Shown here piece by piece: positions 1-64,000 of a stretch of 64,000 bases of DNA. Numbering within the stretch: the stretch's first letter is position 1; each line of letters starts with the position of its first letter. The notes below the pieces were generated by a model, which was given only the letters and a program-made list of their open reading frames with translations, did not search any database and had not been told where the DNA came from. The position numbers and the translations under genes were made by a program. Source of the DNA: Planctomyces sp. SH-PL14 (lineage in GTDB: Bacteria; Planctomycetota; Planctomycetia; Planctomycetales; Planctomycetaceae); the NCBI RefSeq assembly GCF_001610835.1, contig NZ_CP011270.1, positions 1,550,001-1,614,000 of the forward strand, in the 5' to 3' direction.

Positions 1-339
1 CTGGCGGAGGCGACCGGTCCGTTCCGCTTGCGGCGGGTTGTCCTCAACGAGGCTGTCGAGGCGATCCAGTTGCTCCGAGACGGTCGGCAGGGCGGTCTTG
101 AACAACGTCAGGTAGGCGTCGTTCTCCGTGATGATCAGGCCCCGCTGCCCGGTCTCGGCGTTGACGATCTGCAGAAGGATTTCGTCGAGGCAGTCGATGA
201 CCTCGAAGGTGTGGACGACCTGTTCCTCATTCTGCCGGATCCCGGTCAGGTTGAGGTGCACGACGATCGCCGCCACGACGACGGCGGCCGCGGCGAGAGC
301 GAAGCCGACAGCGGCTCCTTTGCCGATCAACGATTTCAT
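1..339 (-). CDS. CHASE3-domain sensor protein, N-terminal part (runs off the left edge)
   Basis: This partial gene reads 113 codons in frame from ATG at 339 to the window edge. After a short basic N-terminus (MKSLIGKG) comes one transmembrane helix (about residues 9-28, Ala/Val rich), then a periplasmic helical region containing ETGQRGLIITENDAYL, the hallmark of CHASE3 sensory domains. CHASE3 usually sits between two membrane helices in front of a histidine kinase, diguanylate cyclase or chemoreceptor module; that output domain lies outside the window, so the class of sensor cannot be told. Longer open frames on the opposite strand here show no family features and look like shadows. Confidence 0.8.
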   Translation of the reverse strand, partial: MKSLIGKGAAVGFALAAAAVVVAAIVVHLNLTGIRQNEEQVVHTFEVIDCLDEILLQIVNAETGQRGLIITENDAYLTLFKTALPTVSEQLDRLDSLVEDNPPQAERTGRLRQ

Positions 340-389
340 GCGGGGGCGCAGGGGAAGACGAAAACGGAAGACGGAAAGACCGGCAGGTT

Positions 390-420
390 CTCGCCATCGC
401 AGACCGCTCACTATGGCGAG
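390..420. promoter_or_regulatory. 8-bp perfect inverted repeat upstream of the CHASE3 gene
   Basis: CTCGCCAT (390-397) and ATGGCGAG (413-420) are exact reverse complements with a 15-nt spacer, about 50 nt upstream of the sensor start at 339. The spacing would suit a dimeric regulator or a hairpin in the leader. No other signal is seen between the sensor gene and the repeat that begins at 484. Confidence 0.35.
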
Positions 421-483
421 CGGTTGGCGGAGGTCAAGGACGGGGGCGGTTGCTCCCGTGTCTCGCCAAGGTTGGCCGAACCG

Positions 484-794
484 CGTCCTTGCCGGCACGG
501 CTCCGTTTGCTCAAACCCAACGTGCCACGGCAGGCTGGGGTCAAGGGGGCAACCCCTTGCCGCCGGAGGCACTTCAGTGAGGAACCGTTGTAAGCAACGG
601 ACGACCGCTTTGTGGAAGCGGCGTTGAGGACTTACCGCTCGTTTTGCAATCCTCGCGGGTTGGTAATGGGGGCATACGGCACGTTGTCCGCGCTTGGACA
701 CGAGCTCCTTCAGACAACTCTCGACGGCCAGGCCTCCGGCGGGCAAAGGGGCGTTGCCCCTCTGCACTCCCCACCAGGGTGCCCCTGGACCCGG
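484..794 (-). repeat. Dispersed hairpin repeat, copy 1 (reverse)
   Basis: Near full-length copy (311 bp) of the intergenic family. In family orientation it starts GGGTCCAGGGG and ends GCCGGCAAGGACG. Shared blocks in order: hairpin A (CCAGGG-GCA-CCCTGG), hairpin B (GGGGC-AAC-GCCCC), GCCCGCCGGAGGCCTGGCC, a GTGTCC/GGACAC hairpin, CACCAACCCGCGGGGATT, CGGACGTCCG, and GCCTCCGGCGGCAAGGGG leading into hairpin G (AAGGGG-TTG-CCCCTT here). It lies between the 5' end of the CHASE3 gene and the 3' end of the M20 gene; the 51 bp after it show nothing recognisable. Confidence 0.95.
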
Positions 795-845
795 ATGGTT
801 GGCGTACGCAGTCCGACGTTGCCGCGTCGCGACTCTTCGACGCCG

Positions 846-2069
846 TCAGCTCGCCGGAGAAATGCGCTGAGCGACTCGCGCCGCCGCCAGCAGCAGAATC
901 TGAGATCCAATCAACAACGCCTGCTCATCAATATCAAACGTCGGAGCATGCAACTGCGGCCACTTCTCCCCACCCGGCCGGGCACACCCCAGCCGCAGCA
1001 TCGCGCCAGGAGCCTCCGTCAGAAACCCGCCAAAATCCTCCGCCCCAAGACTCGGCCAATCCAGAATTCGGACCCCCGCCTCCCCGACGACGAACTTCGC
1101 CGCATCGTGAAGGGACTCGGTCACCGCCCGGTCATTGATCACCGCATCCAGCGGACAGAGGAACTGAAGGTCGATCGTCGCCCCCGTCGCTTGGCTCACT
1201 CCCGCCGCAATCTCCCGCATCCGCCGCTGAAGCGTCGCCCGGATCACATGATCGACATTCCGGAGAGTCCCCAGGATCTCCACCCGGTCCGGAATGACAT
1301 TGCAGAGCGTGCCGCCCGCGATCTTCCCCGCCGTAAAGACCGAAGGGCTCCGGGAATCGACCGCCCGCGGCAGAAGCGTGTAGTAAGCCGAGAGCAACTG
1401 GACCGCAGCAGCAACAGGATCGTCCGTGTAATGCGGCCGGGCCGAGTGCCCCCCCCGGCCCGTGATCGTGATCTGGACCTCATCGAGATTGGCGGTCAGC
1501 GCCCCATACCGGATGCCCACGGTCCCACACGGCAACTCCGGCTCGACATGAAGTCCGAGGATCGCCGACACCCCCGCCATCGCCCCCTGCCGAACCATCG
1601 AGACCGCCCCTTCGCCGGTCTCCTCTGCCGGCTGAAAAATCGCGCGAAGCCGGAAAGGACGCGGCGGAGTCGCCCCCTCGGCCAGAACGCGGACGGTCGA
1701 CAACAGCCCTTCAAGGACCATCGTCGTGTGGCAGTCGTGCCCGCAAGCGTGGCAGATCCCGTCCCGCGTCGAGCGGTACTCACAGCTCTTCTGGTCCTGG
1801 AGCCGCAGGGCGTCGATGTCCGCCCGCAGCGCGATGACCGGGCCGGTTTCGGCGGCATTGCCTACCGCCAGATCGGCGACGACCCCCGTCCCCCCTTCCA
1901 TCAGCCGGGCCGGAACCGCCGCTGCCGAAAGACGAGCCAGGATGTAGCGGGAGGTCTCGTGCTCAAACCGGCTCGGCTCCGGATTGCGATGGATGTGACG
2001 GCGCGTCGCCACATAGTCGTCGAACCGTCCGCGGACACAGGTGGCGACGGACTGGTCGAAAGCGTTCAT
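846..2069 (-). CDS. M20D-family metal-dependent amidohydrolase
   Basis: The protein resembles the hippurate hydrolase / N-acyl-amino-acid amidohydrolase family, cytoplasmic enzymes that cleave an acyl group from an amino acid or related amide. Visible motifs: RRHIHRNPE near the N-terminus, ALRADIDAL, the metal-site CHACGHDCHTTM, QPAEETGEG with the catalytic and metal-binding glutamates, the dimerisation-domain GRGGHSARPH, and a C-terminal SLGAEDFGGF. The frame is open to a GTG at 2177, but homology begins at about the ATG at 2069; an ATG at 2129 is also possible. The upstream gene's stop is at 2159, so both may form one unit. The physiological substrate cannot be told from sequence. Confidence 0.88.
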   Translation of the reverse strand: MNAFDQSVATCVRGRFDDYVATRRHIHRNPEPSRFEHETSRYILARLSAAAVPARLMEGGTGVVADLAVGNAAETGPVIALRADIDALRLQDQKSCEYRSTRDGICHACGHDCHTTMVLEGLLSTVRVLAEGATPPRPFRLRAIFQPAEETGEGAVSMVRQGAMAGVSAILGLHVEPELPCGTVGIRYGALTANLDEVQITITGRGGHSARPHYTDDPVAAAVQLLSAYYTLLPRAVDSRSPSVFTAGKIAGGTLCNVIPDRVEILGTLRNVDHVIRATLQRRMREIAAGVSQATGATIDLQFLCPLDAVINDRAVTESLHDAAKFVVGEAGVRILDWPSLGAEDFGGFLTEAPGAMLRLGCARPGGEKWPQLHAPTFDIDEQALLIGSQILLLAAARVAQRISPAS

Positions 2070-2158
2070 ATCGGAGCTCGTCGCTGCGGACAGTCCCCTC
2101 CCGGTGCTTTCCGGGAGAGGCAGGGGCATGAGGACTTCGGTTGCGGTCGGAGCGGAAT

Positions 2159-2908
2159 TCAGCGTTTCATCGCCCACTCGAGCAACTGAGTGAAGAACAG
2201 GGCATACAGGCTCCCCACTTCGACTTCGCCTGCTCCGGGAGCCTGGGCCGTGATCCGCGCGTCTCCCCAGTCGACCAGCGGCCCGACCCAGTGGGGGGCG
2301 ACATCGGTCATCAGGCAGGCGACGCGACCGGAGCCGTGGTGCGAGACCGCCAGGAGCGGCGTGCGGTCCGTCGGGGTCGCTTCGAGACCCGCGGGTGTAA
2401 AGCGCGCCCGGACATGGACCCCTTCAAGGAGGACCTCCGCGCCGGGCTTCGGACGGACCTGATTGAATCCACCAATCAGCGGGGGGCGATCTTTCCAGGG
2501 GAGGCCGCGGAGGATCGGGTGATCGGAAACCGGCTGCAGGAAGACCGGATGGTCGCAGTTCCGGCGATCGTCGGCTGGAGAGATGTCAACGGGGAGGATC
2601 TTCGCGACCGCCGAGCGGTCCCAGTCTCCCCCCAGACCGTGGTACGACTCCCAGCCCCCGAGCATCACGAGGCCGGTGCCGCGGGAGACCGCCTCCACGA
2701 CCGCCTCCGCGACGCCCGGGCTCATCCTGGCCGACGGATAGTCGCTGAGAATCACGAGCGACCGTCCGTCGACGATCTCCGGAGCGTCGCTGGCAACGTC
2801 GCTGGCGACGTAGTCGAAGATCCAACCCGCCTTCGCGAGGAGGCCCCCGAGGTACGCGGCGGCGGTGGTCAGGCTGGTGTCGCCGAAGTAGAGAATGGGG
2901 GCCGGCAT
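2159..2908 (-). CDS. Glutamine-amidotransferase-like (ThuA-type fold) protein
   Basis: About 249 residues from the ATG at 2908, where the text MPAPILYFGDTSL reads as the true N-terminus; an ATG at 2980 would add an unconserved leader. The order of strands and turns (YFGDTSL, VILSDYPSARMSP, GTGLVMLGGWESYHG, GRVACLMTDVAPHW) fits the class I glutamine-amidotransferase-like fold seen in predicted planctomycete proteins of unknown activity. I do not see the Cys-His-Glu triad of active amidotransferases in the usual places, so a binding or structural role is possible. It sits directly upstream of the M20 amidohydrolase on the same strand. Confidence 0.6.
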   Translation of the reverse strand: MPAPILYFGDTSLTTAAAYLGGLLAKAGWIFDYVASDVASDAPEIVDGRSLVILSDYPSARMSPGVAEAVVEAVSRGTGLVMLGGWESYHGLGGDWDRSAVAKILPVDISPADDRRNCDHPVFLQPVSDHPILRGLPWKDRPPLIGGFNQVRPKPGAEVLLEGVHVRARFTPAGLEATPTDRTPLLAVSHHGSGRVACLMTDVAPHWVGPLVDWGDARITAQAPGAGEVEVGSLYALFFTQLLEWAMKR

Positions 2909-3261
2909 GGAATGGATCGTGTGCGGAACGGCAGAGTCGCGAGGATGATGCACTGTACAGAGCGGTGTTCGCGTCCGCATGTCTTTCCCCGCTTCACTCT
3001 CTTCCTGGCGAAAGCTTGAGGGGCCGCGAGAAAGTGACGGGCGGGGGGACTGTCCGGATCAGTCGGAGCAGAACGGATGAGAACACTCTTCGGGTCGTCG
3101 CGGAGGGGGAGCGGAGGGCCAAAGACGGGGGCTCGGCGGGTCGATACCTTTCTGCCCCTTCATGATTGAGGAGGGGGCTGGGCTATCGCGGTCCCCGATT
3201 CGGTGGAACGCAGCGATGGCTCTCCGGTTCTCGATAACTCCTGGTCCCTTCAGGAATCGCC
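2909..3261. other. Divergent intergenic region without a recognised gene
   Basis: This 353-bp gap separates divergently oriented genes and should contain both promoters. It is G-rich on the plus strand. I see a short inverted repeat GACTG/CAGTC near 3048-3064 but no convincing sigma-70 boxes, no terminator and no copy of the dispersed repeat. Confidence 0.4.
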
Positions 3262-3561
3262 ATGCTGGAAGAGACGGTCAAACTCGCGAGCCTCGACGAG
3301 CTTCGAACGTACATCCATACCCAGCTGTGCGACAAAGAAAATCTTCTCCCTGAGCAGTTCCGTCTGCGGGAGGAGGCCCTGATGATGCGTGGCCGTCAGT
3401 GCGGCATGCAGTTCACGGTGAAGGGGCCCCGTAGTATTCGGCTGGGGGCGATCTGGGCGGCGGACCAGATGGTGATCAATTTCTATGACACGCGCGGCGA
3501 GCGATATCTGAAGGTTCGCCTGGAAACGCCGATCGAGCTTCCGACGTCAGCGGCGGCGTAA
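3262..3561 (+). CDS. Conserved small protein of unknown function
   Basis: A 99-residue soluble protein starting at ATG 3262 with AGGA 6-7 nt upstream (cttcAGGAatcgcc). It has an acidic, helical N-terminal half and a strand-rich C-terminal half (GMQFTVKGPRSIRLGAIWAA, then VINFYDTRGERYLKVRL). The regular alternation and the good ribosome site make it a convincing gene, but I recognise no named family. It is monocistronic: the next gene faces it and a repeat copy begins 6 bp after its stop. Confidence 0.7.
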   Translation: MLEETVKLASLDELRTYIHTQLCDKENLLPEQFRLREEALMMRGRQCGMQFTVKGPRSIRLGAIWAADQMVINFYDTRGERYLKVRLETPIELPTSAAA

Positions 3562-3567
3562 GCAGAT

Positions 3568-3879
3568 CCGGGTCCAGGGGCACCCTGGTGGGGAGTGCAG
3601 AGGGGCAACGCCCCTTTGCCCGCCGGAGGCCTGGCCGTCGGGAGATGTCTGAAGGAATGAGTGTCCAAACCCGGACACCGTGCCGTATGCCCCGTCACCA
3701 ACCCGCGGGGATTGAAAAACGAGTGGTGAGTCCGGAACGCCGGTTCCACAAAGCGGACGTCCGTTACTGACCACGGTTCCTCATGGAAGTGCCTCCGGCG
3801 GCAAGGGGGCGAGGCCCCCTTGACCCCAGCGGCCGTCGCACGTTGGGCTTGAGCAATCAACGTCGAGCCGGCAAGGACG
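3568..3879 (+). repeat. Dispersed hairpin repeat, copy 2 (forward)
   Basis: Full-length, 312 bp, in a convergent junction. It starts 6 bp after the small-protein stop and ends 32 bp before the stop of the HtrA-like gene. Hairpin A is CCAGGG-GCA-CCCTGG and hairpin G is AAGGGGGC-GAG-GCCCCCTT. Its forward frame stays open over most of its length and so mimics a small protein, but other copies have frame-breaking indels. Confidence 0.96.
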
Positions 3880-3911
3880 CGACCTGGGCCCGTCCTGACA
3901 TCAGCCGGCAC

Positions 3912-4934
3912 CTACCGGCGATCATTCCCCGTCGGCAGGTCAATCGTCACCGAGACAAGCTGGTTCTTCCGCCGCACCACGACATTCAACCCCGAACCGG
4001 GCCGCGCACGGCCAAGCTCCGACTGAAAGGCCCGGATCGACGGAACAACCTCGTTGTTCACAAACACGATCAGGTCGTCCGGCCGAAGATCGACTCGCGA
4101 AGCCAGCGACCCCGGAACCACCTGATCAATGTAAGCCGGCGTCCGGTAGACGACGTCCGGCACCAGGATCAGCCCGAGTTCCAGCGACGAAACGGTCGCC
4201 GAGGCCGACGGAGGCATGTCGTTCTCAAAGCTCGACCCGCTGAACTTCCCGCTGATGATCTCGCGGATACGCGGAGTAAGCTGGTCCATCGGGACCACGT
4301 AATTGAGCCACAGGTTCGTCTCCCGGCTCCGCAGCTCCCGGCCAATGACGCCGAGCAGCTTGCCATCCAGCGTCGCCAGCACTCCGCCGCCGGCGCCCGG
4401 ATTGTTCGTCACCGCATCGACGATGTAGACCGGTCCCGAATACGGAGCCTGGAACCGGCCGCGGCGGGCATCCAGCTGCGAACGGGCCGCGATGACGCCG
4501 TGAAGGACCGAGACCGGCTCGTCACCGGTCGCGACTTTGAACAGGTTGCTGTAGGCCAGGACCCGCGTCCCGACCCCGGCCGGCGCCGACTCGTCGAGAT
4601 TGAAGTGCGGAAGCCCCTCGGCCTCGATCTTCAGCACCGCCAGATCGATCCTGGGATCGACGCCGACGACCTTCCCGTAGAACCGGCGGCCGTCATCGAG
4701 GACGACCGTCACGACGTCGCCGTCGAGGATATGACTCCAGACCGTGACAATGTGCCCCTCGCCAGAGACCAGGAACCCCGAGCCGTACGCATGCAGCCCC
4801 TTGATCCCGCCGGCCCCAAAGAGCTTCACCACGCGTGACTGGACCTGGGCGATCGCCTCCTGCGTGGCCCCGGCTCGAACGGCCGGGACAAATGCGAGGT
4901 TCAAAGCGGCGATCAGAGCTGCCACACGCCACAT
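3912..4934 (-). CDS. HtrA/trypsin-like protein with PDZ domain, catalytic serine missing
   Basis: Starting at ATG 4934 (GGAG 8 nt upstream), the 340-residue product has a signal peptide (MWRVAALIAALNLAFVPAVRA), a trypsin-like domain and a C-terminal PDZ domain (about 250-335; GLILVPDVVYRTPAYIDQV, then VVPGSLASRVDLRPDDLIV). It follows HtrA/DegP layout: His68 in WSHIL and Asp98 in DLAVLKI occupy the first two triad positions, but the usual GNSGGP loop reads PGAGGGV, with Gly182 where the nucleophilic serine should be. I infer an exported, proteolytically dead homologue, perhaps a binding or chaperone-like protein. The frame extends upstream to 5180, but that part lacks family features. Confidence 0.82.
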   Translation of the reverse strand: MWRVAALIAALNLAFVPAVRAGATQEAIAQVQSRVVKLFGAGGIKGLHAYGSGFLVSGEGHIVTVWSHILDGDVVTVVLDDGRRFYGKVVGVDPRIDLAVLKIEAEGLPHFNLDESAPAGVGTRVLAYSNLFKVATGDEPVSVLHGVIAARSQLDARRGRFQAPYSGPVYIVDAVTNNPGAGGGVLATLDGKLLGVIGRELRSRETNLWLNYVVPMDQLTPRIREIISGKFSGSSFENDMPPSASATVSSLELGLILVPDVVYRTPAYIDQVVPGSLASRVDLRPDDLIVFVNNEVVPSIRAFQSELGRARPGSGLNVVVRRKNQLVSVTIDLPTGNDRR

Positions 4935-5195
4935 GCCGATGTCTCCGTAACGGCACTTCCCACACGGACTGGGAGTCCGCTGCGTAAAGTCTTCACACAT
5001 CGTACGCAAAGTGCGGGCCACTTGCGCAGCCGAATTCACGCCCTGCCGCTTTCGATGCGGCTTGCTGCCAGCTTTCCACGGCCAGTCATCCGCGACTCTG
5101 GGCCGAAACGAACGGCAACCTGCTCGCTGACGGGGAAAGAACGCGTCGGTTCCGACACAGGTCGGCCTGCCGGAGCCCAACCGGACGGCCCAGGC

Positions 5196-5585
5196 CTACC
5201 GGTGCGAGTGCGATTCCCGCTTCCGTTCGCATTCTACGCAGTTACGGGCGTACGGAATGACCTTGAGCCGGAGCTTGGGAATCGTCGATTTTCCGGGAGG
5301 CTTACCCGCTTCGACACACCGTTGGCAGAGCCCGTAAGTCCCCTTTTCGATCCGATGCAGCGCCTGCTGGACTTCGTCAAGGATGTCCTGCTCGCTCTCC
5401 ATCATCCGGAGGGAGAATTCCTGCTCGTACGTTTCCGTCCCCAGTTCCGCCATGTGGGTGGGGGTCTTGGAATCCTGGCCGTTGTCGAGCGCTTCCCGCG
5501 TCAGATCCTGAACGTCGCCCCGAAGCCGTGCCTGCAGAGTGAGCAGCAGTGACCGAAACTGCTCCAGTTCATTGGCCTTGATCAT
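5196..5585 (-). CDS. DksA/TraR-family zinc-finger protein
   Basis: A 129-residue protein from ATG 5585, with a long N-terminal coiled coil (about 1-80) followed by a four-cysteine zinc finger CQRC...CVEC (Cys87, 90, 116, 119). DksA-family proteins enter the RNA polymerase secondary channel and modulate initiation, often with ppGpp. The coil tip carries MAELGTETYEQEFS, matching the conserved tip of planctomycete and general DksA-like proteins. The spacer between cysteine pairs is 25 residues, longer than the 17 of E. coli DksA as I recall it. The frame is open further upstream, but the coiled coil begins at this Met. Confidence 0.88.
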   Translation of the reverse strand: MIKANELEQFRSLLLTLQARLRGDVQDLTREALDNGQDSKTPTHMAELGTETYEQEFSLRMMESEQDILDEVQQALHRIEKGTYGLCQRCVEAGKPPGKSTIPKLRLKVIPYARNCVECERKRESHSHR

Positions 5586-5904
5586 TTGACGATCCGAACC
5601 CGTTGACGCAGAAATCAGAGAATTCTGATTATCGCCGACGGCCCACCTTTTGCAATCAATGTGCCGCAGTCTGTCATCGAAATCTTGACCCGAGCGACGG
5701 GATTCGCCGGGAAAGTCTCTCCAGGGGCTCCAGACTGAGCCCGTGCCCGGTCTCCGGCGGCCGACCTCGTCCCGGGCGGTTCGCGCGCAACGCTTGGTGA
5801 CAAAACCGGTTCCAGATGCTATCACCTCCCCTGTCTCGACGTCGGCCGGGTCCGAAGGGGACCTGCCGCCGTGGTCCGGGACGGCTCCAGGAGGGGGTTG
5901 GGGG
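5586..5904. other. Divergent promoter region of dksA-like gene and hpnH
   Basis: This 319-bp region holds the promoters of two divergent genes and no gene of its own. The only clear element is the AT-rich inverted repeat at 5613-5630; the half nearer hpnH is GC-rich and ends in the AGGAGG ribosome site at 5889. Long open frames through it are upstream extensions of the flanking genes. Confidence 0.5.
5613..5630. promoter_or_regulatory. 7-bp inverted repeat upstream of the dksA-like gene
   Basis: AATCAGA (5613-5619) and TCTGATT (5624-5630) are perfect reverse complements around GAAT, 28 nt upstream of the dksA-like start. It is the most AT-rich spot in the divergent region. It may be an operator or overlap a promoter; the regulator is unknown. 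Confidence 0.4.
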
Positions 5905-7029
5905 ATGGGTGTTCCGGTCTCGCAGATGTGGACGGTCGCCAAGTACGTCCTGACGCAGCGGCTGCGCGGCGTCAAACGCTACCCGCTCGTCCTGATGCTG
6001 GAACCGCTGTTCCGCTGCAACCTCGCCTGCGCCGGCTGCGGCAAGATCCAGTTCCCGGCGGACATCCTCAAAAAGAATCTTTCGCCCGAAGACTGCTTCC
6101 GGGCGGTCGACGAGTGCGGCGCTCCGATGGTTTCGATCCCCGGTGGGGAGCCGCTGCTGCATCCGCAGATGGCGGAGATCGTCGAGGGGCTGGTTGCCCG
6201 CAAGAAGTACGTTTACCTCTGCACCAACGCCCTGCTGTTGGAGAAGCAGCTCGACCGGTTCAAGCCGTCGAAGTACCTCTCGTTCTCCGTCCATATCGAC
6301 GGGCCGCGGGAGGAGCACGACGTCGCCGTCTGTCGCGAGGGTACGTACGACATTGCGGTGAACGCGATCAAGGCCGCCATCGCCAAGGGGTTCCGCGTCA
6401 CGACGAACAGCACGCTGTTCAACAACGCCGAGCCGGCGCGGATGCGGCAGATGTTCGACGAGATGACCGACCTGGGGGTCGAGGGGATGATGCTTTCCCC
6501 CGGCTACCAGTACGAGAAGGCTCCGGACCAGGAGCACTTTCTCCAGCGTCGGCAGACGGTGGACCTGTTCCGGCGGATCTTTGAGAAGCCCAAGTCGCGG
6601 TGGACGTTCAACCAGTCGCCGCTGTTCATGGAGTTTCTGAAGGGGAACTGGGAGCTAGAATGCACGCCGTGGGGGAACCCGACCTATAACGTCTTCGGGT
6701 GGCAGAAGCCGTGCTATCTGATTTCCGATGGTTACGCGCAGACGTTCCGTGAGTTGATGGAGACGACCGACTGGAACGCGTATGGCCGCAAGAGCGGCAA
6801 TTCGCGGTGCCAGGACTGCATGGTGCACTGCGGCCATGAGCCGACGGCGGTGCAGGAGACGTTTTCGTCGCTCAAGGGGTTGTTTGGTGCGGCCCGGGTG
6901 GTGCTGTTTGGGCCGCTGAAGGGGAAGCCGCTTCCGGAGCTTCCGCAGCAGCCGGTGTCGCGTCCCGTCGGCGATTTGATTCAGCTCGACTCGTTCGCAA
7001 ATCGCGAAACGTCAGAAAGCGCTGCCTGA
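5905..7029 (+). CDS. hpnH: Adenosyl-hopene transferase, radical SAM
   Basis: A 374-residue enzyme starting at ATG 5905 behind a strong AGGAGG (5889-5894). HpnH joins an adenosyl radical from S-adenosylmethionine to diploptene, the first step in making C35 (extended) hopanoids. The radical-SAM cysteines are CNLACAGC (Cys38, 42, 45; CX3CX2C), followed by [11 protein letters not shown] and a cysteine-containing C-terminus ([12 protein letters not shown]) that fits the SPASM-like tail of HpnH. The first 54 codons of the longer open frame are low-complexity and out of family. No other hopanoid gene is nearby, so the pathway is split across the genome. Confidence 0.93.
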
Positions 7030-7035
7030 CCTCAT

Positions 7036-7357
7036 CCGGGTCCAGGGGCACCCTAGTGGGGAGTGCAGAGGGGCAACGCCCCTTTGCCCGTCGGAGGCCT
7101 GGCCGTCGAGAGATGTCTGAAGGAATTCGTGCCCAGGCGCGGACACCGTGCCGGATGCCCCTTCACCTAACCCGCGGTGATCGCAAAGCGAGCGTTGAGT
7201 CCTCAACGCAGGTCTCACAAAACCGACGCCCGTGATCTCCCACGCTTCCTCATGGAAGCTCCTCCGGCGGCAAGGGTCTGTGTTGTTCTTCCGGCCCTTG
7301 ACCCCGGCTACCGTCGCACGTTGGGTTTGAGCAAACAGCGCCGTGCCGGCAAGAACG
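7036..7357 (+). repeat. Dispersed hairpin repeat, copy 3 (forward, long-loop subtype)
   Basis: A 322-bp copy that begins 6 bp after the hpnH stop. The last hairpin has an enlarged loop containing TGTGTTGTT between AAGGG and CCCTT, a feature shared with copies 4 and 16. The 139 bp that follow, up to the next ATG, hold a promoter-like AT-rich stretch and the inverted repeat at 7479. Confidence 0.95.
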
Positions 7358-7478
7358 TGGCCCAAGTACGACTCTGGGATTGTCACTCCTCCCGCGCTCC
7401 CCTGTTGGAATTTACGCTTTGCGCGGTCTTTGCAGATCATTCACAGATCCACTTGCGTTCCGAACACCGAAGCGTGAG

Positions 7479-7494
7479 AATTGCTTTTGCAATT
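7479..7494. promoter_or_regulatory. AATTGC-TTTT-GCAATT inverted repeat abutting a start codon
   Basis: A perfect 6-bp inverted repeat ends 2 nt before the ATG at 7497, where a Shine-Dalgarno would be; no purine-rich ribosome site is visible. As an operator or as an mRNA hairpin it would control the His/Cys-rich gene, possibly in response to a metal. Confidence 0.45.
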
Positions 7495-7496
7495 GA

Positions 7497-7937
7497 ATGT
7501 CGTTTTGGCTAGCCGCCGATCTGGAATCGTCTGTGCAACGGATCTGTGCCATTGTCGTTCTGCTGATTCACGGGGGGATGAGTCTCCTCGGGAACGCGGG
7601 GCTGCATGCTCACAGCGGACTCTGCTGCCACGAACACAGCACGGTTGCGGGACACCGGCACTCCGGCTGTTCGCATCACCACCATCACAACTCGGCCGGT
7701 TCGGGCGAGCGAAAGTCCTCTGAGAAGAAGGCCCGCGGGCCAGCACTCAACTGCGACGACGACTGCTCTCTCTGCCGTCTGTTCTCCCTGTCGGCTTCTC
7801 CGTCGCCCCCGCCGCAAATCGGCATCGTGGCTGAGATCGCTCCGCAGCCGCTCCCCGCCTGGGACGCGGTTGTCGTCGAAGCGGTTCGCCGCGTCGCTTC
7901 CGCCCGCGGACCACCCGGCGGTTCTTCGCAGGCCTGA
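7497..7937 (+). CDS. His/Cys-rich exported or membrane-anchored protein
   Basis: A 146-residue protein with an N-terminal hydrophobic segment (ICAIVVLLIHGGMSLLG), then a histidine- and cysteine-dense stretch (GLHAHSGLCCHEHSTV followed by HRHSGCSHHHHH), a charged linker, a second Cys pair (CDDDCSLC) and a Pro-rich tail. This composition suggests metal binding outside the cytoplasm, possibly like small accessory proteins for Zn, Co, Ni or Cu; I do not recognise a named family. The DUF1559 gene follows on the same strand after 194 bp, so the two may be co-transcribed. The start has no Shine-Dalgarno and an inverted repeat in its place. Confidence 0.6.
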   Translation: MSFWLAADLESSVQRICAIVVLLIHGGMSLLGNAGLHAHSGLCCHEHSTVAGHRHSGCSHHHHHNSAGSGERKSSEKKARGPALNCDDDCSLCRLFSLSASPSPPPQIGIVAEIAPQPLPAWDAVVVEAVRRVASARGPPGGSSQA

Positions 7938-8131
7938 TTCCCGCTGCGTTGCCGTCAGTCGACGCACGCGCGGAGGGAACGCCGCTGGACGCAATCCGGC
8001 GGTCCTGCACTCGCTCAATCCTCGCTTCGCTGCTCTCCAGCCGCCCTGACGGTCTTCCGGCCCCTTCGTTTTTCGGGCTGGCGGACGCGCCGTTTCTTTC
8101 ATCCGCTCATTCATTCCGACGGAGACATTCC

Positions 8132-9049
<918 letters not shown>

Positions 9050-9170
9050 AGTTCCGGGCCGCGCGGCTTGGTTGATGTCCGTCAACCGTTCGAGTGAGAT
9101 ACCGAAGCGATCGCACACCCCGGCCTCCTCAGCGGAGGTGTGGGGTCGTTTCGTTCTCCGGAGCCGCCCT

Positions 9171-9935
9171 GTGTCCGAGTCTTCGAGCCCTGTCCGCGTC
9201 CTGGCGATTCATGCCCATCCCGATGACATCGAGTTCCAGTGCGCGGGGACGCTGGCGCTGCTGAAGCAGAAAGGGTGCGACGTCCACATGGCGGTGATGA
9301 CCGCCGGGGACTGCGGGAGCGCGGAGCTGGGGCCGGACGAGATCTCCAACGTCCGCCGCGAAGAGGGTCGGAAAGCCGCGGAGATGCTGGGAGCGGGGTA
9401 CACCTCCCTGGAGTTCAAGGATCTCCAGATCTGCGTCGACAACGACAGCCGGCGGCGGGTGACCGAAGTGATCCGCCGGACGCGGCCGGATATTGTCATC
9501 ACCGCTCCGCCGGTGGACTACATGTCCGATCATGAGATGACGAGCCGGCTGGTCCGGGATGCGACGTTCAACGCGTCGTGCCCGAATTACGTGACGCAGC
9601 AGTGGGATCCGGCTCCGGCGACGAAGAAGATCCCGTACCTGTACTACGTCGATCCGATTGAAGGGGTGGACTGGTTCGGGGTGTCGACGCCGACTGACTT
9701 CATCGTCGATATCTCGTCGACGTTTGAGCTCAAGCTGCAGATGCTGGCGTGTCATGACAGCCAGCGGGCCTGGTTGCGGCGGCAGCACGGGCTGGATGAG
9801 TATCTGGAGGGGTGTCGGCGGTGGAGTGCCCGCCGGGGGCAGGAGATCGGTGCGGCTTACGGGGAGGCGTATCGGCAGCACAAGGGTCACCCGTATCCGC
9901 ATGACAACCGTTTGGAAGCGCTCATCAAGGGTTGA
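9171..9935 (+). CDS. PIG-L family deacetylase
   Basis: A zinc-dependent N-acetyl sugar deacetylase-like protein (LmbE/PIG-L; relatives include BshB and MshB). The metal motif AHPDDIE lies near the N-terminus and the second motif [10 protein letters not shown] about 110 residues later. I place the start at GTG 9171 (GGAG at 9160), giving 254 residues; a frame open to 9072 adds a non-conserved leader. The gene stands alone: a repeat copy begins 10 bp after its stop and the next gene faces it. The substrate is not predictable without bacillithiol- or mycothiol-pathway neighbours, none of which are here. Confidence 0.88.
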
Positions 9936-9945
9936 TCCCGAACCG

Positions 9946-10284
9946 CGTCCTTGCCGGCACGACTTTCATAACTCAGACCCAACGTGCCACGGCCGCTGGG
10001 GTCAAGGGGCCAAAGAAACAACACAGGCTCCCTTGCCGCGGGAGGCACGTTCATGAGGAACCGTGGTAAGCAACGGACGTCCGCTTTGTGGAACCGGCGT
10101 TGAGGACTCCCTCATATCGGAACGCTTGCTGTGGGATTCCCGCGGGTTGGTGAGGGGGCATCCGGCACGTTGTCCGCATTTGGACACTCACGCCTTCAGA
10201 CATCTCTCGACGGCCAGGCCTCCGGCGGGCAAAGGGGCGTTGCCCCTCTGCACTCCCCACCAGGGGTTACCCCCTGGACCCCGG
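9946..10284 (-). repeat. Dispersed hairpin repeat, copy 4 (reverse, long-loop subtype)
   Basis: At 339 bp this is the longest uninterrupted copy. It fills a convergent junction almost completely, with 10 bp between it and each flanking stop codon. Hairpin A is extended to CCAGGGG-GTAA-CCCCTGG and hairpin G carries the TGTGTTGTT loop. Confidence 0.96.
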
Positions 10285-10294
10285 TGGTGTGGGA

Positions 10295-10660
10295 TCATGT
10301 CTCCTCACGGACCGCCTTCCGCAATGCCCGGAGCGACATATAAACCAGCGAGTCCGGCTCCCCCGTCGCAAAGAAATCCCGCGTCAGAACCTGCCCGCCA
10401 ATCCATCCATTCTGCGGGTCCTCATGCCCCCGCCCCTTCTCAAACAGTGGAGCGAACGGGTGAAGTTCCCCAACAGGGAGCGTGGCATGCAACCCGTTGT
10501 CGAGCGAAATCACCGCACCGCCGCTCTCGTCCAGCAGAGCCACATCCCCATCCACCATCACCCGCTGCGACGTTTCGCCGGCACGGTCGGTGTGAACGGT
10601 CTCAAAAACGATGCGAGCCCTGTCGTGCGGCTTGATCGGAGCCTGTTTCGTCCCGGCCAT
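10295..10660 (-). CDS. Hypothetical protein
   Basis: A 121-residue protein from ATG 10660, preceded by an excellent ribosome site (GGAGGGG 5-6 nt upstream). The sequence has several short strands (RIVFETVHT, QRVMVDGDVALLDESGG) followed by a C-terminal helix SLVYMSLRALRKAVREE, suggesting a small mixed alpha/beta cytoplasmic protein. I recognise no family. It is divergent from the DUF1501 gene and ends against repeat copy 4. Confidence 0.6.
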   Translation of the reverse strand: MAGTKQAPIKPHDRARIVFETVHTDRAGETSQRVMVDGDVALLDESGGAVISLDNGLHATLPVGELHPFAPLFEKGRGHEDPQNGWIGGQVLTRDFFATGEPDSLVYMSLRALRKAVREET

Positions 10661-10905
10661 CAGTCCCCTCCAACAGAACGGTTTCCGGACCGTTGATCCG
10701 GGTTGCCTCAGCGGGAACGGCCGGAGCGGCACTCTCGATCAGACAATCGGAGCCGGTCCCCGATCAATCCGGTAGAAATCGCCGCCGCGAGGCGGTTGCC
10801 CTTCACACATGCCGCACCGTTGATACGATAACTCCCCAACCGGGAGCGCTCCCCGACGACCTCACCCTGCCTTGCCGCGCCATGGCGGCAACCGGAGTCG
10901 TCCGC

Positions 10906-12309
10906 ATGGAATCGTCCGCCGCCCCCCTCGCGTCCTCCCTCCCGCCGGTCCCTCCCTCGACCTCCTCCGCTCTCGCCGGACTCAAGTCGCCGCTCGAAAG
11001 CCCGATCACCGTCCAATCCCGCCGCTGGTTCCTCAAAGCAGGACTCGCCGGCCTCGGGGGACTGATGTCTCCCTCGCTGCTGCGGGCCGGAACCGAAGCG
11101 GCTGCCACGAAGCCGAACTCCAAGAAGTCCGTGATCCTGATCTGGCTCTCCGGAGGGCCCAGCCACATCGATATGTGGGACCCCAAGCCGGAAGCCCCCA
11201 CGGAAATCCGCGGCCCCTACAGCCCGATCGCCACCAAGTTGCCGGGTGTCCAGTTCTGCGAGCACCTCCCGCTCCAGGCCTCGATCCTCGACAAGATGTC
11301 GGTTCTCCGCGGAGTCGACTGCCAGTCGAGCAACCATACGCCGATTACCTTCCAGGCCGGGAACCCCCTGGCCCGCCGGACCGATGACGGCAAGGATGGC
11401 GCGGGCTGGCCCTCGATGGGCTCCGTCGCCGCCAAGTTCCGCGGCTCCAACCATCCCGACATGCCGGCATTCGTCGGCCTCGCCCCCTCATGGGTCGCGG
11501 ACGTCTACGAATCCGGGGACATGGGCGCGCAGTTCTCCGCCATCAAGGGCCTTGATGTCGTCGGGAAGTTCGCGCTGCCGAAAGGGATCGAGGCGTCGCG
11601 GCTCGAAGACCGGGAGTCGCTGCGACAGTCGTTCGACCGGCTGCGGCAGGACCTCGACCAGAAGGCGACCCTCGAAAAACTCGACCGCTACACCCAGCAG
11701 GCGTACAGCATGGTCCTGGGGGGCCACGTCCAGCGGGCCTTCGATCTCAACAAGGAATCGGACGAGACCCGCCTCAAGTACGGCAAGAACGAGATCGGCG
11801 AGAAGGTCCTGCTGGCCCGGCGGCTGGTCGAGGCGGGCGTGAGCTACACGACCGTCAGCGCCAAGTGGGGCTATTTCGACCACCACGGCGACAACGTCCA
11901 GTGGGGCGGGATCGAAAAGGGGCTCACTCCGATCCTCCCCACAGTCGATCGGGCCATGTTCGCCCTCGTGAACGACCTCGAGGAACGGGGCCTCCTCGAC
12001 GACACCCTGGTCCTGATGCTCGGCGAGTTCGGCCGGGCTCCGGTCATCAACAAGGAAGCGGGCCGCGACCACTGGACGAGCGTCATGTCGATGCTCGTCG
12101 CGGGGGGCGGCCTGCGGCACGGCCAGGTGATCGGCAGCACCGACAGCAAGGGATACGGTATCCAGAGCGGCATTGTCCGTCCGCAGGACCTCGCCGCGAC
12201 CGTCTTCCGGCACCTGGAGATCGACCTGGAATCCCAGTGGACCAACCTCCAGGGCCGTCCGATGCCGATCATCGTCGAAGGGGGCCGGCCGATTCCGGAA
12301 CTGGTCTGA
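10906..12309 (+). CDS. DUF1501 family protein, Tat-exported
   Basis: A 467-residue protein from ATG 10906. Around residue 40 it has a twin-arginine signal (RRWFLKAGLAGLGGLM), then the DUF1501 landmarks VILIWLSGGPSHIDMWDPKP, GEFGRAP and RDHW. DUF1501 belongs to the alkaline-phosphatase/sulfatase-like superfamily and is greatly expanded in planctomycetes, where it is usually paired with a DUF1549/DUF1553 cytochrome gene. Here the neighbours are unrelated and the only DUF1553 gene of the window is about 26 kb away. Enzymatic activity has not been established for the family as far as I know. ATG 10882 is an alternative start. Confidence 0.92.
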   Translation: MESSAAPLASSLPPVPPSTSSALAGLKSPLESPITVQSRRWFLKAGLAGLGGLMSPSLLRAGTEAAATKPNSKKSVILIWLSGGPSHIDMWDPKPEAPTEIRGPYSPIATKLPGVQFCEHLPLQASILDKMSVLRGVDCQSSNHTPITFQAGNPLARRTDDGKDGAGWPSMGSVAAKFRGSNHPDMPAFVGLAPSWVADVYESGDMGAQFSAIKGLDVVGKFALPKGIEASRLEDRESLRQSFDRLRQDLDQKATLEKLDRYTQQAYSMVLGGHVQRAFDLNKESDETRLKYGKNEIGEKVLLARRLVEAGVSYTTVSAKWGYFDHHGDNVQWGGIEKGLTPILPTVDRAMFALVNDLEERGLLDDTLVLMLGEFGRAPVINKEAGRDHWTSVMSMLVAGGGLRHGQVIGSTDSKGYGIQSGIVRPQDLAATVFRHLEIDLESQWTNLQGRPMPIIVEGGRPIPELV

Positions 12310-12343
12310 GACCCGCCCCCCGCGCGGCCGCCGCGAAAGCGGC

Positions 12344-13834
12344 TTACCGCACGTTCAGGCGGATCATGTCGCTCCAGGGGGTGGCCTGAAAATTCGCTCC
12401 CGATCCGCGGGTCGCGCGAACACGGAACACGATCCCGGACCGCCAGGCCCGGAACGAATACGACGTGGTGTCCGCGCCGACGCGGCCGATCGTCACCCAG
12501 TTGATCGCCGATTTGCTTCCGGTCCCGTACTGGATTTCGAACCCGTCTTCCTGGTTCGCGTTGTCCTGCCACATCAGCGTCACCATCGTCCGGGAATTCG
12601 AACCGATGAGGCTGGTCGGCGCGTTGAAGATCGGAGTCGGCTGGACCGGCTGGTAGTTGTCGGGATCGAATGCCGTGATCACCGCCGCCTCGGCGTCGAC
12701 GAGTCCGTAGCCGAACTCGTTGTCGCGTCCGGCGGTCCCCAGATCGTGCGCCGAGACCTGCAGCACGGACCGGACTTCATGGTGCAGCAGCCCGTCGCCG
12801 TTGAGGTCGGGGACCCCCGCGGCAATGATCAGTGCGGCGACGCCGGCGACGTGGGGAGAGGCCATCGACGTCCCGCTCAGGGTCGCGTAGCCCCCATTGG
12901 GGTACGTCGAAAAGATCGACGATCCCGGCGCCGCCAGCTCCACCGTTGAGCCGGTGCTCGAGAAGCTGGAGCGGGTGTCGGAGGTCGTTGTCGAGCCGAC
13001 GGCGATCACAGAGTCGTAGCGGGCCGGATAGCCGACCGTGTCCGCTCCCGGCCCCTCGTTCCCCGCCGAGGCGACAATCACCACGCCGGCCGCATAGGCG
13101 TTGTCGAACGCCTGCTTCACGATCGTGCCGGGATTGGACGTGCTCCCGAGACTGAGATTGGCGACCTGGATGTTGTTCTGCACGCACCACTGGAGGGCGG
13201 AGATGATCTTCGAGTACGCCCCGCTGCCGTCGGCTCCCAGGACCTTGAGCGCGTACAGGTCCACCTCGGGAGCGACTCCCACGGGACCGACTCCGTCGCG
13301 GACCGCCGCCACCGTGCCGGCGACATGCGTCCCGTGGTAGTGATCGTCGATCGGGTCGGAGTCGTTGTTGACGAAGTCGTAGCCCCCGCGGTACCGCGGC
13401 CCCAGTTGCGGGTGCCGGTAGTCGATTCCCGTGTCAATGACCGCCACGCGGACGGATCGCCCGAGGATCGGGATCGCCCCGGTGTAATTGAAGGTCCCGG
13501 CATGGACGGGCCCGCAGCCGATCCGCCGCACGCCCCAGACCGTGTTGATGTCGTGCGCATCGACCCGCTCGTCGGCCTCGACCGTGACGACCCCCGCTTC
13601 ACCCCGCAGCTTGGCGACCGCCGAAGCGGGCATCTCGGCGGCGATCGCCGGCACGAGGGAAAACTGCTTCCGCACCCGGCCCCGGTGCTTCTCGACGATC
13701 CCCGCTTCCGCGAGAGCGGGACGGCGATTGAAGCGGATAAGAACGGGAATCGAGTCCTCGGCCCGCGCGGCCGAACCGTGAGAACTGACCAGAATCAGGA
13801 ACGCCGTCAGTCCACAGAGTGGCAGCCTGCCCAT
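12344..13834 (-). CDS. Secreted subtilisin-like serine protease (S8) with fibronectin III-like tail
   Basis: A 496-residue preproprotein: signal peptide (1-25), I9-type propeptide (about 28-90), S8 catalytic domain (about 95-395) and a C-terminal fibronectin-III-like domain (about 405-496). The catalytic triad is intact: Asp134 in VIDTG, His167 in HGTHVAG, Ser323 in GTSMASPHVAG, plus the oxyanion Asn259 in ASAGNEG. It should be an active exported protease matured by self-cleavage. Its stop lies only 34 bp from the stop of the facing DUF1501 gene, one of three convergent junctions too tight to hold a repeat copy. Confidence 0.95.
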   Translation of the reverse strand: MGRLPLCGLTAFLILVSSHGSAARAEDSIPVLIRFNRRPALAEAGIVEKHRGRVRKQFSLVPAIAAEMPASAVAKLRGEAGVVTVEADERVDAHDINTVWGVRRIGCGPVHAGTFNYTGAIPILGRSVRVAVIDTGIDYRHPQLGPRYRGGYDFVNNDSDPIDDHYHGTHVAGTVAAVRDGVGPVGVAPEVDLYALKVLGADGSGAYSKIISALQWCVQNNIQVANLSLGSTSNPGTIVKQAFDNAYAAGVVIVASAGNEGPGADTVGYPARYDSVIAVGSTTTSDTRSSFSSTGSTVELAAPGSSIFSTYPNGGYATLSGTSMASPHVAGVAALIIAAGVPDLNGDGLLHHEVRSVLQVSAHDLGTAGRDNEFGYGLVDAEAAVITAFDPDNYQPVQPTPIFNAPTSLIGSNSRTMVTLMWQDNANQEDGFEIQYGTGSKSAINWVTIGRVGADTTSYSFRAWRSGIVFRVRATRGSGANFQATPWSDMIRLNVR

Positions 13835-14012
13835 TCGCCCAGCCTCCCGACGCGAAGTCGAACCGAGGGACTCCTTGCAGCGCGCCGGGCCGGTGTCCTC
13901 GGTCCGTGGTCCGCGCCGTCGCCCTCAATTCGCCCGACGACGTAGCTTCGCATCCCCATTCCCAGGGGGCAAGGCGGAGATTCGTTCCGAGGACGACGCA
14001 TCGGCGCCGCAG

Positions 14013-15248
14013 TCAGCGATCGGTCGCCGCCTTGGACGCTCCAATCCCCTGCAGCCGCTCGACCGTCTCCCGGACGATCCGGCGGATTTCCGGATCGCCG
14101 TCCCCCGCCAGGTCGGCCAGGTCGCTGATCTGCCCCTTCCAGACCATCCGCCCGGCAATCCGCATCGCCCGGCGGCGACGCTCGGGATTCTCCTTGGAAC
14201 GGTCCGACCGGATATAGGCGAGGAGCGGCTCCGCCCCGGCCGGCCCGAGCTTGAGCAGGTCCTCCTCATAGACGTAGCCCAGCTTCGTCTCCCCGATCGT
14301 GGCGAGGACCGCATCGAGGCGGGCCTGGAGCTCGCTGTCCTGCGGCGTCTTCATCACGAGCAGCGGAAGCTGCCACCGGGTCGCGGCCAGCGGGTCCATC
14401 TTGCGGCTGCGTTCGGCCGGCTTTCCGCCGACAATCTCGACGCACGATTCCGGCGGAATCTGGATGGCCGACGCCGATGTCTCCAGCGCCAGAGCGTGGT
14501 CCGTGAGGGCCGTGCAGGAGACGGCGTCGGTCTTCACCGACCATTGCAGTTCGGAGGAGGTGGGGCATTGGAACACCGATAACCGGGGGGCGACGCCGGA
14601 CCGCGTCCCGAGCTGAATCCCCAGTTCGCACTGCCGGGCCGCCTGGGCCCACACCTGCCCTTCGACCAGTTCCACGCGTTCCAGAGGATGCACGACCAGT
14701 TCCGTCCCGGCATCCATCCGGACGATTCCCTGGCAGCCGGTTTCGAGCTCGCAGAGGGCGTCGGGGCCGGTCCGGACGCGGGCGCCATCCGTCAGGACAA
14801 CCGGTCGGTCGGGGATCAGGCTCGTCCGCTTCCCGGACGGGCTGATGACTTCAACCGGGCCGGTCGCCCGGACCAGTCGCGTCGAACCCGCCGCGGAGGC
14901 GATCGGGGTCGCCTTGCGCCCCGCCCGCAGGCCGATCGCCACGGCGACCAGGAGTCCGGCGGCAAACAGGAGCCCGAGCCATCCGGCACCGCGCGCCGAG
15001 GGAACCGAAGCCTTCGCCGGGCGGGGAGGCGGGGAACCGATCTGTGTTTGCAGGCGCGCGACGAACGCCTCGACATCAGGAACGACGAGATGCGCCCGCA
15101 ACTGGCGGTCGACCTGGCGCAGGTCGTCGAGCCGGCGGGCACAGTCGGAGCAGGTCGCCAGATGCGCGCCGACGCTTTCTGCGTCGGCCTGCGGAAGCAC
15201 GCCGTCGAAATAGGGGCTGAGCCGGTCGGAGAGTTCGTCACACCTCAT
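14013..15248 (-). CDS. Membrane anti-sigma factor with FecR-like and HEAT-like regions
   Basis: The 411-residue protein starts with a zinc-binding anti-sigma domain (MRCDELSDRLSPYFDG, then HLATCSDC), has one transmembrane helix at about 92-109, a periplasmic FecR-like region (ATGPVEVISPSGKR, then GARVRTGPDALCELETG) and a helical C-terminus whose repeats (LLKLGPAGAEPLLAYI, DLADLAGDGDPEIRRIV) look HEAT-like. It should bind the co-encoded ECF sigma factor in the cytoplasm and release it on a periplasmic signal. Its ATG overlaps the sigma stop by 11 bp, indicating translational coupling. The combination of three modules is unusual. Confidence 0.85.
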   Translation of the reverse strand: MRCDELSDRLSPYFDGVLPQADAESVGAHLATCSDCARRLDDLRQVDRQLRAHLVVPDVEAFVARLQTQIGSPPPRPAKASVPSARGAGWLGLLFAAGLLVAVAIGLRAGRKATPIASAAGSTRLVRATGPVEVISPSGKRTSLIPDRPVVLTDGARVRTGPDALCELETGCQGIVRMDAGTELVVHPLERVELVEGQVWAQAARQCELGIQLGTRSGVAPRLSVFQCPTSSELQWSVKTDAVSCTALTDHALALETSASAIQIPPESCVEIVGGKPAERSRKMDPLAATRWQLPLLVMKTPQDSELQARLDAVLATIGETKLGYVYEEDLLKLGPAGAEPLLAYIRSDRSKENPERRRRAMRIAGRMVWKGQISDLADLAGDGDPEIRRIVRETVERLQGIGASKAATDR

Positions 15249-15828
15249 GGAGCGTCCTCCCGACGGTCAGGAGTTGCCGCCTCAGGATCTCCCGGCCGCG
15301 CGCGAGCCGGTCGCTCACCGTCGCGCGGGCCACTCCGATCCACCGGGCCATGTCGTCGTAAGTCATTGCATCGTAGTAGTGCAGCAGGATCACTTCCCGC
15401 AGTTCCTCGGGGAGTGACTGCACGTGCCTCAGAACGGCCGCCTGCTCTTCCGCCGCCGCGGCTGTCCGCTCAGGAGGGTGCTCCGCGGACGAGACCGTCA
15501 GGACCGCATCGCCGTTCCGGCTCGGACGGAGGCGGGCGGACCGGACGCGGTCGACGCAGGCGTGGATCGCGATCGACCGCAGCCAGGCGCCGAAGTGCTC
15601 CGGATGCTGGAGCCGCCCGAGATCCTGAAACCCTCGCAGGAGGGTCTCCTGGGCGACGTCTTCCGCGTCGGCGCGGCATGCCAGACGGGAGTGGCATAGC
15701 GCCAGGATCCGCCGGAACCAGCGGCGCGCAAGCTCCCCGTAAGCCGCGCGATCGCCGGCCACCGTTCGCTGCACGAGCTGTTCGTCCGGAGTCTCCACCG
15801 GAAGACAGTGTCCCTGGAATGACCACAC
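15238..15828 (-). CDS. ECF-type RNA polymerase sigma factor
   Basis: Sigma-70 region 2 (DEQLVQRTVAGDRAAYGEL through ADAEDVAQETLLRGF and FGAWLRSIAIHACVDRVR) and region 4 (LPEELREVILLHYYDAMTYD, then ARATVSDRLARGREIL) are both present with no region 3, as in extracytoplasmic-function sigma factors. The start is uncertain: homology begins near residue 60 of the longest frame, and I choose GTG 15828 with GGTGG just upstream, giving 196 residues. It is followed directly by its membrane anti-sigma factor. The divergent secreted-protein gene may belong to its regulon. Confidence 0.9.
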   Translation of the reverse strand: MWSFQGHCLPVETPDEQLVQRTVAGDRAAYGELARRWFRRILALCHSRLACRADAEDVAQETLLRGFQDLGRLQHPEHFGAWLRSIAIHACVDRVRSARLRPSRNGDAVLTVSSAEHPPERTAAAAEEQAAVLRHVQSLPEELREVILLHYYDAMTYDDMARWIGVARATVSDRLARGREILRRQLLTVGRTLHEV

Positions 15829-15970
15829 GATTTCCACCGCACCCGCCCGGATGCGGCCCGAGGAAGTCGGTGCCAGACGTGCCGCAGACCGGGCAAATCC
15901 GGGCCGATCTACCGTTTTTTGAATCTTTGGAGAATCCCCCTGCCTCCCCGCGACGCCCGAGCGACTTAGC

Positions 15971-16004
15971 AGGAGAGGTGGCATCGGTCCGTGTCACCTC
16001 TCCT
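15971..16004. promoter_or_regulatory. 10-bp perfect inverted repeat between the sigma operon and its divergent neighbour
   Basis: AGGAGAGGTG (15971-15980) and CACCTCTCCT (15995-16004) are exact reverse complements around a 14-nt spacer. A GTGTCACC direct repeat (15991-15998 and 16009-16016) overlaps it. The position in the roughly 210-bp divergent region, 38 nt before the secreted-protein ATG, suits an operator controlling both genes. Confidence 0.5.
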
Positions 16005-16041
16005 TGAAGTGTCACCGTCCCGGGTCCCGAAGGAGTCTGCC

Positions 16042-17469
16042 ATGAATCGCAAGTGGTTTTATCTGCTTCCCGTCGGCGCCTGTCTGTGCGCCGCGTGGGT
16101 GGTCCGCGCCGCGGCGCCGAGTTCCGCGGAATCGGCCCCGAACAAGATCCTGCCGGCGACTGCCACCGGCGACGACCTGATCGTCCATGAGTGGGGAACG
16201 TTTACGACGTTCTCCGGCTCCGACGGCATCCGGCTCGACTTCCGTCCGCTCGCGGCCGCCTACAGCGACCTCCCCGACTTTGTCCGGGACCGGGCCTTCG
16301 GATTTGGTTCCCCCTGGTCCAAGGGACGCATCCGCGGCAAGGTCCGGATGGAGACGCCGGTGACCTACTTCTATACGGAGCGGGAACGATCGATCCGGGT
16401 GAAGGTTGATTTCCCGAAGGGGCTCCTGACAGAGTTCTATCCCCCCGTGCAGTCGTTTCTGCCCGCTTTCGACCGGAAGGTGGGCACGACGACGGGTGAG
16501 ACGATCGGGAACTCCAGCCTCGACTGGGGAACGGTCCAGTTGATCCCCGCGAGCGCCTTCCGCCCGCAGGTGTCCGACCCCAAGGACGCCGAGTGGCTCC
16601 AGCAGCAGATCCTGCAGAACCTCTGCCTTCCCGGCAACGGCCACTATACGGCGGCCCGCGCGACGGACTCAGCTTTTGTCCGAACTGTTGAACCGCTTCC
16701 GGCGAAACCGGTGATCGACGAACTGGACGGGTTTTCCAACATGCCGGGCCGGCGGCACCTCGAGAAGTTTCTGTTCTATCGCGGTGTCGGGAAGTTCGAG
16801 CTGCCGGTGACAGCCACCGCCGACGCCTCCGGACAGGTGAGTCTGATCAACAAGGGGGATGCTCCCCTGACCGGGGCGTTCCTGGTGCAGGTCCGCAGCG
16901 GTGCCGACGGCCGACCGACGTTGTGGCGGACGCGAGTTGCCAAGGTTCCCGTCGGGTCGCCTGTCGTCTTCGATGGTCCGCACCTCGTGACCGATCGGAA
17001 CAAGTTCTACGACGAGATCGTGTCGCAGCTCGTATCGGAAGGTCTCTACGAGAAAGAGGCGCGGGCGATGGTGGCGACGTGGGAAGACTCGTGGTTCACG
17101 GAAATCGGGACGCGGGTGTTCTACTGTCTGCCGCAGGCGGCGACGGATGAGATTCTCCCGCTGACGATTGAGCCAAAGCCGCAGCAGACGGTGCGGGTTC
17201 TGGTGGCCCGGCTGGAGGTAATGACGAAGTCGGACGAGACGCGGGTTCTCGAGACGATTGGAAAGTCGGCGGTGGAGCGGACGGAGCGGATCAAGGCGGC
17301 GGGTGGGGCTCGGATTGAGGAGGCTCCGATTCCGGCGGATCTGTTGGCGCTGGGGCGGCTGGCGGAGCCGGCGTTGGCGCGGGCGAAGTCGATTGCCCGC
17401 GAGGAGACGGTGCGGACTGAGGCGGAGCGTCTGCTGAACCAGTTGCAGAATGAGCTGCAGACGCGGTAG
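16042..17469 (+). CDS. Secreted VHEWGTFTTF-type planctomycete protein of unknown function
   Basis: A 475-residue protein starting at ATG 16042 with AAGGAG 7 nt upstream. It has a signal peptide (WFYLLPVGACLCAAWVVRAAA), then DLIVHEWGTFTTFSGSDG, a motif I associate with a conserved planctomycete protein group of unknown role. The middle is strand-rich with aromatic residues (ETPVTYFYTERERSIRVKVD); the last 80 residues are helical and may form a coiled coil. It faces the ECF sigma/anti-sigma operon across a short shared promoter region, so control by that sigma factor is plausible but unproven. Confidence 0.75.
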   Translation: MNRKWFYLLPVGACLCAAWVVRAAAPSSAESAPNKILPATATGDDLIVHEWGTFTTFSGSDGIRLDFRPLAAAYSDLPDFVRDRAFGFGSPWSKGRIRGKVRMETPVTYFYTERERSIRVKVDFPKGLLTEFYPPVQSFLPAFDRKVGTTTGETIGNSSLDWGTVQLIPASAFRPQVSDPKDAEWLQQQILQNLCLPGNGHYTAARATDSAFVRTVEPLPAKPVIDELDGFSNMPGRRHLEKFLFYRGVGKFELPVTATADASGQVSLINKGDAPLTGAFLVQVRSGADGRPTLWRTRVAKVPVGSPVVFDGPHLVTDRNKFYDEIVSQLVSEGLYEKEARAMVATWEDSWFTEIGTRVFYCLPQAATDEILPLTIEPKPQQTVRVLVARLEVMTKSDETRVLETIGKSAVERTERIKAAGGARIEEAPIPADLLALGRLAEPALARAKSIAREETVRTEAERLLNQLQNELQTR

Positions 17470-17481
17470 CGCGCTTCATCA

Positions 17482-17659
17482 CCGGGGTCCAGGGGGTAAC
17501 CCCTGGTGGGGAGTGCAGAGGGGCAACGCCCCTTTGCCCGCCGGAGGCCTGGCCGTCGAGAGATGTCTGAAGGAGATCGTGTCCAAGCGCGGACATCGTG
17601 CCGTATGTCCCCTCACCAACCCGCGGGGATTGCAAAGCGAGCGGTGAGGTCTGAGGGGG
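17482..17659 (+). repeat. Dispersed hairpin repeat, copy 5 (forward, truncated)
   Basis: Only the first 178 bp of the family are present: hairpins A (CCAGGGG-GTAA-CCCCTGG) and B, the GGAGGCCTGGCC block and the ACCAACCCGCGGGG block. Similarity stops after GCGGTGAGGTCTGAGGGGG, 16 bp before the stop of the facing acetyltransferase gene. This is the only clearly incomplete copy in the window. Confidence 0.93.
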
Positions 17660-17675
17660 CGTCTTCGCTACGCGT

Positions 17676-18194
17676 TCAGCGCAGGGCGGACAGAGCCCGC
17701 TGCATCCGTCCCAGGTGGCCGCCGAGGCGAAGAAATCCGCTCGCGCCCCGATGCCATTCCCACACGAGCCCGTCGTCGGGATGCAGGACGGAGCCCACGC
17801 AGCGGAACCCGAGTTTCCGGAGGACCGACGTGGAGGGACTCTCGTGCGGCAGCGTCTGGGCCGTCACCAGGACCTCCGGATAGGCGTTGAGGGCGATCGC
17901 CACCAGCCTGCGGGCCTGCTCGGTGGCGATCCCTCGCCCTTCGAATTCCGGGAATGTGCAGTAGGCGATCTCGACACGCGACGGACCGTTGGTGGAGTCA
18001 GGCGGCGACTTGAAGCCGCAGGCTCCGACGATCCGCCCCTGGGATTCCGCGAAGTACCCGGTCCACGGACGAACGAACCCGGCGCGGCGGTAGAGGTCGG
18101 CCGTGGCGTTTCGAATCTCGTAGGTAGCCCTGGCGGGGAGCGGACAGTCCGTCTCGATCTCTCCCGCGGGCCCAATTTCAATCAGGTGGATCAC
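17676..18194 (-). CDS. GNAT-family N-acetyltransferase
   Basis: A protein of about 172 residues with the acetyl-CoA binding signature (FPEFEGRGIATEQARRLVAIA) and the C-terminal strand-helix pattern LRKLGFRCVGSVLHPDDGLVWEW seen in RimJ/RimL-like acetyltransferases acting on protein N-termini or small amines. The frame opens at a TTG (18224); I prefer GTG 18194, which has GAGGGG upstream, although the spacing is short. It is probably cytoplasmic. The following gene on the same strand (ThpR) ends upstream at 18289, so the two could share an mRNA. Confidence 0.82.
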   Translation of the reverse strand: MIHLIEIGPAGEIETDCPLPARATYEIRNATADLYRRAGFVRPWTGYFAESQGRIVGACGFKSPPDSTNGPSRVEIAYCTFPEFEGRGIATEQARRLVAIALNAYPEVLVTAQTLPHESPSTSVLRKLGFRCVGSVLHPDDGLVWEWHRGASGFLRLGGHLGRMQRALSALR

Positions 18195-18288
18195 GTTCCC
18201 CTCGCCCTGCGTCACGATGTGCAAGGGACGAAGACACGCCCGATCCGGCGGGGTTCGCGGGCGACGCCTCGGATGGCCAGCCGCACCC

Positions 18289-18879
18289 TCAACCGGTCAG
18301 CGGATGCTCGCTCAGGATGCTGTAGACCGGGCCCGCCGCGGACAACTCCGATCGGTAGTGGCAGACCGCTTCGATCCGCGGTTCGCCGAACGCTGTGGAC
18401 GCCTCGTCGCGGAGGAGTGATTTCAGTCCGGGACAGTCTGGTGTCTTCACCCGGGCCAACGTGACGTGCGCGGCAAACGGCTTCCGGTCGCACGCGAGAC
18501 CGAGTTCCGGGAGAGCGGCCTGGAGCCGCGCAGCGATGAGCTTCAGCGGGTGATCCGGAGCGAGTCCCATCCACACGACCCGCGGACGTCGGAGATCGGG
18601 GAAGGTTCCCAGACCGGTCAGACGAGCTGAATAGGGCTCAACACCTCGGATGCTCTCTGCGATCGCACCGGAGATGGCCGGAACCGCCCCGGCAGGCGTC
18701 TCACCGAGGAACGCGAGCGTCAGATGGCATTGGCGGAGTTCGACGACGCGAACTTCTCGTCGGAGGTCCTGAAGTTGTCGATGGAGAGCGACCATCTGCG
18801 GCGTGGCGAGGATCGGCACGCCGACAAAGGTCCGGATCGTCCCGGGTGTCTCGTCGGGAGTGGGCGGCGGAAGCGTCAC
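18289..18879 (-). CDS. thpR: RNA 2',3'-cyclic phosphodiesterase (2'-5' RNA ligase family)
   Basis: A 196-residue two-histidine phosphoesterase. Both catalytic HxT motifs are present: HLTLAFLG (His52) and HVTLARV (His138). ThpR enzymes hydrolyse 2',3'-cyclic phosphate ends of RNA and can ligate tRNA halves in vitro. The GTG start overlaps the stop of the amine oxidase gene in a GTGA arrangement (18876-18879), with AAGGGG upstream, so the pair is translationally coupled. The open frame running further upstream is only the shadow of that gene. Confidence 0.9.
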   Translation of the reverse strand: MTLPPPTPDETPGTIRTFVGVPILATPQMVALHRQLQDLRREVRVVELRQCHLTLAFLGETPAGAVPAISGAIAESIRGVEPYSARLTGLGTFPDLRRPRVVWMGLAPDHPLKLIAARLQAALPELGLACDRKPFAAHVTLARVKTPDCPGLKSLLRDEASTAFGEPRIEAVCHYRSELSAAGPVYSILSEHPLTG

Positions 18880-20171
18880 GTCCGCGGAGCCCCTTGGCTG
18901 GAGAGCCATTCGAGAGCCTGCCGCGCCGCCCGGTCCCCGCTGTGAATCGCGCCCGCCACCGTGGCCGGGAAAGTGGCGTCGGTCGCCTCGCCCGCCCAGA
19001 ACAGCCCACCCGGGCCCGGCGCCTGGAGCGGGGCGTGGGCCTCGGCGTGCCCAACGGTCGCGTAACTGTAGGCACCGAGGGCCCAGGGGTCCTGGCACCA
19101 GTTGTAGACCCAATCCTCGACGAGGTGCGAGGCGATCTCCGCAGCCGGGAGGCCGAATCCTTCGGCGAGGTCGTCGAGAGCGACCTGCCGGATCTCCTCG
19201 GTCGACATTCGGCTGATCGCTCCGGCACGCGGTCCACCCGACCATCCGGTGAGGACCCGGCTCTCGCCCAGCGGCCACCAGGTCATGAAGGTCCGGCCGG
19301 GGACATGCAGAAAGCCGCCGAGTTCCGCGAGGGTGTCCCGCCAGAACGGCTCCCGGAACAGCAGCACCGCCTTGATGATCTCCCCCATCCGGAATCCGCG
19401 GATCGCGTCGGACCGGCGGACGCTGTCGGGGACAAAGCGGAGGACGCCCGCCTGGAGAACGCCGATCGGAAAGGTCGCGATCGCGCAGCGCCCCTCGTAG
19501 GTCCGCGGCCCGCCCGAGCGAGTCGCGGTCACACGGACGCCGGTTCCCGGTTCGCTGGAGACGTGGGTGATGTCCGTCTCCAGTTCGATTTGGGACCGGG
19601 ATGCGCTCTTCTCCAGGGCCGCCACGACCTGATCGTATCCTCCCTGAAGTCGACGGATCCCCTGCTCGTCGACGCCGACGCTTTGCTCGGAGGACCGGAG
19701 CCAGCGGATGCTGATGAGCTCCTGATCGGCCGCGTTGAAGCCCTCGACGTACTCGGTCGCCATCCGCCGGGCGTCGGCCGGGACGTCTTCGCAGAACTGT
19801 CTCAGGAACTCGGCGAAGGAGAGGTCTGGTCCGTCGTAGTCGTTCAGACGGCCGAAGATCGTTTCCCACTCGCCGCCGAAGCGTGTTTCGACGAGTTCGT
19901 TTCCCTCTCGGACGAGATGCCGGTCGGGCATCGTGTCGCTGCGGATTCCCGCTTCCTGCAAGATCTCGTCGAAGAGGGGGGACGAGCCGTGGAGGAACTC
20001 CGGACCGCCGTCGCAGAGCTCACCTGTGGAGAAGCGGTCGGTGACGATCCGGCCGCCGAGGCGACTTCGGCTCTCGAGAATCACGGAGTCGACGCCGGCA
20101 GCCGAGAGACGGCGGGCGGCCGCGAGTCCGGCTGCTCCGCCGCCGAGGATCAGAATGGGAGAACCTGACAT
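18876..20171 (-). CDS. FAD-dependent amine oxidase family protein
   Basis: A 431-residue flavoprotein from ATG 20171. The N-terminal dinucleotide motif is ILGGGAAGLAAARRLSAAG, followed by LESRSRLGGRI; the C-terminus carries the FAD-contacting FWAGEATDATFPATVAGAI, and the substrate domain includes GGYDQVVAALE. This matches flavin monoamine/polyamine oxidases, which oxidise amines to aldehydes with release of H2O2. The true substrate is unknown. Repeat copy 6 begins 147 bp upstream of the start. Confidence 0.9.
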   Translation of the reverse strand: MSGSPILILGGGAAGLAAARRLSAAGVDSVILESRSRLGGRIVTDRFSTGELCDGGPEFLHGSSPLFDEILQEAGIRSDTMPDRHLVREGNELVETRFGGEWETIFGRLNDYDGPDLSFAEFLRQFCEDVPADARRMATEYVEGFNAADQELISIRWLRSSEQSVGVDEQGIRRLQGGYDQVVAALEKSASRSQIELETDITHVSSEPGTGVRVTATRSGGPRTYEGRCAIATFPIGVLQAGVLRFVPDSVRRSDAIRGFRMGEIIKAVLLFREPFWRDTLAELGGFLHVPGRTFMTWWPLGESRVLTGWSGGPRAGAISRMSTEEIRQVALDDLAEGFGLPAAEIASHLVEDWVYNWCQDPWALGAYSYATVGHAEAHAPLQAPGPGGLFWAGEATDATFPATVAGAIHSGDRAARQALEWLSSQGAPRT

Positions 20172-20317
20172 TGGGGCAAAAATCCATGTGCCGCTTCTCC
20201 CGTGGAGCGGCACGTCCGCATTGTGGACTGTGGCGCGCCTGCCCTTGGGGGTTGCTGGCCGATGAATTGTACGCTGCGGCGTCAGGACGACACGAACGTG
20301 TCTGGCCCCTGAAGAGT

Positions 20318-20640
20318 CGGGTCCAGGGGCACCCTGGTGGGGGATGCAAGTGGGGCCACGCCCCCTTGCCCGCCGGAGGCCCTCTCGTCGGTAGATGTCT
20401 GAAGGAGAGTGTGTCCAAACGCGGACACCGTGCCGGATGCCCCCTCACCAACCCGCGGGGATTGCCAAGCCAGCGGTGTATTTTGAGGGAGTTCTCAACG
20501 CGGGTTCCACAAAGCGGTCGCCCGTTGCCTACAACGGTTCCTCATGGAAGCGCCTCCGGCGGCAAGGGGGTGAGACCCCCTTGACCCCGGTTGCCGTGGA
20601 ACGTTGGGTCTGAGCTATCAACGCAGTGCCGGCGAGGACG
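20318..20640 (+). repeat. Dispersed hairpin repeat, copy 6 (forward)
   Basis: A 323-bp copy between the 5' end of the amine oxidase gene and the 3' end of the SRPBCC gene, ending 17 bp before the latter's stop. Hairpin G is AAGGGGGT-GAG-ACCCCCTT, with U-A in place of the C-G pair of copies 2, 7 and 13. The 146 bp between 20172 and 20317 carry the amine oxidase promoter region; nothing definite is seen there. Confidence 0.95.
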
Positions 20641-20657
20641 CGGCCAGAGTATGCACC

Positions 20658-21143
20658 TCATGCAGCCAAAACCCCGTCAAGCCGTTCGTATCCAGCCGCA
20701 ACACCCATCTCCATCCCACAGGCAATCGTGCCGTCCCGCGCCTCTTTCGAAGGATAGAGAATCGTCGTCGTCAGCGTCGTCACCCCGTTCGCCTCCGCGA
20801 GAACCGCGGTCCCAATCTGCTCACCCGCCTGCGTCTCACAGCCGAACTCGAACTGCTCCGTGTTGACGATCCGCTCCGGCGCGAGGATCTCGCGATACGT
20901 CCCCCGCATCGCCATCTCGGTCCCGTCCGTGTTCTTCCAGGCATACCGAAAACCGCCGCCCACCCGCAGGTCAATCTCGCACACGGTCATCGTCCAGCCG
21001 GGAGGCCCCAGCATCCACCGGCGGAGCAGCGCCGGCTCCGTCAGCGCGCGGAACACGGCCGCCCGCGGCGCATCGAACTGCCGCTTGAGGACGATCTCGC
21101 GATCGGACGGCGTTTCGACGATCAGCTTTCGGTTCGCTTTCAT
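20658..21143 (-). CDS. SRPBCC (AHSA1-like) domain protein
   Basis: A 161-residue START/Bet v1-like protein from ATG 21143: IVLKRQFDAPRAAVFRALTE, WMLGPPGWTM, then GGGFRYAWKNTDG, ending with CGMEMGVAAGYERLDGVLA, the pattern of AHSA1/SRPBCC proteins that sit next to ArsR regulators. The start codon overlaps the arsR stop as ATGA (21140-21143), so the two are coupled. Such proteins bind hydrophobic ligands; the ligand is unknown. A longer frame upstream of 21143 is the arsR gene in another frame. Confidence 0.9.
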   Translation of the reverse strand: MKANRKLIVETPSDREIVLKRQFDAPRAAVFRALTEPALLRRWMLGPPGWTMTVCEIDLRVGGGFRYAWKNTDGTEMAMRGTYREILAPERIVNTEQFEFGCETQAGEQIGTAVLAEANGVTTLTTTILYPSKEARDGTIACGMEMGVAAGYERLDGVLAA

Positions 21144-21538
21144 CGGGACTTTCCTTTTCGGGGAGAACGGGGAGGTTTGTCGGGTTGGCCGACCGCCTTG
21201 AGCTCTTCCAGGACCGCGTCCAGGCGTTCGTAATTCGCCTCCCACAGCCGGCGGTAGTTCTCAAGCCAGTCGGTCGCCTCGGCCAGGGGCTGGCTCTCGA
21301 TGTGGCAGGGACGACGCTGGGCTTCCCGCCCGCGGCTGATCAGTCCCGCCCGCTCCAGCACCCGCAGGTGCTTGGAGATGGCGGGCTGACTCATCGCGAA
21401 CGGTTTGGCGAGCTCCATCACCGAGACATCCCCCTCCGCCAGACGGGCCAGAATGGCACGGCGGGTCGGATCGGCGAGCGCGGCGAAGGTCGCAGTCAGG
21501 GCGGCAGACGGGTCGCTGGATGGGGAAACAGAGACCAT
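21140..21538 (-). CDS. ArsR-family transcriptional repressor (first pair)
   Basis: A 132-residue winged-helix protein from ATG 21538 with GGAGG well placed. The helix-turn-helix is clear: ALADPTRRAILARLAEGDVS, then MSQPAISKHLRVLERAGLIS. There are no obvious metal-binding cysteine motifs (no ELCVCDL), so it belongs to the metal-independent SdpR/YczG-like group that is paired with SRPBCC proteins. The palindrome at 21558-21573 just upstream is the likely operator, implying autoregulation of the arsR-SRPBCC operon. Confidence 0.92.
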   Translation of the reverse strand: MVSVSPSSDPSAALTATFAALADPTRRAILARLAEGDVSVMELAKPFAMSQPAISKHLRVLERAGLISRGREAQRRPCHIESQPLAEATDWLENYRRLWEANYERLDAVLEELKAVGQPDKPPRSPRKGKSR

Positions 21539-21557
21539 TGAATAACCTCCTTGTTCT

Positions 21558-21573
21558 ATAACCTATTGGTTAT
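21558..21573. promoter_or_regulatory. Putative ArsR operator, ATAACC-TATT-GGTTAT
   Basis: A 16-bp palindrome with perfect 6-bp arms, 20 bp upstream of the arsR start, inside an AT-rich stretch (TATAAT-like boxes at 21575-21580) that contrasts with the surrounding high GC. A third half-site, AATAACC, lies at 21541-21547 next to the ribosome site. The layout fits a dimeric repressor acting on its own promoter and perhaps on the divergent DUF1579 gene. Confidence 0.6.
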
Positions 21574-21743
21574 TTATAATGCCGCCGGATGGTCGTCAAG
21601 CGGGGAACATGACAAACTGGTCAGGTCCTCCGGGCCCGTTCCCCTCCCCTTCGGCCGCCGGTGAGATGTTCTCGCTGGATCGTCCCGACCGCCGCGTGGC
21701 GGCCGAGGACCGCAGGTTTTGTCCGATGAAAGGAAGAAGAGTC

Positions 21744-22313
21744 ATGCGATTCGCCGCCGCATTCACCGTCCTGGCCGCGCTGTCCCTGGTCTCGCTCGCC
21801 CCCGTGGCCTCCGTCGCAAGGGGGGCCGAACCGATGATGCCCGCTCCGCAGAAGGAGCATGAATGGCTTCAGAAATTCATCGGTGAGTGGGACTCCGAGT
21901 CCAAGGCCTCCATGGGACCGGGACAGCCGGACATGCAGTGCAAGGGGACGATTACCTCCAAGGCCCTCGGCGGGTTCTGGATCGCTTCGGAGATGAAGTC
22001 CGAGATGATGGGGATGTCGTTCACGGGCCTGCAGACGATCGGTTACGACGCCAAGAAGAAGGCCTACGTCGGAACCTGGGTCGATTCGATGACCGACCAC
22101 ATGTGGAAGTACCAGGGGACGGTCGACAAGACCGGCAAGATCCTGACCCTCGAAGCCGAAGGCCCGAACTTCATGTCCGACGGGAAGATGACCAAGTTCC
22201 AGGACATCTACGAGTTCACGGACAAGGACCACATCACCTTCTCGTCGAAGATGCTGGGCGATGACGGCAAGTGGGTCACGTTCATGAGCGGCACCTCCGT
22301 CCGCAAGAAGTGA
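21744..22313 (+). CDS. DUF1579 family secreted protein
   Basis: A 189-residue protein from ATG 21744, preceded by AGGAAGAAGAG. It has a signal peptide (MRFAAAFTVLAALSLVSLAP, cleavage near ARGAE), then HEWLQKFIGEWDSESKASMG, GGFWIASEMKSEMMGMSFTG and GYDAKKKAYVGTWVDSM, the typical DUF1579 lipocalin-like beta-barrel pattern. The role is unknown; planctomycetes carry many copies. A strong intrinsic terminator follows 24 bp after the stop, so it is probably transcribed alone, divergently from the arsR operon. Confidence 0.9.
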   Translation: MRFAAAFTVLAALSLVSLAPVASVARGAEPMMPAPQKEHEWLQKFIGEWDSESKASMGPGQPDMQCKGTITSKALGGFWIASEMKSEMMGMSFTGLQTIGYDAKKKAYVGTWVDSMTDHMWKYQGTVDKTGKILTLEAEGPNFMSDGKMTKFQDIYEFTDKDHITFSSKMLGDDGKWVTFMSGTSVRKK

Positions 22314-22337
22314 GAAGGTCCGACTCGCAATGCCTCG

Positions 22338-22368
22338 CGGGCCCGCCACGTGCGGGCCCGTTTTGTTT
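22338..22368 (+). terminator. Rho-independent terminator after the DUF1579 gene
   Basis: The stem CGGGCCCGC / GCGGGCCCG (22338-22346 and 22352-22360) closes a 5-nt loop and is followed by TTTTGTTT. It lies 24 bp downstream of the stop codon at 22313. Confidence 0.85.
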
Positions 22369-22589
22369 GGAGTGATGAGTTCTCGATCGTCAGTTTTCAG
22401 CGACAAGGCGGTACGGTGCCGGGAGAGGGCGATCCCGGCGGGAGCGACTTCCTCGGGCCGCGTTGAAAGACGGCGGGCATTGCCTGATACTCGCGGGCGT
22501 CTGCCGGTCCGCTCGCTGGGTGCACGCCAACACCGCAAGGTCGGACCGGATTCCTCCTTCGGCCCACCTGTCTGTTCAGGATCTTCGCC

Positions 22590-23612
22590 ATGCTGTTCCG
22601 TTCGCTCTCCGTCGCGGTCGCGGTCATGTTCGGGCTTGTCCACCCCGTCCTTTCGGCGGAGCCAGCGGCCTCGACGGCCGCCGTCCAGCCGGTCCGGATG
22701 GGCTGCGGGATCATGACCTTCGACACGGTTCCCGGCTGGGGACTGGGAGACGACGGCAAGTCGGTCCTCGGCTCGACCCACGGCGGCGTGGTGGTCGACA
22801 AGGGCGGCCTGATCTACACCAGCTCCAGCATGGGAGTCTTCGCCTTCACGCCCGAAGGAAAGATCGCCCGTAGGTTCCTGGGGGACAAATACTCCAATCT
22901 CCACGACATGGAGATCCGGGACGAAGACGGCACCGAGTTCATCTACGGCGCCCGCAATGCCAACGCAGAGGGGATCAAGTTCAACGCCGAGACCGGGGAC
23001 ATTGTCCTCAAGCTCCCGTTCCCGCCGGAGTCCGGACTCGACCTCAAGAAGTTCAGCCCGACCGCAATCACCGTGGCCAAGAACGGCGACATCTATCTTT
23101 CCGACGGCTACGCCAGCAACCACATCTTCATCTTCGACAAGACGGGCAAGTACAAGAAGCACTTCGGGACCAAGGGGAACGACCTCAAGGAGTTCAATAC
23201 CGCCCACGGCATGACCCTCGACACGCGGTACGAGCCGAACCGCCTCCTGATCTGCGACCGCAACCACGCACCGAAGGGGCGGCTGGTCCACTACGACCTC
23301 GACGGTAACTTCATCGAAGAGGTCGTGACCGGCCTCGGAATGCCGACCTCCGTGGCGATCCAGGGGGATTACGTCTCGGTGCCGGACCTCCTGGGCCGCG
23401 TCGTCATCCTCGATAAATCCAACACGATCATGGCGGTCCTGGGGTACAATCCCGATCCGGCCATCGGACGCAACTTCAACGTGCCGCAGGACCAGTGGAA
23501 GGAAGGATTCTTCAGCGGGACGCACGGCTCCTACTGGGACAAGGACGGCAACCTCTACGTCCAGGACTGGAACGTCTCCGGCCGGATCATGAAGCTCGTC
23601 CGCGTGAAATAG
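22590..23612 (+). CDS. Secreted NHL-type beta-propeller protein
   Basis: A 340-residue protein with a signal peptide (LFRSLSVAVAVMFGLVHPVLSA) and repeated propeller blades such as ITVAKNGDIYLSDGYASNHI, HGMTLDTRYEPNRLLICDR and GTHGSYWDKDGNLYVQDWN. The order resembles NHL/peptidyl-alpha-hydroxyglycine-lyase-like propellers found in planctomycete secretomes. Catalytic metal ligands cannot be assigned by eye, so I leave it as a six-bladed-propeller protein of unknown substrate. Upstream, 22369-22589 contains no recognised element apart from the terminator of the preceding gene. Confidence 0.82.
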   Translation: MLFRSLSVAVAVMFGLVHPVLSAEPAASTAAVQPVRMGCGIMTFDTVPGWGLGDDGKSVLGSTHGGVVVDKGGLIYTSSSMGVFAFTPEGKIARRFLGDKYSNLHDMEIRDEDGTEFIYGARNANAEGIKFNAETGDIVLKLPFPPESGLDLKKFSPTAITVAKNGDIYLSDGYASNHIFIFDKTGKYKKHFGTKGNDLKEFNTAHGMTLDTRYEPNRLLICDRNHAPKGRLVHYDLDGNFIEEVVTGLGMPTSVAIQGDYVSVPDLLGRVVILDKSNTIMAVLGYNPDPAIGRNFNVPQDQWKEGFFSGTHGSYWDKDGNLYVQDWNVSGRIMKLVRVK

Positions 23613-23696
23613 CTTGCCAGAGGCCGTTTTCGCTCGATTTCCGGGCGAAATCGGCCCTCGAATCGCTGGAAACCGCCCCAGCCGGCACTGTGGAGG

Positions 23697-23706
23697 TTTT
23701 CGAAAA
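23697..23706. promoter_or_regulatory. TTTTCGAAAA palindrome upstream of a charged-protein gene
   Basis: A 10-bp perfect palindrome flanked by GG and TCC (GGTTTTCGAAAATCC), followed by GATATC about 90 nt upstream of the ATG at 23797. It is an isolated AT-rich operator-like site; the binding protein is unknown. Confidence 0.3.
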
Positions 23707-23796
23707 TCCTGATATCCTGAGCTTTTTGGCAGGCTCCGGACGCTTCCGGGCCGGCCAAATGAACACCGGTTCGCAGAACTGACAGAGGATTCGTGA

Positions 23797-24270
23797 ATGG
23801 CTCGTCGAGGCTCGACCCGACTGGACAAGCGCCGCGAGGCGGAAGCTGTCGCCGCGCGTGAAGGGGGAGAGGGCGGAGAAGCCCCGGTCAAAGCGAAAAA
23901 GGCGGCCGCCAAGAAGCCGACCCGCCGCAAGACCAAGCTTGCCGACCGCAAGCGGCTGAGCTGGGGCGTGTTCAGCGGAACCCTCAAGGAAGAAGCCCGC
24001 TTCGCCTACGACCAGAAGGCCGCTGCCGAGGAGAAACTCGAGCAGCTCCGTTCCAAGGGGAAGAAGCTCTACTTCATCCAGCCGATCAAGGAAGTCATCA
24101 CCGACGGCATCGCCCGTCCCCGGCCGATTCTGGACGAGGACGACGAGTACGATACCTCGCCCCGCGCCCGCCGCGCCGCCGCCAAGGCTAAGAAGGAGCG
24201 CGAGTCCGAGGAAGAGGACGATATGCCGGAACCGCTGGACGATCTGGACATGGGCGACGACGACGAGTGA
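23797..24270 (+). CDS. Highly charged, probably disordered protein
   Basis: A 157-residue protein with a basic Lys/Ala/Arg-rich N-terminal third (KAKKAAAKKPTRRKTKLADR), a short ordered centre (LSWGVFSGTLKEEARFAYD, then LYFIQPIKEVITDGIARPR) and a strongly acidic tail (DEDDEYDTS, EEEDDMPEPLDDLDMGDDD). The split-charge layout suggests binding to nucleic acid, ribosome or polymerase; no family is recognised. The gene ends 29 bp before a strong intrinsic terminator and has a palindrome in its upstream region. Confidence 0.7.
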   Translation: MARRGSTRLDKRREAEAVAAREGGEGGEAPVKAKKAAAKKPTRRKTKLADRKRLSWGVFSGTLKEEARFAYDQKAAAEEKLEQLRSKGKKLYFIQPIKEVITDGIARPRPILDEDDEYDTSPRARRAAAKAKKERESEEEDDMPEPLDDLDMGDDDE

Positions 24271-24299
24271 TCGTCGGTTTTCCGCCTGAAGCATTCGAG

Positions 24300-24334
24300 A
24301 GAGACGCGACCCCACCGGTCGCGTCTCTTTTTTT
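24300..24334 (+). terminator. Rho-independent terminator after the charged-protein gene
   Basis: A perfect 12-bp stem AGAGACGCGACC / GGTCGCGTCTCT with a 5-nt loop is followed by seven T residues (24328-24334 including the base of the stem). It starts 30 bp after the stop codon. Confidence 0.92.
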
Positions 24335-24427
24335 GCAGGCACGGCTCGTTCCAGTGTCCGCTATGGCTTGGACGGCTCGGCGGGGGCGAGGCCTTCAAGG
24401 GGCGGATGATCCATTGCGCGAGTGAGG

Positions 24428-24972
24428 CGGGGTCCAGGGGCTCGCCCTGGTGGGGGATGCAAGGGGGCGACGCCCCCTGCCCGCCGGAGGCCTGGCTCGT
24501 CGGGAGATGTCTGAAGGAATGAGTGTCCAGGCGCGGACGACGTGCCGTATGTCCCCCCCACCCACACGCTGGGATTGCAAAGCCAGCGGTGTGATGTGAG
24601 GGAGTCCTCAACGCTGGTACCACAAAGGGGACATCCGTTGTGTCCACGGTTCATCATCGAAAGTGCCTCCGGCGGCAAGGGGGCGTGGCCCCCTTGACCT
24701 ACCCCTTTAAAGGTGCCTGGCAGATACAATGCGTTAGATCAACAAGCTTCGTAATTTCCAGGCCAGTTTCCCCAGGACTTAACGCGGATGTCGACTGCCT
24801 GTCTCTTCGAGACCAAGAACCTCTCGAATTGTCAACTGCGGAGTCAATGGAGGCAAAACGTCGTAACCACCCCTGCGGTCGCCAGTTAAGATCACCTTTA
24901 AAGGGGTACCCCCTTGACCCCAGCGGCCGTCGCACATTGGGTTTGAGCTATCGAGTCGTTCCGGCAAGAACG
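24428..24972 (+). repeat. Dispersed hairpin repeat, copy 7 (forward), interrupted by a MITE-like insertion
   Basis: The copy spans 545 bp because a 209-bp element plus an 11-bp duplication is inserted in hairpin G; without these it is 325 bp. Hairpin A is CCAGGG-GCTCG-CCCTGG and hairpin B GGGGGC-GAC-GCCCCC. It lies in a convergent junction. The 112 bp from 24973 to the GspF-like stop contain only a short direct repeat (CTGAAAAC, CTGAAAAC) near 25060-25080. Confidence 0.95.
24700..24908. mobile_element. MITE-like insertion with 16-bp terminal inverted repeats
   Basis: TACCCCTTTAAAGGTG (24700-24715) and CACCTTTAAAGGGGTA (24893-24908) are perfect inverted repeats bounding 209 bp with no coding capacity. 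The element is flanked by an 11-bp direct repeat CCCCCTTGACC (24689-24699 and 24909-24919), which occurs once in uninterrupted repeat copies; this is direct evidence of insertion with target duplication. The inside is less GC-rich than the surroundings. An 11-bp duplication recalls IS4/IS231-type transposases, but no parent element is in the window. Confidence 0.85.
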
Positions 24973-25084
24973 TGGTTCAAGACCACGGAATCAGCCGCCC
25001 TTCTCGACGGACCACGATTCTGCGATTGCCCCCGCCCCCTGACCGTAGCCCGCTCGCCACTGAAAACCGACGACTGAAAACTTC

Positions 25085-26293
25085 CTACACAATCGACGAG
25101 CTCTGCAGAATCGGCAGCATCAGACCCACGACCACAAACAGCACGATCGCCGCCATCACCAGCAGCATCAGCGGCTCCAGCATCCTGACCACGATCGCCA
25201 GCTCGCGATTCGTCCGGATCTCCAGGTTGTCCGCGATGTTGATCAGCACCTCTTCCAGATTGTTCGCCTCTTCCCCGACCGAGATCATCTCCACGACCTC
25301 CTCGGGAAACTCCTTGCTTTGTCCTAGGGGCCGCGCGAGCGACTTCCCGGTCGAAACGTTTTGCGCCGCGTCCTCGATCGCCTTGCTGAGAACGAGGTTC
25401 GCCGTGGCGTCCTTCGAGATCTGCAGCGACGGCAGGATCGGCACGCCGTTCCGCAGGAGCGTCCCCAGCACGCGGCAGAACCGGGCGATCGCCAGGCTCC
25501 GGACGATGCGGTTCACCCCGTAGGCCTGGAGCCGGAACCGGTCAAACTGCCACCGCCCCTTCTCGGTCACCAGGTACCGCTGGATCCCCACGACGGCTCC
25601 CGCGATCGCCCCGACGGCGACCCACCAGTACTTCTGGGCGAAGTCGCTCATGGCGATCAGGGTTGAGGTCGCCCAGGGGAGCCCACCCCGTTCCCGCATC
25701 CGCTCGAAGATCGGCTCGAACTGCGGGACGAAGTACACCATCAGGACCATCACGACGACCGAGCCGAAGATCAGGAGGAACGAGGGATAGATCATCGCCC
25801 CGATCACCTCGGACTTGATCTTCTCCTGGTGCTCCGTGAACAGCGCGACGCGTTTGAGGACGTCTTCGAGGAATCCCCCTTCTTCCCCGGCGCGGACCAT
25901 GCTGATGACGAGCTCGCGGAACACCTTGGGGTGGTGCCGCATCGCCTCGTACATTCGCGTCCCGTCCGCGACTTCGCCGCGGACCTCCTGGAGGACGTAC
26001 TTCATGGCGGGCAGGCGGGCCTGCCGTTCGAGCAGCTCCAGCGAGCGCAGCAGCGGTACCCCGGACTTCAGCAGGTCCGCGAGCTGGGAGTAGAAGAGGG
26101 CCAGATGTTTCGGGCTGACGCCGCGGGTCGCCGACTTGCGGTTGACCTCGCCGGACTCGGCCAGCGTGACTTTGATCGGGAAGAGTTGCTTTGTGCTGAG
26201 CGCAACGAGGGCTTCCTGCTGACTCCCGGCGGGGATCAGTCCGGTTACCTGTTTGCCGGTGAGGTCACGTGCTGTGTATTCGTAGTCCGCCAC
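25085..26293 (-). CDS. Type II secretion / type IV pilus inner-membrane platform protein (GspF/PilC family)
   Basis: A 402-residue protein with two GspF domains (about 65-190 and 270-395), each with the amphipathic-hydrophobic pattern FYSQLADLLKSGVPLLRSLE and FCRVLGTLLRNGVPILPSLQ, and three transmembrane helices at about 168-190, 220-240 and 378-398. The N-terminus YEYTARDLTGKQVTGLIPA is family-typical. It forms the membrane platform of pilus or pseudopilus assembly. It stands alone, without GspE or pilin genes; the DUF1559 prepilin-like protein in this window is a possible client. It is transcribed divergently from hemH. Confidence 0.93.
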   Translation of the reverse strand: MADYEYTARDLTGKQVTGLIPAGSQQEALVALSTKQLFPIKVTLAESGEVNRKSATRGVSPKHLALFYSQLADLLKSGVPLLRSLELLERQARLPAMKYVLQEVRGEVADGTRMYEAMRHHPKVFRELVISMVRAGEEGGFLEDVLKRVALFTEHQEKIKSEVIGAMIYPSFLLIFGSVVVMVLMVYFVPQFEPIFERMRERGGLPWATSTLIAMSDFAQKYWWVAVGAIAGAVVGIQRYLVTEKGRWQFDRFRLQAYGVNRIVRSLAIARFCRVLGTLLRNGVPILPSLQISKDATANLVLSKAIEDAAQNVSTGKSLARPLGQSKEFPEEVVEMISVGEEANNLEEVLINIADNLEIRTNRELAIVVRMLEPLMLLVMAAIVLFVVVGLMLPILQSSSIV

Positions 26294-26428
26294 GACCGCT
26301 CAAGCCAGAAGGAAGGGGCTGTCATCATACGGGGGCTTTGGCAGACGATTCAAACCGGGTTTTCGGAGGATTCAGCGGACGCTCAGGTTTGTGGGCGGGG
26401 CAAACGGGCTTTTCCGTTGTTCGAACGG

Positions 26429-26747
26429 CGTCCTTGCCGGCACAGTTCCCATAGCTCAACGCCAACGTGCGACGGCAGCCGGGGTCAAGGGGGCAACCCC
26501 TTGCCGCCGGAGGCCTCTTCCACGAGGAACCGCGGGGCACAACGGATGTCCCCTTTGTAGAACCAGCGTTGAGGGCTCCTTCAAACCACACACATTGAAT
26601 TGCGATCCCCGCGGGTTGGTGAGGGGGCATCCGACACGGCGTCCGCGCTTGGACACACTCTCCTTCAGACAACTCCCGACGAGCCAAAGCCTCCGGCGGG
26701 CAGGGGGTGGCCCCTGCAAGCCACCAGGGCATCCGCCCTGGACCCGG
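26429..26747 (-). repeat. Dispersed hairpin repeat, copy 8 (reverse, diverged)
   Basis: A 319-bp copy in a divergent (5'-5') region, an unusual place for the family. It is one of the more diverged copies: in family orientation hairpin A reads CCAGGGCGGATGCCCTGG and hairpin B CAGGGG-CCA-CCCCTG, both still paired. Between it and hemH, 26748-26938 is pyrimidine-rich with no recognised element beyond the ribosome site. Confidence 0.93.
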
Positions 26748-26938
26748 TCGGCCAGCCGGGTTGGGTTGCGCCCTCCACACCCGTCGGCCTCGGTACGCCC
26801 TGCGAACGCCTGCGGCACGGTTAGCCACCCTCTCTACCTTCCGCCTTCGGCCTACCGCCTTACTCTCTCTCCCCCTCTCCGCCGCTGGCCATCCCGCCCC
26901 GATCCACCATAATCATCTCTCCACCACAAGAGGTTCGC

Positions 26939-27982
26939 TTGACCGCTCCCTACGACGCCCTGCTCTTCATCTCCTTCGGCGGCCCGGAAGGACCGGACGA
27001 TGTCATTCCCTTCCTGGAAAACGTCCTCCGGGGACGGAACGTCCCCCGGGAACGGCTCCTGGAAGTGGCGGAGCACTACAACCACTTCGGCGGCGTCAGC
27101 CCCATCAACGCCCAGGTCCGGGACCTGATCGCGGCGGTTCAGGCGGACTTCGCGGCCCACGATCTCGCCCTCCCGATCTACTGGGGCAACCGAAACTGGA
27201 AGCCCTACCTCCCAGACACCTTGGCCCAGATGAAAGCCGACGGCGTCCGCCGCACGCTGGGCTTCGTCGTCTCGGCCTACAGCTCCTACTCGAGCTGCCG
27301 CCAGTATCGCGAGAACATCGAGGCCGCGCAGCGACAGGTTGGCGAAGATGCCCCGAACGTCGACAAAATCCGCGTCTTCTACAACCACCCGGACTTCATC
27401 GCCGCCAACAGCGAACAGGTCCGCACGGCGATCCAGTCCCTGCCGGCCGCACTCCAGACCCGCCCCTTCGTAGCCTTCACGGCCCACAGTATTCCCAGCT
27501 CGATGGCCGCCGGCTGCGACTACGAGAAGCAGCTTGGCGAAACGGCGCGGCTCGTCGCCGAATCGCTCGGACTCGTCCCGGACCAGTGGCGGGTCGTTTA
27601 CCAGAGCCGCAGCGGCCGGCCCGAAGATCCCTGGCTGGATCCGGACATCTGCGACTTCATCCGGACACTCAACCCAGAGACAGACCCGGCGCTCGTCATC
27701 GCTCCGATCGGCTTTCTGTCGGATCACATGGAGGTGCTCTTCGACCTCGACGAACAGGCGGCGGAGGTCTCCGCCGAGCACGGAATCACCATGGCCCGGG
27801 CCGCGACGGTTGGGATCCACCCGCGATTCGTGGGGATGATCCGCCAGCTCGTTCAGGAGCGCCTCAACCCGGAAGCCCCCCGCGAGGCGATCGGCCTCTA
27901 CGGCCCCAATTGGGACGTGTGCGCGGCCAATTGCTGCCCCGCCCCCGTTTATCCGGGACGTCCCTCCCGCCCCGCAACCTAG
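26939..27982 (+). CDS. hemH: Ferrochelatase (protoporphyrin or coproporphyrin type)
   Basis: A 347-residue protein starting at TTG 26939 with AGAGG upstream. Chelatase landmarks: LLFISFGGPEGPDDVIPFLE, AYSSYSSCRQY, the metal-site FTAHSIP (His about 183) and IGFLSDHMEVLFDLDEQA (Glu about 264). The enzyme inserts Fe2+ into the porphyrin in the last or penultimate haem step, which fits the abundant cytochrome-type proteins in this window. The C-terminus has CAANCC, Cys residues like those that bind a [2Fe-2S] cluster in some actinobacterial-type ferrochelatases. An SDR gene follows 55 bp downstream. Confidence 0.93.
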   Translation: MTAPYDALLFISFGGPEGPDDVIPFLENVLRGRNVPRERLLEVAEHYNHFGGVSPINAQVRDLIAAVQADFAAHDLALPIYWGNRNWKPYLPDTLAQMKADGVRRTLGFVVSAYSSYSSCRQYRENIEAAQRQVGEDAPNVDKIRVFYNHPDFIAANSEQVRTAIQSLPAALQTRPFVAFTAHSIPSSMAAGCDYEKQLGETARLVAESLGLVPDQWRVVYQSRSGRPEDPWLDPDICDFIRTLNPETDPALVIAPIGFLSDHMEVLFDLDEQAAEVSAEHGITMARAATVGIHPRFVGMIRQLVQERLNPEAPREAIGLYGPNWDVCAANCCPAPVYPGRPSRPAT

Positions 27983-28037
27983 CCGCCGGCGCGGACGCGC
28001 TTGTCCGCTGGCCGGTCCCCCTTTCCACTCCAGTCTC

Positions 28038-28826
28038 ATGACCATCGCGGACGCATTTCGACTCGACGGACGACGACTCTTCATCACCGGCGGCAGCCGC
28101 GGGCTGGGCCGCGAGATGGCTCTCGCGATTGCCGAGGCCGGGGCGGACGTCGTCATGGTCGGCCGGGACGCGGCGAGCCTCGAGGCGACCGCGGGCGAGA
28201 TCCGGGGGCTCGGGAGGACGTGCGAAGTTCTTGTCGGTGACGTCGGTATTCCGGAGGAGTGCGAGCGAGTCTGCCGCGACGCCCTCGACCGCCACGGGCC
28301 GTTCGACATTCTGATCAACAACGTCGGCGGGCGGCGGATCAATGTCCCGCTGCAGGAGCAGACCCTCGACGAGTGGCGGCAGATCCTCGATCTCAACCTG
28401 ACCAGCACGTTCCTGTGCATGAAGCACATCGGCGGGGCGATGCTCGGTCGCGAGACCGGCAGCGGCGGACGGATCATCAACATCGCGTCGATCGCGGGAC
28501 AGGTGATCTTCCGCGGGATGGGAGGCCGGAGCTACGAGACCGCCAAGGCGGCGGTGATCCAGCTCACGAAGGCGGCAGCGGCCGACTGGGCGACGCACGG
28601 CGTGACAGTGAACGCGATTTGCCCGGGGGGCTTCATGACGGAGCCCAACCAGCGGTGGCAGCGGCTGGACCCGCAGTTCACGGAGCGGGCGGTCGCCCAG
28701 ATCCCGCAGGGAGTCTTCGGCCAGCCGGAAGACCTGGGACCGCTGGCGGTCTACCTCGCGAGCGACGCCGCCCGCTACGTGACCGGAACTGCGATCGTCA
28801 TCGACGGCGGATACACCGCCTGGTAG
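28038..28826 (+). CDS. Short-chain dehydrogenase/reductase
   Basis: A 262-residue classical SDR from ATG 28038. The NAD(P) motif is TGGSRGLG (17-24), followed by NNVGG (94-98) and the catalytic Ser151 (IASIAG), Tyr166 and Lys170 (YETAK). The C-terminal PGGFMTEPNQ and YVTGTAIVIDGGYTAW are typical of 3-oxoacyl-ACP-reductase and gluconate-5-dehydrogenase-like members. The substrate is not predictable. It lies 55 bp after hemH and its stop is only 18 bp from the facing MFS stop, one of the tight convergent junctions without a repeat. Confidence 0.93.
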   Translation: MTIADAFRLDGRRLFITGGSRGLGREMALAIAEAGADVVMVGRDAASLEATAGEIRGLGRTCEVLVGDVGIPEECERVCRDALDRHGPFDILINNVGGRRINVPLQEQTLDEWRQILDLNLTSTFLCMKHIGGAMLGRETGSGGRIINIASIAGQVIFRGMGGRSYETAKAAVIQLTKAAAADWATHGVTVNAICPGGFMTEPNQRWQRLDPQFTERAVAQIPQGVFGQPEDLGPLAVYLASDAARYVTGTAIVIDGGYTAW

Positions 28827-28844
28827 CGCGGCGGTCGATCCCGC

Positions 28845-30197
28845 TCAAATCTCGACGATCGGTTCGGCCTGCTCGACCGTGGCCTGGGCCGCGGCCGCAA
28901 AGGACTCTTCGAGGGTAACCTCCCGCGATGCATCGGCAATCCGCAGTCGACCGGCAATCCACATGCTGGCCAGCGTCACGACCGCCCCGATCGCTCCCAC
29001 GACCGGAAAATGCAGGAACCGCCCGTCCGCTCCCTTGGCGAGGATCAGTCCCGCCACGGAGGTCCCCAGGCCCGACGCCATATGCTGCACGGCGGAATTC
29101 GCACCCAGAAACCCTCCGCGCCGGTGAGGCTGAACGCTCGAGGTGATCATCGCCATCGCCGGGACCATTCGCCCCGCGTTGCTGACCATCAGGGCCGCCA
29201 TGACCAGCACCGCAAGCGCCGTCGAGACCGGCGGAAGGTTCGTGACGGCGATCATCACCAGCGCCGTGACGGGCGCCAGCATCCGATAGACGCGGAGCTT
29301 GCCCAGGCGGTCGGCGATCCGCCCCGCGATCGGAGCGGCGAAGAGAGTCAGCGCTCCTCCGACGATGTAAAGCAGCGCCAGATGGCTCTCCGGCAGGCGG
29401 ACATTCGCGACGAGGTACGGACTCATGAACGGGAGCACGGCAAAGCTCCCGAACTGCATGGCGACCGTCAGGGCGAAGGCCCGCAGGTGATTCGGTTCAA
29501 CGAGAGTGCCTCGCAGCCGCGCCAAAGCGGATTCGGTCTGGACCTTTCCGACATGGGCGTCGAGCGCCGGCATGGTCCGCCGGGCCATCAAAAGCGTTGG
29601 AACACCCAGAGCGGCGAGGACGAAGAACGGCGTGTGCCATCCAAACTTCTGCCCCAGCGTGAGGCCGATCGGCACGCCGAAGATCGAGGCGATCGCGAAG
29701 GCGGACATCAGCGCTCCGGTCGCCGCCCCCCGTCGATGTTCGGGGAAAACATCGCCGATGATCGTCATGGCCATGCCCCCCAGGACCCCGCCGAACGCCC
29801 CCGTCAGGAACCGCGCGGCGAGCAGCGCTCCGTAGTTGGGCGCGAGCCCGCAGGCGAGCGTTCCGACGAGGAACCCGGCGTACAGACTGAGGAACGCGCT
29901 CCGCCGCGGCCAACGATCGATGACCATGGTGGCCAGAAGGCCCGCCAGCCCCGCTGCGTAGGTGTAGGATGAGACGACCATCGAGAACCGCGCAGGAGTC
30001 AGCCCCATGTCCCGCTCCAGTTGGGGAGCAAGCGGCATGATGACCATGAAGTCCACAATGTTCGTGAACTGCACCGACGCCAGGATCAGCAGGATCAGCG
30101 ATTCGTGAACGGGAGGCGCGGCGGGCGTGAGGGACGGCTGCGGACTGGAGGGAAAGTCATTATTCCCGGCGGAGGGGGCGGGCTCCGGGTCAATCAT
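28845..30197 (-). CDS. Major facilitator superfamily transporter
   Basis: A 450-residue protein with about 12 hydrophobic helices; the cytoplasmic loop 2-3 motif reads DRWPRRSAFLSLYAG and helix 4 RFLTGAFGGVLGGMAMTIIG. The second half opens with HLRAFALTVAMQFGSFAVLP and contains GRIADRLGKLRVYRML. This pattern fits DHA1-type drug or small-molecule exporters. The N-terminal 33 residues are Pro-rich and probably cytoplasmic. No regulator or partner gene is adjacent. Confidence 0.9.
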   Translation of the reverse strand: MIDPEPAPSAGNNDFPSSPQPSLTPAAPPVHESLILLILASVQFTNIVDFMVIMPLAPQLERDMGLTPARFSMVVSSYTYAAGLAGLLATMVIDRWPRRSAFLSLYAGFLVGTLACGLAPNYGALLAARFLTGAFGGVLGGMAMTIIGDVFPEHRRGAATGALMSAFAIASIFGVPIGLTLGQKFGWHTPFFVLAALGVPTLLMARRTMPALDAHVGKVQTESALARLRGTLVEPNHLRAFALTVAMQFGSFAVLPFMSPYLVANVRLPESHLALLYIVGGALTLFAAPIAGRIADRLGKLRVYRMLAPVTALVMIAVTNLPPVSTALAVLVMAALMVSNAGRMVPAMAMITSSVQPHRRGGFLGANSAVQHMASGLGTSVAGLILAKGADGRFLHFPVVGAIGAVVTLASMWIAGRLRIADASREVTLEESFAAAAQATVEQAEPIVEI

Positions 30198-30336
30198 TTC
30201 GGCTCACGTGGGCGCGGTGTGGGGCGGGGCCAGCATTGTAGGCACCCTGCCGCGCGGTGGAGAGGTTGTCCGATGAACTTTGGAGAAAGACGGCCGCTGG
30301 AGCGAACACGCTCCGCCCCTGTGTTCACCCGGACCG

Positions 30337-30657
30337 CGTTCTTGCCGGCACGGATTTCATAGCTCAAACCCAACGTGCTACGGCAGCTGGGGTCAAGGGG
30401 GCAACCCCTTGCCGCCGGAGGCACTTCCACGAGGAACTGTGGTAAACAACGGATGCCCCCTTTGTGGAACCAGCTATGAGGACTCCCACGATCCACACCG
30501 CTGGCTTTGCAAGCCCCGCGGGTCGGTGAGGGGGCATACGACACGATGTCCGCGTTTAAACATGCCCTCCTTCAGACGTCTCTCGACGGGCCAGGCCTCT
30601 GGCGGGCAAAGGGGCCTTGCCCCTCTGCACTCCCCACCAGGGTGCCCCTGGACCCGG
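30337..30657 (-). repeat. Dispersed hairpin repeat, copy 9 (reverse)
   Basis: A 321-bp copy between the 5' end of the MFS gene and the 3' end of the DUF3472 gene, stopping 12 bp before the latter's stop codon. Hairpin G has the short AAGGGG-TTG-CCCCTT form. The 139 bp between the MFS start and this copy show no clear promoter. Confidence 0.95.
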
Positions 30658-30669
30658 TTCTGCGCCCCG

Positions 30670-31911
30670 TTACGGGAGCGCGATCGTCGGTGCCGTCCCG
30701 CTGGTCGGACGGTCGAATGGCGTTCCGTACTCAGTGTAGCCGTCCACGAACCCTCCATGAGAGAGAAAGAACTTGCCGTTCTCAACACCCATGAACCGAT
30801 CGAGGCGATCCTTTTTTCCCGTGGCGTCGTGGCTGAACGTGGCCCGCGTCAGTTCCGTCCACGTTCCATCCGCCGTCCGGATCCACTGCGGGCCGAAGAG
30901 CGCTTTCCGGCGCAGATGTCCCGTGCTCCCCGAGAAGTTCTCGCTGAAGCTGTGCAGGCCCCGCAGGTAACTGCCGTCGCGCGGCGCCTGCATGCTGGAG
31001 ATCAGCATCCACGCCTTCTGGTTGGGGTGAAAGTAGTACCCGCTGTAGATCGTCTTCTCCCCGTCAACAGGCTTGGCCGTCAGCAGGAACCGCTGCGGCT
31101 CTCCGGTCCGCCAGAGGTACTTGAGATGGCTGTGCCCGCCAGTCCCTTCGTTGCCGAAGTCGGACGTGTGGACCCCTTCCCCCTTGCCGACCAGCGACAC
31201 CCGGTTGTCCTCGGCCACTTCGTCCCGCTTGTCCGCCGTGGCGCCGTTACCGGCGTCCCACACGCTGAAAATGATCCGGCGCTCCGTCTCGGAATTGACC
31301 TGCATGCCGAAGTAGCCGCGATGGAATCCGCAGGCCATGTAGAACGTCGTCACGGGATCGTCGACCGCCGTCACTTCGTTGTAGAACCACTCGACCTTCG
31401 CATCTTTCGGAGTCGGGTAGGCCAGATGGACGGAGGCAGCGTTCCGCCGGGGCTTCAGGTTGAAGTGGGCCGTCGTCGCCGGCTCCCCTTCCAGGATCAG
31501 CGCCTGGATCCGGTCCACGCCGGTCCGGGGATTTTCAACGGAACGCAGCACGATCGGAACGTATCCCGTCTTCGCGATCGTGAACTCGCCGAACGCGATC
31601 TCCCGCTGCGTGCCGTTCCCCGCGTCGACGTGTGCCTTGCGCGTCTCGTCCCCGATCTGCAGGGACAGATCGACCGGGACATCCCCTGTGAGCTTGACCT
31701 CGAGCCCGGCTTTGACGGTCCCCGTGGTCTTGAAGTCGCCGAACCAGGCAATCTCCTGCTGGGGATCGCCCCAGCCATTGATCCCTTCGCGCCCCATACG
31801 TCCCGACTCGGGATCGGGAGCGAAGTAGGCCGTTCGCCCGGGAATCCGAACCTCGTCCGCCAACAGCACCGCCGGCATCAGCGCCAGCAGGAATCCGACT
31901 CGATACAGCAC
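30670..31911 (-). CDS. DUF3472 protein with N-terminal DUF5077-like domain, exported
   Basis: I place the start at GTG 31911, preceded by GGAGGGACGGAAGC and followed directly by a signal peptide (LYRVGFLLALMPAVLLAD); the frame is open to an ATG at 31956. Of the 413 residues, about 25-140 resemble DUF5077 (carbohydrate-binding-like), and the rest carry the DUF3472 signature SVHLAYPTPKDAKVEWFYNE, ACGFHRGYFGMQVNS and YFHPNQKAWMLIS. These domains co-occur in secreted proteins of Bacteroidetes and Planctomycetes that probably act on or bind polysaccharides. A beta-helix protein gene lies directly upstream. Confidence 0.8.
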   Translation of the reverse strand: MLYRVGFLLALMPAVLLADEVRIPGRTAYFAPDPESGRMGREGINGWGDPQQEIAWFGDFKTTGTVKAGLEVKLTGDVPVDLSLQIGDETRKAHVDAGNGTQREIAFGEFTIAKTGYVPIVLRSVENPRTGVDRIQALILEGEPATTAHFNLKPRRNAASVHLAYPTPKDAKVEWFYNEVTAVDDPVTTFYMACGFHRGYFGMQVNSETERRIIFSVWDAGNGATADKRDEVAEDNRVSLVGKGEGVHTSDFGNEGTGGHSHLKYLWRTGEPQRFLLTAKPVDGEKTIYSGYYFHPNQKAWMLISSMQAPRDGSYLRGLHSFSENFSGSTGHLRRKALFGPQWIRTADGTWTELTRATFSHDATGKKDRLDRFMGVENGKFFLSHGGFVDGYTEYGTPFDRPTSGTAPTIALP

Positions 31912-32059
31912 GCTTCCGTCCCTCCCCGACCAATTCGCGAGCGCGATAAGATCCAAGTTGGACGTCTACGATACAGGAATTTCCGGCAGGATAATAGACA
32001 CCGGCCGTTCTGGTTCGTCCGAGGCGGACAAGAGGCCGGGGCCGACTTCGTCGCAACGG

Positions 32060-33328
32060 TCACGGGGTGGAGGCCGACGGGCTGTTCGCGGATTGAACCG
32101 CGGGAGGCGATCCAGCGGGATCGAAGCTGTTTGGCGCCCCACCTTCCGCAGTCGAGGCGGTGGCGTTCCCGACGAAGACGATTCCTGAGCACTTTCCCGT
32201 TGTCGTCAGCGCGGCGTTCCGGAGACCGCTGAAGACGTTTCCGGTCAGGACCACGTCCGATGTTCCGTCGAGCAGGACGCCGTAGGCCAGGTCGCGGGAG
32301 ATCGGCTGTGCGTGCTCGAGGGGCCGCTTCGTCTCCTTGCCTGTAAAGCTGTTGCAGAAGGTGTTACCCGTCGCCGTGATCCGGCCGCTTGCGGGGCCGA
32401 CCTTCAGCGAGAACTGGTTCACGAGCACGAACGTGTTGGCCGAGACCGTGCAGCCCCATGCGTCGCGAAGGTCGATTCCCCCCTCCAGGTGGTGAGCGAT
32501 GACGTTCGCGCTGAGCGTGATGCCGTAGCAGTCCCGGTCGAGGATCAGGGCCGTCCCGTTGCACTCTTCGATCATGTTCCCGGAGACGACCGAGCCGTAG
32601 GTGTTCTCGATGATGACGCCGTTGCCGAGGTGGTCGTCGACGTTGTTGCCGTTCATGCAGAGGTTGAAGCTGTCGACGCAGCGGAGCGCGTCCTGGTTCT
32701 CCTCGAAGTGGTTGCCGCTGACGACGATGTCGTGGCAGTTGACGATGTTGACGCCCGCCTTGCGGCAGTAGGTGATGATGGAATCGCAGATTCGCGGGTC
32801 TTCGAAGCAGTCGATGAGGCTCACGCCGTGGCCGCCGTGGTGGTCGATCGACATGCCGCTCAAGTAGACCTCCTGGACCCCTTCGCACAGTAGCCCGTCG
32901 CCCCCCTTGGGCTGGGTCGACTTCGCGTCGACGGCGGCCGGATCGCCGCAGATCCGGAAGTCGGCGAGCTGCACGCGCCAGAGCTTGGCCTTCTTGTCGG
33001 TCTCCCAGGTCGCCGGGCGGACGATCAGGGCGGGTTCTCCCTCCGTGTTGGCGTTGACGATCTTGGTCGCCGCGCCTGCCCCTTTGATCCGGGTCTCGCT
33101 GCGGGAGAGGACGAGGGGCTTCGTGATGCGGTATTCGCCGGGTGGAATTCGAACGATCCCGCCGGCGGCGGGGACCGCGTCGAGGGCGGCCTGGAGCGAG
33201 GGGTAGTCTGCGGCGGCGATCTGGACTGGCCCGGCCGGGTTGGCCGGAGTCGGCTGGGATGGGGCCTGAGCGATCCACATGGAGGCGGCGACGGTGATCG
33301 CGAGGAGGAGAAAGAACGGGTGACGCAT
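32060..33328 (-). CDS. Secreted right-handed parallel beta-helix protein
   Basis: A 422-residue protein with a signal peptide (PFFLLLAITVAASMWIAQA), then the entry strand YPSLQAALDAVPAAGGIVRI and PPGEYRITKPLVLS common to pectate-lyase-like folds. Repeating rungs follow (VYLSGMSIDHHGGHGVSLID, IVNCHDIVVSGNHFEENQD, IENTYGSVVSGNMIEECNG), each with the N-x-I/F turn of such helices. It probably binds or cleaves a polysaccharide; catalytic residues cannot be assigned by eye. The last 40 residues are Pro/Ser-rich. Confidence 0.87.
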   Translation of the reverse strand: MRHPFFLLLAITVAASMWIAQAPSQPTPANPAGPVQIAAADYPSLQAALDAVPAAGGIVRIPPGEYRITKPLVLSRSETRIKGAGAATKIVNANTEGEPALIVRPATWETDKKAKLWRVQLADFRICGDPAAVDAKSTQPKGGDGLLCEGVQEVYLSGMSIDHHGGHGVSLIDCFEDPRICDSIITYCRKAGVNIVNCHDIVVSGNHFEENQDALRCVDSFNLCMNGNNVDDHLGNGVIIENTYGSVVSGNMIEECNGTALILDRDCYGITLSANVIAHHLEGGIDLRDAWGCTVSANTFVLVNQFSLKVGPASGRITATGNTFCNSFTGKETKRPLEHAQPISRDLAYGVLLDGTSDVVLTGNVFSGLRNAALTTTGKCSGIVFVGNATASTAEGGAPNSFDPAGSPPAVQSANSPSASTP

Positions 33329-33451
33329 GAGAAGTCGATCCTGTCGATGAGGTCGCGGAGCCTGGAGCGGCGGAGGGTCCGCGAGGCATCATCACGGGAC
33401 CATGCCGGAGGAGCAAACCACGGCGGACGGATGATCGATCGTGAAACCCAG

Positions 33452-33772
33452 CCGGGGTCCAGGGGCACCCTGGTGGGGAGTGCAGAGGGGCAACGCCCCT
33501 TTGCCCGCCGGAGGCCTGGCCGTCGAGAGATGTCTGAAGGAGAGGGTCTCCAAATGCGGACAACGTGCCGGATGCCCCCTCACCAACCCGCCGGGATTGC
33601 AAAGCCAGCGGTGTACTTTGAGGGAGTCCTCATCGCCGGTACCACAAAGTGGATGTCCGTTGTGTCCCACGGTTCCTCATGGAAGTGCCTCCGGCGGCAA
33701 GGGGTTGCCCCCTTGACCCCGGCTCGCCATGGCACGTTGGGCTTGAGCTATCAAATCGTGCCGGCAAGGACG
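33452..33772 (+). repeat. Dispersed hairpin repeat, copy 10 (forward)
   Basis: A 321-bp copy in the divergent region between the beta-helix gene and arsR2, with copy 8 one of only two in such a place. It ends 50 bp upstream of the -35 box of arsR2. Hairpin G is AAGGGG-TTG-CCCCTT. The 123 bp on its left contain the beta-helix promoter; nothing specific is seen. Confidence 0.95.
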
Positions 33773-33822
33773 TCGCCCGAGGCAGCCCCCCCCAACTCTC
33801 TCACGAGTTTCCCGGATTGCCG

Positions 33823-33850
33823 TTGACATATTCCTTTAACGGCATATTCT
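33823..33850 (+). promoter_or_regulatory. Sigma-70-type promoter of arsR2 with a CATATTC direct repeat
   Basis: TTGACA (33823-33828) and TATTCT (33845-33850) are separated by 16 nt. The expected start of transcription falls at or next to the ATG at 33857 and no ribosome site is present, so a leaderless mRNA is predicted. CATATTC occurs twice (33827-33833 and 33843-33849, period 16), overlapping both boxes like a repressor site. Confidence 0.65.
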
Positions 33851-33856
33851 ACAGCC

Positions 33857-34204
33857 ATGGCTCGTGCAGCAACGACAGCAGACGTTTTCAACGCCATCGC
33901 CGAACCCCGGCGGCGGCAGTTGATCGGTCTGCTGGCGGAGGGAGAAGAGGCGCCGGTGGGAGACCTCGTGGCCCGTATGGGATTGCCCCAGCCGACGGTC
34001 TCCAAACATCTTGGCGTGCTGCGAAAAGTCGGCCTTGTCTCGGTCAGCCAGCGAGGCGCGCAGCGCCTCTATCGACTGAATCCCGGGGAGCTGAAAGCCG
34101 TGCATGACTGGGTCAAGTCGTTTGAACGGTTCTGGGCTCATCAGATCGACCGGATCAAGGAGCGGGCGGAACGCCGCGCCGCCGAGATCCGCGAAAACAA
34201 CTGA
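33857..34204 (+). CDS. ArsR-family transcriptional repressor (second pair)
   Basis: A 115-residue winged-helix protein: VFNAIAEPRRRQLIGLLAEG, then GLPQPTVSKHLGVLRKVGLVS and RLYRLNPGELKAVHDWV, followed by a helical tail WAHQIDRIKERAERRA. Like the first ArsR it lacks metal-ligand cysteines and is paired with an SRPBCC gene. It begins a five-gene plus-strand cluster (ArsR, SRPBCC, DinB, DUF899, small membrane protein) and has its own promoter with a repeated CATATTC site, suggesting autorepression of the first genes. Confidence 0.92.
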   Translation: MARAATTADVFNAIAEPRRRQLIGLLAEGEEAPVGDLVARMGLPQPTVSKHLGVLRKVGLVSVSQRGAQRLYRLNPGELKAVHDWVKSFERFWAHQIDRIKERAERRAAEIRENN

Positions 34205-34424
34205 TGACGCCGGTTCTCTGATCTGTTTGAAAGTCGCTTGCCCGCGTTGACGTCGGTCGACGTGAAGAGCGAACGCCACATCCCGATGCGCCCCTGTTTC
34301 GCGGGGCGTTTGACGAAGTCCCCGCACGGCCGCCCGATCCACGGGACAAGGCCGAGTCAATTCCATGGACGCGCGTCGGGGCGCGCCGTCTTCAAAGGCC
34401 GTTTCCCGCCACTGAGGTGTTCCG

Positions 34425-34880
34425 ATGGTGACCAGTACTGCGTCGGTTGAAACGCTCGAAGTCCTGAAACAGGAGGTAATCGCCGCGCCGCCGGAGATCG
34501 TCTTCGAGTCGATCCTGGAAATGCTCGGCCCCGCGAGCGAGATGCCGGACGGAACCCCGTTTCCCATGAAGATCGAGCCGTGGCCCGGCGGCCGGTGGTA
34601 CCGCGACCTCGGGAACAATGCGGGACACTTCTGGGCCCACGTGCAGGTCATCAAGCCGCCGTTCCTGCTCGAGCTGGCCGGCCCGCTGTTCATGTCGTAC
34701 CCGGCGATCTCGCACGTGCAGTACCGCGTCACGGCCGAGGGGACGCAGTGCACGCTCAAGATCCAGCACAAGGCGATCGGCCTCATCAGCCCCGAGCACC
34801 GGACCGGTGTTCACGAAGGCTGGGAGGGAGAGATGCGACTCATCCGCCGCCTCGTCGACAAGAAGCTCAAGTCCCGGTAG
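34425..34880 (+). CDS. SRPBCC (AHSA1-like) domain protein
   Basis: A 151-residue START/Bet v1-like protein from ATG 34425: VIAAPPEIVFESILEMLGPA, EPWPGGRWYRDLGNNAGHFW, VIKPPFLLELAGPLF and a C-terminal helix GWEGEMRLIRRLVDKKLKS. It is the second ArsR-paired member of this family in the window, but it differs strongly from the first, so the two are not a recent duplication. Its separation from arsR2 (220 bp) leaves room for a separate promoter. Confidence 0.88.
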   Translation: MVTSTASVETLEVLKQEVIAAPPEIVFESILEMLGPASEMPDGTPFPMKIEPWPGGRWYRDLGNNAGHFWAHVQVIKPPFLLELAGPLFMSYPAISHVQYRVTAEGTQCTLKIQHKAIGLISPEHRTGVHEGWEGEMRLIRRLVDKKLKSR

Positions 34881-34961
34881 GGGCATCGCCCTTTCGCAGC
34901 CGCTCGCGCGTTCGCCGCTCATCTGCCGTCTGCAGTTTCCATCCCGTCTTCGGAACGACTT

Positions 34962-35456
34962 ATGAAAGCAATCGACTCCATCCGCTGGGCCCTCCGTTTC
35001 ACGGACGAGGGAATCCGGCATCTTGTGGCGGACATGCGGGATGCTCCGCTGACGCAGCCCACCTCCCGCGGCGGCAACCATCCGCTGTGGGTCATGGGGC
35101 ATCTCGCCTACATCGAAGGGACGCTCTCCCCGACCCTGTTCGGCGAGCCCAATCCGGTCGAGCACTGGGCGGCACTCTTCGCGCCGGGAACGACGCCGTC
35201 GACGGACGCCTCGACCTATCCCCCGTTCGAAGAGATCCAGCAGACGTTTCACAAGCTGCGGGCCGCGACGCTCAAGCGGCTCGACGAGGTGGGCGAAGGA
35301 GGGCTCGATGCGCCGCTGAAGGAGGTGCCACCCGGGTTTGAAGAGGCGATGAGCTCCGTCGGCCAGACGATGCTGCTCATCACACTGCACCAGATGGTTC
35401 ACTACGGACAGATCGCCGACGCCCGCCGCGTGGCCGGCCGCGCTCCCCTGATGTAG
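34962..35456 (+). CDS. DinB-like four-helix metal-binding protein
   Basis: A 164-residue protein from ATG 34962. The metal-site pattern of the DinB/YfiT superfamily is visible: an early histidine in MGHLAYIEG and a late pair in LHQMVHYGQIADARR near the C-terminus. Members include thiol-S-transferases for bacillithiol or mycothiol and stress proteins. The reaction here is unknown. It lies 81 bp after the SRPBCC gene and 79 bp before DUF899, consistent with one operon. Confidence 0.88.
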   Translation: MKAIDSIRWALRFTDEGIRHLVADMRDAPLTQPTSRGGNHPLWVMGHLAYIEGTLSPTLFGEPNPVEHWAALFAPGTTPSTDASTYPPFEEIQQTFHKLRAATLKRLDEVGEGGLDAPLKEVPPGFEEAMSSVGQTMLLITLHQMVHYGQIADARRVAGRAPLM

Positions 35457-35535
35457 TCCGACGCCCGGCGGTCGGCCCCATCGCCGACAACGCCGGAGTT
35501 CTCATTTCCTTTTCCACACCTTGCCCGAGGAAGTC

Positions 35536-36321
35536 ATGGCCACACACCCTGTTGTCTCCCGTGAAGAATGGACGAAAGCCCGCCTGGCCCTGCTGGAGCG
35601 GGAGAAAGAACTGACGGAGCTTCGCGACCAGGTGAGTGCGGAGCGGCGGCAGCTCCCCTGGGTCCGGATCGACAAGGATTATCGGTTCGCGACTCCGGGC
35701 GGGACGAAGAAGCTCGGCGAGCTCTTCGACGGGCGGCACACGCTGATCGTCTACCACTTCATGCTGGGCCCCGGCTGGAGCGAAGGCTGCCCAAGCTGTT
35801 CCTATCTGATGGACCACGTCGACGGGATGCAGCCGCACCTGAATGCTCGCGGCGTCACGTTCAGCGCCGTCTCGCGGGCGCCGCTGCCGGAGATCGAACG
35901 CTTCAAGACACGGATGGGGTGGAAGTTTCCGTGGGCGTCGTCGTTCGGCTCCGACTTCAACTACGACTTCCATGTCTCGTTCGGGCAGGAAGATCTGAAC
36001 CGGGGGAGGGTGGAGTACAACTTCTCGACGGGGCCAGCTCCGGTCGAGGATCTGCCGGGGCTGAGCGTGTTCGCCCGCGAGCCTTCGGGCGAGGTGTTCC
36101 ACACCTATTCCGGTTATGCCCGTGGTCTCGACATCCTGCTCGGGACGTACAACTACCTCGACATGACGCCGCGGGGCCGCGAAGAGGAGAGCCTTGCCTT
36201 CAGCATGGCGTGGGTCCGGCATCACGACAAATACGGGACGGACTACAAGGTCGACCCGCAGGCGGGCTACGTACCCCCGGTCGGCGCGGCGGTGCCGCAC
36301 TGCTGCGGGTGCGAATCATGA
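35536..36321 (+). CDS. DUF899 thioredoxin-fold protein
   Basis: From ATG 35536 (GAGGAAG just upstream; a TTG at 35521 would add five residues) the 261-residue protein shows the DUF899 layout: VSREEWTKARLALLEREKEL, LPWVRIDKDYRF, the thioredoxin-like strand-turn FMLGPGWSEGCPSCSYLMDH, VSRAPLPEIERFKTRMGW and VFHTYSGYARGLDILLGTYN. The CPSC motif may be redox active. The C-terminal PHCCGCES adds three cysteines. Its stop overlaps the next ATG (ATGA), so translation is coupled to the small membrane protein. Confidence 0.9.
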   Translation: MATHPVVSREEWTKARLALLEREKELTELRDQVSAERRQLPWVRIDKDYRFATPGGTKKLGELFDGRHTLIVYHFMLGPGWSEGCPSCSYLMDHVDGMQPHLNARGVTFSAVSRAPLPEIERFKTRMGWKFPWASSFGSDFNYDFHVSFGQEDLNRGRVEYNFSTGPAPVEDLPGLSVFAREPSGEVFHTYSGYARGLDILLGTYNYLDMTPRGREEESLAFSMAWVRHHDKYGTDYKVDPQAGYVPPVGAAVPHCCGCES

Positions 36322-36623
36322 GCGGCTGCCGTTGCTCGCGGCCGCGAACGGCTATGGAAATCGGCGGAGCCACCCGGACAGGCGCGAGCTCACACCCGGT
36401 GTTGTCCCGTCTGGGCGATGCCGCGTTGTGGGCGGTTCCCGCCGTCGTGCTGGCGATCCTTCCGAAGTGCCCCGTTTGCTTTGCGGGCTGGATCGCAGTC
36501 CTGTCGGGGATCGGAGTCACGCTTCCTGTCGCGGCGTCGATCCGGTGGGTGCTGGTTGCTGCGTCGGTGGTGGCGATGGTTTACCTGACGATTCGCCAGG
36601 CGGCGCGCCTCGCGCGGACGTAG
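36318..36623 (+). CDS. Small membrane protein with a CPVC motif
   Basis: A 101-residue protein in a frame offset from DUF899 and overlapping its stop by 4 bp. It has two transmembrane helices (about 36-67 and 74-92); the first contains LPKCPVCFAGWIAVLSGIG, a KCPxC motif that recurs in small integral membrane proteins linked to metal or redox functions. The N-terminus holds two further cysteines (MSGCRCSRP). The tight coupling with a thioredoxin-fold protein suggests a shared redox or metal task; this is inference. Confidence 0.75.
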   Translation: MSGCRCSRPRTAMEIGGATRTGASSHPVLSRLGDAALWAVPAVVLAILPKCPVCFAGWIAVLSGIGVTLPVAASIRWVLVAASVVAMVYLTIRQAARLART

Positions 36624-36654
36624 TGCGGCCTGGCGATTTCGTCCGGTCGAACCC

Positions 36655-36968
36655 CGCCCTCGCCGGCACGACTCCCATAGCTCAAACCCAATGTTCCACG
36701 GCCACTGGGGTCAAGGGGGTCTCACCCCCTTGCCGCCGGAGGCACTTCCGATGAGGAACCGTGGGAAACAACGGACGTCCGCTTTGTGGAAGCGGCGCTG
36801 AGGACTCACCGCTCGCCCCGCAATCCCCGCGTGTTGGTGAGGGGGCATCCAGCACGGTATCCGCGTTTGGACACGATCTCCTTCAGATATCTCTCGACGG
36901 CCAGGCCTCCGGCGGGCAAGGGGAATTCTTCCCCCTGCACTCCCTGACCAGGGTGCCCCTGGACCCGG
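36655..36968 (-). repeat. Dispersed hairpin repeat, copy 11 (reverse, GAATTC subtype)
   Basis: A 314-bp copy between the membrane-protein gene and the retron promoter, ending 16 bp before the retron -35 box. Hairpin B is GGGGAA-GAA-TTCCCC in family orientation rather than GGGGC-AAC-GCCCC, a form shared only with copy 14. Hairpin G is AAGGGGGT-GAG-ACCCCCTT. Confidence 0.95.
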
Positions 36969-36984
36969 TGGAGCTCGCCCCCGG

Positions 36985-37013
36985 TTGACGCAGTTTGACG
37001 TTCAACTGATAAT
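36985..37013 (+). promoter_or_regulatory. Retron promoter
   Basis: TTGACG (36985-36990) and GATAAT (37008-37013) are exactly 17 nt apart, with the extended form TGATAAT. The expected transcription start, at about 37020, coincides with the start of the a1 segment at 37022, as needed for a retron non-coding RNA. A second TTGACG at 36995 is too close to serve as the -35 of the same -10. Confidence 0.7.
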
Positions 37014-37021
37014 CCCGCCGC

Positions 37022-37181
37022 GTGACCTGCGGGTCGCACAAGCTCAAGTTCTTCGGAACGCTGCGGGGTTACCCCGCGGGAGATGTGTTGATCCTCATTC
37101 GACTCAGAGCTCGGCGACGGTTCGCCATTGGAACCGTCCGCCGAGCTCGGCACAGGATTCGTTGTGCGGCCCGCCGGTCAC
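37022..37181 (+). ncRNA. Retron msr-msd RNA
   Basis: a1 (37022-37041) pairs with a2 (37162-37181) over 20 bp with one mismatch and one G-U. The base straight after a1 is G42 in the context AGC (37041-37043), as expected for the branching guanosine. The msr part has two hairpins: GTTC-TTCG-GAAC (37048-37059) and an 8-bp stem around GCGGGG-TTA-CCCCGC (37061-37079). The msd part is one long hairpin (37107-37148): 10 bp GAGCTCGGCG/CGCCGAGCTC, a bulged C, then about 6-7 bp closing CGCCATTGG. Reverse transcription would start near a2 and copy this hairpin. The reverse transcriptase gene follows 101 bp downstream. Confidence 0.85.
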
Positions 37182-37282
37182 CGTTTCTGCATCGCCTCGC
37201 GTGTTCACACTCCCGGACCTCCTTCCCTCCGGACGTGGCAACGATTGCCAGGCACGTCACGACCTGCGTGTGAATCGTCCGC

Positions 37283-38593
37283 ATGGGATTGCTGAGCTTC
37301 CTCAAACGGTTGCTGTTCGGAGCGCCGGCCTCAAACGATGCGCCCGCCCGCCCGAAGCCGTCCAACGATCCGGCAAGTCGACCAGCGACTCCGCCCGCGT
37401 CGCCTCCATCGACGGACGGCACCGCCACGAAAAAGCGGGTTCGCCTCACGCCGATGCGCCGGCAGGGCCCGCGGGAGCGGGGCCAGCCCGCACGGGAAAC
37501 CGCTCGTCCCCCCTACCCCTACGCCTTTCCGACGTACGGCGGAAAGTTCCTCGACCTCTCGGACGGAACCGACTTCGAGCGGCTCCGGCAGTTCGGACTG
37601 CCCGAACTGGTCTACCCGGGACAGCTCGCCGAATGGCTTCAGCTCCCCCTCGGCCATGTGGCATGGCTGACGTACCGGTTCTGCGACGGCAACCGGCCAC
37701 AGACGGCGGGGCAGGCGCACTACCACTTTCACTGGGTGCGAAAGAAGAGCGGCGGACACCGCTTGATCGAAGCCCCCAAGTCCCGGCTCCGGCGGGTCCA
37801 GGACCAGATCCTGCGGGAAATTCTCGACCGCGTCCCGTCCCACCCGGCGGCGCACGGGTTTGTCCGCGGACGGTCGATCGTGACCAACGCCGAACCGCAC
37901 GTGGGACATAAGTTCGTCTTCAAGCTCGACCTGGAGAACTTCTATCCCAGCGTCCGCTACTCGCGCGTCGTGGCGACCTTTCGTTCACTCGGCTACTCGC
38001 GGGAAATCGCGATCTGGCTGGCGCGGCTCACGACATCCCTGATCCCGACTGACCTGCCGACTCCGGGACAGCGGCCGGGAATGCTCTACGCGTACTTCGG
38101 ACGGCACCTGCCTCAAGGGGCCTCGACGTCGCCGGCGATCGCCAACCTGTCCGCGCTGGGGCTCGATATCCGGCTGAGCGGCCTGGCAAACGCCTACGGC
38201 TGCACATACACACGCTACGCGGACGATCTGACACTTTCGGGCCCGGGGAAAGCGGCCGGAGCGCTGCGGGAACTGATTCCCCTGTCGGAGCAGATCGTCC
38301 GGAGCGAGCGTTTTCATCTGCATCCGGTCAAGCGCCGTATCCTCCGCCGCGGACAGCGGATGCGGGTGACCGGTGTCGTGGTGAACGACAAGGTCAACAT
38401 CGCCCGGGGCGACTTCGACCGCCTCAAGGCGATCCTGACGAACTGCATCCGGACGGGCCCCGAGGCCCAGAACCGTGAAGGGCTCCCGGCGTTTTCCGAC
38501 CACCTGCGGGGGCGGATCGCCCACATCACGCAGCTCAACCCCAACCGGGGAGCGAAACTCCAGGCCCTCTTCGCCCGGATTCGATGGCCCTGA
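37283..38593 (+). CDS. Retron reverse transcriptase
   Basis: A 436-residue RNA-directed DNA polymerase. Conserved blocks: RLIEAPKSRLRRVQDQIL, HGFVRGRSI, the first catalytic Asp in FKLDLENFYPS (Asp216), LPQGASTSPAIANL (276-289) and the YADD box (312-315). The retron signatures NAxxH (NAEPH, 202-206) and VTG (362-364) are both present. It has a roughly 100-residue extension: a short amphipathic N-terminus, a Pro/Arg-rich stretch, then a small helical domain (FERLRQFGLPELVYPGQL, then EWLQLPLGHVAWLTYRF), recalling from memory the myxobacterial Mx162-type enzymes. The msr-msd RNA lies directly upstream. No separate effector gene is evident. Confidence 0.95.
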   Translation: MGLLSFLKRLLFGAPASNDAPARPKPSNDPASRPATPPASPPSTDGTATKKRVRLTPMRRQGPRERGQPARETARPPYPYAFPTYGGKFLDLSDGTDFERLRQFGLPELVYPGQLAEWLQLPLGHVAWLTYRFCDGNRPQTAGQAHYHFHWVRKKSGGHRLIEAPKSRLRRVQDQILREILDRVPSHPAAHGFVRGRSIVTNAEPHVGHKFVFKLDLENFYPSVRYSRVVATFRSLGYSREIAIWLARLTTSLIPTDLPTPGQRPGMLYAYFGRHLPQGASTSPAIANLSALGLDIRLSGLANAYGCTYTRYADDLTLSGPGKAAGALRELIPLSEQIVRSERFHLHPVKRRILRRGQRMRVTGVVVNDKVNIARGDFDRLKAILTNCIRTGPEAQNREGLPAFSDHLRGRIAHITQLNPNRGAKLQALFARIRWP

Positions 38594-38653
38594 GCGGGGA
38601 TGGTCGGGTAGACTCCGGGTTCGACGGTCGCAAGTCGTTCTGGGAGTTGCCGA

Positions 38654-41110
38654 ATGCGGTGGCTGGCCTCGGTTGTCCTGCTGATTGTTCTCGCGCCTCG
38701 GGCTCAGGCGGAGGCTCCGACCGCCGAAGGGCTCAAGTTCTTCGAGAGCAAGGTCCGGCCGCTGCTCGTTGAGAAGTGCTTCGAGTGCCACGGCGAGAAG
38801 AAGCAGAAGGGAAGCCTGCGGCTGGACAGCCTGGAGGCGGCCAAAGAAGGGGGCGATTCCGGGGCTGCGGTCGTTCCCGGCAAGCCGGAGGAGAGTCTTC
38901 TCGTCGACGCGATCAATTACAGCTCGCTGGAGATGCCTCCCGGCGGCAAGCTGACGGAAGACGAAATCACCACGCTGACCGAGTGGGTCAAGATGGGGGC
39001 TCCCTGGCCTGAAGAGGCCAAAGGGACATCGAGCCGGCGGACCGAACGGACGATCACGGACGAAGACCGCAGTTACTGGGCCTACCGTCCGCTAGCGGCC
39101 CCCGTGCCGCCGCCGACCGCCGACGCCACTTGGTCGCGGACGGACATCGACCGGTTCGTGCTGGCGCGGCTCGAGGCGGAGCGGATTCGACCGGCCGAGA
39201 CCGCTTCGAACGTCACGCTCGTCCGCCGTCTCTACCAGGACCTCACCGGCCTGCCGCCGACGCCGCAACAGGTCGATGCGTGGCTCTCGGACACGTCGGA
39301 CAAAGGCTACGAACGTCTCGTCGATGAACTCCTCGCGAGCCCGCGTTATGGCGAACACTTCGCCCGCTTCTGGCTCGACCTTGTCCGCTACGCCGATTCC
39401 GACGGGTACAAGCAGGACACCTATCGTCCGCACGCGTGGCGGTACCGGGACTACGTCATCGGGGCCTTCAACGCCGACAAACCGTACGATCAGTTCGTCC
39501 GGGAACAGCTCGCCGGCGACGAATTGTCACCGAGTGATCCGGAGGCCCTTGTCGCCACCGGGTACCTGCGGCATGGGATCTACGAATACAACCAGCGCGA
39601 CGCGCGGGGCCAGTGGCGCGTGATCCTGGAGGACATTACCGACACGACGGCGGACGTCTTCCTTGGGATGGGCTTCGGATGCGCGAAGTGCCACGACCAC
39701 AAGTTCGACCCGATCCTGCAGAAGGACTACTACCGGCTCCAGGCGTTCTTCGCGAACCTGGGGATGCGGGACGACGTCGTGATCGCCGATGCCGCCGCGT
39801 CGGCACGGCACCGCGAGGAACTCGCCGTCTGGGAAGAGAAGACCGCGGAGATCCGCACGGAGCTGCAGAGGATCGAAGGACCGTACCGCGAACGGTCGCG
39901 GGCCCACGCGATCGGCATGTTCCCCGAGGACATCCAGGCGATCATGGCGAAGCCCGCGCCCGACCGGGACTGCTACGAGCGGCAGATTGCGCATCTCGTC
40001 GAGCTGCAGGTCTGGGAAGAGTGGAACCTGATCGCCCAGAAGCTGAAGGGGGATGAGAAGAAGCGGTGGGACGCTCTGCAGAAGGACCTCGCGGTCTTCA
40101 AGGAGATTCAGCCCGCTCCGCTCGCCGTGGCCCCGATGGCGTGCGACCTGACCCGCGCGGCCCCCGTCGTGATGGTGCCGGACAAGCCCCGGCTGGGCGA
40201 GATCGAACCGGGTGTTCCGAGCGTCTTCGACACCGCCCCGCTCGCGATCCAGCCGGTCTCGACGGCTCCGGAATCGTCCGGCCGCCGCGCCGCTCTGGCG
40301 GAGTGGTTGACCCGTCCGGACAACCCGATCACGACGCGGGTCATCGTCAACCGGATCTGGCAGCAGCACTTCGGAACGGGACTTGTCGCCTCGGTCTCGG
40401 ACTTCGGCCGGCTCGGCGATCCTCCGTCGCACCCGGAACTGCTCGACTGGCTGGCGCGCGAGTTCGTCGCCCATGGCTGGAGCTTCAAGTGGCTTCACCG
40501 GCAGATCGTCCTGTCCGCCGCGTACCGGCAATCGGCGGAGCCTTGCGCTGTCGCCACGGGCCAGCCGGATCCGGCGGTTGTCGATCCGGGCAATCGTTTG
40601 TTGTGGCGGTTCCCGGTTCGACGTCTTGCGGCGGAACAGATCCGGGACGCGCTCCTGGCCGTGACCGGGGAGCTGCAGTCCTCCGCCGGCGGCGAGGGAG
40701 TGGAACCGGTCGAGCCGAAGCGAACGGTCTATTTGAAGATGATCCGTAACCGCCGCGATCCGCTGCTGGAAGTCTTCGACCTCCCGGACCGGCTGATCAG
40801 CGCGGGGGACCGGAACACGACGACTACTCCGACGCAGTCGCTGCTCCTGATCAACAGTCCCGCGATGCTCGAACGGGCGCAGCAGTTCGCGGCCCGTGTC
40901 CGGCGGGAGGTCTCCGGCGGCTGGGAGTCCTCGGTCCGTCTGGCGTACCAGCTCAGCGTCTCCCGCGAGCCGACCGACGTCGAGTCGCGCCGCGCGGTCG
41001 AGTTCCTTGTCCCAGCTGATAAGGCGGTGGACGAACAGGCGACGAGTGCCCGTTTTGTGGACTTCTGCCATGCTCTGCTGAACTCGAACGAGTTTCTCTA
41101 CATCGACTGA
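38654..41110 (+). CDS. Exported DUF1549/DUF1553 protein with cytochrome c motif (PSCyt1-type)
   Basis: An 818-residue protein with a signal peptide (MRWLASVVLLIVLAPRAQAE), an N-terminal planctomycete cytochrome C domain with CFECH (42-46) and LEMPPGGKLTEDEI, a DUF1549 domain (DIDRFVLARLEAERIRPA through YADSDGYKQDTYRPHAWRY) with a second CAKCH (344-348), and a C-terminal DUF1553 domain (VIVNRIWQQHFGTGLV, LLDWLAREFVAHGWSFKWL, RNTTTTPTQSLLLINSP). Both CxxCH sites could bind haem c. These proteins are typical of planctomycetes and normally precede a DUF1501 gene, which is absent here. It starts 60 bp after the retron gene and is probably unrelated to it. Confidence 0.95.
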   Translation: MRWLASVVLLIVLAPRAQAEAPTAEGLKFFESKVRPLLVEKCFECHGEKKQKGSLRLDSLEAAKEGGDSGAAVVPGKPEESLLVDAINYSSLEMPPGGKLTEDEITTLTEWVKMGAPWPEEAKGTSSRRTERTITDEDRSYWAYRPLAAPVPPPTADATWSRTDIDRFVLARLEAERIRPAETASNVTLVRRLYQDLTGLPPTPQQVDAWLSDTSDKGYERLVDELLASPRYGEHFARFWLDLVRYADSDGYKQDTYRPHAWRYRDYVIGAFNADKPYDQFVREQLAGDELSPSDPEALVATGYLRHGIYEYNQRDARGQWRVILEDITDTTADVFLGMGFGCAKCHDHKFDPILQKDYYRLQAFFANLGMRDDVVIADAAASARHREELAVWEEKTAEIRTELQRIEGPYRERSRAHAIGMFPEDIQAIMAKPAPDRDCYERQIAHLVELQVWEEWNLIAQKLKGDEKKRWDALQKDLAVFKEIQPAPLAVAPMACDLTRAAPVVMVPDKPRLGEIEPGVPSVFDTAPLAIQPVSTAPESSGRRAALAEWLTRPDNPITTRVIVNRIWQQHFGTGLVASVSDFGRLGDPPSHPELLDWLAREFVAHGWSFKWLHRQIVLSAAYRQSAEPCAVATGQPDPAVVDPGNRLLWRFPVRRLAAEQIRDALLAVTGELQSSAGGEGVEPVEPKRTVYLKMIRNRRDPLLEVFDLPDRLISAGDRNTTTTPTQSLLLINSPAMLERAQQFAARVRREVSGGWESSVRLAYQLSVSREPTDVESRRAVEFLVPADKAVDEQATSARFVDFCHALLNSNEFLYID

Positions 41111-41154
41111 CGCGGCGTGCGTTCGCCAGATGGTGATCCGACATTGCGCCCCAG

Positions 41155-41472
41155 CCGGGTCCAGGGGCACCCTGGTGGGGAGTGCAGAGGGGCAACGCCC
41201 CTTTGCCCGCCGGAGGCTTGGCCGTCGAGAGATGTCTGAAGGAGAGCGTGTCCAAACGCGGACACCGTGTCGGATGCCCCCTCACCAACCCGCGGGGATT
41301 GCAAAGCGAGCGATGTAGAGGGGAGGAGTCCTCAAAGCCAGTACCACAAAGGGGACGTCCGTTGCTGACCACGGTTCCTCATGGAAGCGCCTCCGGCGGC
41401 AAGGGGTTGCCCCCTTGACCCCAGCGTCCGTCGCACGTTGGGTTTGAGCGATGTGCGTCGTGCCGGCAAGAG
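41155..41472 (+). repeat. Dispersed hairpin repeat, copy 12 (forward)
   Basis: A roughly 318-bp copy in a convergent junction, 44 bp after the cytochrome gene stop. The internal hairpin GTGTCC-AAACGC-GGACAC is perfect here. Its right end is slightly altered (GCCGGCAAGAGA). The remaining 82 bp to the HEAT-like gene stop contain nothing recognised. Confidence 0.95.
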
Positions 41473-41554
41473 AATCGTCCCAGCGAGCGGGACAAGACGT
41501 TTGTTCGCCTCCACCAACCACGCACGCAGACGTCGAAGCCGTGTCGGGCCGGCC

Positions 41555-42106
41555 TCAAGGCCGCCATCTCTGATAGAGATCGCCGAGGATCGCCCGCAGA
41601 GGCGCAACCAGCTCCGGCGCTCCTGCAACGATCGCCTGATCGACACTCTCCCGCTTCGGCTGATCGGGATCGTCCGGAGGAACGCCCCAACTGCTGTAAG
41701 CGGGATAAAACCGGTTCTGGTTCCCTGAGGTAATGGCATCGATCGCCCGCTGCGCGTCCCCCGCCGTCGCTGAGTCTTTCTGCGAGAGCAGGGGCCGAAG
41801 GTCTTCGAGGGCAGACCTCTTCAAGCTGTAGGCGAACAGGGCACAGGCGTTGTGCCGGACCGTCCGACTTCGATCCTGAAGAGCGGACCGAGCCAGCCGG
41901 AGAGCCCGGTCATCGGCATGGGCGTATCGCAGGACGAATCGGACAAGATCGGCGCGGTAATCGGCCGCCGGCTGCTGCAGGTACTTCGCCTCACAGCAGG
42001 GGATCAGCTCGGCTCCGAACTGCGCCAGATAGATCTCGCGGATCGCCGATCTCTTTGCCGGCGTGGTCGACTCGAGGAGATCGAGAATCCGGTTGATCAC
42101 CTGCAT
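41555..42106 (-). CDS. HEAT-like alpha-helical protein
   Basis: A 183-residue all-helical protein. The middle shows repeat-like helices (DLVRFVLRYAHADDRALRLA, QDRSRTVRHNACALFAYSLK, ALEDLRPLLSQKDSATAGDA) as in HEAT/armadillo-type scaffolds. No signal peptide is visible; ATG 42106 begins MQVINRILDLLES. The C-terminus includes YSSWGVPPDDPDQ. I recognise no named family. It lies 99 bp downstream of the squalene-cyclase-like gene on the same strand. Confidence 0.7.
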   Translation of the reverse strand: MQVINRILDLLESTTPAKRSAIREIYLAQFGAELIPCCEAKYLQQPAADYRADLVRFVLRYAHADDRALRLARSALQDRSRTVRHNACALFAYSLKRSALEDLRPLLSQKDSATAGDAQRAIDAITSGNQNRFYPAYSSWGVPPDDPDQPKRESVDQAIVAGAPELVAPLRAILGDLYQRWRP

Positions 42107-42205
42107 GGGTTTCCCCAGGGAGGGACATCACCCTCCGTATGTTGGAATCGAGGTGGCAGGACAAGGAGGCAGCGAACTGACGATCCGGTCCAGTGCCTCG
42201 CCCGG

Positions 42206-43246
42206 CTAACGGTCGAAGATGGGGAGGGCGTGGTTGGGAACCTGAAGAATAATGAGGGCCATCGCCGTGCTGTATTCGTTCCCGAACCAGGGGTCGGACC
42301 AGTAGCCGTCCGTGAGCTGGGAACTGCGGAGCTCGGCCCGGATGCCCGAGTACCACTGTTCCCACATCCGCCCCCCCGCATGCCAGGCGGCCTGGATGGC
42401 GTAGTAGTGCCCGTAGAAGTAGTTCTCCTGGTCGCGGACGATCGCCACGCCGGGAAAGAACTGCTGCAGGTAGCGGCGGCCGTTGTCGAGGAGCGGGCCC
42501 TCATGGACACCGGAGGTATAGAGACTGGCGACGGCCGCGGCGGAACGGGGGAAGCGGCTCTCGGCCGCCTCGAAGAGGCGGTAGCGGAAGCCGCCGTCCA
42601 TATTCTGGCAGCGGGTGACGTACTCGATCCCGCGGTCGATCGTTTTCTTGGGGACCGAGATCCCGGTGTTCCGGGCGCCGCGGAGAGCCATCAGCTGGCA
42701 GGCGGTGACCGAGATATCCGCCTCATTGGAGGCGGGCGTGTAGCGCCAGCCCCCCTGGTCGTTCTGGGAGTCGATGATGAGGTCAACCGCCCGCCGCAAC
42801 AGACCGCGGAGCGCCGGGCGGTCGGTCGTGCCGTACGCCTCGGCCAGGAACATCGTCGCGAAGCCGTGGCCGTACATCGGGCCGTGGTAGCCGACCCCCT
42901 CTTCAACGATGTAGCCCGAGGGAGCGGCACGGCTCTGGAGATAGTCGATGACGCGGTTGATCGCTCCTCCGTACGGGCCGCGGCCGGGGGTGCTGCCCGA
43001 GGAGAGGAAGGCGAGTCCCGCGAGCCCGGCGATGCCGACATTCTTCCGGTAGCTGCCGGCGGTGCCGAATGCGCCGTCGGGAAGCTGGCGTTCGGCCAGC
43101 CACTTGAGACCGCGGTCGATGGCGGCCTGTGTCTCCGGCGTCACGAGGGCCGGCGTCGATCGAGAGTCGGGCTGCCCGTACGACGCGAGGAGCGGCAGCG
43201 AGCCGGCGGCGCCTCCGAGCAGAGCGATGAAATCGCGACGCCGCAT
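42206..43246 (-). CDS. Tat-exported protein with prenyltransferase/squalene-cyclase repeats
   Basis: A 346-residue protein with a twin-arginine leader (MRRRDFIALLGGAAGSLPLL) followed by alpha-toroid repeats: IDRGLKWLAERQLPDGAFG, VDLIIDSQNDQGGWRYTP and IEYVTRCQNMDGGFRYRLFE, with QW-like DGG/QGGW turns. The fold is that of terpene cyclases and prenyltransferase beta subunits, but the DXDD motif of squalene cyclases is not seen, so an exported binding or unknown role is likely. Such proteins are common in planctomycetes. Confidence 0.85.
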   Translation of the reverse strand: MRRRDFIALLGGAAGSLPLLASYGQPDSRSTPALVTPETQAAIDRGLKWLAERQLPDGAFGTAGSYRKNVGIAGLAGLAFLSSGSTPGRGPYGGAINRVIDYLQSRAAPSGYIVEEGVGYHGPMYGHGFATMFLAEAYGTTDRPALRGLLRRAVDLIIDSQNDQGGWRYTPASNEADISVTACQLMALRGARNTGISVPKKTIDRGIEYVTRCQNMDGGFRYRLFEAAESRFPRSAAAVASLYTSGVHEGPLLDNGRRYLQQFFPGVAIVRDQENYFYGHYYAIQAAWHAGGRMWEQWYSGIRAELRSSQLTDGYWSDPWFGNEYSTAMALIILQVPNHALPIFDR

Positions 43247-43526
43247 TCCGGACGATGCTCCCGACAGGACCCCGTTGTGATCGAGCGATGCGGTCAGGTT
43301 ATCGCGAAGCCGCTTCGACCGCGACGGGTCAGCGTCGATGCGTCACTGGTCGATCTGTCGGGGAAAGGCGTGGCGCACCGATTACGCCGGCGGGGAGTGA
43401 TCGATTCGAGGTCATCCGGCGACAGGCCCCATATAGGGCTCAAGAGACGCGGGGGTAATGACGACGCGCTCAGGAACGGCGTCGTTCTGTGGCCGCCGCG
43501 ACACTTCCCGCCCCTCCCCGACCGCC

Positions 43527-44060
43527 ATGAGCTGGGAACGCCTGATCGGTTGGTTCTCGTCGCTGCTCTTCTGGCCGGCGCTCTTTTGTGCCGCGGGGCT
43601 GTTCGCGCTGGTCGTTGTCACCCCGCCGCTGGTGGAGTCGTTTGAACTGGAGGAGCGGCTCGCTCAGCGGACGGGCGAGCTGATGGGCTTGAACGCACGC
43701 GTTGAGCAGCTGCGGCGGGTCGAGCGGGCCTTGCTTTCGGACCATGGTTTTCAGCGGCGCGTGATGCAGGCCCAGGTCGCGGCGGCTCCCCGAGCGGACG
43801 AAACGCGGATTGCCGTGGCGGACGAGCTGCACTTTGATCCACGGTCTACGGAGACGGCGCCGACGATCGTCTGGCAGGCTCCGTGGTATGCCGCGGCGAT
43901 CACGATGCTTGACGAGTCACCGGGGCTGCGGCGGTCGGTTGTCTGGACGTCGGTGGTGCTGTGCCTGTTTGCTTTTGTCTTCCTTCCGGTCCGCGTGGCC
44001 GTGGAGCGGGAGGTGGTGACGGAGGACGTGGACGCTCCGGAAATTGCTTCAGCCGCTTGA
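43527..44060 (+). CDS. Bitopic membrane protein with coiled coil
   Basis: A 177-residue protein from ATG 43527 (the frame is open to 43458). Two transmembrane helices (about 10-32 and 132-152) flank a region with a coiled coil (ESFELEERLAQRTGELMGLN, then RVEQLRRVERALLSDHGF) and a loop containing ADELHFDPRSTETAP. The layout loosely recalls septum proteins of the FtsB/DivIC type, but the second helix and the length do not fit, so I leave it unassigned. It faces cysE with a repeat copy between. Confidence 0.6.
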   Translation: MSWERLIGWFSSLLFWPALFCAAGLFALVVVTPPLVESFELEERLAQRTGELMGLNARVEQLRRVERALLSDHGFQRRVMQAQVAAAPRADETRIAVADELHFDPRSTETAPTIVWQAPWYAAAITMLDESPGLRRSVVWTSVVLCLFAFVFLPVRVAVEREVVTEDVDAPEIASAA

Positions 44061-44111
44061 GCCTGTGGTGTGGTGGGTGCAGGGTACGATCCCCAAACAT
44101 TGCTGTCCGAA

Positions 44112-44434
44112 CCGGGTCCAGGGGCACCCTGGTGGGGAGTGCAGAGGGGCAACGCCCCTTTGCCCGCCGGAGGCCTGGCCGTCGAGAGATGTCTGAAGGA
44201 GAGCGTGTCCAGGCGCGGACACCGTGCCGGATGCCCCCTCACCAACCTGCGGAGATTGCAAAGCGAGCGGTGTGGTTTGAGGGAGTCCTCAACACTGGTA
44301 CCACAAAGCGGACGTCCGTTGTGTCCCACGGTTCCTCATGGAAGTGCCTCCGGCGGCAAGGGGGCGTGGCCCCCTTGACCCTGGCTGCCGTCGCACGTTG
44401 GGCTTGAGCTATGGAGGTCCGTCCGGCGAGAACG
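44112..44434 (+). repeat. Dispersed hairpin repeat, copy 13 (forward)
   Basis: A 323-bp copy filling the convergent junction between the membrane-protein gene (stop 52 bp to the left) and cysE (stop 48 bp to the right). Hairpin G is AAGGGGGC-GTG-GCCCCCTT. Its forward frame stays open for 148 codons, the longest false ORF produced by the family. Confidence 0.96.
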
Positions 44435-44481
44435 CAACTGGAGCCAGCGGGATAGCCCTTCTCGCGCGGTTCCGCGAATCG

Positions 44482-45417
44482 CTACGCCGCCTCGCGGAAC
44501 CGCAACAGCGGCTTTTCGATCGTGACGACCGTGTTCCGCGGAACGCTCCGAGTCACCGAGGCGCTCGCCCCGATGACCGAGTAGGCTCCCACAACCGTCC
44601 GGCCCCCCAGCACCGTCGCATTGGCGTAGATGGCGACGTGATCCTCGATCGTCGGGTGTCGCTTGGTCCCGCGGACCAGATTGCCGTCCGCATCCTTGTC
44701 GAAGCTCAGCGCACCGAGCGTAACCCCCTGATAAATCTTCACGTGCGCCGCGATCTCGCACGTCTCGCCGATCACGACCCCCGTCCCGTGATCGATGAAG
44801 AACGACGGCCCAATCGACGCGCCGGGATGAATATCGATGCCCGTCTGCGAGTGAGCCCACTCCGAGAAGATCCGCGGGACCAGCGGGACCTTCTGGCCGT
44901 AGAGCTGGTGAGCCAGCCGGTGGACCGTCACCGCCTCGAAGCCGGGGTAGCAGAAGACGATCTCGTCGATTCCGGAAGCGGCCGGGTCGCCGTCGTAGGC
45001 CGCCTGGGCATCGGTCGCAAGGAGCCGCCTGAGGTGCGGCAGGGCGCTCAGGAACCGGATGGCATGGTCCTGCCCGAGGGCGGCGAAGTCGGCCGGGACC
45101 GGTTCCTGGCCGACGGTCCGTCCCGCCTGCGACTGATAGCGGAAGGCCCGCGCAAACTGGTCGGCGAGGCGGTCGTGGAGCGAGTCGATCAGGTCGCCGA
45201 CGTAGTACGGCGCGTTAACGAGGCTCAGGTTCTGGCGACGGCGGTAGCCCGGAAAAAGGATCTCCTTGAGATCACTCAGGATCGAAAGGCAGACTTCCAG
45301 ACTTGGCAGCGGCTCCTGCCCCAGATGGGTGATCGACGCGGCGTCGGACGAGTAGGTGTCGATGACCTGGCTGGTGATGCTCGCCAGGACGGACTTGCGA
45401 CGAAAGTCGATAGCCAT
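44482..45417 (-). CDS. cysE: Serine O-acetyltransferase
   Basis: A 311-residue enzyme from ATG 45417, transferring acetyl from acetyl-CoA to serine, the first step of cysteine synthesis. The N-terminal helical domain (FYPGFEAV-type segment [20 protein letters not shown]) precedes the left-handed hexapeptide beta-helix [40 protein letters not shown] and [19 protein letters not shown]. At about 300 residues with an extended N-terminus it resembles the long (EpsC/plant-like) form. The frame is open another 97 codons upstream, without family features. No cysK is adjacent. Confidence 0.93.
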
Positions 45418-45688
45418 GGATCGGTGACTGCGCAGGAGATCCGCTCGAACGCGAAACGGCTGAGCGGGATTTCGGCGGCACGCTGTCCCGAAGGCGAGCG
45501 AAATCCGAACGCGACCGACCGTGCTCCGGCTCCCCAGCCGCAGAGTTTCTCCCCCCTTCCGAAATTCTCCACAAGAACTGCGGACCCTGGGGCGGATTCT
45601 GCCGATGTTATGAGTCGGCGGCCAAACGACTTCCGGCTGCTCCCCTCCCCGTTCCTCCGCCCGGCCTGGCCTCGACAGACGCATCCCC

Positions 45689-46459
45689 TTGTCTGCTCCC
45701 CCACCCACCGCTGAGCCTGACTACTGGTTCGCTGCCCGGCGTCCGTTTGCGGCGCTGGTCTTCGTGCTGCCGTGGCTCTTGGTCTACGAGGTGGGCGCGA
45801 TCTGGCTGGGGCGGGAGCTCGAAGGGGTCAGGACCGGAACCGACGCGTGGATCCGGATGTGGCTGATGGACTTCGGAATGCCGGTTCCGGTCGTCCTGCC
45901 GCTGCTGACGATCGGGATCCTGCTCCTGTGGCACCGTGGCCGGGGAGACCGCTGGGAGATCCGCCATGAGACGCTGGCGGCAATGGGAGCCGAAAGCTGC
46001 TTCCTGGCGGTCCTGCTGGCGGCCTGCGGGCACCTCATGCGGACCTTCGTCCCGGCGGCGATCGGGGCTCCGGAGGCCATGTTGACCCGCACGGTCAATT
46101 TCCTTGGGGCGGGTCTGTATGAGGAGACCCTGTTCCGCCTGATGGCGATTCCGGCGTTGTTCCTGCTGCTCCGCGCCCTGCGGGCCCCGTCGCGGGCGGC
46201 CTGGGGAGCGAGCATCGCGGTCGTGAGCCTGGCGTTTGCCGCGTGCCACTACGCGGAGGCGGGAAGCGGAGGGGGGATTCTGAGCTGCGTGCCGCATCTG
46301 GCGGCCCACCCGGAGCACTGGTTCGGGTTCGCGTTCCGGCTGTTCGCCGGGGTGTACTTCTCGGTGGTTTTCCTGGTGCGGGGATACGGCATCGCGGCGG
46401 GGACGCACATTGTCTACGACCTGCTGGCCGGGATTCTGTTGTCGGCCGGGCCAGCCTGA
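45689..46459 (+). CDS. CPBP-family intramembrane metalloprotease
   Basis: A 256-residue protein with about seven hydrophobic helices, starting at TTG 45689. The catalytic motifs of CPBP (Abi/Rce1-like) proteases are visible: EEtlFR as [13 protein letters not shown], a histidine in AACHYAEAG, a region with [18 protein letters not shown] and a final GTHIVYDLL. The family cleaves CAAX-type or bacteriocin-related substrates in the membrane; the partner here is unknown. The upstream region (45418-45688) is shared with divergent cysE. Confidence 0.88.
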
Positions 46460-46466
46460 AGGACCG

Positions 46467-46789
46467 CGTCCTCGCCGAACGGACGCTCATAGCTCAAACC
46501 CAACGTGCCACGGCCGCTGGGGTCAAGGGGGTCTCACCCCCTTGCCGCCGGAGGCACTTCCGTGAGGAACCGTGGTATGCAACGGGTGTCCGCTTTGTGG
46601 GACCAGCTATGAGGACTCCCTCAAAATACACCGCTGGCTTTGCAATCCCCGCGGGTTGGTGAGGGGGCATCCGACACGTCGTCCGCGCCTGGAGACTCAC
46701 TCCATCCGACATCTTCCGACGGCCAGGCCTCCGGCGGGCGAGGGGAATTCTTCCCCCTGCATTCCCTGACCAGGAGACCCTGGACCCGG
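46467..46789 (-). repeat. Dispersed hairpin repeat, copy 14 (reverse, GAATTC subtype)
   Basis: A 323-bp copy starting 7 bp after the CPBP gene stop, with the next plus-strand gene 138 bp beyond. Like copy 11, hairpin B is GGGGAA-GAA-TTCCCC. Hairpin A has decayed to CCAGGG-TCTC-CTGG, one of the weaker versions. Confidence 0.95.
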
Positions 46790-46927
46790 TAATGGTCTGT
46801 CCGCGCCCGATGTCTGCCGCGTACAATTCCGCAGACTTCCCGTGGCGGCAACGGAACAGCGGAACCGGCGCTCGATCGGTCTCCTGTCGGCCCACGTCGC
46901 CCGTCCCCCCGGTCAGGAGCGGCCGCC

Positions 46928-48472
46928 GTGTCCATTTCCGCCCCCCGCACCCTCCCGTCGGAAATCCGAGCCATCCAGGACGAGATGGCCGAGATCGCCC
47001 GCGGCTATAAGCTCGACTTCTTCGAGACCATCTTCGAGTTCGTCGACTACGAAGAAATCTCCATGATGGCCGCCTACGGGGGCTTCCCCGTCCGCTACCC
47101 CCACTGGCGGTTCGGCGCCGAATATGACGAACTCATGAAGGGCTACTCGTACGGTCTCCAGAAGATCTACGAAATGGTCATCAACACCGACCCCTGCTAC
47201 GCCTACCTTCTCTCCTGCAATGCCCTGACCGACCAGAAACTGGTCATCGCCCACGTCTACGGGCACTGCGACTTCTTCAAGAACAACGCCTGGTTCGCGC
47301 ACACCAACCGCAAGATGCTCGACCAGATGGCGAACCACGCCTCCCGCATCAACCGGTACATCGACCGCTACGGCTACGAGACCGTCGAACAGTTCATCGA
47401 CGCCTGCCTCTCGATCGAAGACCTGATCGACCCCTACTCGCCGCACATCCGCCGCACCCCCAACCCCGACCAGGTCCGGGCCGAGAAGGACCGCCGCGAC
47501 CACGAAGATGAACAGGAGGAACACGGCCTGCCGGAGCCCAAGGGAAAATTCCGGGCGAAGGACTACATGGACGCCTACATCAATCCGCCCGACGTCCTGG
47601 AGGCGGAGCACCGTGAACGCCGCCGCCAGGAAGAGGCCAAGGCGGCGTCCCGGTCATTCCCCGAGGAGCCGCAGCGGGACGTGATGCTCTTCCTGCTCCA
47701 GCACGCCCCCCTCCGCGAGTGGCAGCACGACGTCCTGGCAATGATCCGGGATGAGGCCTACTACTTCGCTCCGCAGGGGCAGACCAAGATCATGAACGAA
47801 GGGTGGGCCAGCTACTGGCACTCCACGATCATGACCCGCCACGGGCTGACCGATGCGGAAGTCATCGACTACGCCGACCACCACTCCGGAACGATGGCCA
47901 TGAGCCCCAGCCGGCTCAATCCCTACAAGATCGGTATCGAGCTGTTCCGCGAGATCGAGGAGCGGTGGAACAAGGGGCAGTTCGGCGCCGAGTGGGAGGA
48001 GTGCGACGACCACGAGACACGGAAGCGTTGGGACAAGAAGCTGGGCCTCGGCCGCGACAAGATCTTCGAGGTCCGCCGGATCCACAACGACGTGACCTTC
48101 ATCGACACGTTCCTCACGGAGGACTTCTGCCGCAAACACCGGATGTTTTCCTTCGCCTACAACGAGGACAGCGGCGACTACGAGATCAAGAGCCGCGAGT
48201 TCAAGGAGATCAAGAAGCAACTCCTGACGAGCCTGACGAACTTCGGCCGGCCGTTCATCTATGTCTTCGACGGCAACTACCGCAACCGGGGTGAGCTCTA
48301 CCTGCGGCACGACTACGCCGGCGTCGAGCTCAAACAGGACTACGCCCAGGACACGCTGACCAACCTCCAGCGGCTGTGGGCCCGCCCGGTCCACATCGAG
48401 ACGGTCATTGATGACGAGAAGAAGGTCATCTCCTTCGACGGCACACGGCACGAGGTCCGCGGCGCCTCGTAG
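46928..48472 (+). CDS. SpoVR-family protein
   Basis: A 514-residue cytoplasmic protein from GTG 46928 with AGGAG upstream. Landmarks of the family: DFFETIFEFVDYEEISMMAA, YGGFPVRYPHWRFG, HVYGHCDFFKNNAWF, FLLQHAPLREWQHDVLAMIR, KIMNEGWASYWHSTIMT and HHSGTMAMSPSRLNPYKIG. In many bacteria spoVR lies with prkA and yeaH; neither is here. Its biochemical role is unsettled (sporulation cortex in Bacillus, stress and persistence elsewhere). No regulatory signal is seen upstream except repeat copy 14. Confidence 0.95.
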   Translation: MSISAPRTLPSEIRAIQDEMAEIARGYKLDFFETIFEFVDYEEISMMAAYGGFPVRYPHWRFGAEYDELMKGYSYGLQKIYEMVINTDPCYAYLLSCNALTDQKLVIAHVYGHCDFFKNNAWFAHTNRKMLDQMANHASRINRYIDRYGYETVEQFIDACLSIEDLIDPYSPHIRRTPNPDQVRAEKDRRDHEDEQEEHGLPEPKGKFRAKDYMDAYINPPDVLEAEHRERRRQEEAKAASRSFPEEPQRDVMLFLLQHAPLREWQHDVLAMIRDEAYYFAPQGQTKIMNEGWASYWHSTIMTRHGLTDAEVIDYADHHSGTMAMSPSRLNPYKIGIELFREIEERWNKGQFGAEWEECDDHETRKRWDKKLGLGRDKIFEVRRIHNDVTFIDTFLTEDFCRKHRMFSFAYNEDSGDYEIKSREFKEIKKQLLTSLTNFGRPFIYVFDGNYRNRGELYLRHDYAGVELKQDYAQDTLTNLQRLWARPVHIETVIDDEKKVISFDGTRHEVRGAS

Positions 48473-48577
48473 GCCCGTGGACTCGTCCTCGAACTAAGTT
48501 GCTTTTCTCCCCGCCCGCCTCAACACTGGCCGCACATCGAAATTCGATGATGTGTCTCGTGGCTGTTGAGGTCGCTC

Positions 48578-51500
48578 ATGGTTCGTGTTGCCCGCGCTGC
48601 TTTCGCGGTTGGCCTGCTCCTCTGGACATCGCTCGCCGCGGCGGACGATGCCTTCCCGACGCCGAAGAACACCGAGCCGTCGACGCAGCCATTCACCTCC
48701 CCGCAGGACGCCCTCAAGAGCTTTCAGGTCCCGGCCGGCTTTGAAATCAGCCTGTTCGCCGCGGAGCCGGACGTTCAGCAGCCGATCGCGATCGCCACCG
48801 ACTCACGCGGCCGGCTGTGGGTCGCGGAAAACTACACCTACTCGGACGCCAAGCAAAATCACGACCTGAGCCTGCGGGACCGGGTCGTGATCCTCGAAGA
48901 TACGGACCACGACGGAAAGCACGACAAGCGGACGGTCTTCTGGGACAAAGCCCAGAAGCTGACGAGCGTGGAAGTCGGTTTCGGCGGCGTGTGGCTCCTC
49001 TGCCCGCCGCAGATGCTGTTCATTCCCGACGTCAACGGGGATGACGTTCCCGACAGCGAGCCGCAGGTCGTCCTCGACGGCTGGGAAGCTGAGGGCTCGC
49101 GGCACAACTTCGTCAACGGCCTCCGCTGGGGCCCGGACGGCTGGATTTACGGCCGGCACGGGATCCTGACGACGTCGCAGGTCGGCCGTCCCGGCTGTGC
49201 GCCGCAGGACCGGACCCCGATGAACTGCGGGGTGTGGCGCTATCACCCGACGCGGCAGACGTTCGAAGTCGTCTGTACCGGAACGACGAACCCGTGGGGG
49301 ATGGACTGGGACGAGAACGGCGAGCTGTTCTTCATCAACACCGTCATCGGCCACCTCTGGCACGCGATCCCGGGAGCCCACCTCCAGCGGATGTTCGGCG
49401 ACGACCTCGATCCTGAGGTGTACGCCCTCCTGCCGCAGGTCGCCGACCACTTTCACTGGGACACGCGCGAACAGTGGAGCGACATCCGCAAGCTCGGCGT
49501 GACGCCGACGACCGACGAAGCGGGCGGCGGCCACGCCCATTGCGGCCTCCTGATGTACCAGGGGGACAACTGGCCGGCCGAGTACCGCAACTCGCTCCTG
49601 ACGCTGAACCTCCACGGACACCGGATCAACCGGGACGTGATCGAACGGGAGGGGGCGACTTTCACGGCCCACCATGCGCCCGACGTCCTGAAGGTGGGAG
49701 ACCCGTGGTTCCGCGGGATCGACCTCATCACCGGGAACGACGGCGCGGTCTACATTGCCGACTGGACCGACGTCGGCGAGTGCCACGAGAACGACGGCGT
49801 CCACCGGACGTCGGGCCGGATCTTCAAGGTCAGCTTCGGCCAGCCGAAGCCCCCGGTCGCTCCGGACCTCGCGCAGCTGTCGCTCGACGAACTCGTCTCG
49901 CTCCAGTCGCACACGAACGACTGGTATCCGAGAGTCGCCCGTCGGCTGCTCCAGGAGCGGATCGCGACCGCTCCCGAGGAGCAGCGGACACAGCTCGCCA
50001 GCCTGCTTCGGAAGCGATACGACCAGGAGACGAATCTCCGGACACGGCTCCGGCTCCTGTGGTGCCTCGGCTCGTGCGGCCTCGTCGAGGATGGCTGGCT
50101 CTATGGCCGGCTCGGCAGCGAGCACGAGAGCATCCGCGTTTGGGCGATCCGCTTCCTCCTCGACCGCGGTCCCCTCTCGCCGCAGACGAGCAGCCTTCTG
50201 ACCGAAATGGCGGTCAACGAACTGAACGGGCTCGTCCAGGTCTATCTCGCCTCCGCCCTGCCGCAGCTGGCGCCGGCGGACCTCTGGAAGGCGGCCGATG
50301 GACTCTGTCAGGCCTCCGATTTTGCCCAGGACCGCGTTCTCCCGCTGATGGTCTGGTACGGGCTGGAGAAGGCGATCGCCGAGAACCCCGAAGCGGCGGT
50401 CATTGTGGCCGGCCGGTCGCAGATGCCGCTGGTCCGGCGGTTCATCGCCCGGCGGCTGGGGAGCCGCATCCTCAAGGATCCGGATCCGGTGTACCGGCTG
50501 ACGCGGATCCTGGCGGCCAAGGAGGACTCCGACTTCCGTGAACAGATCCTGACCGGCCTGCACGACGGGATGCAGGGGATCCGGAAGGCGACGCCCCCCG
50601 AGACGTGGGACCACGTCCATGGCCTCCTCGAGAAGGATGCTTCCGAGAGTGTTCGCCGGCTGGCGGACGAGCTCTCGGTGATCTTTGGAGACGGCCAGGC
50701 GCTCGACGCGATCTTCGCCATTGCCAGGTCCGACAAGCAGACGACCGATGCCCGCCGCCAGGCGCTGCGGACCCTCATCACGGCCCAGGCCCCCGGCACC
50801 GCTCCGCTGCTCCAGGGGCTGCTGACAAACCGCGAACTCGGCGTCGATGCGATCCGCGGCCTCGCGGCGATCCAGGACGCCGAGACTCCGAAGGTGATCC
50901 TGGCGAACCTCGGCAAGCTCACCCCGCAGACGAAGGTCGAGGCGGTCACCACGCTCGCCTCCCGGCCGGAGTTTGCCGCGGTGCTGCTTCGCGGCGTCGA
51001 GGAGGGGGGGATTTCCAAGGCCATCGTCTCGCCTTTCCTTCTGCGGCAGATCCAGTCCTTCGGCGACAAGGATCTCTCGGAGAAGATCGGCCGGTTGTGG
51101 CCTGAGCTGACTCAGCTCTCGGCGGAGAAGCAGAAGCGGATCGAGGAGTGGAAGGGACGCCTCACGGACGAGGTCCTCAACGCCGCCGACGCCTCGGCGG
51201 GTCGCAAGGTCTTCAGCCAGTCGTGCGCCAAGTGCCACCGGCTGTTCGGGACCGGGGGGACGATGGGGCCCGATCTGACCGGCGGCCAGCGGACGAACCT
51301 GAACTATTTGCTCGAGAATATCATCGACCCGAGCGCCCAGGTCTCTCCGAACTTCAAGATGTCGATCGTCGTCACGACTGATGGCCGCGTCGTCACGGGG
51401 ATTGTCGTTCAGAAGACCGAGAGCGCGATCCAGCTGAACACGCCGACCGGCAGCGTCTCGCTCCCGATGGAGGAGGTCGACGAGCTTCGCGAGTCGCAGC

Positions 51501-51595
51501 TCTCGCTCATGCCGGAAGGGCAGATCGATGTCTTGCCGCAGCCGGAAGCGATCTCGCTGATCAAGTACCTGATGTCGCCGCAACAGGTGCCGTAG
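48578..51595 (+). CDS. PVC-type heme-binding beta-propeller/HEAT protein with C-terminal cytochrome c
   Basis: A 1005-residue exported protein from ATG 48578 (GAGG upstream). Order: signal peptide (VRVARAAFAVGLLLWTSLAA), a sugar-dehydrogenase-like propeller (about 40-420; FQVPAGFEISLFAAEPDVQQ, GRLWVAENYTYSD, FVNGLRWGPDGWIYGRHGI, HRTSGRIFKVSFG), a long HEAT-like helical region (about 430-860) and a cytochrome c domain with CAKCH (about 883-887) and GTMGPDLTGGQRTN. The family (putative membrane-bound dehydrogenase, PVC-type heme-binding) is a planctomycete/verrucomicrobial hallmark with unknown substrate. Confidence 0.95.
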   Translation: MVRVARAAFAVGLLLWTSLAAADDAFPTPKNTEPSTQPFTSPQDALKSFQVPAGFEISLFAAEPDVQQPIAIATDSRGRLWVAENYTYSDAKQNHDLSLRDRVVILEDTDHDGKHDKRTVFWDKAQKLTSVEVGFGGVWLLCPPQMLFIPDVNGDDVPDSEPQVVLDGWEAEGSRHNFVNGLRWGPDGWIYGRHGILTTSQVGRPGCAPQDRTPMNCGVWRYHPTRQTFEVVCTGTTNPWGMDWDENGELFFINTVIGHLWHAIPGAHLQRMFGDDLDPEVYALLPQVADHFHWDTREQWSDIRKLGVTPTTDEAGGGHAHCGLLMYQGDNWPAEYRNSLLTLNLHGHRINRDVIEREGATFTAHHAPDVLKVGDPWFRGIDLITGNDGAVYIADWTDVGECHENDGVHRTSGRIFKVSFGQPKPPVAPDLAQLSLDELVSLQSHTNDWYPRVARRLLQERIATAPEEQRTQLASLLRKRYDQETNLRTRLRLLWCLGSCGLVEDGWLYGRLGSEHESIRVWAIRFLLDRGPLSPQTSSLLTEMAVNELNGLVQVYLASALPQLAPADLWKAADGLCQASDFAQDRVLPLMVWYGLEKAIAENPEAAVIVAGRSQMPLVRRFIARRLGSRILKDPDPVYRLTRILAAKEDSDFREQILTGLHDGMQGIRKATPPETWDHVHGLLEKDASESVRRLADELSVIFGDGQALDAIFAIARSDKQTTDARRQALRTLITAQAPGTAPLLQGLLTNRELGVDAIRGLAAIQDAETPKVILANLGKLTPQTKVEAVTTLASRPEFAAVLLRGVEEGGISKAIVSPFLLRQIQSFGDKDLSEKIGRLWPELTQLSAEKQKRIEEWKGRLTDEVLNAADASAGRKVFSQSCAKCHRLFGTGGTMGPDLTGGQRTNLNYLLENIIDPSAQVSPNFKMSIVVTTDGRVVTGIVVQKTESAIQLNTPTGSVSLPMEEVDELRESQLSLMPEGQIDVLPQPEAISLIKYLMSPQQVP

Positions 51596-51685
51596 GGGAA
51601 GTTGTCAGTCGTCAGTCATTTCTGAGGCACGATGTAAGTTTTGCGCGGACGGTGTGGTGTGGTGTAGTTCAGGGGGGCGGATTGG

Positions 51686-51999
51686 CGTCCTTGCCGACAC
51701 AGCGTTTTAGCTCAAACCCAACGTGCCACGGCCGCTGGGGTCAAGGGGGCCACGCCCCCTTGCCGCCGGAGGCACTCCTGTGAGGAACCGTGGTACGCAA
51801 CGGATGTCCGCTTTGGGGAACCGTCGTCGAGAACTCACCGCTCGCTCTGGAATCCCCGCGGGTTGGTGAGGGGGCATACGGCACGGTGTCCGCGCTTGGA
51901 TACGTGCTCCTTCAGATATCTCTAGACGAGAGGGCCTCCGGCGGGCAAAGGGGCGTTGCCCCTCTGCACTCCCCACCAGGGGTTCCCCCTGGACCCCGG
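51686..51999 (-). repeat. Dispersed hairpin repeat, copy 15 (reverse)
   Basis: A 314-bp copy in a convergent junction, 90 bp after the large propeller gene and 79 bp before the reductase stop. Hairpin A is CCAGGGG-GAA-CCCCTGG and hairpin G AAGGGGGC-GTG-GCCCCCTT. The left flank (51596-51685) contains only a short GTGTGGTGTGGTGTAG stretch. Confidence 0.95.
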
Positions 52000-52078
52000 T
52001 TCTTGGGCCGGTCAGGCGGGGGGAAGCCGATGTCGTCTCCATCGTTCACAAACGACTGCGCAAGACTCCGTTTTCGGC

Positions 52079-53083
52079 TCAGTCGTTCTCAGTCGCCACG
52101 CGGACGACGGTGCGGCCACTGACTTCACCAGCCAGGATTTTCGGGACGACGTCGGCGACCTGATCGAGATCGACGACGGTTCGCTGCACCGCAAGATCGT
52201 TCGGCTTCCAGGAGGTCGACAGCAGTTCCCAGATCACGCGCCGGCGGTCCTCGGGACACCAGGCGGAGTCGATCCCCGCCAGCGTCACGCCGCGAAGAAT
52301 GAACGGATAGACGTTCAGCGGCAGTTCCGGGCCCCCGACGACGCCGCAGGCCGCGACGCAGCCGCGGTGGAGGGTCCCTTTCACGACGCTCGCCAGCATC
52401 GCCCCGCCGACGGTGTCGACCGCGCCAGCCCAGCGGGCAGAGAGGAGCGGGCGGCTGCTCGAGTCGAGAACGGCACTGCGGTCGATGACTTCGGCGGCTC
52501 CGAGCTGCCGCAGCCACTCGTGCTTGTCGGCCTTTCCGGAGACCGCGACGACCCGGTACCCCTGCGAGGCGAAGAGTTTCACGGCAAGGCTCCCGACGCC
52601 GCCCGTCGCTCCGGTCACGACGATGTCGCCGTCCGGCGGACGAACTCCGTGCGAGCGGACGGCCAGCAGGCATTGGGCTGCGGTGAAGCCGGCGGTGCCG
52701 ATCGTCATCGCGTCTTCCAGCGTGAGCGCCTGCGGTCGCCGCAGAGCCCATTCGCCGGGGATGCGGAGGTATTCGGCCCAGCCGCCCCATCGCTCGACGC
52801 CGAGCTCACGTCCGGTCACGACGACTTCCGTCCCGACCGGAAGATCAGCCCGCGTGCTCTCGACGACGACTCCGGCGGCGTCGATCCCCGGGACGTGCGG
52901 CAGTTTGCGGGCGACACCGGGATTCCCGGTCGCCGCCATCGCATCCTTGTAGTTGACCGAGGAGAACTGGACGCGGATCAGAACGTCCCCCGTCGGAAGC
53001 TCGGACATTGGTCGCCGGGTGATACCGGCGGTCACGCGGTCCCCTTCGCGGGTCACAAGGTAGCAGCGAAAGTCTTCGGGCAT
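52079..53083 (-). CDS. YhdH/AcuI-type zinc-independent alcohol dehydrogenase-like reductase
   Basis: A 334-residue medium-chain reductase from ATG 53083 (GAGGATCGG upstream). The N-terminal catalytic domain has FSSVNYKDAMAATGNPGVAR and PHVPGIDAAGVVVES, and the NADPH-binding domain ATGGVGSLAVKLFASQGYRV and AVSGKADKHEWLRQLGAAE. This matches the acrylyl-CoA reductase AcuI / YhdH group, which reduces the C=C of acryloyl-CoA or quinone-like compounds. Zinc-ligand motifs are absent, as in that group. It lies upstream of repeat copy 15 and downstream of the peroxiredoxin gene, with a gap of 150 bp. Confidence 0.9.
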   Translation of the reverse strand: MPEDFRCYLVTREGDRVTAGITRRPMSELPTGDVLIRVQFSSVNYKDAMAATGNPGVARKLPHVPGIDAAGVVVESTRADLPVGTEVVVTGRELGVERWGGWAEYLRIPGEWALRRPQALTLEDAMTIGTAGFTAAQCLLAVRSHGVRPPDGDIVVTGATGGVGSLAVKLFASQGYRVVAVSGKADKHEWLRQLGAAEVIDRSAVLDSSSRPLLSARWAGAVDTVGGAMLASVVKGTLHRGCVAACGVVGGPELPLNVYPFILRGVTLAGIDSAWCPEDRRRVIWELLSTSWKPNDLAVQRTVVDLDQVADVVPKILAGEVSGRTVVRVATEND

Positions 53084-53233
53084 CCGATCCTCGTTCTGGA
53101 AGGCATCGACATGATTGTCCTGCCGTGATTGTACCGGTCTGGCGGGAGCGTTGCGGCACAAGACCGGGGGCAGCGATTTGAGCGGTCAGCTTTCAGCCGT
53201 CTGCGAATTGCCGGCTGCTGATCGCTGGCTGCT

Positions 53234-53704
53234 CTACTCCGCAATCTGCCGTTCGAGTTCGGTTACGACCGCGGCGACGTGACCTTTGACGCGGGCGACC
53301 TTCCACCCCGCAGCGATCCGGCCCCGGGGATCGATCAGGAACGTGGACCGGACGATCCCCATGTAGGTCCGGCCGTAGTTGGTCTTCTCCGCCCAGACGC
53401 CGAACGTCTCGCAGACCGCGTGATCGACGTCAGCCAGGAGCGGAAAGGTCAGCTCAAACTTGTTGCGGAACTTGACGTGATGCTCAGGGGAATCGGCGCT
53501 GATCCCCCACACCGTCGCGCCAAGGGCCTCAATCTGCTGCCAGTTGTCCCGGAAGTCGCACGCTTCGGTCGTGCAGGTCGGCGTGTCGTCTTTGGGATAG
53601 AAGTACAGGACGGCAAACTTCCCCTTGAGATCGGCGAGGCGGTAGGTCCCCTCGGGGATGCCGGGGAGCGAAAACTTGGGAGCGGGAGTGCCGACGTCGA
53701 GCAT
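53234..53704 (-). CDS. bcp: Thiol peroxidase of the Bcp/PrxQ type
   Basis: A 156-residue peroxiredoxin from ATG 53704. The peroxidatic site is DTPTCTTEACDFRD with Cys44 and the resolving Cys49 five residues later, the classic Bcp/PrxQ pair. It reduces H2O2 and organic peroxides using thioredoxin. Other family features: GTPAPKFSLPGIPEGTYRLA and FAVLYFYPKD near the start, GRTYMGIVRSTFLIDPRG later. The frame extends 33 codons upstream without homology. Its neighbour on the same strand is the AcuI-like reductase. Confidence 0.93.
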   Translation of the reverse strand: MLDVGTPAPKFSLPGIPEGTYRLADLKGKFAVLYFYPKDDTPTCTTEACDFRDNWQQIEALGATVWGISADSPEHHVKFRNKFELTFPLLADVDHAVCETFGVWAEKTNYGRTYMGIVRSTFLIDPRGRIAAGWKVARVKGHVAAVVTELERQIAE

Positions 53705-53923
53705 GGGCGGATCACAGAAGGACTGAGGGACCGGCCGACGAGGCGTCGACCGCAGGGCGGGTCCAAGGGGCCCGATCATCCCGCCGGCGCCGCGGAGGTT
53801 CAATCCCCGCGCGGCCTCCTGGCCAGCAATCCCCCAGAGCAGCCAGCCAGCTTCCGAAGAATCCCTTGCTGTGGGATCCTCAAGACCTCGACAATAAATG
53901 CGTCCCCTTCGGGAGGCCCGTCC

Positions 53924-54598
53924 ATGATTCGCTCTCTGGCGCCGAGAGTCCGTTTCGCCGTGGCGTGGTGGCTGATCGCCTTTCCGCTTTCGGAGCGGCC
54001 TTGCCGTGCGGAGCCGCCGGAGTCCGGCGGGATCATCGCACAGTCTCCTCCGTCATCGCCCAAAGAGGAGACGACCTCGCCCGCGGCGAACCCGGCCGAC
54101 GAACGAAAGCTGACCGCGGAAGAACAGCAGCTGTTCGACGCGACAAACGCCGAGCGGACGAAAGCCAAGCTCCCGCCGTTCAAGATCGACCCCGCGCTCC
54201 TCCGCATGGCCCGAGAGCAGTGCCGGCTCATGGCCGAAGCGGGGCAGATCTCTCACGCCGTGAACGGGCAGACGTTCGCGATCCGGATGCAGGCGGCGAA
54301 GTACCCCGCGCAGACCGCGGGAGAGAACTGTGCGGAGGGGCAGGAGACACCGGCGGCCGCCGTCGCGGGCTGGATGCTCTCCCCGGGGCACAAAGCGAAC
54401 CTGCTCAATCCTGAGTTTCAGGAACTCGGAGTCGGGATCGGGACGAGCAAAGCGGGAGTCCGTTACTACACGCAGGTGTTCGGACGCCGGTTCGCCGCCA
54501 CCGGGCCGGCTCTCGACGAGACCGTTCCCGCGAAGCCGAAACCGGCCGCGCCGACTCCGGAGAAGCCGAAATCGACCACCCCTCCGGTCCGATCCTGA
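53924..54598 (+). CDS. Secreted CAP-domain (SCP/PR1-like) protein
   Basis: A 224-residue protein from ATG 53924 with GGAGG at 53912. Signal peptide (FAVAWWLIAFPLSERPCRA), a Pro/Ser-rich linker, then a bacterial CAP domain (about 65-190): LFDATNAERTKAKLPPFKID, MAEAGQISHAVNG, AGENCAEGQETPAAAVAGWM, SPGHKANLLNPEFQELGVGI and YYTQVFGRRF. The His and Glu of the CAP cavity are present. The C-terminus is Pro/Lys-rich. It ends 29 bp from the facing agmatine deiminase stop. The role is extracellular and unknown. Confidence 0.93.
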   Translation: MIRSLAPRVRFAVAWWLIAFPLSERPCRAEPPESGGIIAQSPPSSPKEETTSPAANPADERKLTAEEQQLFDATNAERTKAKLPPFKIDPALLRMAREQCRLMAEAGQISHAVNGQTFAIRMQAAKYPAQTAGENCAEGQETPAAAVAGWMLSPGHKANLLNPEFQELGVGIGTSKAGVRYYTQVFGRRFAATGPALDETVPAKPKPAAPTPEKPKSTTPPVRS

Positions 54599-54627
54599 CA
54601 AACCAGCCTTCACCGCGGGAGCGGCGA

Positions 54628-55704
54628 CTACTCGATTGGCGCACTGACGCCGGACGGCTGCTGCTGGGTGATGCAGTGGATCGATCCCAGTCCCCACACG
54701 AGCGGCGTGCAGTTGATGCCGACCACCTTGCGGCCGGGAAAGTACTCCTGCAGGATCCCCAGGGCGATCTCGTCGTTGGAGCAGCCGTAGATCGGAACCA
54801 CGACCTTGGTGTTGCAGATCAGGAAATTCGCGTAGCTCGCCGGGAGCTGAATCCCGTTCGCGTAGCTCGGCGAAGGCATCGGCAGCTTGACGATGTTGAG
54901 CGGCCGGTCGCGGTGGTCCGTCATCTCCAGGAGCCGCCGGTAGTTCTCCCGGAGCGGGTGGAAGTTCGGGTCCGCCGGGTTCTCTTCAATAACGGTAACG
55001 ATCGTATCCGCCGAGACGAACCGCGTGATGTCGTCCACGTGGCCGTCCGTGTCGTCGCCGACGATCCCGTCCCCCAGCCAGAGGATCTTGCGGACCGCCA
55101 GGAAGTCCCGCAGGGTCTGTTCGATCTCCTCGCGGGTCAGGTGCGGGTTGCGGTTCTGGTTCAACAGGCACGCCTCGGTCGTCAGCAGCGTCCCTTCGCC
55201 GTTGACGTCGATCGATCCCCCTTCCAGGACGATCCCGGGAGAGAAGCGGCGCTCGATGAACTCATCCGCGATCCGCCGCGGGATGGAGTTATCCGAGTCG
55301 TACGGGGGATACTTTCCGCCCCAGGCGTTGTAGTCCCAGTCGACGATCGCCCGTTCGCGGCGGCCTTCGACGTTGCGGACGACGTAGATCGGGCCGTGGT
55401 CCCGGCACCAGGTGTCGTTCGTGGGGTTGTAGTGGAACCGAACCTGGTTCATGTCGACCCGGCCCGCCTCCAGCAGGAACTTGACCCGCTTGGCCATGTG
55501 CGGGTCGCCGACGTTGATTCGGACGAGCTCCGACTCGGCGATCGCCCGGACGATCTGGACGAAAACGCCCGGGACTTTTTCGAACGCGCCGGGCCATGTC
55601 TTTTCGCGATGGGGCCACGAAATCCAGGTCGCTTCGTGCGGCTCCCACTCTGCCGGCATTCGGTAACCCAGAGAGGCAGGGGTCGCGGAGATCGTCGTCG
55701 TCAT
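54628..55704 (-). CDS. aguA: Agmatine deiminase / peptidyl-arginine-deiminase family enzyme
   Basis: A 358-residue enzyme from ATG 55704. It hydrolyses agmatine to N-carbamoylputrescine and ammonia on the way to putrescine. Landmarks: YRMPAEWEPHEATWISWPHR, DTWCRDHGPIYVV, LEGGSIDVNGEGTLLTTEAC, DDTDGHVDDITRFV and the catalytic-cysteine segment GLGSIHCITQQQP near the C-terminus. The frame continues 68 codons upstream without family features. The gene name rests on family resemblance; no other polyamine gene is near. Confidence 0.9.
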   Translation of the reverse strand: MTTTISATPASLGYRMPAEWEPHEATWISWPHREKTWPGAFEKVPGVFVQIVRAIAESELVRINVGDPHMAKRVKFLLEAGRVDMNQVRFHYNPTNDTWCRDHGPIYVVRNVEGRRERAIVDWDYNAWGGKYPPYDSDNSIPRRIADEFIERRFSPGIVLEGGSIDVNGEGTLLTTEACLLNQNRNPHLTREEIEQTLRDFLAVRKILWLGDGIVGDDTDGHVDDITRFVSADTIVTVIEENPADPNFHPLRENYRRLLEMTDHRDRPLNIVKLPMPSPSYANGIQLPASYANFLICNTKVVVPIYGCSNDEIALGILQEYFPGRKVVGINCTPLVWGLGSIHCITQQQPSGVSAPIE

Positions 55705-56081
55705 ATAGGGGTAAGAGACGGGAAAGGCTCGGTCGGGTAGTCCGTCCCGACGCAACTGAGCGCGCCGAATTATGGCGTTTCCGGGACCAGAGTCGAGTCG
55801 ATTTTGCCGGGGGGACCGGCCGAAATTTTCCCACTTTGTCAAGTTTTTTGGAGCAGGGGCCGCGGATCGCACGGCCCTTCCGGAGCAGAAAAACAAGACG
55901 CAAGTCATTTATCTAAAAGCGATTCCATCGCATCCAAGGCCGCTTGTTCCGGCACGGGCGCAAAAAAATCCCGCCCACACCCTCCGGAAGAACCCGGCGG
56001 GCATGGGCGGGATGGATGGCTTCCAGGCTCGATGGGCCCGCGGGCGCGGCCACCGGGCGATCGGCCTCGAAAACGAGGCGG
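55705..56081. other. Tandem intergenic region with the di-heme peroxidase terminator
   Basis: This 377-bp gap between two minus-strand genes contains the terminator of the peroxidase gene (55962-56013) and, closer to aguA, an AT-rich stretch around 55835-55920 likely to carry the aguA promoter. No copy of the dispersed repeat and no small gene is seen. Confidence 0.5.
55962..56013 (-). terminator. Rho-independent terminator of the di-heme peroxidase gene
   Basis: Read on the minus strand, the perfect 10-bp stem ATCCCGCCCA / TGGGCGGGAT encloses an inner partial hairpin (CCGG...CCGG) and is followed by seven T residues (the A run at 55962-55968 on the plus strand). It lies 69 bp downstream of the peroxidase stop. 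Confidence 0.8.
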
Positions 56082-57341
56082 TTACTTCTCGGCGGGGAGC
56101 CGGGCGTGTTCCACCTTGGGGAAAGGGCCCGTGCAGGCCTTCATGAACGCGACGAGGTCCTTCTTCTCCTGCTCCGTCAGGTTCAGCTTTTTGATCTTGT
56201 TGCTGAGGTTCTTGTTCGGCGTCCCGCCCTTGTTGTAGTGCTCGACAACGTCCATCAGCGTTTCGAGGCTGCCGTCGTGCATGTAAGGAGCGGAGAACTC
56301 GACGTTGCGGATCGTCGGCGTCTTGAACGCGCCGTAGTCTTCGGCCTTCTTGGTGACCGCCATCCGGCCGACGTCCGGATCCTTGGCGTCCATCCCGATG
56401 CCGAGGTTGTGGTACTTCTCGTCCGCCAGGTTGGCCCCGACGTGGCATGCCGCGCAGTTCACCCGCTCGCTGAAGAAAAGGTCGCGGCCGCGGACGGCGG
56501 ACTCGCTCATCGGGAACTTTTCGGCCTGGACCTTCGCCAGCAGAAACTGGGCGTAGACCTCCGGCTGGTCGGTCTTGAGGTCCTCGAGGTCTTCCGGCTC
56601 CAGCTTCGAATACTTACGGAGGATCTCGGCGTAATCGTACGGCGAGGCTCCGGTGACGAGGACGCGTTCGAACGATGCGATCGCCTTGGCGACGTTGTCG
56701 ATCGTGACCCCTTCCTTCTCGCCGAACACGGCGTTGAACTGCTTCACATAGCCGGGGATCGTCTTGAGGGTGTCGACGCACTGGACGTGCGTGTTCCCCA
56801 TTTCGATCGGGTTGGCGATCGGCCCCTTGGCCTGCTCTTCGAGCGAGTTGGCCCGGCCGTCCCAGAACTGGACCGAGGAGAGGATGCGGTTGTAGCTGAT
56901 CGGGGAGTTGCGGTTCCCCTGCTGGCCGTTGATGCCGACGCCGAACTGCGTGTGCTTGCCGAACCCTTCGTCCGGATGGTGGCAGTGGGCGCAGCTCACG
57001 GTATTGTCGCCGCAGAGGCGGGTATCGAAATAGAGCTGCCGGCCGAGCTCGATCTTGGCGCGGGTCAGCGGATTTTCCTTGAGGCCGGAGATCTCCGAGA
57101 CGCCGAGGTCGAGTCCCGGCGGGAGGGTGATTTCCAGAATTTCATGGTTCTCGGGCTTCGCCAGGAAGGCGTCAATCTCCTGGACCGTGAGCGTCTTTCC
57201 CTTGCCGGGGATGCCGGACGTCAGGGCGTCGCTTGGCAGCTTGACCTTCTCCGCCGCGGACAGGGTGGGGACGAGCATCAGGCTGGCCGCAAGGGCGGTT
57301 CCTTTCACGAACGTCCTTACGGAATGCGACAGGCGAGTCAT
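56082..57341 (-). CDS. Di-heme cytochrome c peroxidase
   Basis: A 419-residue periplasmic protein from ATG 57341 (GGAGAGAG upstream) with a signal peptide (VRTFVKGTALAASLMLVPTLSA). Two haem c sites, CAHCHH (117-122) and CAACH (296-300), plus LGRQLYFDTRL, GKHTQFGVG, FKTPTIRNVEFSAPYMHDGS and ETLMDVVEHYNKGG, mark the MauG/CcpA peroxidase family, which reduces H2O2 to water with electrons from small cytochromes. It is transcribed divergently from an OxyR-type regulator, strongly suggesting peroxide-induced expression. Confidence 0.93.
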   Translation of the reverse strand: MTRLSHSVRTFVKGTALAASLMLVPTLSAAEKVKLPSDALTSGIPGKGKTLTVQEIDAFLAKPENHEILEITLPPGLDLGVSEISGLKENPLTRAKIELGRQLYFDTRLCGDNTVSCAHCHHPDEGFGKHTQFGVGINGQQGNRNSPISYNRILSSVQFWDGRANSLEEQAKGPIANPIEMGNTHVQCVDTLKTIPGYVKQFNAVFGEKEGVTIDNVAKAIASFERVLVTGASPYDYAEILRKYSKLEPEDLEDLKTDQPEVYAQFLLAKVQAEKFPMSESAVRGRDLFFSERVNCAACHVGANLADEKYHNLGIGMDAKDPDVGRMAVTKKAEDYGAFKTPTIRNVEFSAPYMHDGSLETLMDVVEHYNKGGTPNKNLSNKIKKLNLTEQEKKDLVAFMKACTGPFPKVEHARLPAEK

Positions 57342-57462
57342 GCAGTCTCTCTCCACGGTCGGGGGATCAGGGATGGCGGGAACAAAGCAGGCTAAGCATC
57401 GGAACAGGGCGATTCTAGCCGCCGCCGCGATATCATCAATTCCCATCGAGCTTCTGTGATGG

Positions 57463-57477
57463 ATAAGATTCGCTTAT
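57463..57477. promoter_or_regulatory. OxyR-like box overlapping the oxyR start codon
   Basis: ATAAG-ATTCG-CTTAT is a 15-bp inverted repeat with the T-N11-A core of LysR-type sites and close to the OxyR half-site ATAG-N7-CTAT. It covers the oxyR ATG (57476) and lies 122 bp upstream of the divergent peroxidase start, a natural position for autorepression of oxyR. Confidence 0.55.
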
Positions 57478-58393
57478 GGACATTTCGCAGCTCGAAGCGT
57501 TTCTCAAGGTTGTGGAGTTCGGCAGTTTCACGCGGGCGGCCCGGGAGCTGGGAGTCTCTCAGCCGGCGATCAGTCAGCAGATGGCCCGGCTCGAGGAGAC
57601 GCTCCGCCAGCCGCTGTTCGAGCGGCAAGGGCGGAGCGTGCGGCTGACGCACGCCGGCGAGACGCTTCGCGCGCGGGCCGAGCAGATCGTCTCGATGGTC
57701 CGCGACACCCGCCGCGAAGTGACCGACGACGGATCGTCGGGGCGGATCGTCGTGGGCGGGATTCCGACGATCGCTCCGTATTTCCTGCCGCCGCTCATTG
57801 CCCGTTACCACAAGCGGTTCCCGCAGGTCCGGATCGAGCTGCGCGAGGACGTGACCGAGCGGCTGCTCCGGCTGTGCCAACAGGGGGAGATCGACGTGGC
57901 CGTCATGGCGCTGCCGATCGACGAGACGGGGCTCAAGGTGGAGCTCCTGTTCGACGAGCCGCTGCTCCTGGCGGTGCCGAGTGCGCATCCACTCTCGGCC
58001 CGGGACCGGATCCGGCCGGCCGACCTGGAGGACGAGCAGTTCGTGCTCCTGGGGGAAGAACACTGTCTGCGGGGGGACGTGGTCCGATTCTGTCAGCGGC
58101 ACGCGTTCCAGCCGGTGTCGGTCAATCAGGCACAGCAGCTCACGACCGTCGAGCAGCTGGTGGCGAGCGGGTTCGGGGTGTCGTTCGTCCCGGCGATGGC
58201 GGTCGACGCCGTGGCGGCCCGGCGGGTCGTGCATCGGCCGCTCACTTCCGGAGGCCCGCGACGGAAGATCGCGGCGTGCTGGAACCCGGTCCGCTATCAG
58301 ACGAAGGTCCTTCGGGAGTTCTTCCGCGAGATGCGGACGTTCGCGGCGGAACACAAGAAGTCACACGGCGAGAGCGCGAGCGGCGGATCGTAG
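57476..58393 (+). CDS. oxyR: OxyR-type LysR-family peroxide regulator
   Basis: A 305-residue LysR protein: helix-turn-helix at 1-60 (LEAFLKVVEFGSFTRAAREL, then GVSQPAISQQMARLEETLRQ) and a periplasmic-binding-like effector domain. The segment EEHCLRGDVVRFC places Cys197 and Cys206 nine residues apart, exactly as Cys199 and Cys208 of E. coli OxyR (HCLRDQ...C), which form the H2O2-sensing disulfide. With the divergent cytochrome c peroxidase this is a convincing peroxide-response pair. mogA follows 51 bp downstream on the same strand. Confidence 0.9.
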   Translation: MDISQLEAFLKVVEFGSFTRAARELGVSQPAISQQMARLEETLRQPLFERQGRSVRLTHAGETLRARAEQIVSMVRDTRREVTDDGSSGRIVVGGIPTIAPYFLPPLIARYHKRFPQVRIELREDVTERLLRLCQQGEIDVAVMALPIDETGLKVELLFDEPLLLAVPSAHPLSARDRIRPADLEDEQFVLLGEEHCLRGDVVRFCQRHAFQPVSVNQAQQLTTVEQLVASGFGVSFVPAMAVDAVAARRVVHRPLTSGGPRRKIAACWNPVRYQTKVLREFFREMRTFAAEHKKSHGESASGGS

Positions 58394-58444
58394 CCATTTC
58401 CCTCCGCGACATAGCGGCATTGGACGAACATTGAGGAGAGCAGC

Positions 58445-58981
58445 ATGACAGCGCAGACCGCGCGGATCGGGATTGTGACTGTGTCTGACCGGGCGAGCCG
58501 CGGCGAGTACGAGGATCGCGGCGGACCGGCGATCCTGGCGTACTTTCAGGAGGTTCTCACTTCTCCCTGGGAGCCGGTCGCCCGTGTCATTCCCGACGAA
58601 CGGGAGACGATCGAGAAGACGCTCATCGCGCTGGCGGATGGGGAAGGCTGCTGCCTGATCGTGACGACCGGCGGGACCGGTCCGGCCACGCGGGATGTGA
58701 CTCCCGAGGCGACCGAGTCCGCGTGCGAGAAGATGATGCCGGGCTTCGGGGAGCTGATGCGGAAGGTGTCGCTGGAGAAAGTCCCGACCGCGATCCTTTC
58801 CCGGCAGACCGCCGGGATCCGCGGCCGGACGTTGATCGTGAATCTTCCCGGTCAGCCGCGGGCGATCGGCGAATGTCTCGACGCGGTGATGCCGGCGATT
58901 CCCTACTGCATCGATCTCATCGAGGGGCCGTATCTGACGACGAACGAGGCCCGCATTCAGGCGTTCCGGCCGAAGCGATAG
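58445..58981 (+). CDS. mogA: Molybdopterin adenylyltransferase
   Basis: A 178-residue MogA/MoaB-fold protein from ATG 58445 behind GAGGAGAG. It adenylates molybdopterin before metal insertion. Signatures: IGIVTVSDRASRGEYEDRGG, LIVTTGGTGPATRDVTPEAT, SRQTAGIRGRTLIVNLPG and PRAIGECLDAVMPAIPYCID. It could also be MoaB, a close relative; the RDVTPE form and length favour MogA. Repeat copy 16 begins at the very next base after the stop codon. Confidence 0.93.
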   Translation: MTAQTARIGIVTVSDRASRGEYEDRGGPAILAYFQEVLTSPWEPVARVIPDERETIEKTLIALADGEGCCLIVTTGGTGPATRDVTPEATESACEKMMPGFGELMRKVSLEKVPTAILSRQTAGIRGRTLIVNLPGQPRAIGECLDAVMPAIPYCIDLIEGPYLTTNEARIQAFRPKR

Positions 58982-59305
58982 CGTCCTGCCGGCGCGGCTC
59001 TGTTTGCTCAAACCCAATGTGCGACGGCCGCTGGGGTCAAGGGGCCAAAAACAACACAGGCCCCCTTGCCGCCGGAGGCGCTTCCATAAGGAACCGTGGT
59101 AAGCAACGGGTGTCCGCTTTGGGCAGCCGGCGGTGAGAACTCACGGCTCGCCTTGCGATCCCCGCGGGTTGGTGAGGGGGCATCCGGCACGTTGGCCGCG
59201 TCTGGATACTCACTCCTTCAGACATCTCTCGACGGCCAGGCCTCCGGCGGGCGGGGGGGCGTGGCCCCCTTGCATCCCCCACCAGGGGTACCCCCTGGAC
59301 CCCGG
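58982..59305 (-). repeat. Dispersed hairpin repeat, copy 16 (reverse, long-loop subtype)
   Basis: A 324-bp copy whose first base follows the mogA TAG directly. It lies in a convergent junction, 40 bp from the dgkA stop. Hairpin B is GGGGGC-CAC-GCCCCC and hairpin G is GGGGGCC...GGCCCC with the TGTGTTGTT loop. Confidence 0.96.
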
Positions 59306-59345
59306 TTTGTGTTGAGCGATTGTTGAAACGCGGCCTGCTGGATGA

Positions 59346-59714
59346 TCAGCGCGGGCTGACCACCAGCACCCATAAACGCGGGCCGAAGATCGCCGCTCCG
59401 ACCGCCGCCGCGCCGAGAGCCGCCAGCAACACCCCGCCCGCCGCCAGGTCCTTCGCATGCCCCACCGCCGAGTCCCGGTCCGGATGCAGGCGGTTCAGCA
59501 GCGCCTCAATCGCCGTGTTGAATGCCTCCGCCGCAGTCACGGTCGCAATAGCCATCGCCACGGCGCACCACTCCCACGGCTCAATCCTCCAGAACACCCC
59601 CGCCGCCACGACCACAACAGCGGCCACGAGATGCACCCGCGCGTTCCGCTCCCGCGCGAACAGAGCCGCGATCCCCCGGCCGGCGTAGACGAACGACAGA
59701 AGGAAGTCCCTCAA
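59346..59714 (-). CDS. dgkA: Diacylglycerol kinase (prokaryotic DgkA family)
   Basis: A 122-residue membrane protein with three hydrophobic helices and the family motif EAFNTAIEALLNRLHPD, then KDLAAGGVLLAALGAA. It phosphorylates diacylglycerol or undecaprenol with ATP. The longest frame starts at a GTG inside or beyond the upstream gene's terminator, so I prefer TTG 59714, which has GAGG 8 nt upstream and comes just after that terminator. Transcription would need its own promoter in the few bases between, or read-through. Confidence 0.85.
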   Translation of the reverse strand: MRDFLLSFVYAGRGIAALFARERNARVHLVAAVVVVAAGVFWRIEPWEWCAVAMAIATVTAAEAFNTAIEALLNRLHPDRDSAVGHAKDLAAGGVLLAALGAAAVGAAIFGPRLWVLVVSPR

Positions 59715-59744
59715 GGTCCTGGCCTCGATTCCCGCACAGACAAC

Positions 59745-59775
59745 AAAAAAAGGGGCATGTCCTGAGACATGCCCC
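59745..59775 (-). terminator. Rho-independent terminator of the metalloprotease gene
   Basis: On the minus strand the perfect 10-bp stem GGGGCATGTC / GACATGCCCC closes a 4-nt loop and is followed by seven T residues (plus-strand A run 59745-59751). It begins 21 bp after the stop of the metalloprotease gene and 30 bp before the proposed dgkA start. Confidence 0.92.
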
Positions 59776-59795
59776 TCGATCACTTCATTCCAATC

Positions 59796-62447
59796 TTACT
59801 CGGCCTGCTGGCCAAAGCGGAGGATGATCCCGCCTCCACCCCCGCCGCCGCTGTTGATCGTGACCTGGGCATTGAGGGCCGCCCGGATCCGCGACTGGCT
59901 GTCGATGAGGTGGGCTCGCGTGTAGTCATCGAGCTTCAACCCCTGGGCATCCAGCAGCGTCTTGATCTGGCCGTCGACCGCCTGGAGATGCATCCGGGTC
60001 AGGGTCCGGGCGTCTTCCGGAACGCCAGTGTCCTGGTTCAGCATCTTCGCCAGTTCCTCGAACGTCACCCGCTGCAGATTGCGGCGGAAGCTCGAGATCA
60101 TCGGCTTGCGGTTCGAGTACTCCCCTTCCAGCTTCTCCGGACGGTACTCGGCCGTGATGCCGTCGATCAGCGTCTTGACGTGCTCGGCCAGGGTGTAGGC
60201 GTCGTCGCCGTCCTTGACCTTGAACTCGCTGTCGGCGATCCGGTTCAGAACCTGTGACGAGATCAGGTGCCGCAGGATCCGGGCCTGCATTTTTTCCACG
60301 GTGTCGTGGATCGGATAGTCGAGCCGGTTCAGCTCCGTCAGGCCCCAGTGGTTCCAGCGGGTGGCGGCGAGGTAGTTCAGCGACGGCCCGTCGATCTTCG
60401 GCGAGGCGAAGGCCGAATCGACGACGAGCTTCATTGCTTCCCGCTGCTTCTCGGCCGGAATGGCCTGGAACGGAACGCGGGCGTTCGGAGTTCCCTTGTG
60501 GTCGCGGTTGACCGTCACGCCGCCGGGGAACCGGGCGGCGTACTGGGCACACCGCCAGTACTCGCCGAACAGGATCCCGAAGGCCTGACGGGCCCGCTGG
60601 TAGCCTTCACCATCCTTGACCGTCCGTTCGACGACCTCCGGCAGCAGTTCGACCGAGTGGGCCATCTGCCGCTTCACGAATTCGAGCGGGTCCTTGCCGA
60701 GGTCGTAGCGGTTCGAGAGCGGGTCGCTGTCTTCCGGACGGGTGTCTTCGTCCGTCCCGTAGTCGAGGCCGGGCTGGCCGGACTTGGCGGCGATCTTGGT
60801 CAGCTCTTCCTTCTCATCTCCCTTGAGGAGGCTGTAGCCGTACTCGATGGCCCAGTGGTCGTACGGACCGATCGTCTGGGTGTAGAACAGGCCCTGCTTG
60901 GCTCCCTTGGGGGCGATGTTCGGCGGAGCATAGTCCATGACGCTGCCGACGGTTCCTTCGGCAGTCCCCTTCTCGAGGTCGGCCATCTCTTCCATCGTCT
61001 TCCAGGCGCTGGCCTTGAAGTTGTGCCGCAGGCCGAGCGTATGCCCGACTTCGTGCATCACGACTTCCTTCAGCCCCTGGTGGATGAACTCCTCGGGAAG
61101 CTTACCGTCGGCCGACAGCTCGGGACGGGCGGCGAAGGCGGAGGCGGCGAAGCCCATCTGCCACTGCATCCCCTGGCAGAGGGAGCACTGCTCGCCGTGC
61201 CGGTGCTGGTGCGCTGCGCGGCTCCCGGACTGCGAGACGAACGGCGTCTCGAACGGGGTCCAGTCGGCGTTGAGGCCATGGGCCGCCGACGGGATCAAAG
61301 TCTCATACTGCTGCTTCCACGACTGAAGGAAGCCGGCGTCGAAGATGATGTCGGCGTCGAGGATCTGCCCGGTCCGGGGGTCGACCCGCGAGGGGCCCAT
61401 GGCGAAGCCGGCGTCGGCGGTGATCCAGCGGAAGGTGTTGTAATGGATGTCTTCCGGGTCCCAGGTGTCGTTGTCCTGCTGCTGCTCGACGCGGATGGCG
61501 CCGGCGAACCCGAGTTTCTCGAAGGCCTTGTTCCACTCCAGGATCCCCGCCTCGATCGTCGGGCGGAGCGCGATCGGAACCGTCCGCTCCATGTAGAAGG
61601 TGATCGCCTTCTTGGGGGGGCAGAACTTGACCTTGTCGTCCTTCTTCCGCAGGTCCCAGCGGTTGATGTAGCGGACGAAGTGCTGGTCTTCGGGCGAGGT
61701 GGAGAAGTCCTTCAGGACCGTCATGAAGTAGCCGACCCGGTCATCAGCGCGGCGCGTGGTGTAGCCGTTGGAACCGAGTTGCGGCAGCAGGCTGATGCTG
61801 TAGTGAATGCCGACCGGCACCCCTTTGGAATCGGGAACCGTGTCGAGTTCCTGCCGGCCGGAGTAGACGGCGGAGACCTGGAGTTCGACGTTGTCTTCGA
61901 AGGCCTTGACCTTGCCGATCGTCGACCGGTCGGAGGCGAACATGAAGTCGCCGAGGGCCCGGCCGATCTGGAGATCGTCGTTCATGAAGACGCGGGTCAT
62001 GTCGACCAGCACGCCACCGGGGGAGGTCGTCAGGATCGGGAGGGCGTAGAGGACGCTGTCGTTGTAGGCGATCTTGACGGCGCTTGCTTCCGGGCTTTCC
62101 GGAGCGGCGCGGTAGCGGACGTTCCGCCGGATGACGAACAGCTTGTCTTCGGACTTCCGGAAGGTCCAGATGATGTCGTCGCCGAAGCCCCACGACATTC
62201 CGCCGATGACCATTCCCGAGCTGACGCCGCGGGCGATGGAGGGGAGGATGATGTATTCCCGGCCGAGCATTCCGTCTTTGATTTCGACCAGCAGTTGCTG
62301 GTCCTTGTGGTAGACGTTCCACAGGCCGGAAGATTTTGTCTTCCCCTTCGTCAGCTCTTCAAACTTGGACGTATCCTGACCGCGGGCCGGGCCGCCGCTG
62401 CCGATCAGGCAGGCGGTCGTCAAACACAACGCCATCCAGAACCGCAT
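59796..62447 (-). CDS. Exported zinc metalloprotease (DUF5117/DUF4953-type, metzincin-like)
   Basis: An 883-residue protein with a signal peptide (MRFWMALCLTTACLIGSGGP). The catalytic zinc motif HEVGHTLGLRH (465-475; HExxHxxGxxH) is intact and followed by SVMDYAPPNIA with the Met-turn. N-terminal DUF5117-like region (about 30-200: LLVEIKDGMLGREYIILPS, WGFGDDIIWTFRKSEDKLFV) and a helical C-terminus complete the DUF4953-type layout known from Bacteroidetes and Planctomycetes. An insert at about 410-425 contains HQHRHGEQCSLC, possibly a second metal site. The tail is a glycine run. It is probably periplasmic or secreted. Confidence 0.93.
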   Translation of the reverse strand: MRFWMALCLTTACLIGSGGPARGQDTSKFEELTKGKTKSSGLWNVYHKDQQLLVEIKDGMLGREYIILPSIARGVSSGMVIGGMSWGFGDDIIWTFRKSEDKLFVIRRNVRYRAAPESPEASAVKIAYNDSVLYALPILTTSPGGVLVDMTRVFMNDDLQIGRALGDFMFASDRSTIGKVKAFEDNVELQVSAVYSGRQELDTVPDSKGVPVGIHYSISLLPQLGSNGYTTRRADDRVGYFMTVLKDFSTSPEDQHFVRYINRWDLRKKDDKVKFCPPKKAITFYMERTVPIALRPTIEAGILEWNKAFEKLGFAGAIRVEQQQDNDTWDPEDIHYNTFRWITADAGFAMGPSRVDPRTGQILDADIIFDAGFLQSWKQQYETLIPSAAHGLNADWTPFETPFVSQSGSRAAHQHRHGEQCSLCQGMQWQMGFAASAFAARPELSADGKLPEEFIHQGLKEVVMHEVGHTLGLRHNFKASAWKTMEEMADLEKGTAEGTVGSVMDYAPPNIAPKGAKQGLFYTQTIGPYDHWAIEYGYSLLKGDEKEELTKIAAKSGQPGLDYGTDEDTRPEDSDPLSNRYDLGKDPLEFVKRQMAHSVELLPEVVERTVKDGEGYQRARQAFGILFGEYWRCAQYAARFPGGVTVNRDHKGTPNARVPFQAIPAEKQREAMKLVVDSAFASPKIDGPSLNYLAATRWNHWGLTELNRLDYPIHDTVEKMQARILRHLISSQVLNRIADSEFKVKDGDDAYTLAEHVKTLIDGITAEYRPEKLEGEYSNRKPMISSFRRNLQRVTFEELAKMLNQDTGVPEDARTLTRMHLQAVDGQIKTLLDAQGLKLDDYTRAHLIDSQSRIRAALNAQVTINSGGGGGGGIILRFGQQAE

Positions 62448-62799
62448 GGCACTCCTCTTTGAGACGAAATCCTTAGGGAAGCAGAACCGATCGAGCGTAT
62501 CTCATCACGTGCCAGCCAGCACGTGCAAGACGCCTGTTTCCAGCTCCAGCCGACGGCGCACCGCGACGGTTACGCATCACGTTCCGGAATGTTGCCGACC
62601 GGCATCATGCCCCTGGCTGGAAAAAGCCGCTCAATCGGAATGATATCAATGGGGACGCGGGGCTGACAGAAAATCCTTGTGGAGGGCGGGCGATTCTGGG
62701 GAGGGTGCGGGGCGTGCCGGCGCACTCAATTTTGGATGAATGTCGGAAAGCGTGCCTGGCGGATGGGTGTCTTTTGCCCAACTCAACCTCGATCGCCCA
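62448..62799. other. Intergenic region upstream of the metalloprotease gene
   Basis: The 352 bp between the metalloprotease start and repeat copy 17 contain one perfect inverted repeat (62506-62525) and no convincing gene. Short open frames in it lack ribosome sites or family features. Confidence 0.45.
62506..62525. promoter_or_regulatory. CACGTGC-CAGCCA-GCACGTG inverted repeat
   Basis: Perfect 7-bp arms around a 6-nt spacer, about 60 nt upstream of the metalloprotease ATG at 62447; each arm contains the CACGTG palindrome. It is operator-like; the regulator is unknown. Confidence 0.45.
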
Positions 62800-63124
62800 C
62801 CGGGTCCAGGGGCACCCTGGTGGGGGATGCAAGGGGGCAACGCCCTCTTGCCCGCCGGAGGCCGTCTCGCCGGAGGCCGTCGAAAGGAGTATGTGTCCGA
62901 ACGACGGATAAGGTGCCGGATGGCCCCTCACCAAGCCGCGGGGATTGCGAAACAAGCGGTGTCTGTTTAGGGGGTCCTCAACTCCGGTACCACAAGGGGG
63001 ACATCCGTTGTGTCCCACGGTTCCGCGACGAAAGCGCCTCCGGCGGCAAGGGGGTGAGACCCCCTTGACCCCGGCTGCCGTCGCACATTGGGTTTGAGCG
63101 AGCGAAGCTGTGCCGGCAAGGACG
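62800..63124 (+). repeat. Dispersed hairpin repeat, copy 17 (forward)
   Basis: A 325-bp copy between the 5' end of the metalloprotease gene and the 3' end of the DUF4159 gene, stopping 29 bp before the latter's stop. The segment after GGAGGCC carries a short local duplication (GCCGGAGGCC twice), and the central GTGTCC hairpin is degenerate. Hairpin G is AAGGGGGT-GAG-ACCCCCTT. Confidence 0.94.
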
Positions 63125-63153
63125 GGGTGCCCGCGACTACGAAATGCCGCCGC

Positions 63154-64000
63154 TCACCGATAAAGCGCGTACAGCACCGCGTTCACCGCGATCTTCACCG
63201 CGTCTTCACCCACATACCCCTGGCAGTTCGGAGTCGCCTGCCGCTCCAGCGCACAACTGATGTCGTACTTGCTGTAGACGATCGCATACCGCCCATCGAT
63301 CTCGATCCCCTCCAGGAACGGCTCCCCCGCCACGTCCTGAGCCTGAATCGCCCCCCCCTCCGTTCCGGGAGCGAGCACCCGGCGTTTCACCGTCCGGATG
63401 TCATGCCCCAGCGTCGGATGGAACATCTCGTGCGTCGGCGGAACCCGGCTCAGCGGCTTCCCCCCCAACTGCTCCGCCAGCCGCCGGAAACTCTCGTCAA
63501 ACTGCGTTGCCCCGCAACAGGCGTCGGCAAACAGGAACCCGCCGTTCGCCAGATACTCCTTCAGCTTCTCGATCTCCTCCGGCGCCAGGGCAAAGTTCTT
63601 CCGCCCATGCATATAGAGGACAGGATGATCGAACAGCAGCGGATCGGTCGCTGCCACGCTCGGGGCATCGGAGGCCGCCTCGATCCCGACCGTCTTGAGA
63701 GCCGCCTGCAGATGCCGCAGAGCGTGCGGAGCGGAATCCCAGCCCCCCGTGTGCCGCAGCCGCCCCACCCGCAGATGCCCCCGGTCGAGCTGATTCTCGT
63801 CGACCTTGGCGAGGGCCTCCTGCCGCCGCAGCTTGTCGTGGACCTCCCGCCCGGTCGCGTAGGCGATGACGTTCGTCCCCAGCCGCATCGAGCGGATGAT
63901 CTGCGTCGTCACCGCCGGCTGCCGGCCGGGCGGATCGAACCGCGTCCACTTCCCCCACCGGCAGCCAAGGTCGTGCGGCGAATAGACGATCGCCGTCCGG
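63154..64000 (-). CDS. DUF4159 domain protein, C-terminal part (runs off the right edge)
   Basis: The frame is open from the stop at 63154 to the window edge, so the start is missing. A GTG at 63912 is possible, but the upstream codons already read conserved protein (IVYSPHDLGCRWGKWTRFDP). Landmarks of DUF4159, a class I amidotransferase-like fold: LRVGRLRHTGGWDSAPHALR, LLFDHPVLYMHGRKNFALAP, LANGGFLFADACCGATQFDE and MFHPTLGHDI. DUF4159 proteins occur in gene sets with MoxR ATPase and VWA-domain proteins in planctomycetes; those would lie outside the window. The function is unknown. Confidence 0.85.
   Translation of the reverse strand, partial: RTAIVYSPHDLGCRWGKWTRFDPPGRQPAVTTQIIRSMRLGTNVIAYATGREVHDKLRRQEALAKVDENQLDRGHLRVGRLRHTGGWDSAPHALRHLQAALKTVGIEAASDAPSVAATDPLLFDHPVLYMHGRKNFALAPEEIEKLKEYLANGGFLFADACCGATQFDESFRRLAEQLGGKPLSRVPPTHEMFHPTLGHDIRTVKRRVLAPGTEGGAIQAQDVAGEPFLEGIEIDGRYAIVYSKYDISCALERQATPNCQGYVGEDAVKIAVNAVLYALYR

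Follow-up and report, generated by a model that had tools for sequence, protein, structure and literature searches.

A 209-bp MITE-like element and a likely parental IS4-related insertion sequence share a dispersed hairpin target in Planctomyces sp. SH-PL14

What is the short segment that interrupts a copy of an abundant repeat in the genome of Planctomyces sp. SH-PL14, how did it get there and which enzyme could have moved it? The window that was analysed is a stretch of 64,000 nucleotides (positions 1,550,001 to 1,614,000 of contig NZ_CP011270.1), and the positions of the element and of the surrounding repeat refer to it. Loci elsewhere carry labels such as L034 where copies have to be told apart.

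Structure, copies and distribution of the element

An earlier note on this DNA, made from the letters alone, had proposed a MITE-like element of 209 bp with an 11-bp target duplication at 24689-24919. The element and its duplication were recovered; the range includes both duplications, and the element proper, to which no strand is assigned, lies at 24700-24908. Its terminal inverted repeats (TIRs), TACCCCTTTAAAGGTG, agree in 16 of 16 bases. The left TIR (24700-24715, plus strand) equals the end of a resident insertion sequence, IS-A, at the start of the IS-A transposase gene, and at the identical right TIR (24893-24908, minus strand) the match to IS-A covers 17 bp. The TIR was previously described as nearly palindromic, and its core, CCTTTAAAGG, forms a perfect palindrome. 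Copies of CCCCCTTGACC on the plus strand at 24689-24699 and 24909-24919 form the target-site duplication, which is exactly 11 bp long and cannot be extended.

Within the window, TACCCCTTTAAAGGTG was found twice at up to two mismatches, both times as an end of the element, and it had no match in 100 shuffles. Exact 16-base inverted pairs with a spacing of 100-2000 bp occur ten times in the window, and one of them, the pair of the element, is flanked by an 11-bp direct repeat. First-order Markov simulations yielded any such inverted pair in 4 of 100 cases and a pair together with a direct repeat in 0 of 100. The G+C content of the element is 0.50, as compared with 0.65 for the window. Because all internal reading frames are short, a coding function was rejected; the longest frame wholly within the 209 bp has 33 aa (minimum 20 aa), which means that no transposase is encoded. 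An RNA gene was rejected as well, since no Rfam family reached gathering strength in 24400-25100; the single match up to E 1 scored 16.3 bits, with a gathering threshold of 58.6, and was located outside the element. The element folds more strongly than shuffled sequences (z -3.8 and -2.7), for which the pairing of the TIRs accounts in good part. Every sequence test of the MITE class made here gave the result expected for a MITE, and 24700-24908 is best read as a non-autonomous MITE-like element placed by transposition.

A search of the whole genome (a single contig of 8,442,773 bases) revealed two copies of the MITE with 100% identity over 209 bp. The second copy (G000:C1:1898863-1899071, minus strand) lies 324 kb from the window copy in another copy of the repeat, in the opposite orientation relative to the target motif. 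Both MITEs are flanked by an 11-bp duplication. The repeat flanks of the two MITEs are 91% identical over 102 bp and 88% identical over 74 bp, as compared with 100% for the MITEs themselves. In the window, the upstream part of the interrupted repeat, including the hairpin CAAGGGGGCGTGGCCCCCTTG, occupies 24428-24699 (plus strand; 82% identity over 291 bp to the repeat at the second MITE), with an approximate 5' limit at 24428 that is also based on the repeat copies in the window. The downstream part covers 24909-24981 (plus strand; 88% over 74 bp to the repeat at the second MITE), and its 3' limit is approximate. The dispersed repeat with its conserved hairpin has 14 sites in the window, from 549 to 63060, and about 800 copies genome-wide. 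CCCCCTTGACC itself occurs 14 times in the window. Two of these occurrences are the duplications of the MITE, and the other 12 are unoccupied and have repeat sequence on both sides, so that they represent empty sites, as the earlier note had assumed for the other repeat copies.

The distribution of the MITE was examined in a family set of 170 genomes, comprising this genome and 169 others; none of those listed belongs to the same genus. No relative was present among the matches listed for the other 169 genomes (up to four candidates scored in each). Phages gave no match to the MITE, viral contigs none to the exact 24-base pattern of its end, and plasmids none to window positions 24600-25000. 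Among 392 genomes of the phylum (up to two candidates scored in each), one partial match of 31 bp was obtained outside this genome. Thus, the earlier proposal of a new element holds within the family, phage, viral-contig and plasmid searches, with this one partial match at the phylum level. It concerns 24773-24803 (bases 74-104 of the MITE); 28 of these 31 bases are shared with part of a 719-aa reading frame of a distant phylum member (L088). The match is marginal (E 7.9e-5 for that genome, about 0.03 over 392 genomes). By eye, the frame looks ATPase-like. The matching bases are possibly a scrap of a captured gene; as evidence for the origin of the interior, the match was rejected as too weak.

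IS-A and IS-C, two related insertion sequences

The earlier note had found no parent transposase in the window and had suggested searching the genome for a full-length insertion sequence (IS) with the same ends. Such an element exists in IS-A. None of the 17 genome-wide matches to its transposase falls inside the window, and the likely parent is thus present in the genome and located outside the window. The exact 16-base end occurs ten times in the genome, four times in the two MITEs, five times in full copies of IS-A and once in a split copy; among the 170 family genomes, it is present in this one only. IS-A has five full copies of 1452 or 1476 bp and one copy split by a third IS. The copies at L034 and L035 differ by three bases, and a 24-base gap is common to those at L033 and L036. 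All five full copies have open transposase frames of 480-488 codons. One end of IS-A equals the TIR of the MITE in 16 of 16 bases (A-type), and the other, TACCCCTTTCAAGGTC, differs at 2 of 16 (B-type). An internal IS-A fragment of 475 bp lies near 317,645-318,136, and a strong DUF1501 protein adjoins one IS-A copy. Outside this genome, a contig search uncovered one locus with a relative of IS-A in a Pirellulales MAG (54% over 35 residues).

The MITE and IS-A have 16 bp in common at one end and 17 bp at the other. Beyond the ends, comparison of the MITE with IS-A or with the related element IS-C gave only short words with E values of at least 0.1, and an origin of the MITE by internal deletion of IS-A or IS-C was rejected because there is no similarity past the ends. 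As its interior is unrelated to IS-A, the MITE is not simply a deletion derivative and was probably mobilised in trans.

The transposase of IS-A matches the DDE_Tnp_1 domain (PF01609, E 1.2e-15). Its catalytic residues D161, D231 and E339 are separated by 69 and 107 residues and lie within the pattern D(60-110)D(100-150)E of the IS4 family. The Y(2)R(3)E(6)K signature is incomplete: Y332, R335 and E339 are present and the position of the lysine is taken by T346, as it is by threonine in all four aligned transposases. With the NCBIfam IS4 model NF033592 (cut-off 115), IS-A scores 115.6 bits and IS-C, at 113.8 bits, falls just below. The target duplications have about one helix turn, as in the IS4 family, namely 11 bp at the IS-A copies L034 and L039 and at the IS-C copies L041 and L042. 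Seven IS4 subgroups have been distinguished, and the duplications of the tabulated subgroups range from 7 to 13 bp (De Palmenaer et al. 2008, PMC2266710). The subgroup IS231 is described there with 5'-CAT ends and duplications of 10-12 bp; the duplication length does fit, and the ends read TAC in IS-A and the MITE and CAG in IS-C. IS-A resembles the IS4 family in its single-ORF DDE transposase and in both spacings, and the subgroups IS231, IS4Sa and IS4 in its length class of 1.45-1.48 kb and its duplication of about one helix turn, with IS-C also sharing ends that start with CA. Unlike in IS4 elements, the lysine of YREK is replaced by threonine and the ends of IS-A and the MITE start with TA (PMC2266710). 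IS-A is called IS4-related here and is filed in no subgroup because spacing, ORF and duplication fit but YREK is incomplete. The earlier guess of an IS4/IS231-type family with duplications of 10-12 bp was therefore right in kind.

The sister element IS-C (1477 bp, six copies, ends CAGCCCTTTGAAGGTG) encodes a transposase that is 46-47% identical to that of IS-A. Its copies at L033 and L043 have an altered right end. The copies at L033 and L034 have one non-repeat site in common, with GCCGGAGTGC on the left of one and on the right of the other. Two IS-C copies have left flanks (L040:59-757 and L043:552-1250) that are identical over at least 699 bp and end in a repeat fragment, and a composite segment has probably been duplicated.

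The dispersed hairpin as a common target

The 11-mer CCCCCTTGACC occurs at 832 sites in the 8.44-Mb genome, as compared with 18 for the reversed control. A second repeat pattern, CCCCCTTGACCCC, is present 786 times in this genome; of the 169 other family genomes, 30 have any copy and none has more than five. Within the family, the repeat is nearly confined to this genome. The 11-mer corresponds to the 3' arm of the hairpin plus ACC (CAAGGGG-loop-CCCCTTG, then ACC). On folding, two 41-base window examples form hairpins, which are equalled by 3 and 2 of 200 shuffles.

In total, 28 element ends were examined, derived from 13 full elements (MITE, IS-A and IS-C) and the two ends of the split IS-A. 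CCCCCTTGACC or its complement abuts 17 of the 28 ends exactly and 21 within one mismatch, and is missing at seven; in these counts, the two ends of one insertion do not represent independent cases. The seven exceptions come from IS-A L034 and IS-C L043, each with both ends, and from the IS-C copies at L033, L034 and L040, each with one. IS-A L034 has an 11-bp duplication of its own (GCACAGAGACC) and no end at the repeat motif; by eye, its flank looks like part of an esterase gene. The MITE, IS-A and IS-C thus have one target in common, the hairpin arm of a repeat with about 800 copies, which is not an accidental site.

Direct 11-bp duplications flank both MITEs, two of five full IS-A copies (L034, L039) and two of six IS-C copies (L041, L042). 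They are lacking at the full IS-A copies L033, L035 and L036, at the split IS-A and at four of six IS-C copies. At IS-A L033 (2489-3940) and the split copy (L037/L038), the motif on either side is arranged as in the upstream half of the repeat, with the left side of L033 consisting of the 11-mer only, preceded by IS-C. At IS-A L035 (1391-2866) and L036 (1489-2940), both flanks are downstream halves. Two loci of each kind are as expected from inversions between oppositely oriented IS copies within this repeat, and we read the missing duplications at IS-A and IS-C copies as probable products of later recombination. The variants of the duplication do not pair simply: GCCCCTTGACC is found on one side of L035 and of L036, and CCCCCTTGACT on both sides of the split IS-A. 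Copies of the third IS at G000:C1:4288379 and 4419671 adjoin the halves of the split IS-A, which are now about 131 kb apart, consistent with a chromosomal inversion.

Related elements on hairpins were also found beyond IS-A and IS-C. A genome of another genus of the same family (G089) has at least three copies of a 1536-bp IS (best 9 of 29 candidates scored), whose transposase is 43% identical to that of IS-A and whose ends are CAGCCCTTTGAAGGTG. All three copies found are flanked by the direct repeat GCTCACAGAGC or its complement; the duplication measures 11 bp with CAG as the start of the IS and 13 bp with the terminal C/G assigned to the target. GGCTCACAGAGCC occurs 79 times in the G089 genome (six times beside the three IS copies), twice as the reversed control and once in SH-PL14. 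Among the unoccupied G089 sites listed, six of eight distinct ones read CACGGCTCACAGAGCCGTG, a perfect hairpin, and for one sequence of this type 0 of 200 shuffles folded as well. The third IS, at L059:1374-2894, is IS4-like and encodes a 481-aa transposase that is 26% identical to that of IS-A. It is inserted into the middle of the hairpin of the SH-PL14 repeat, another copy being located inside IS-A, and its duplication has 10 bp (GGGGCAACCC) or 12 bp (GGGGGCAACCCC), according to which IS end is chosen. In the genome G076, more distant sister IS loci (L075 and L077) lie within a large palindrome (GGCCCAGGTTGC...GCAACCTGGGCC).

Judged from these sequences, the group seems to retain both the stagger, at about one helix turn, and its preference for abundant hairpins, with the letters of the target changing. 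Other sister loci gave this preference no support: no direct duplication was found at the sister loci L063, L065 and L066, which have clear TIRs, and at L075 (1430-3016), where the ends are clear, the flanks are inverted rather than direct. TIR and TSD scans gave no usable ends at L068, L071 and L077. In two genera, hairpins unrelated to each other show the same stagger, and the MITE uses the same route. It is conceivable, if rather doubtful, that this IS4-related lineage, a YRE-T variant, inserts into any hairpin repeat that its host has in abundance, because the transposase recognises a structural feature, such as an extruded hairpin, and not one particular sequence.

Mobilisation of the MITE and its meaning

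In our view, the MITE is a non-autonomous cut-and-paste transposon that was most probably moved in trans by the transposase of IS-A into the hairpin arm. The IS4-like DDE transposase would bind both 16-bp ends of the MITE in trans and pair them, and would then excise the element. Insertion would take place at the 3' arm of the repeat hairpin, where the target would be cut with an 11-bp stagger, and gap repair would leave CCCCCTTGACC on both sides. The repeat may be recognised by its sequence or as a hairpin. Several findings stand against this explanation: the MITE and IS-A have only 16-17 end bases in common, duplications are missing at three of five full IS-A copies, the split IS-A and four of six IS-C copies, and neither IS-A L034 nor IS-C L043 is joined to the repeat motif at either end.

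Instead of a transposition, repeat DNA might have been rearranged or duplicated locally, since recombination is expected in the very abundant repeat around the MITE and exchanged flanks do occur at four IS-A loci. Such an origin is nevertheless extremely improbable in view of the exact boundaries, the perfect TIRs, the exact 11-bp duplication and the 12 unoccupied target sites in the window. The earlier note had named the lack of any second TIR pair, together with a missing empty site in close relatives, as the sign of a rearrangement, and the identical second MITE 324 kb away refutes such an origin by that standard. This MITE faces the other way relative to its target, so that duplicating an entire repeat would not suffice without an additional in-place inversion of the MITE, and two insertions are simpler. 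The association with the repeat could also reflect the survival of insertions in harmless intergenic DNA instead of target choice by the transposase. Repeat copies may lie mostly between genes, where insertions would do little damage, and two of the 13 full elements (IS-A L034 and IS-C L043) have no end at the motif. Survival would hardly explain why most ends are joined at the same base pair (17 of 28 exactly) of a repeat that is at least about 270 bp long, or why all three copies found of the G089 sister IS sit at one 11-mer of a different hairpin repeat, and we consider this explanation very unlikely.

More weight has to be given to the idea that the MITE was made and moved by another autonomous element, since lost, which had A-type ends at both termini, and that IS-A only shares these ends. 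The interior of the MITE is unlike IS-A or IS-C past the ends. Moreover, the MITE has two A-type ends and IS-A has one A and one B, so that a full-length parent carrying the A end twice may have existed in the past. The end has no further exact copy in SH-PL14 or the other 169 family genomes, and IS-A shares its ends and its 11-bp target with the MITE within this genome, which makes a lost parent unlikely and favours mobilisation by IS-A.

In bacteria, the ends of MITEs match those of a resident autonomous IS. Like the bacterial IS MITEs treated in one review, the element described here is short, lacks a transposase and has perfect TIRs and a target duplication; unlike them, it has only two copies, an interior unrelated to the parent and one position within a dispersed hairpin (PMC10969869). 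In the main text of that review, IS4 does not occur as a whole word. It is already known that IS elements aim at dispersed palindromes. For instance, all nine copies of ISRm22 from Sinorhizobium meliloti, which is called an IS4 family member, lie in REPs, and imperfect repeats at three copies have been explained by IS copies recombining with each other (Tobes and Pareja 2006, PMC1525189); the main text of that paper does not contain the term MITE. The duplications of ISRm22 have 6 bp and lie at the palindrome axis, as opposed to 11 bp corresponding to the hairpin arm plus ACC here. New here are a MITE, IS-A and the sister IS-C with a common hairpin-arm target. A limited search of open papers retrieved no report of this MITE or of a planctomycete pair of an IS4-like element and a MITE sharing a hairpin target.

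By itself, the MITE is ordinary. Together with its likely parent, it gives a clean natural set of one target, two autonomous elements, one non-autonomous passenger and hundreds of sites, which suits the question of how a DDE transposase chooses a hairpin repeat. Since a sister IS uses a different hairpin, recognition of sequence versus structure is directly testable. Hairpin targeting provides an IS with hundreds of potentially harmless landing sites. Inverted copies can then recombine, and the exchanged flanks at four IS-A loci are as expected after chromosomal inversions.
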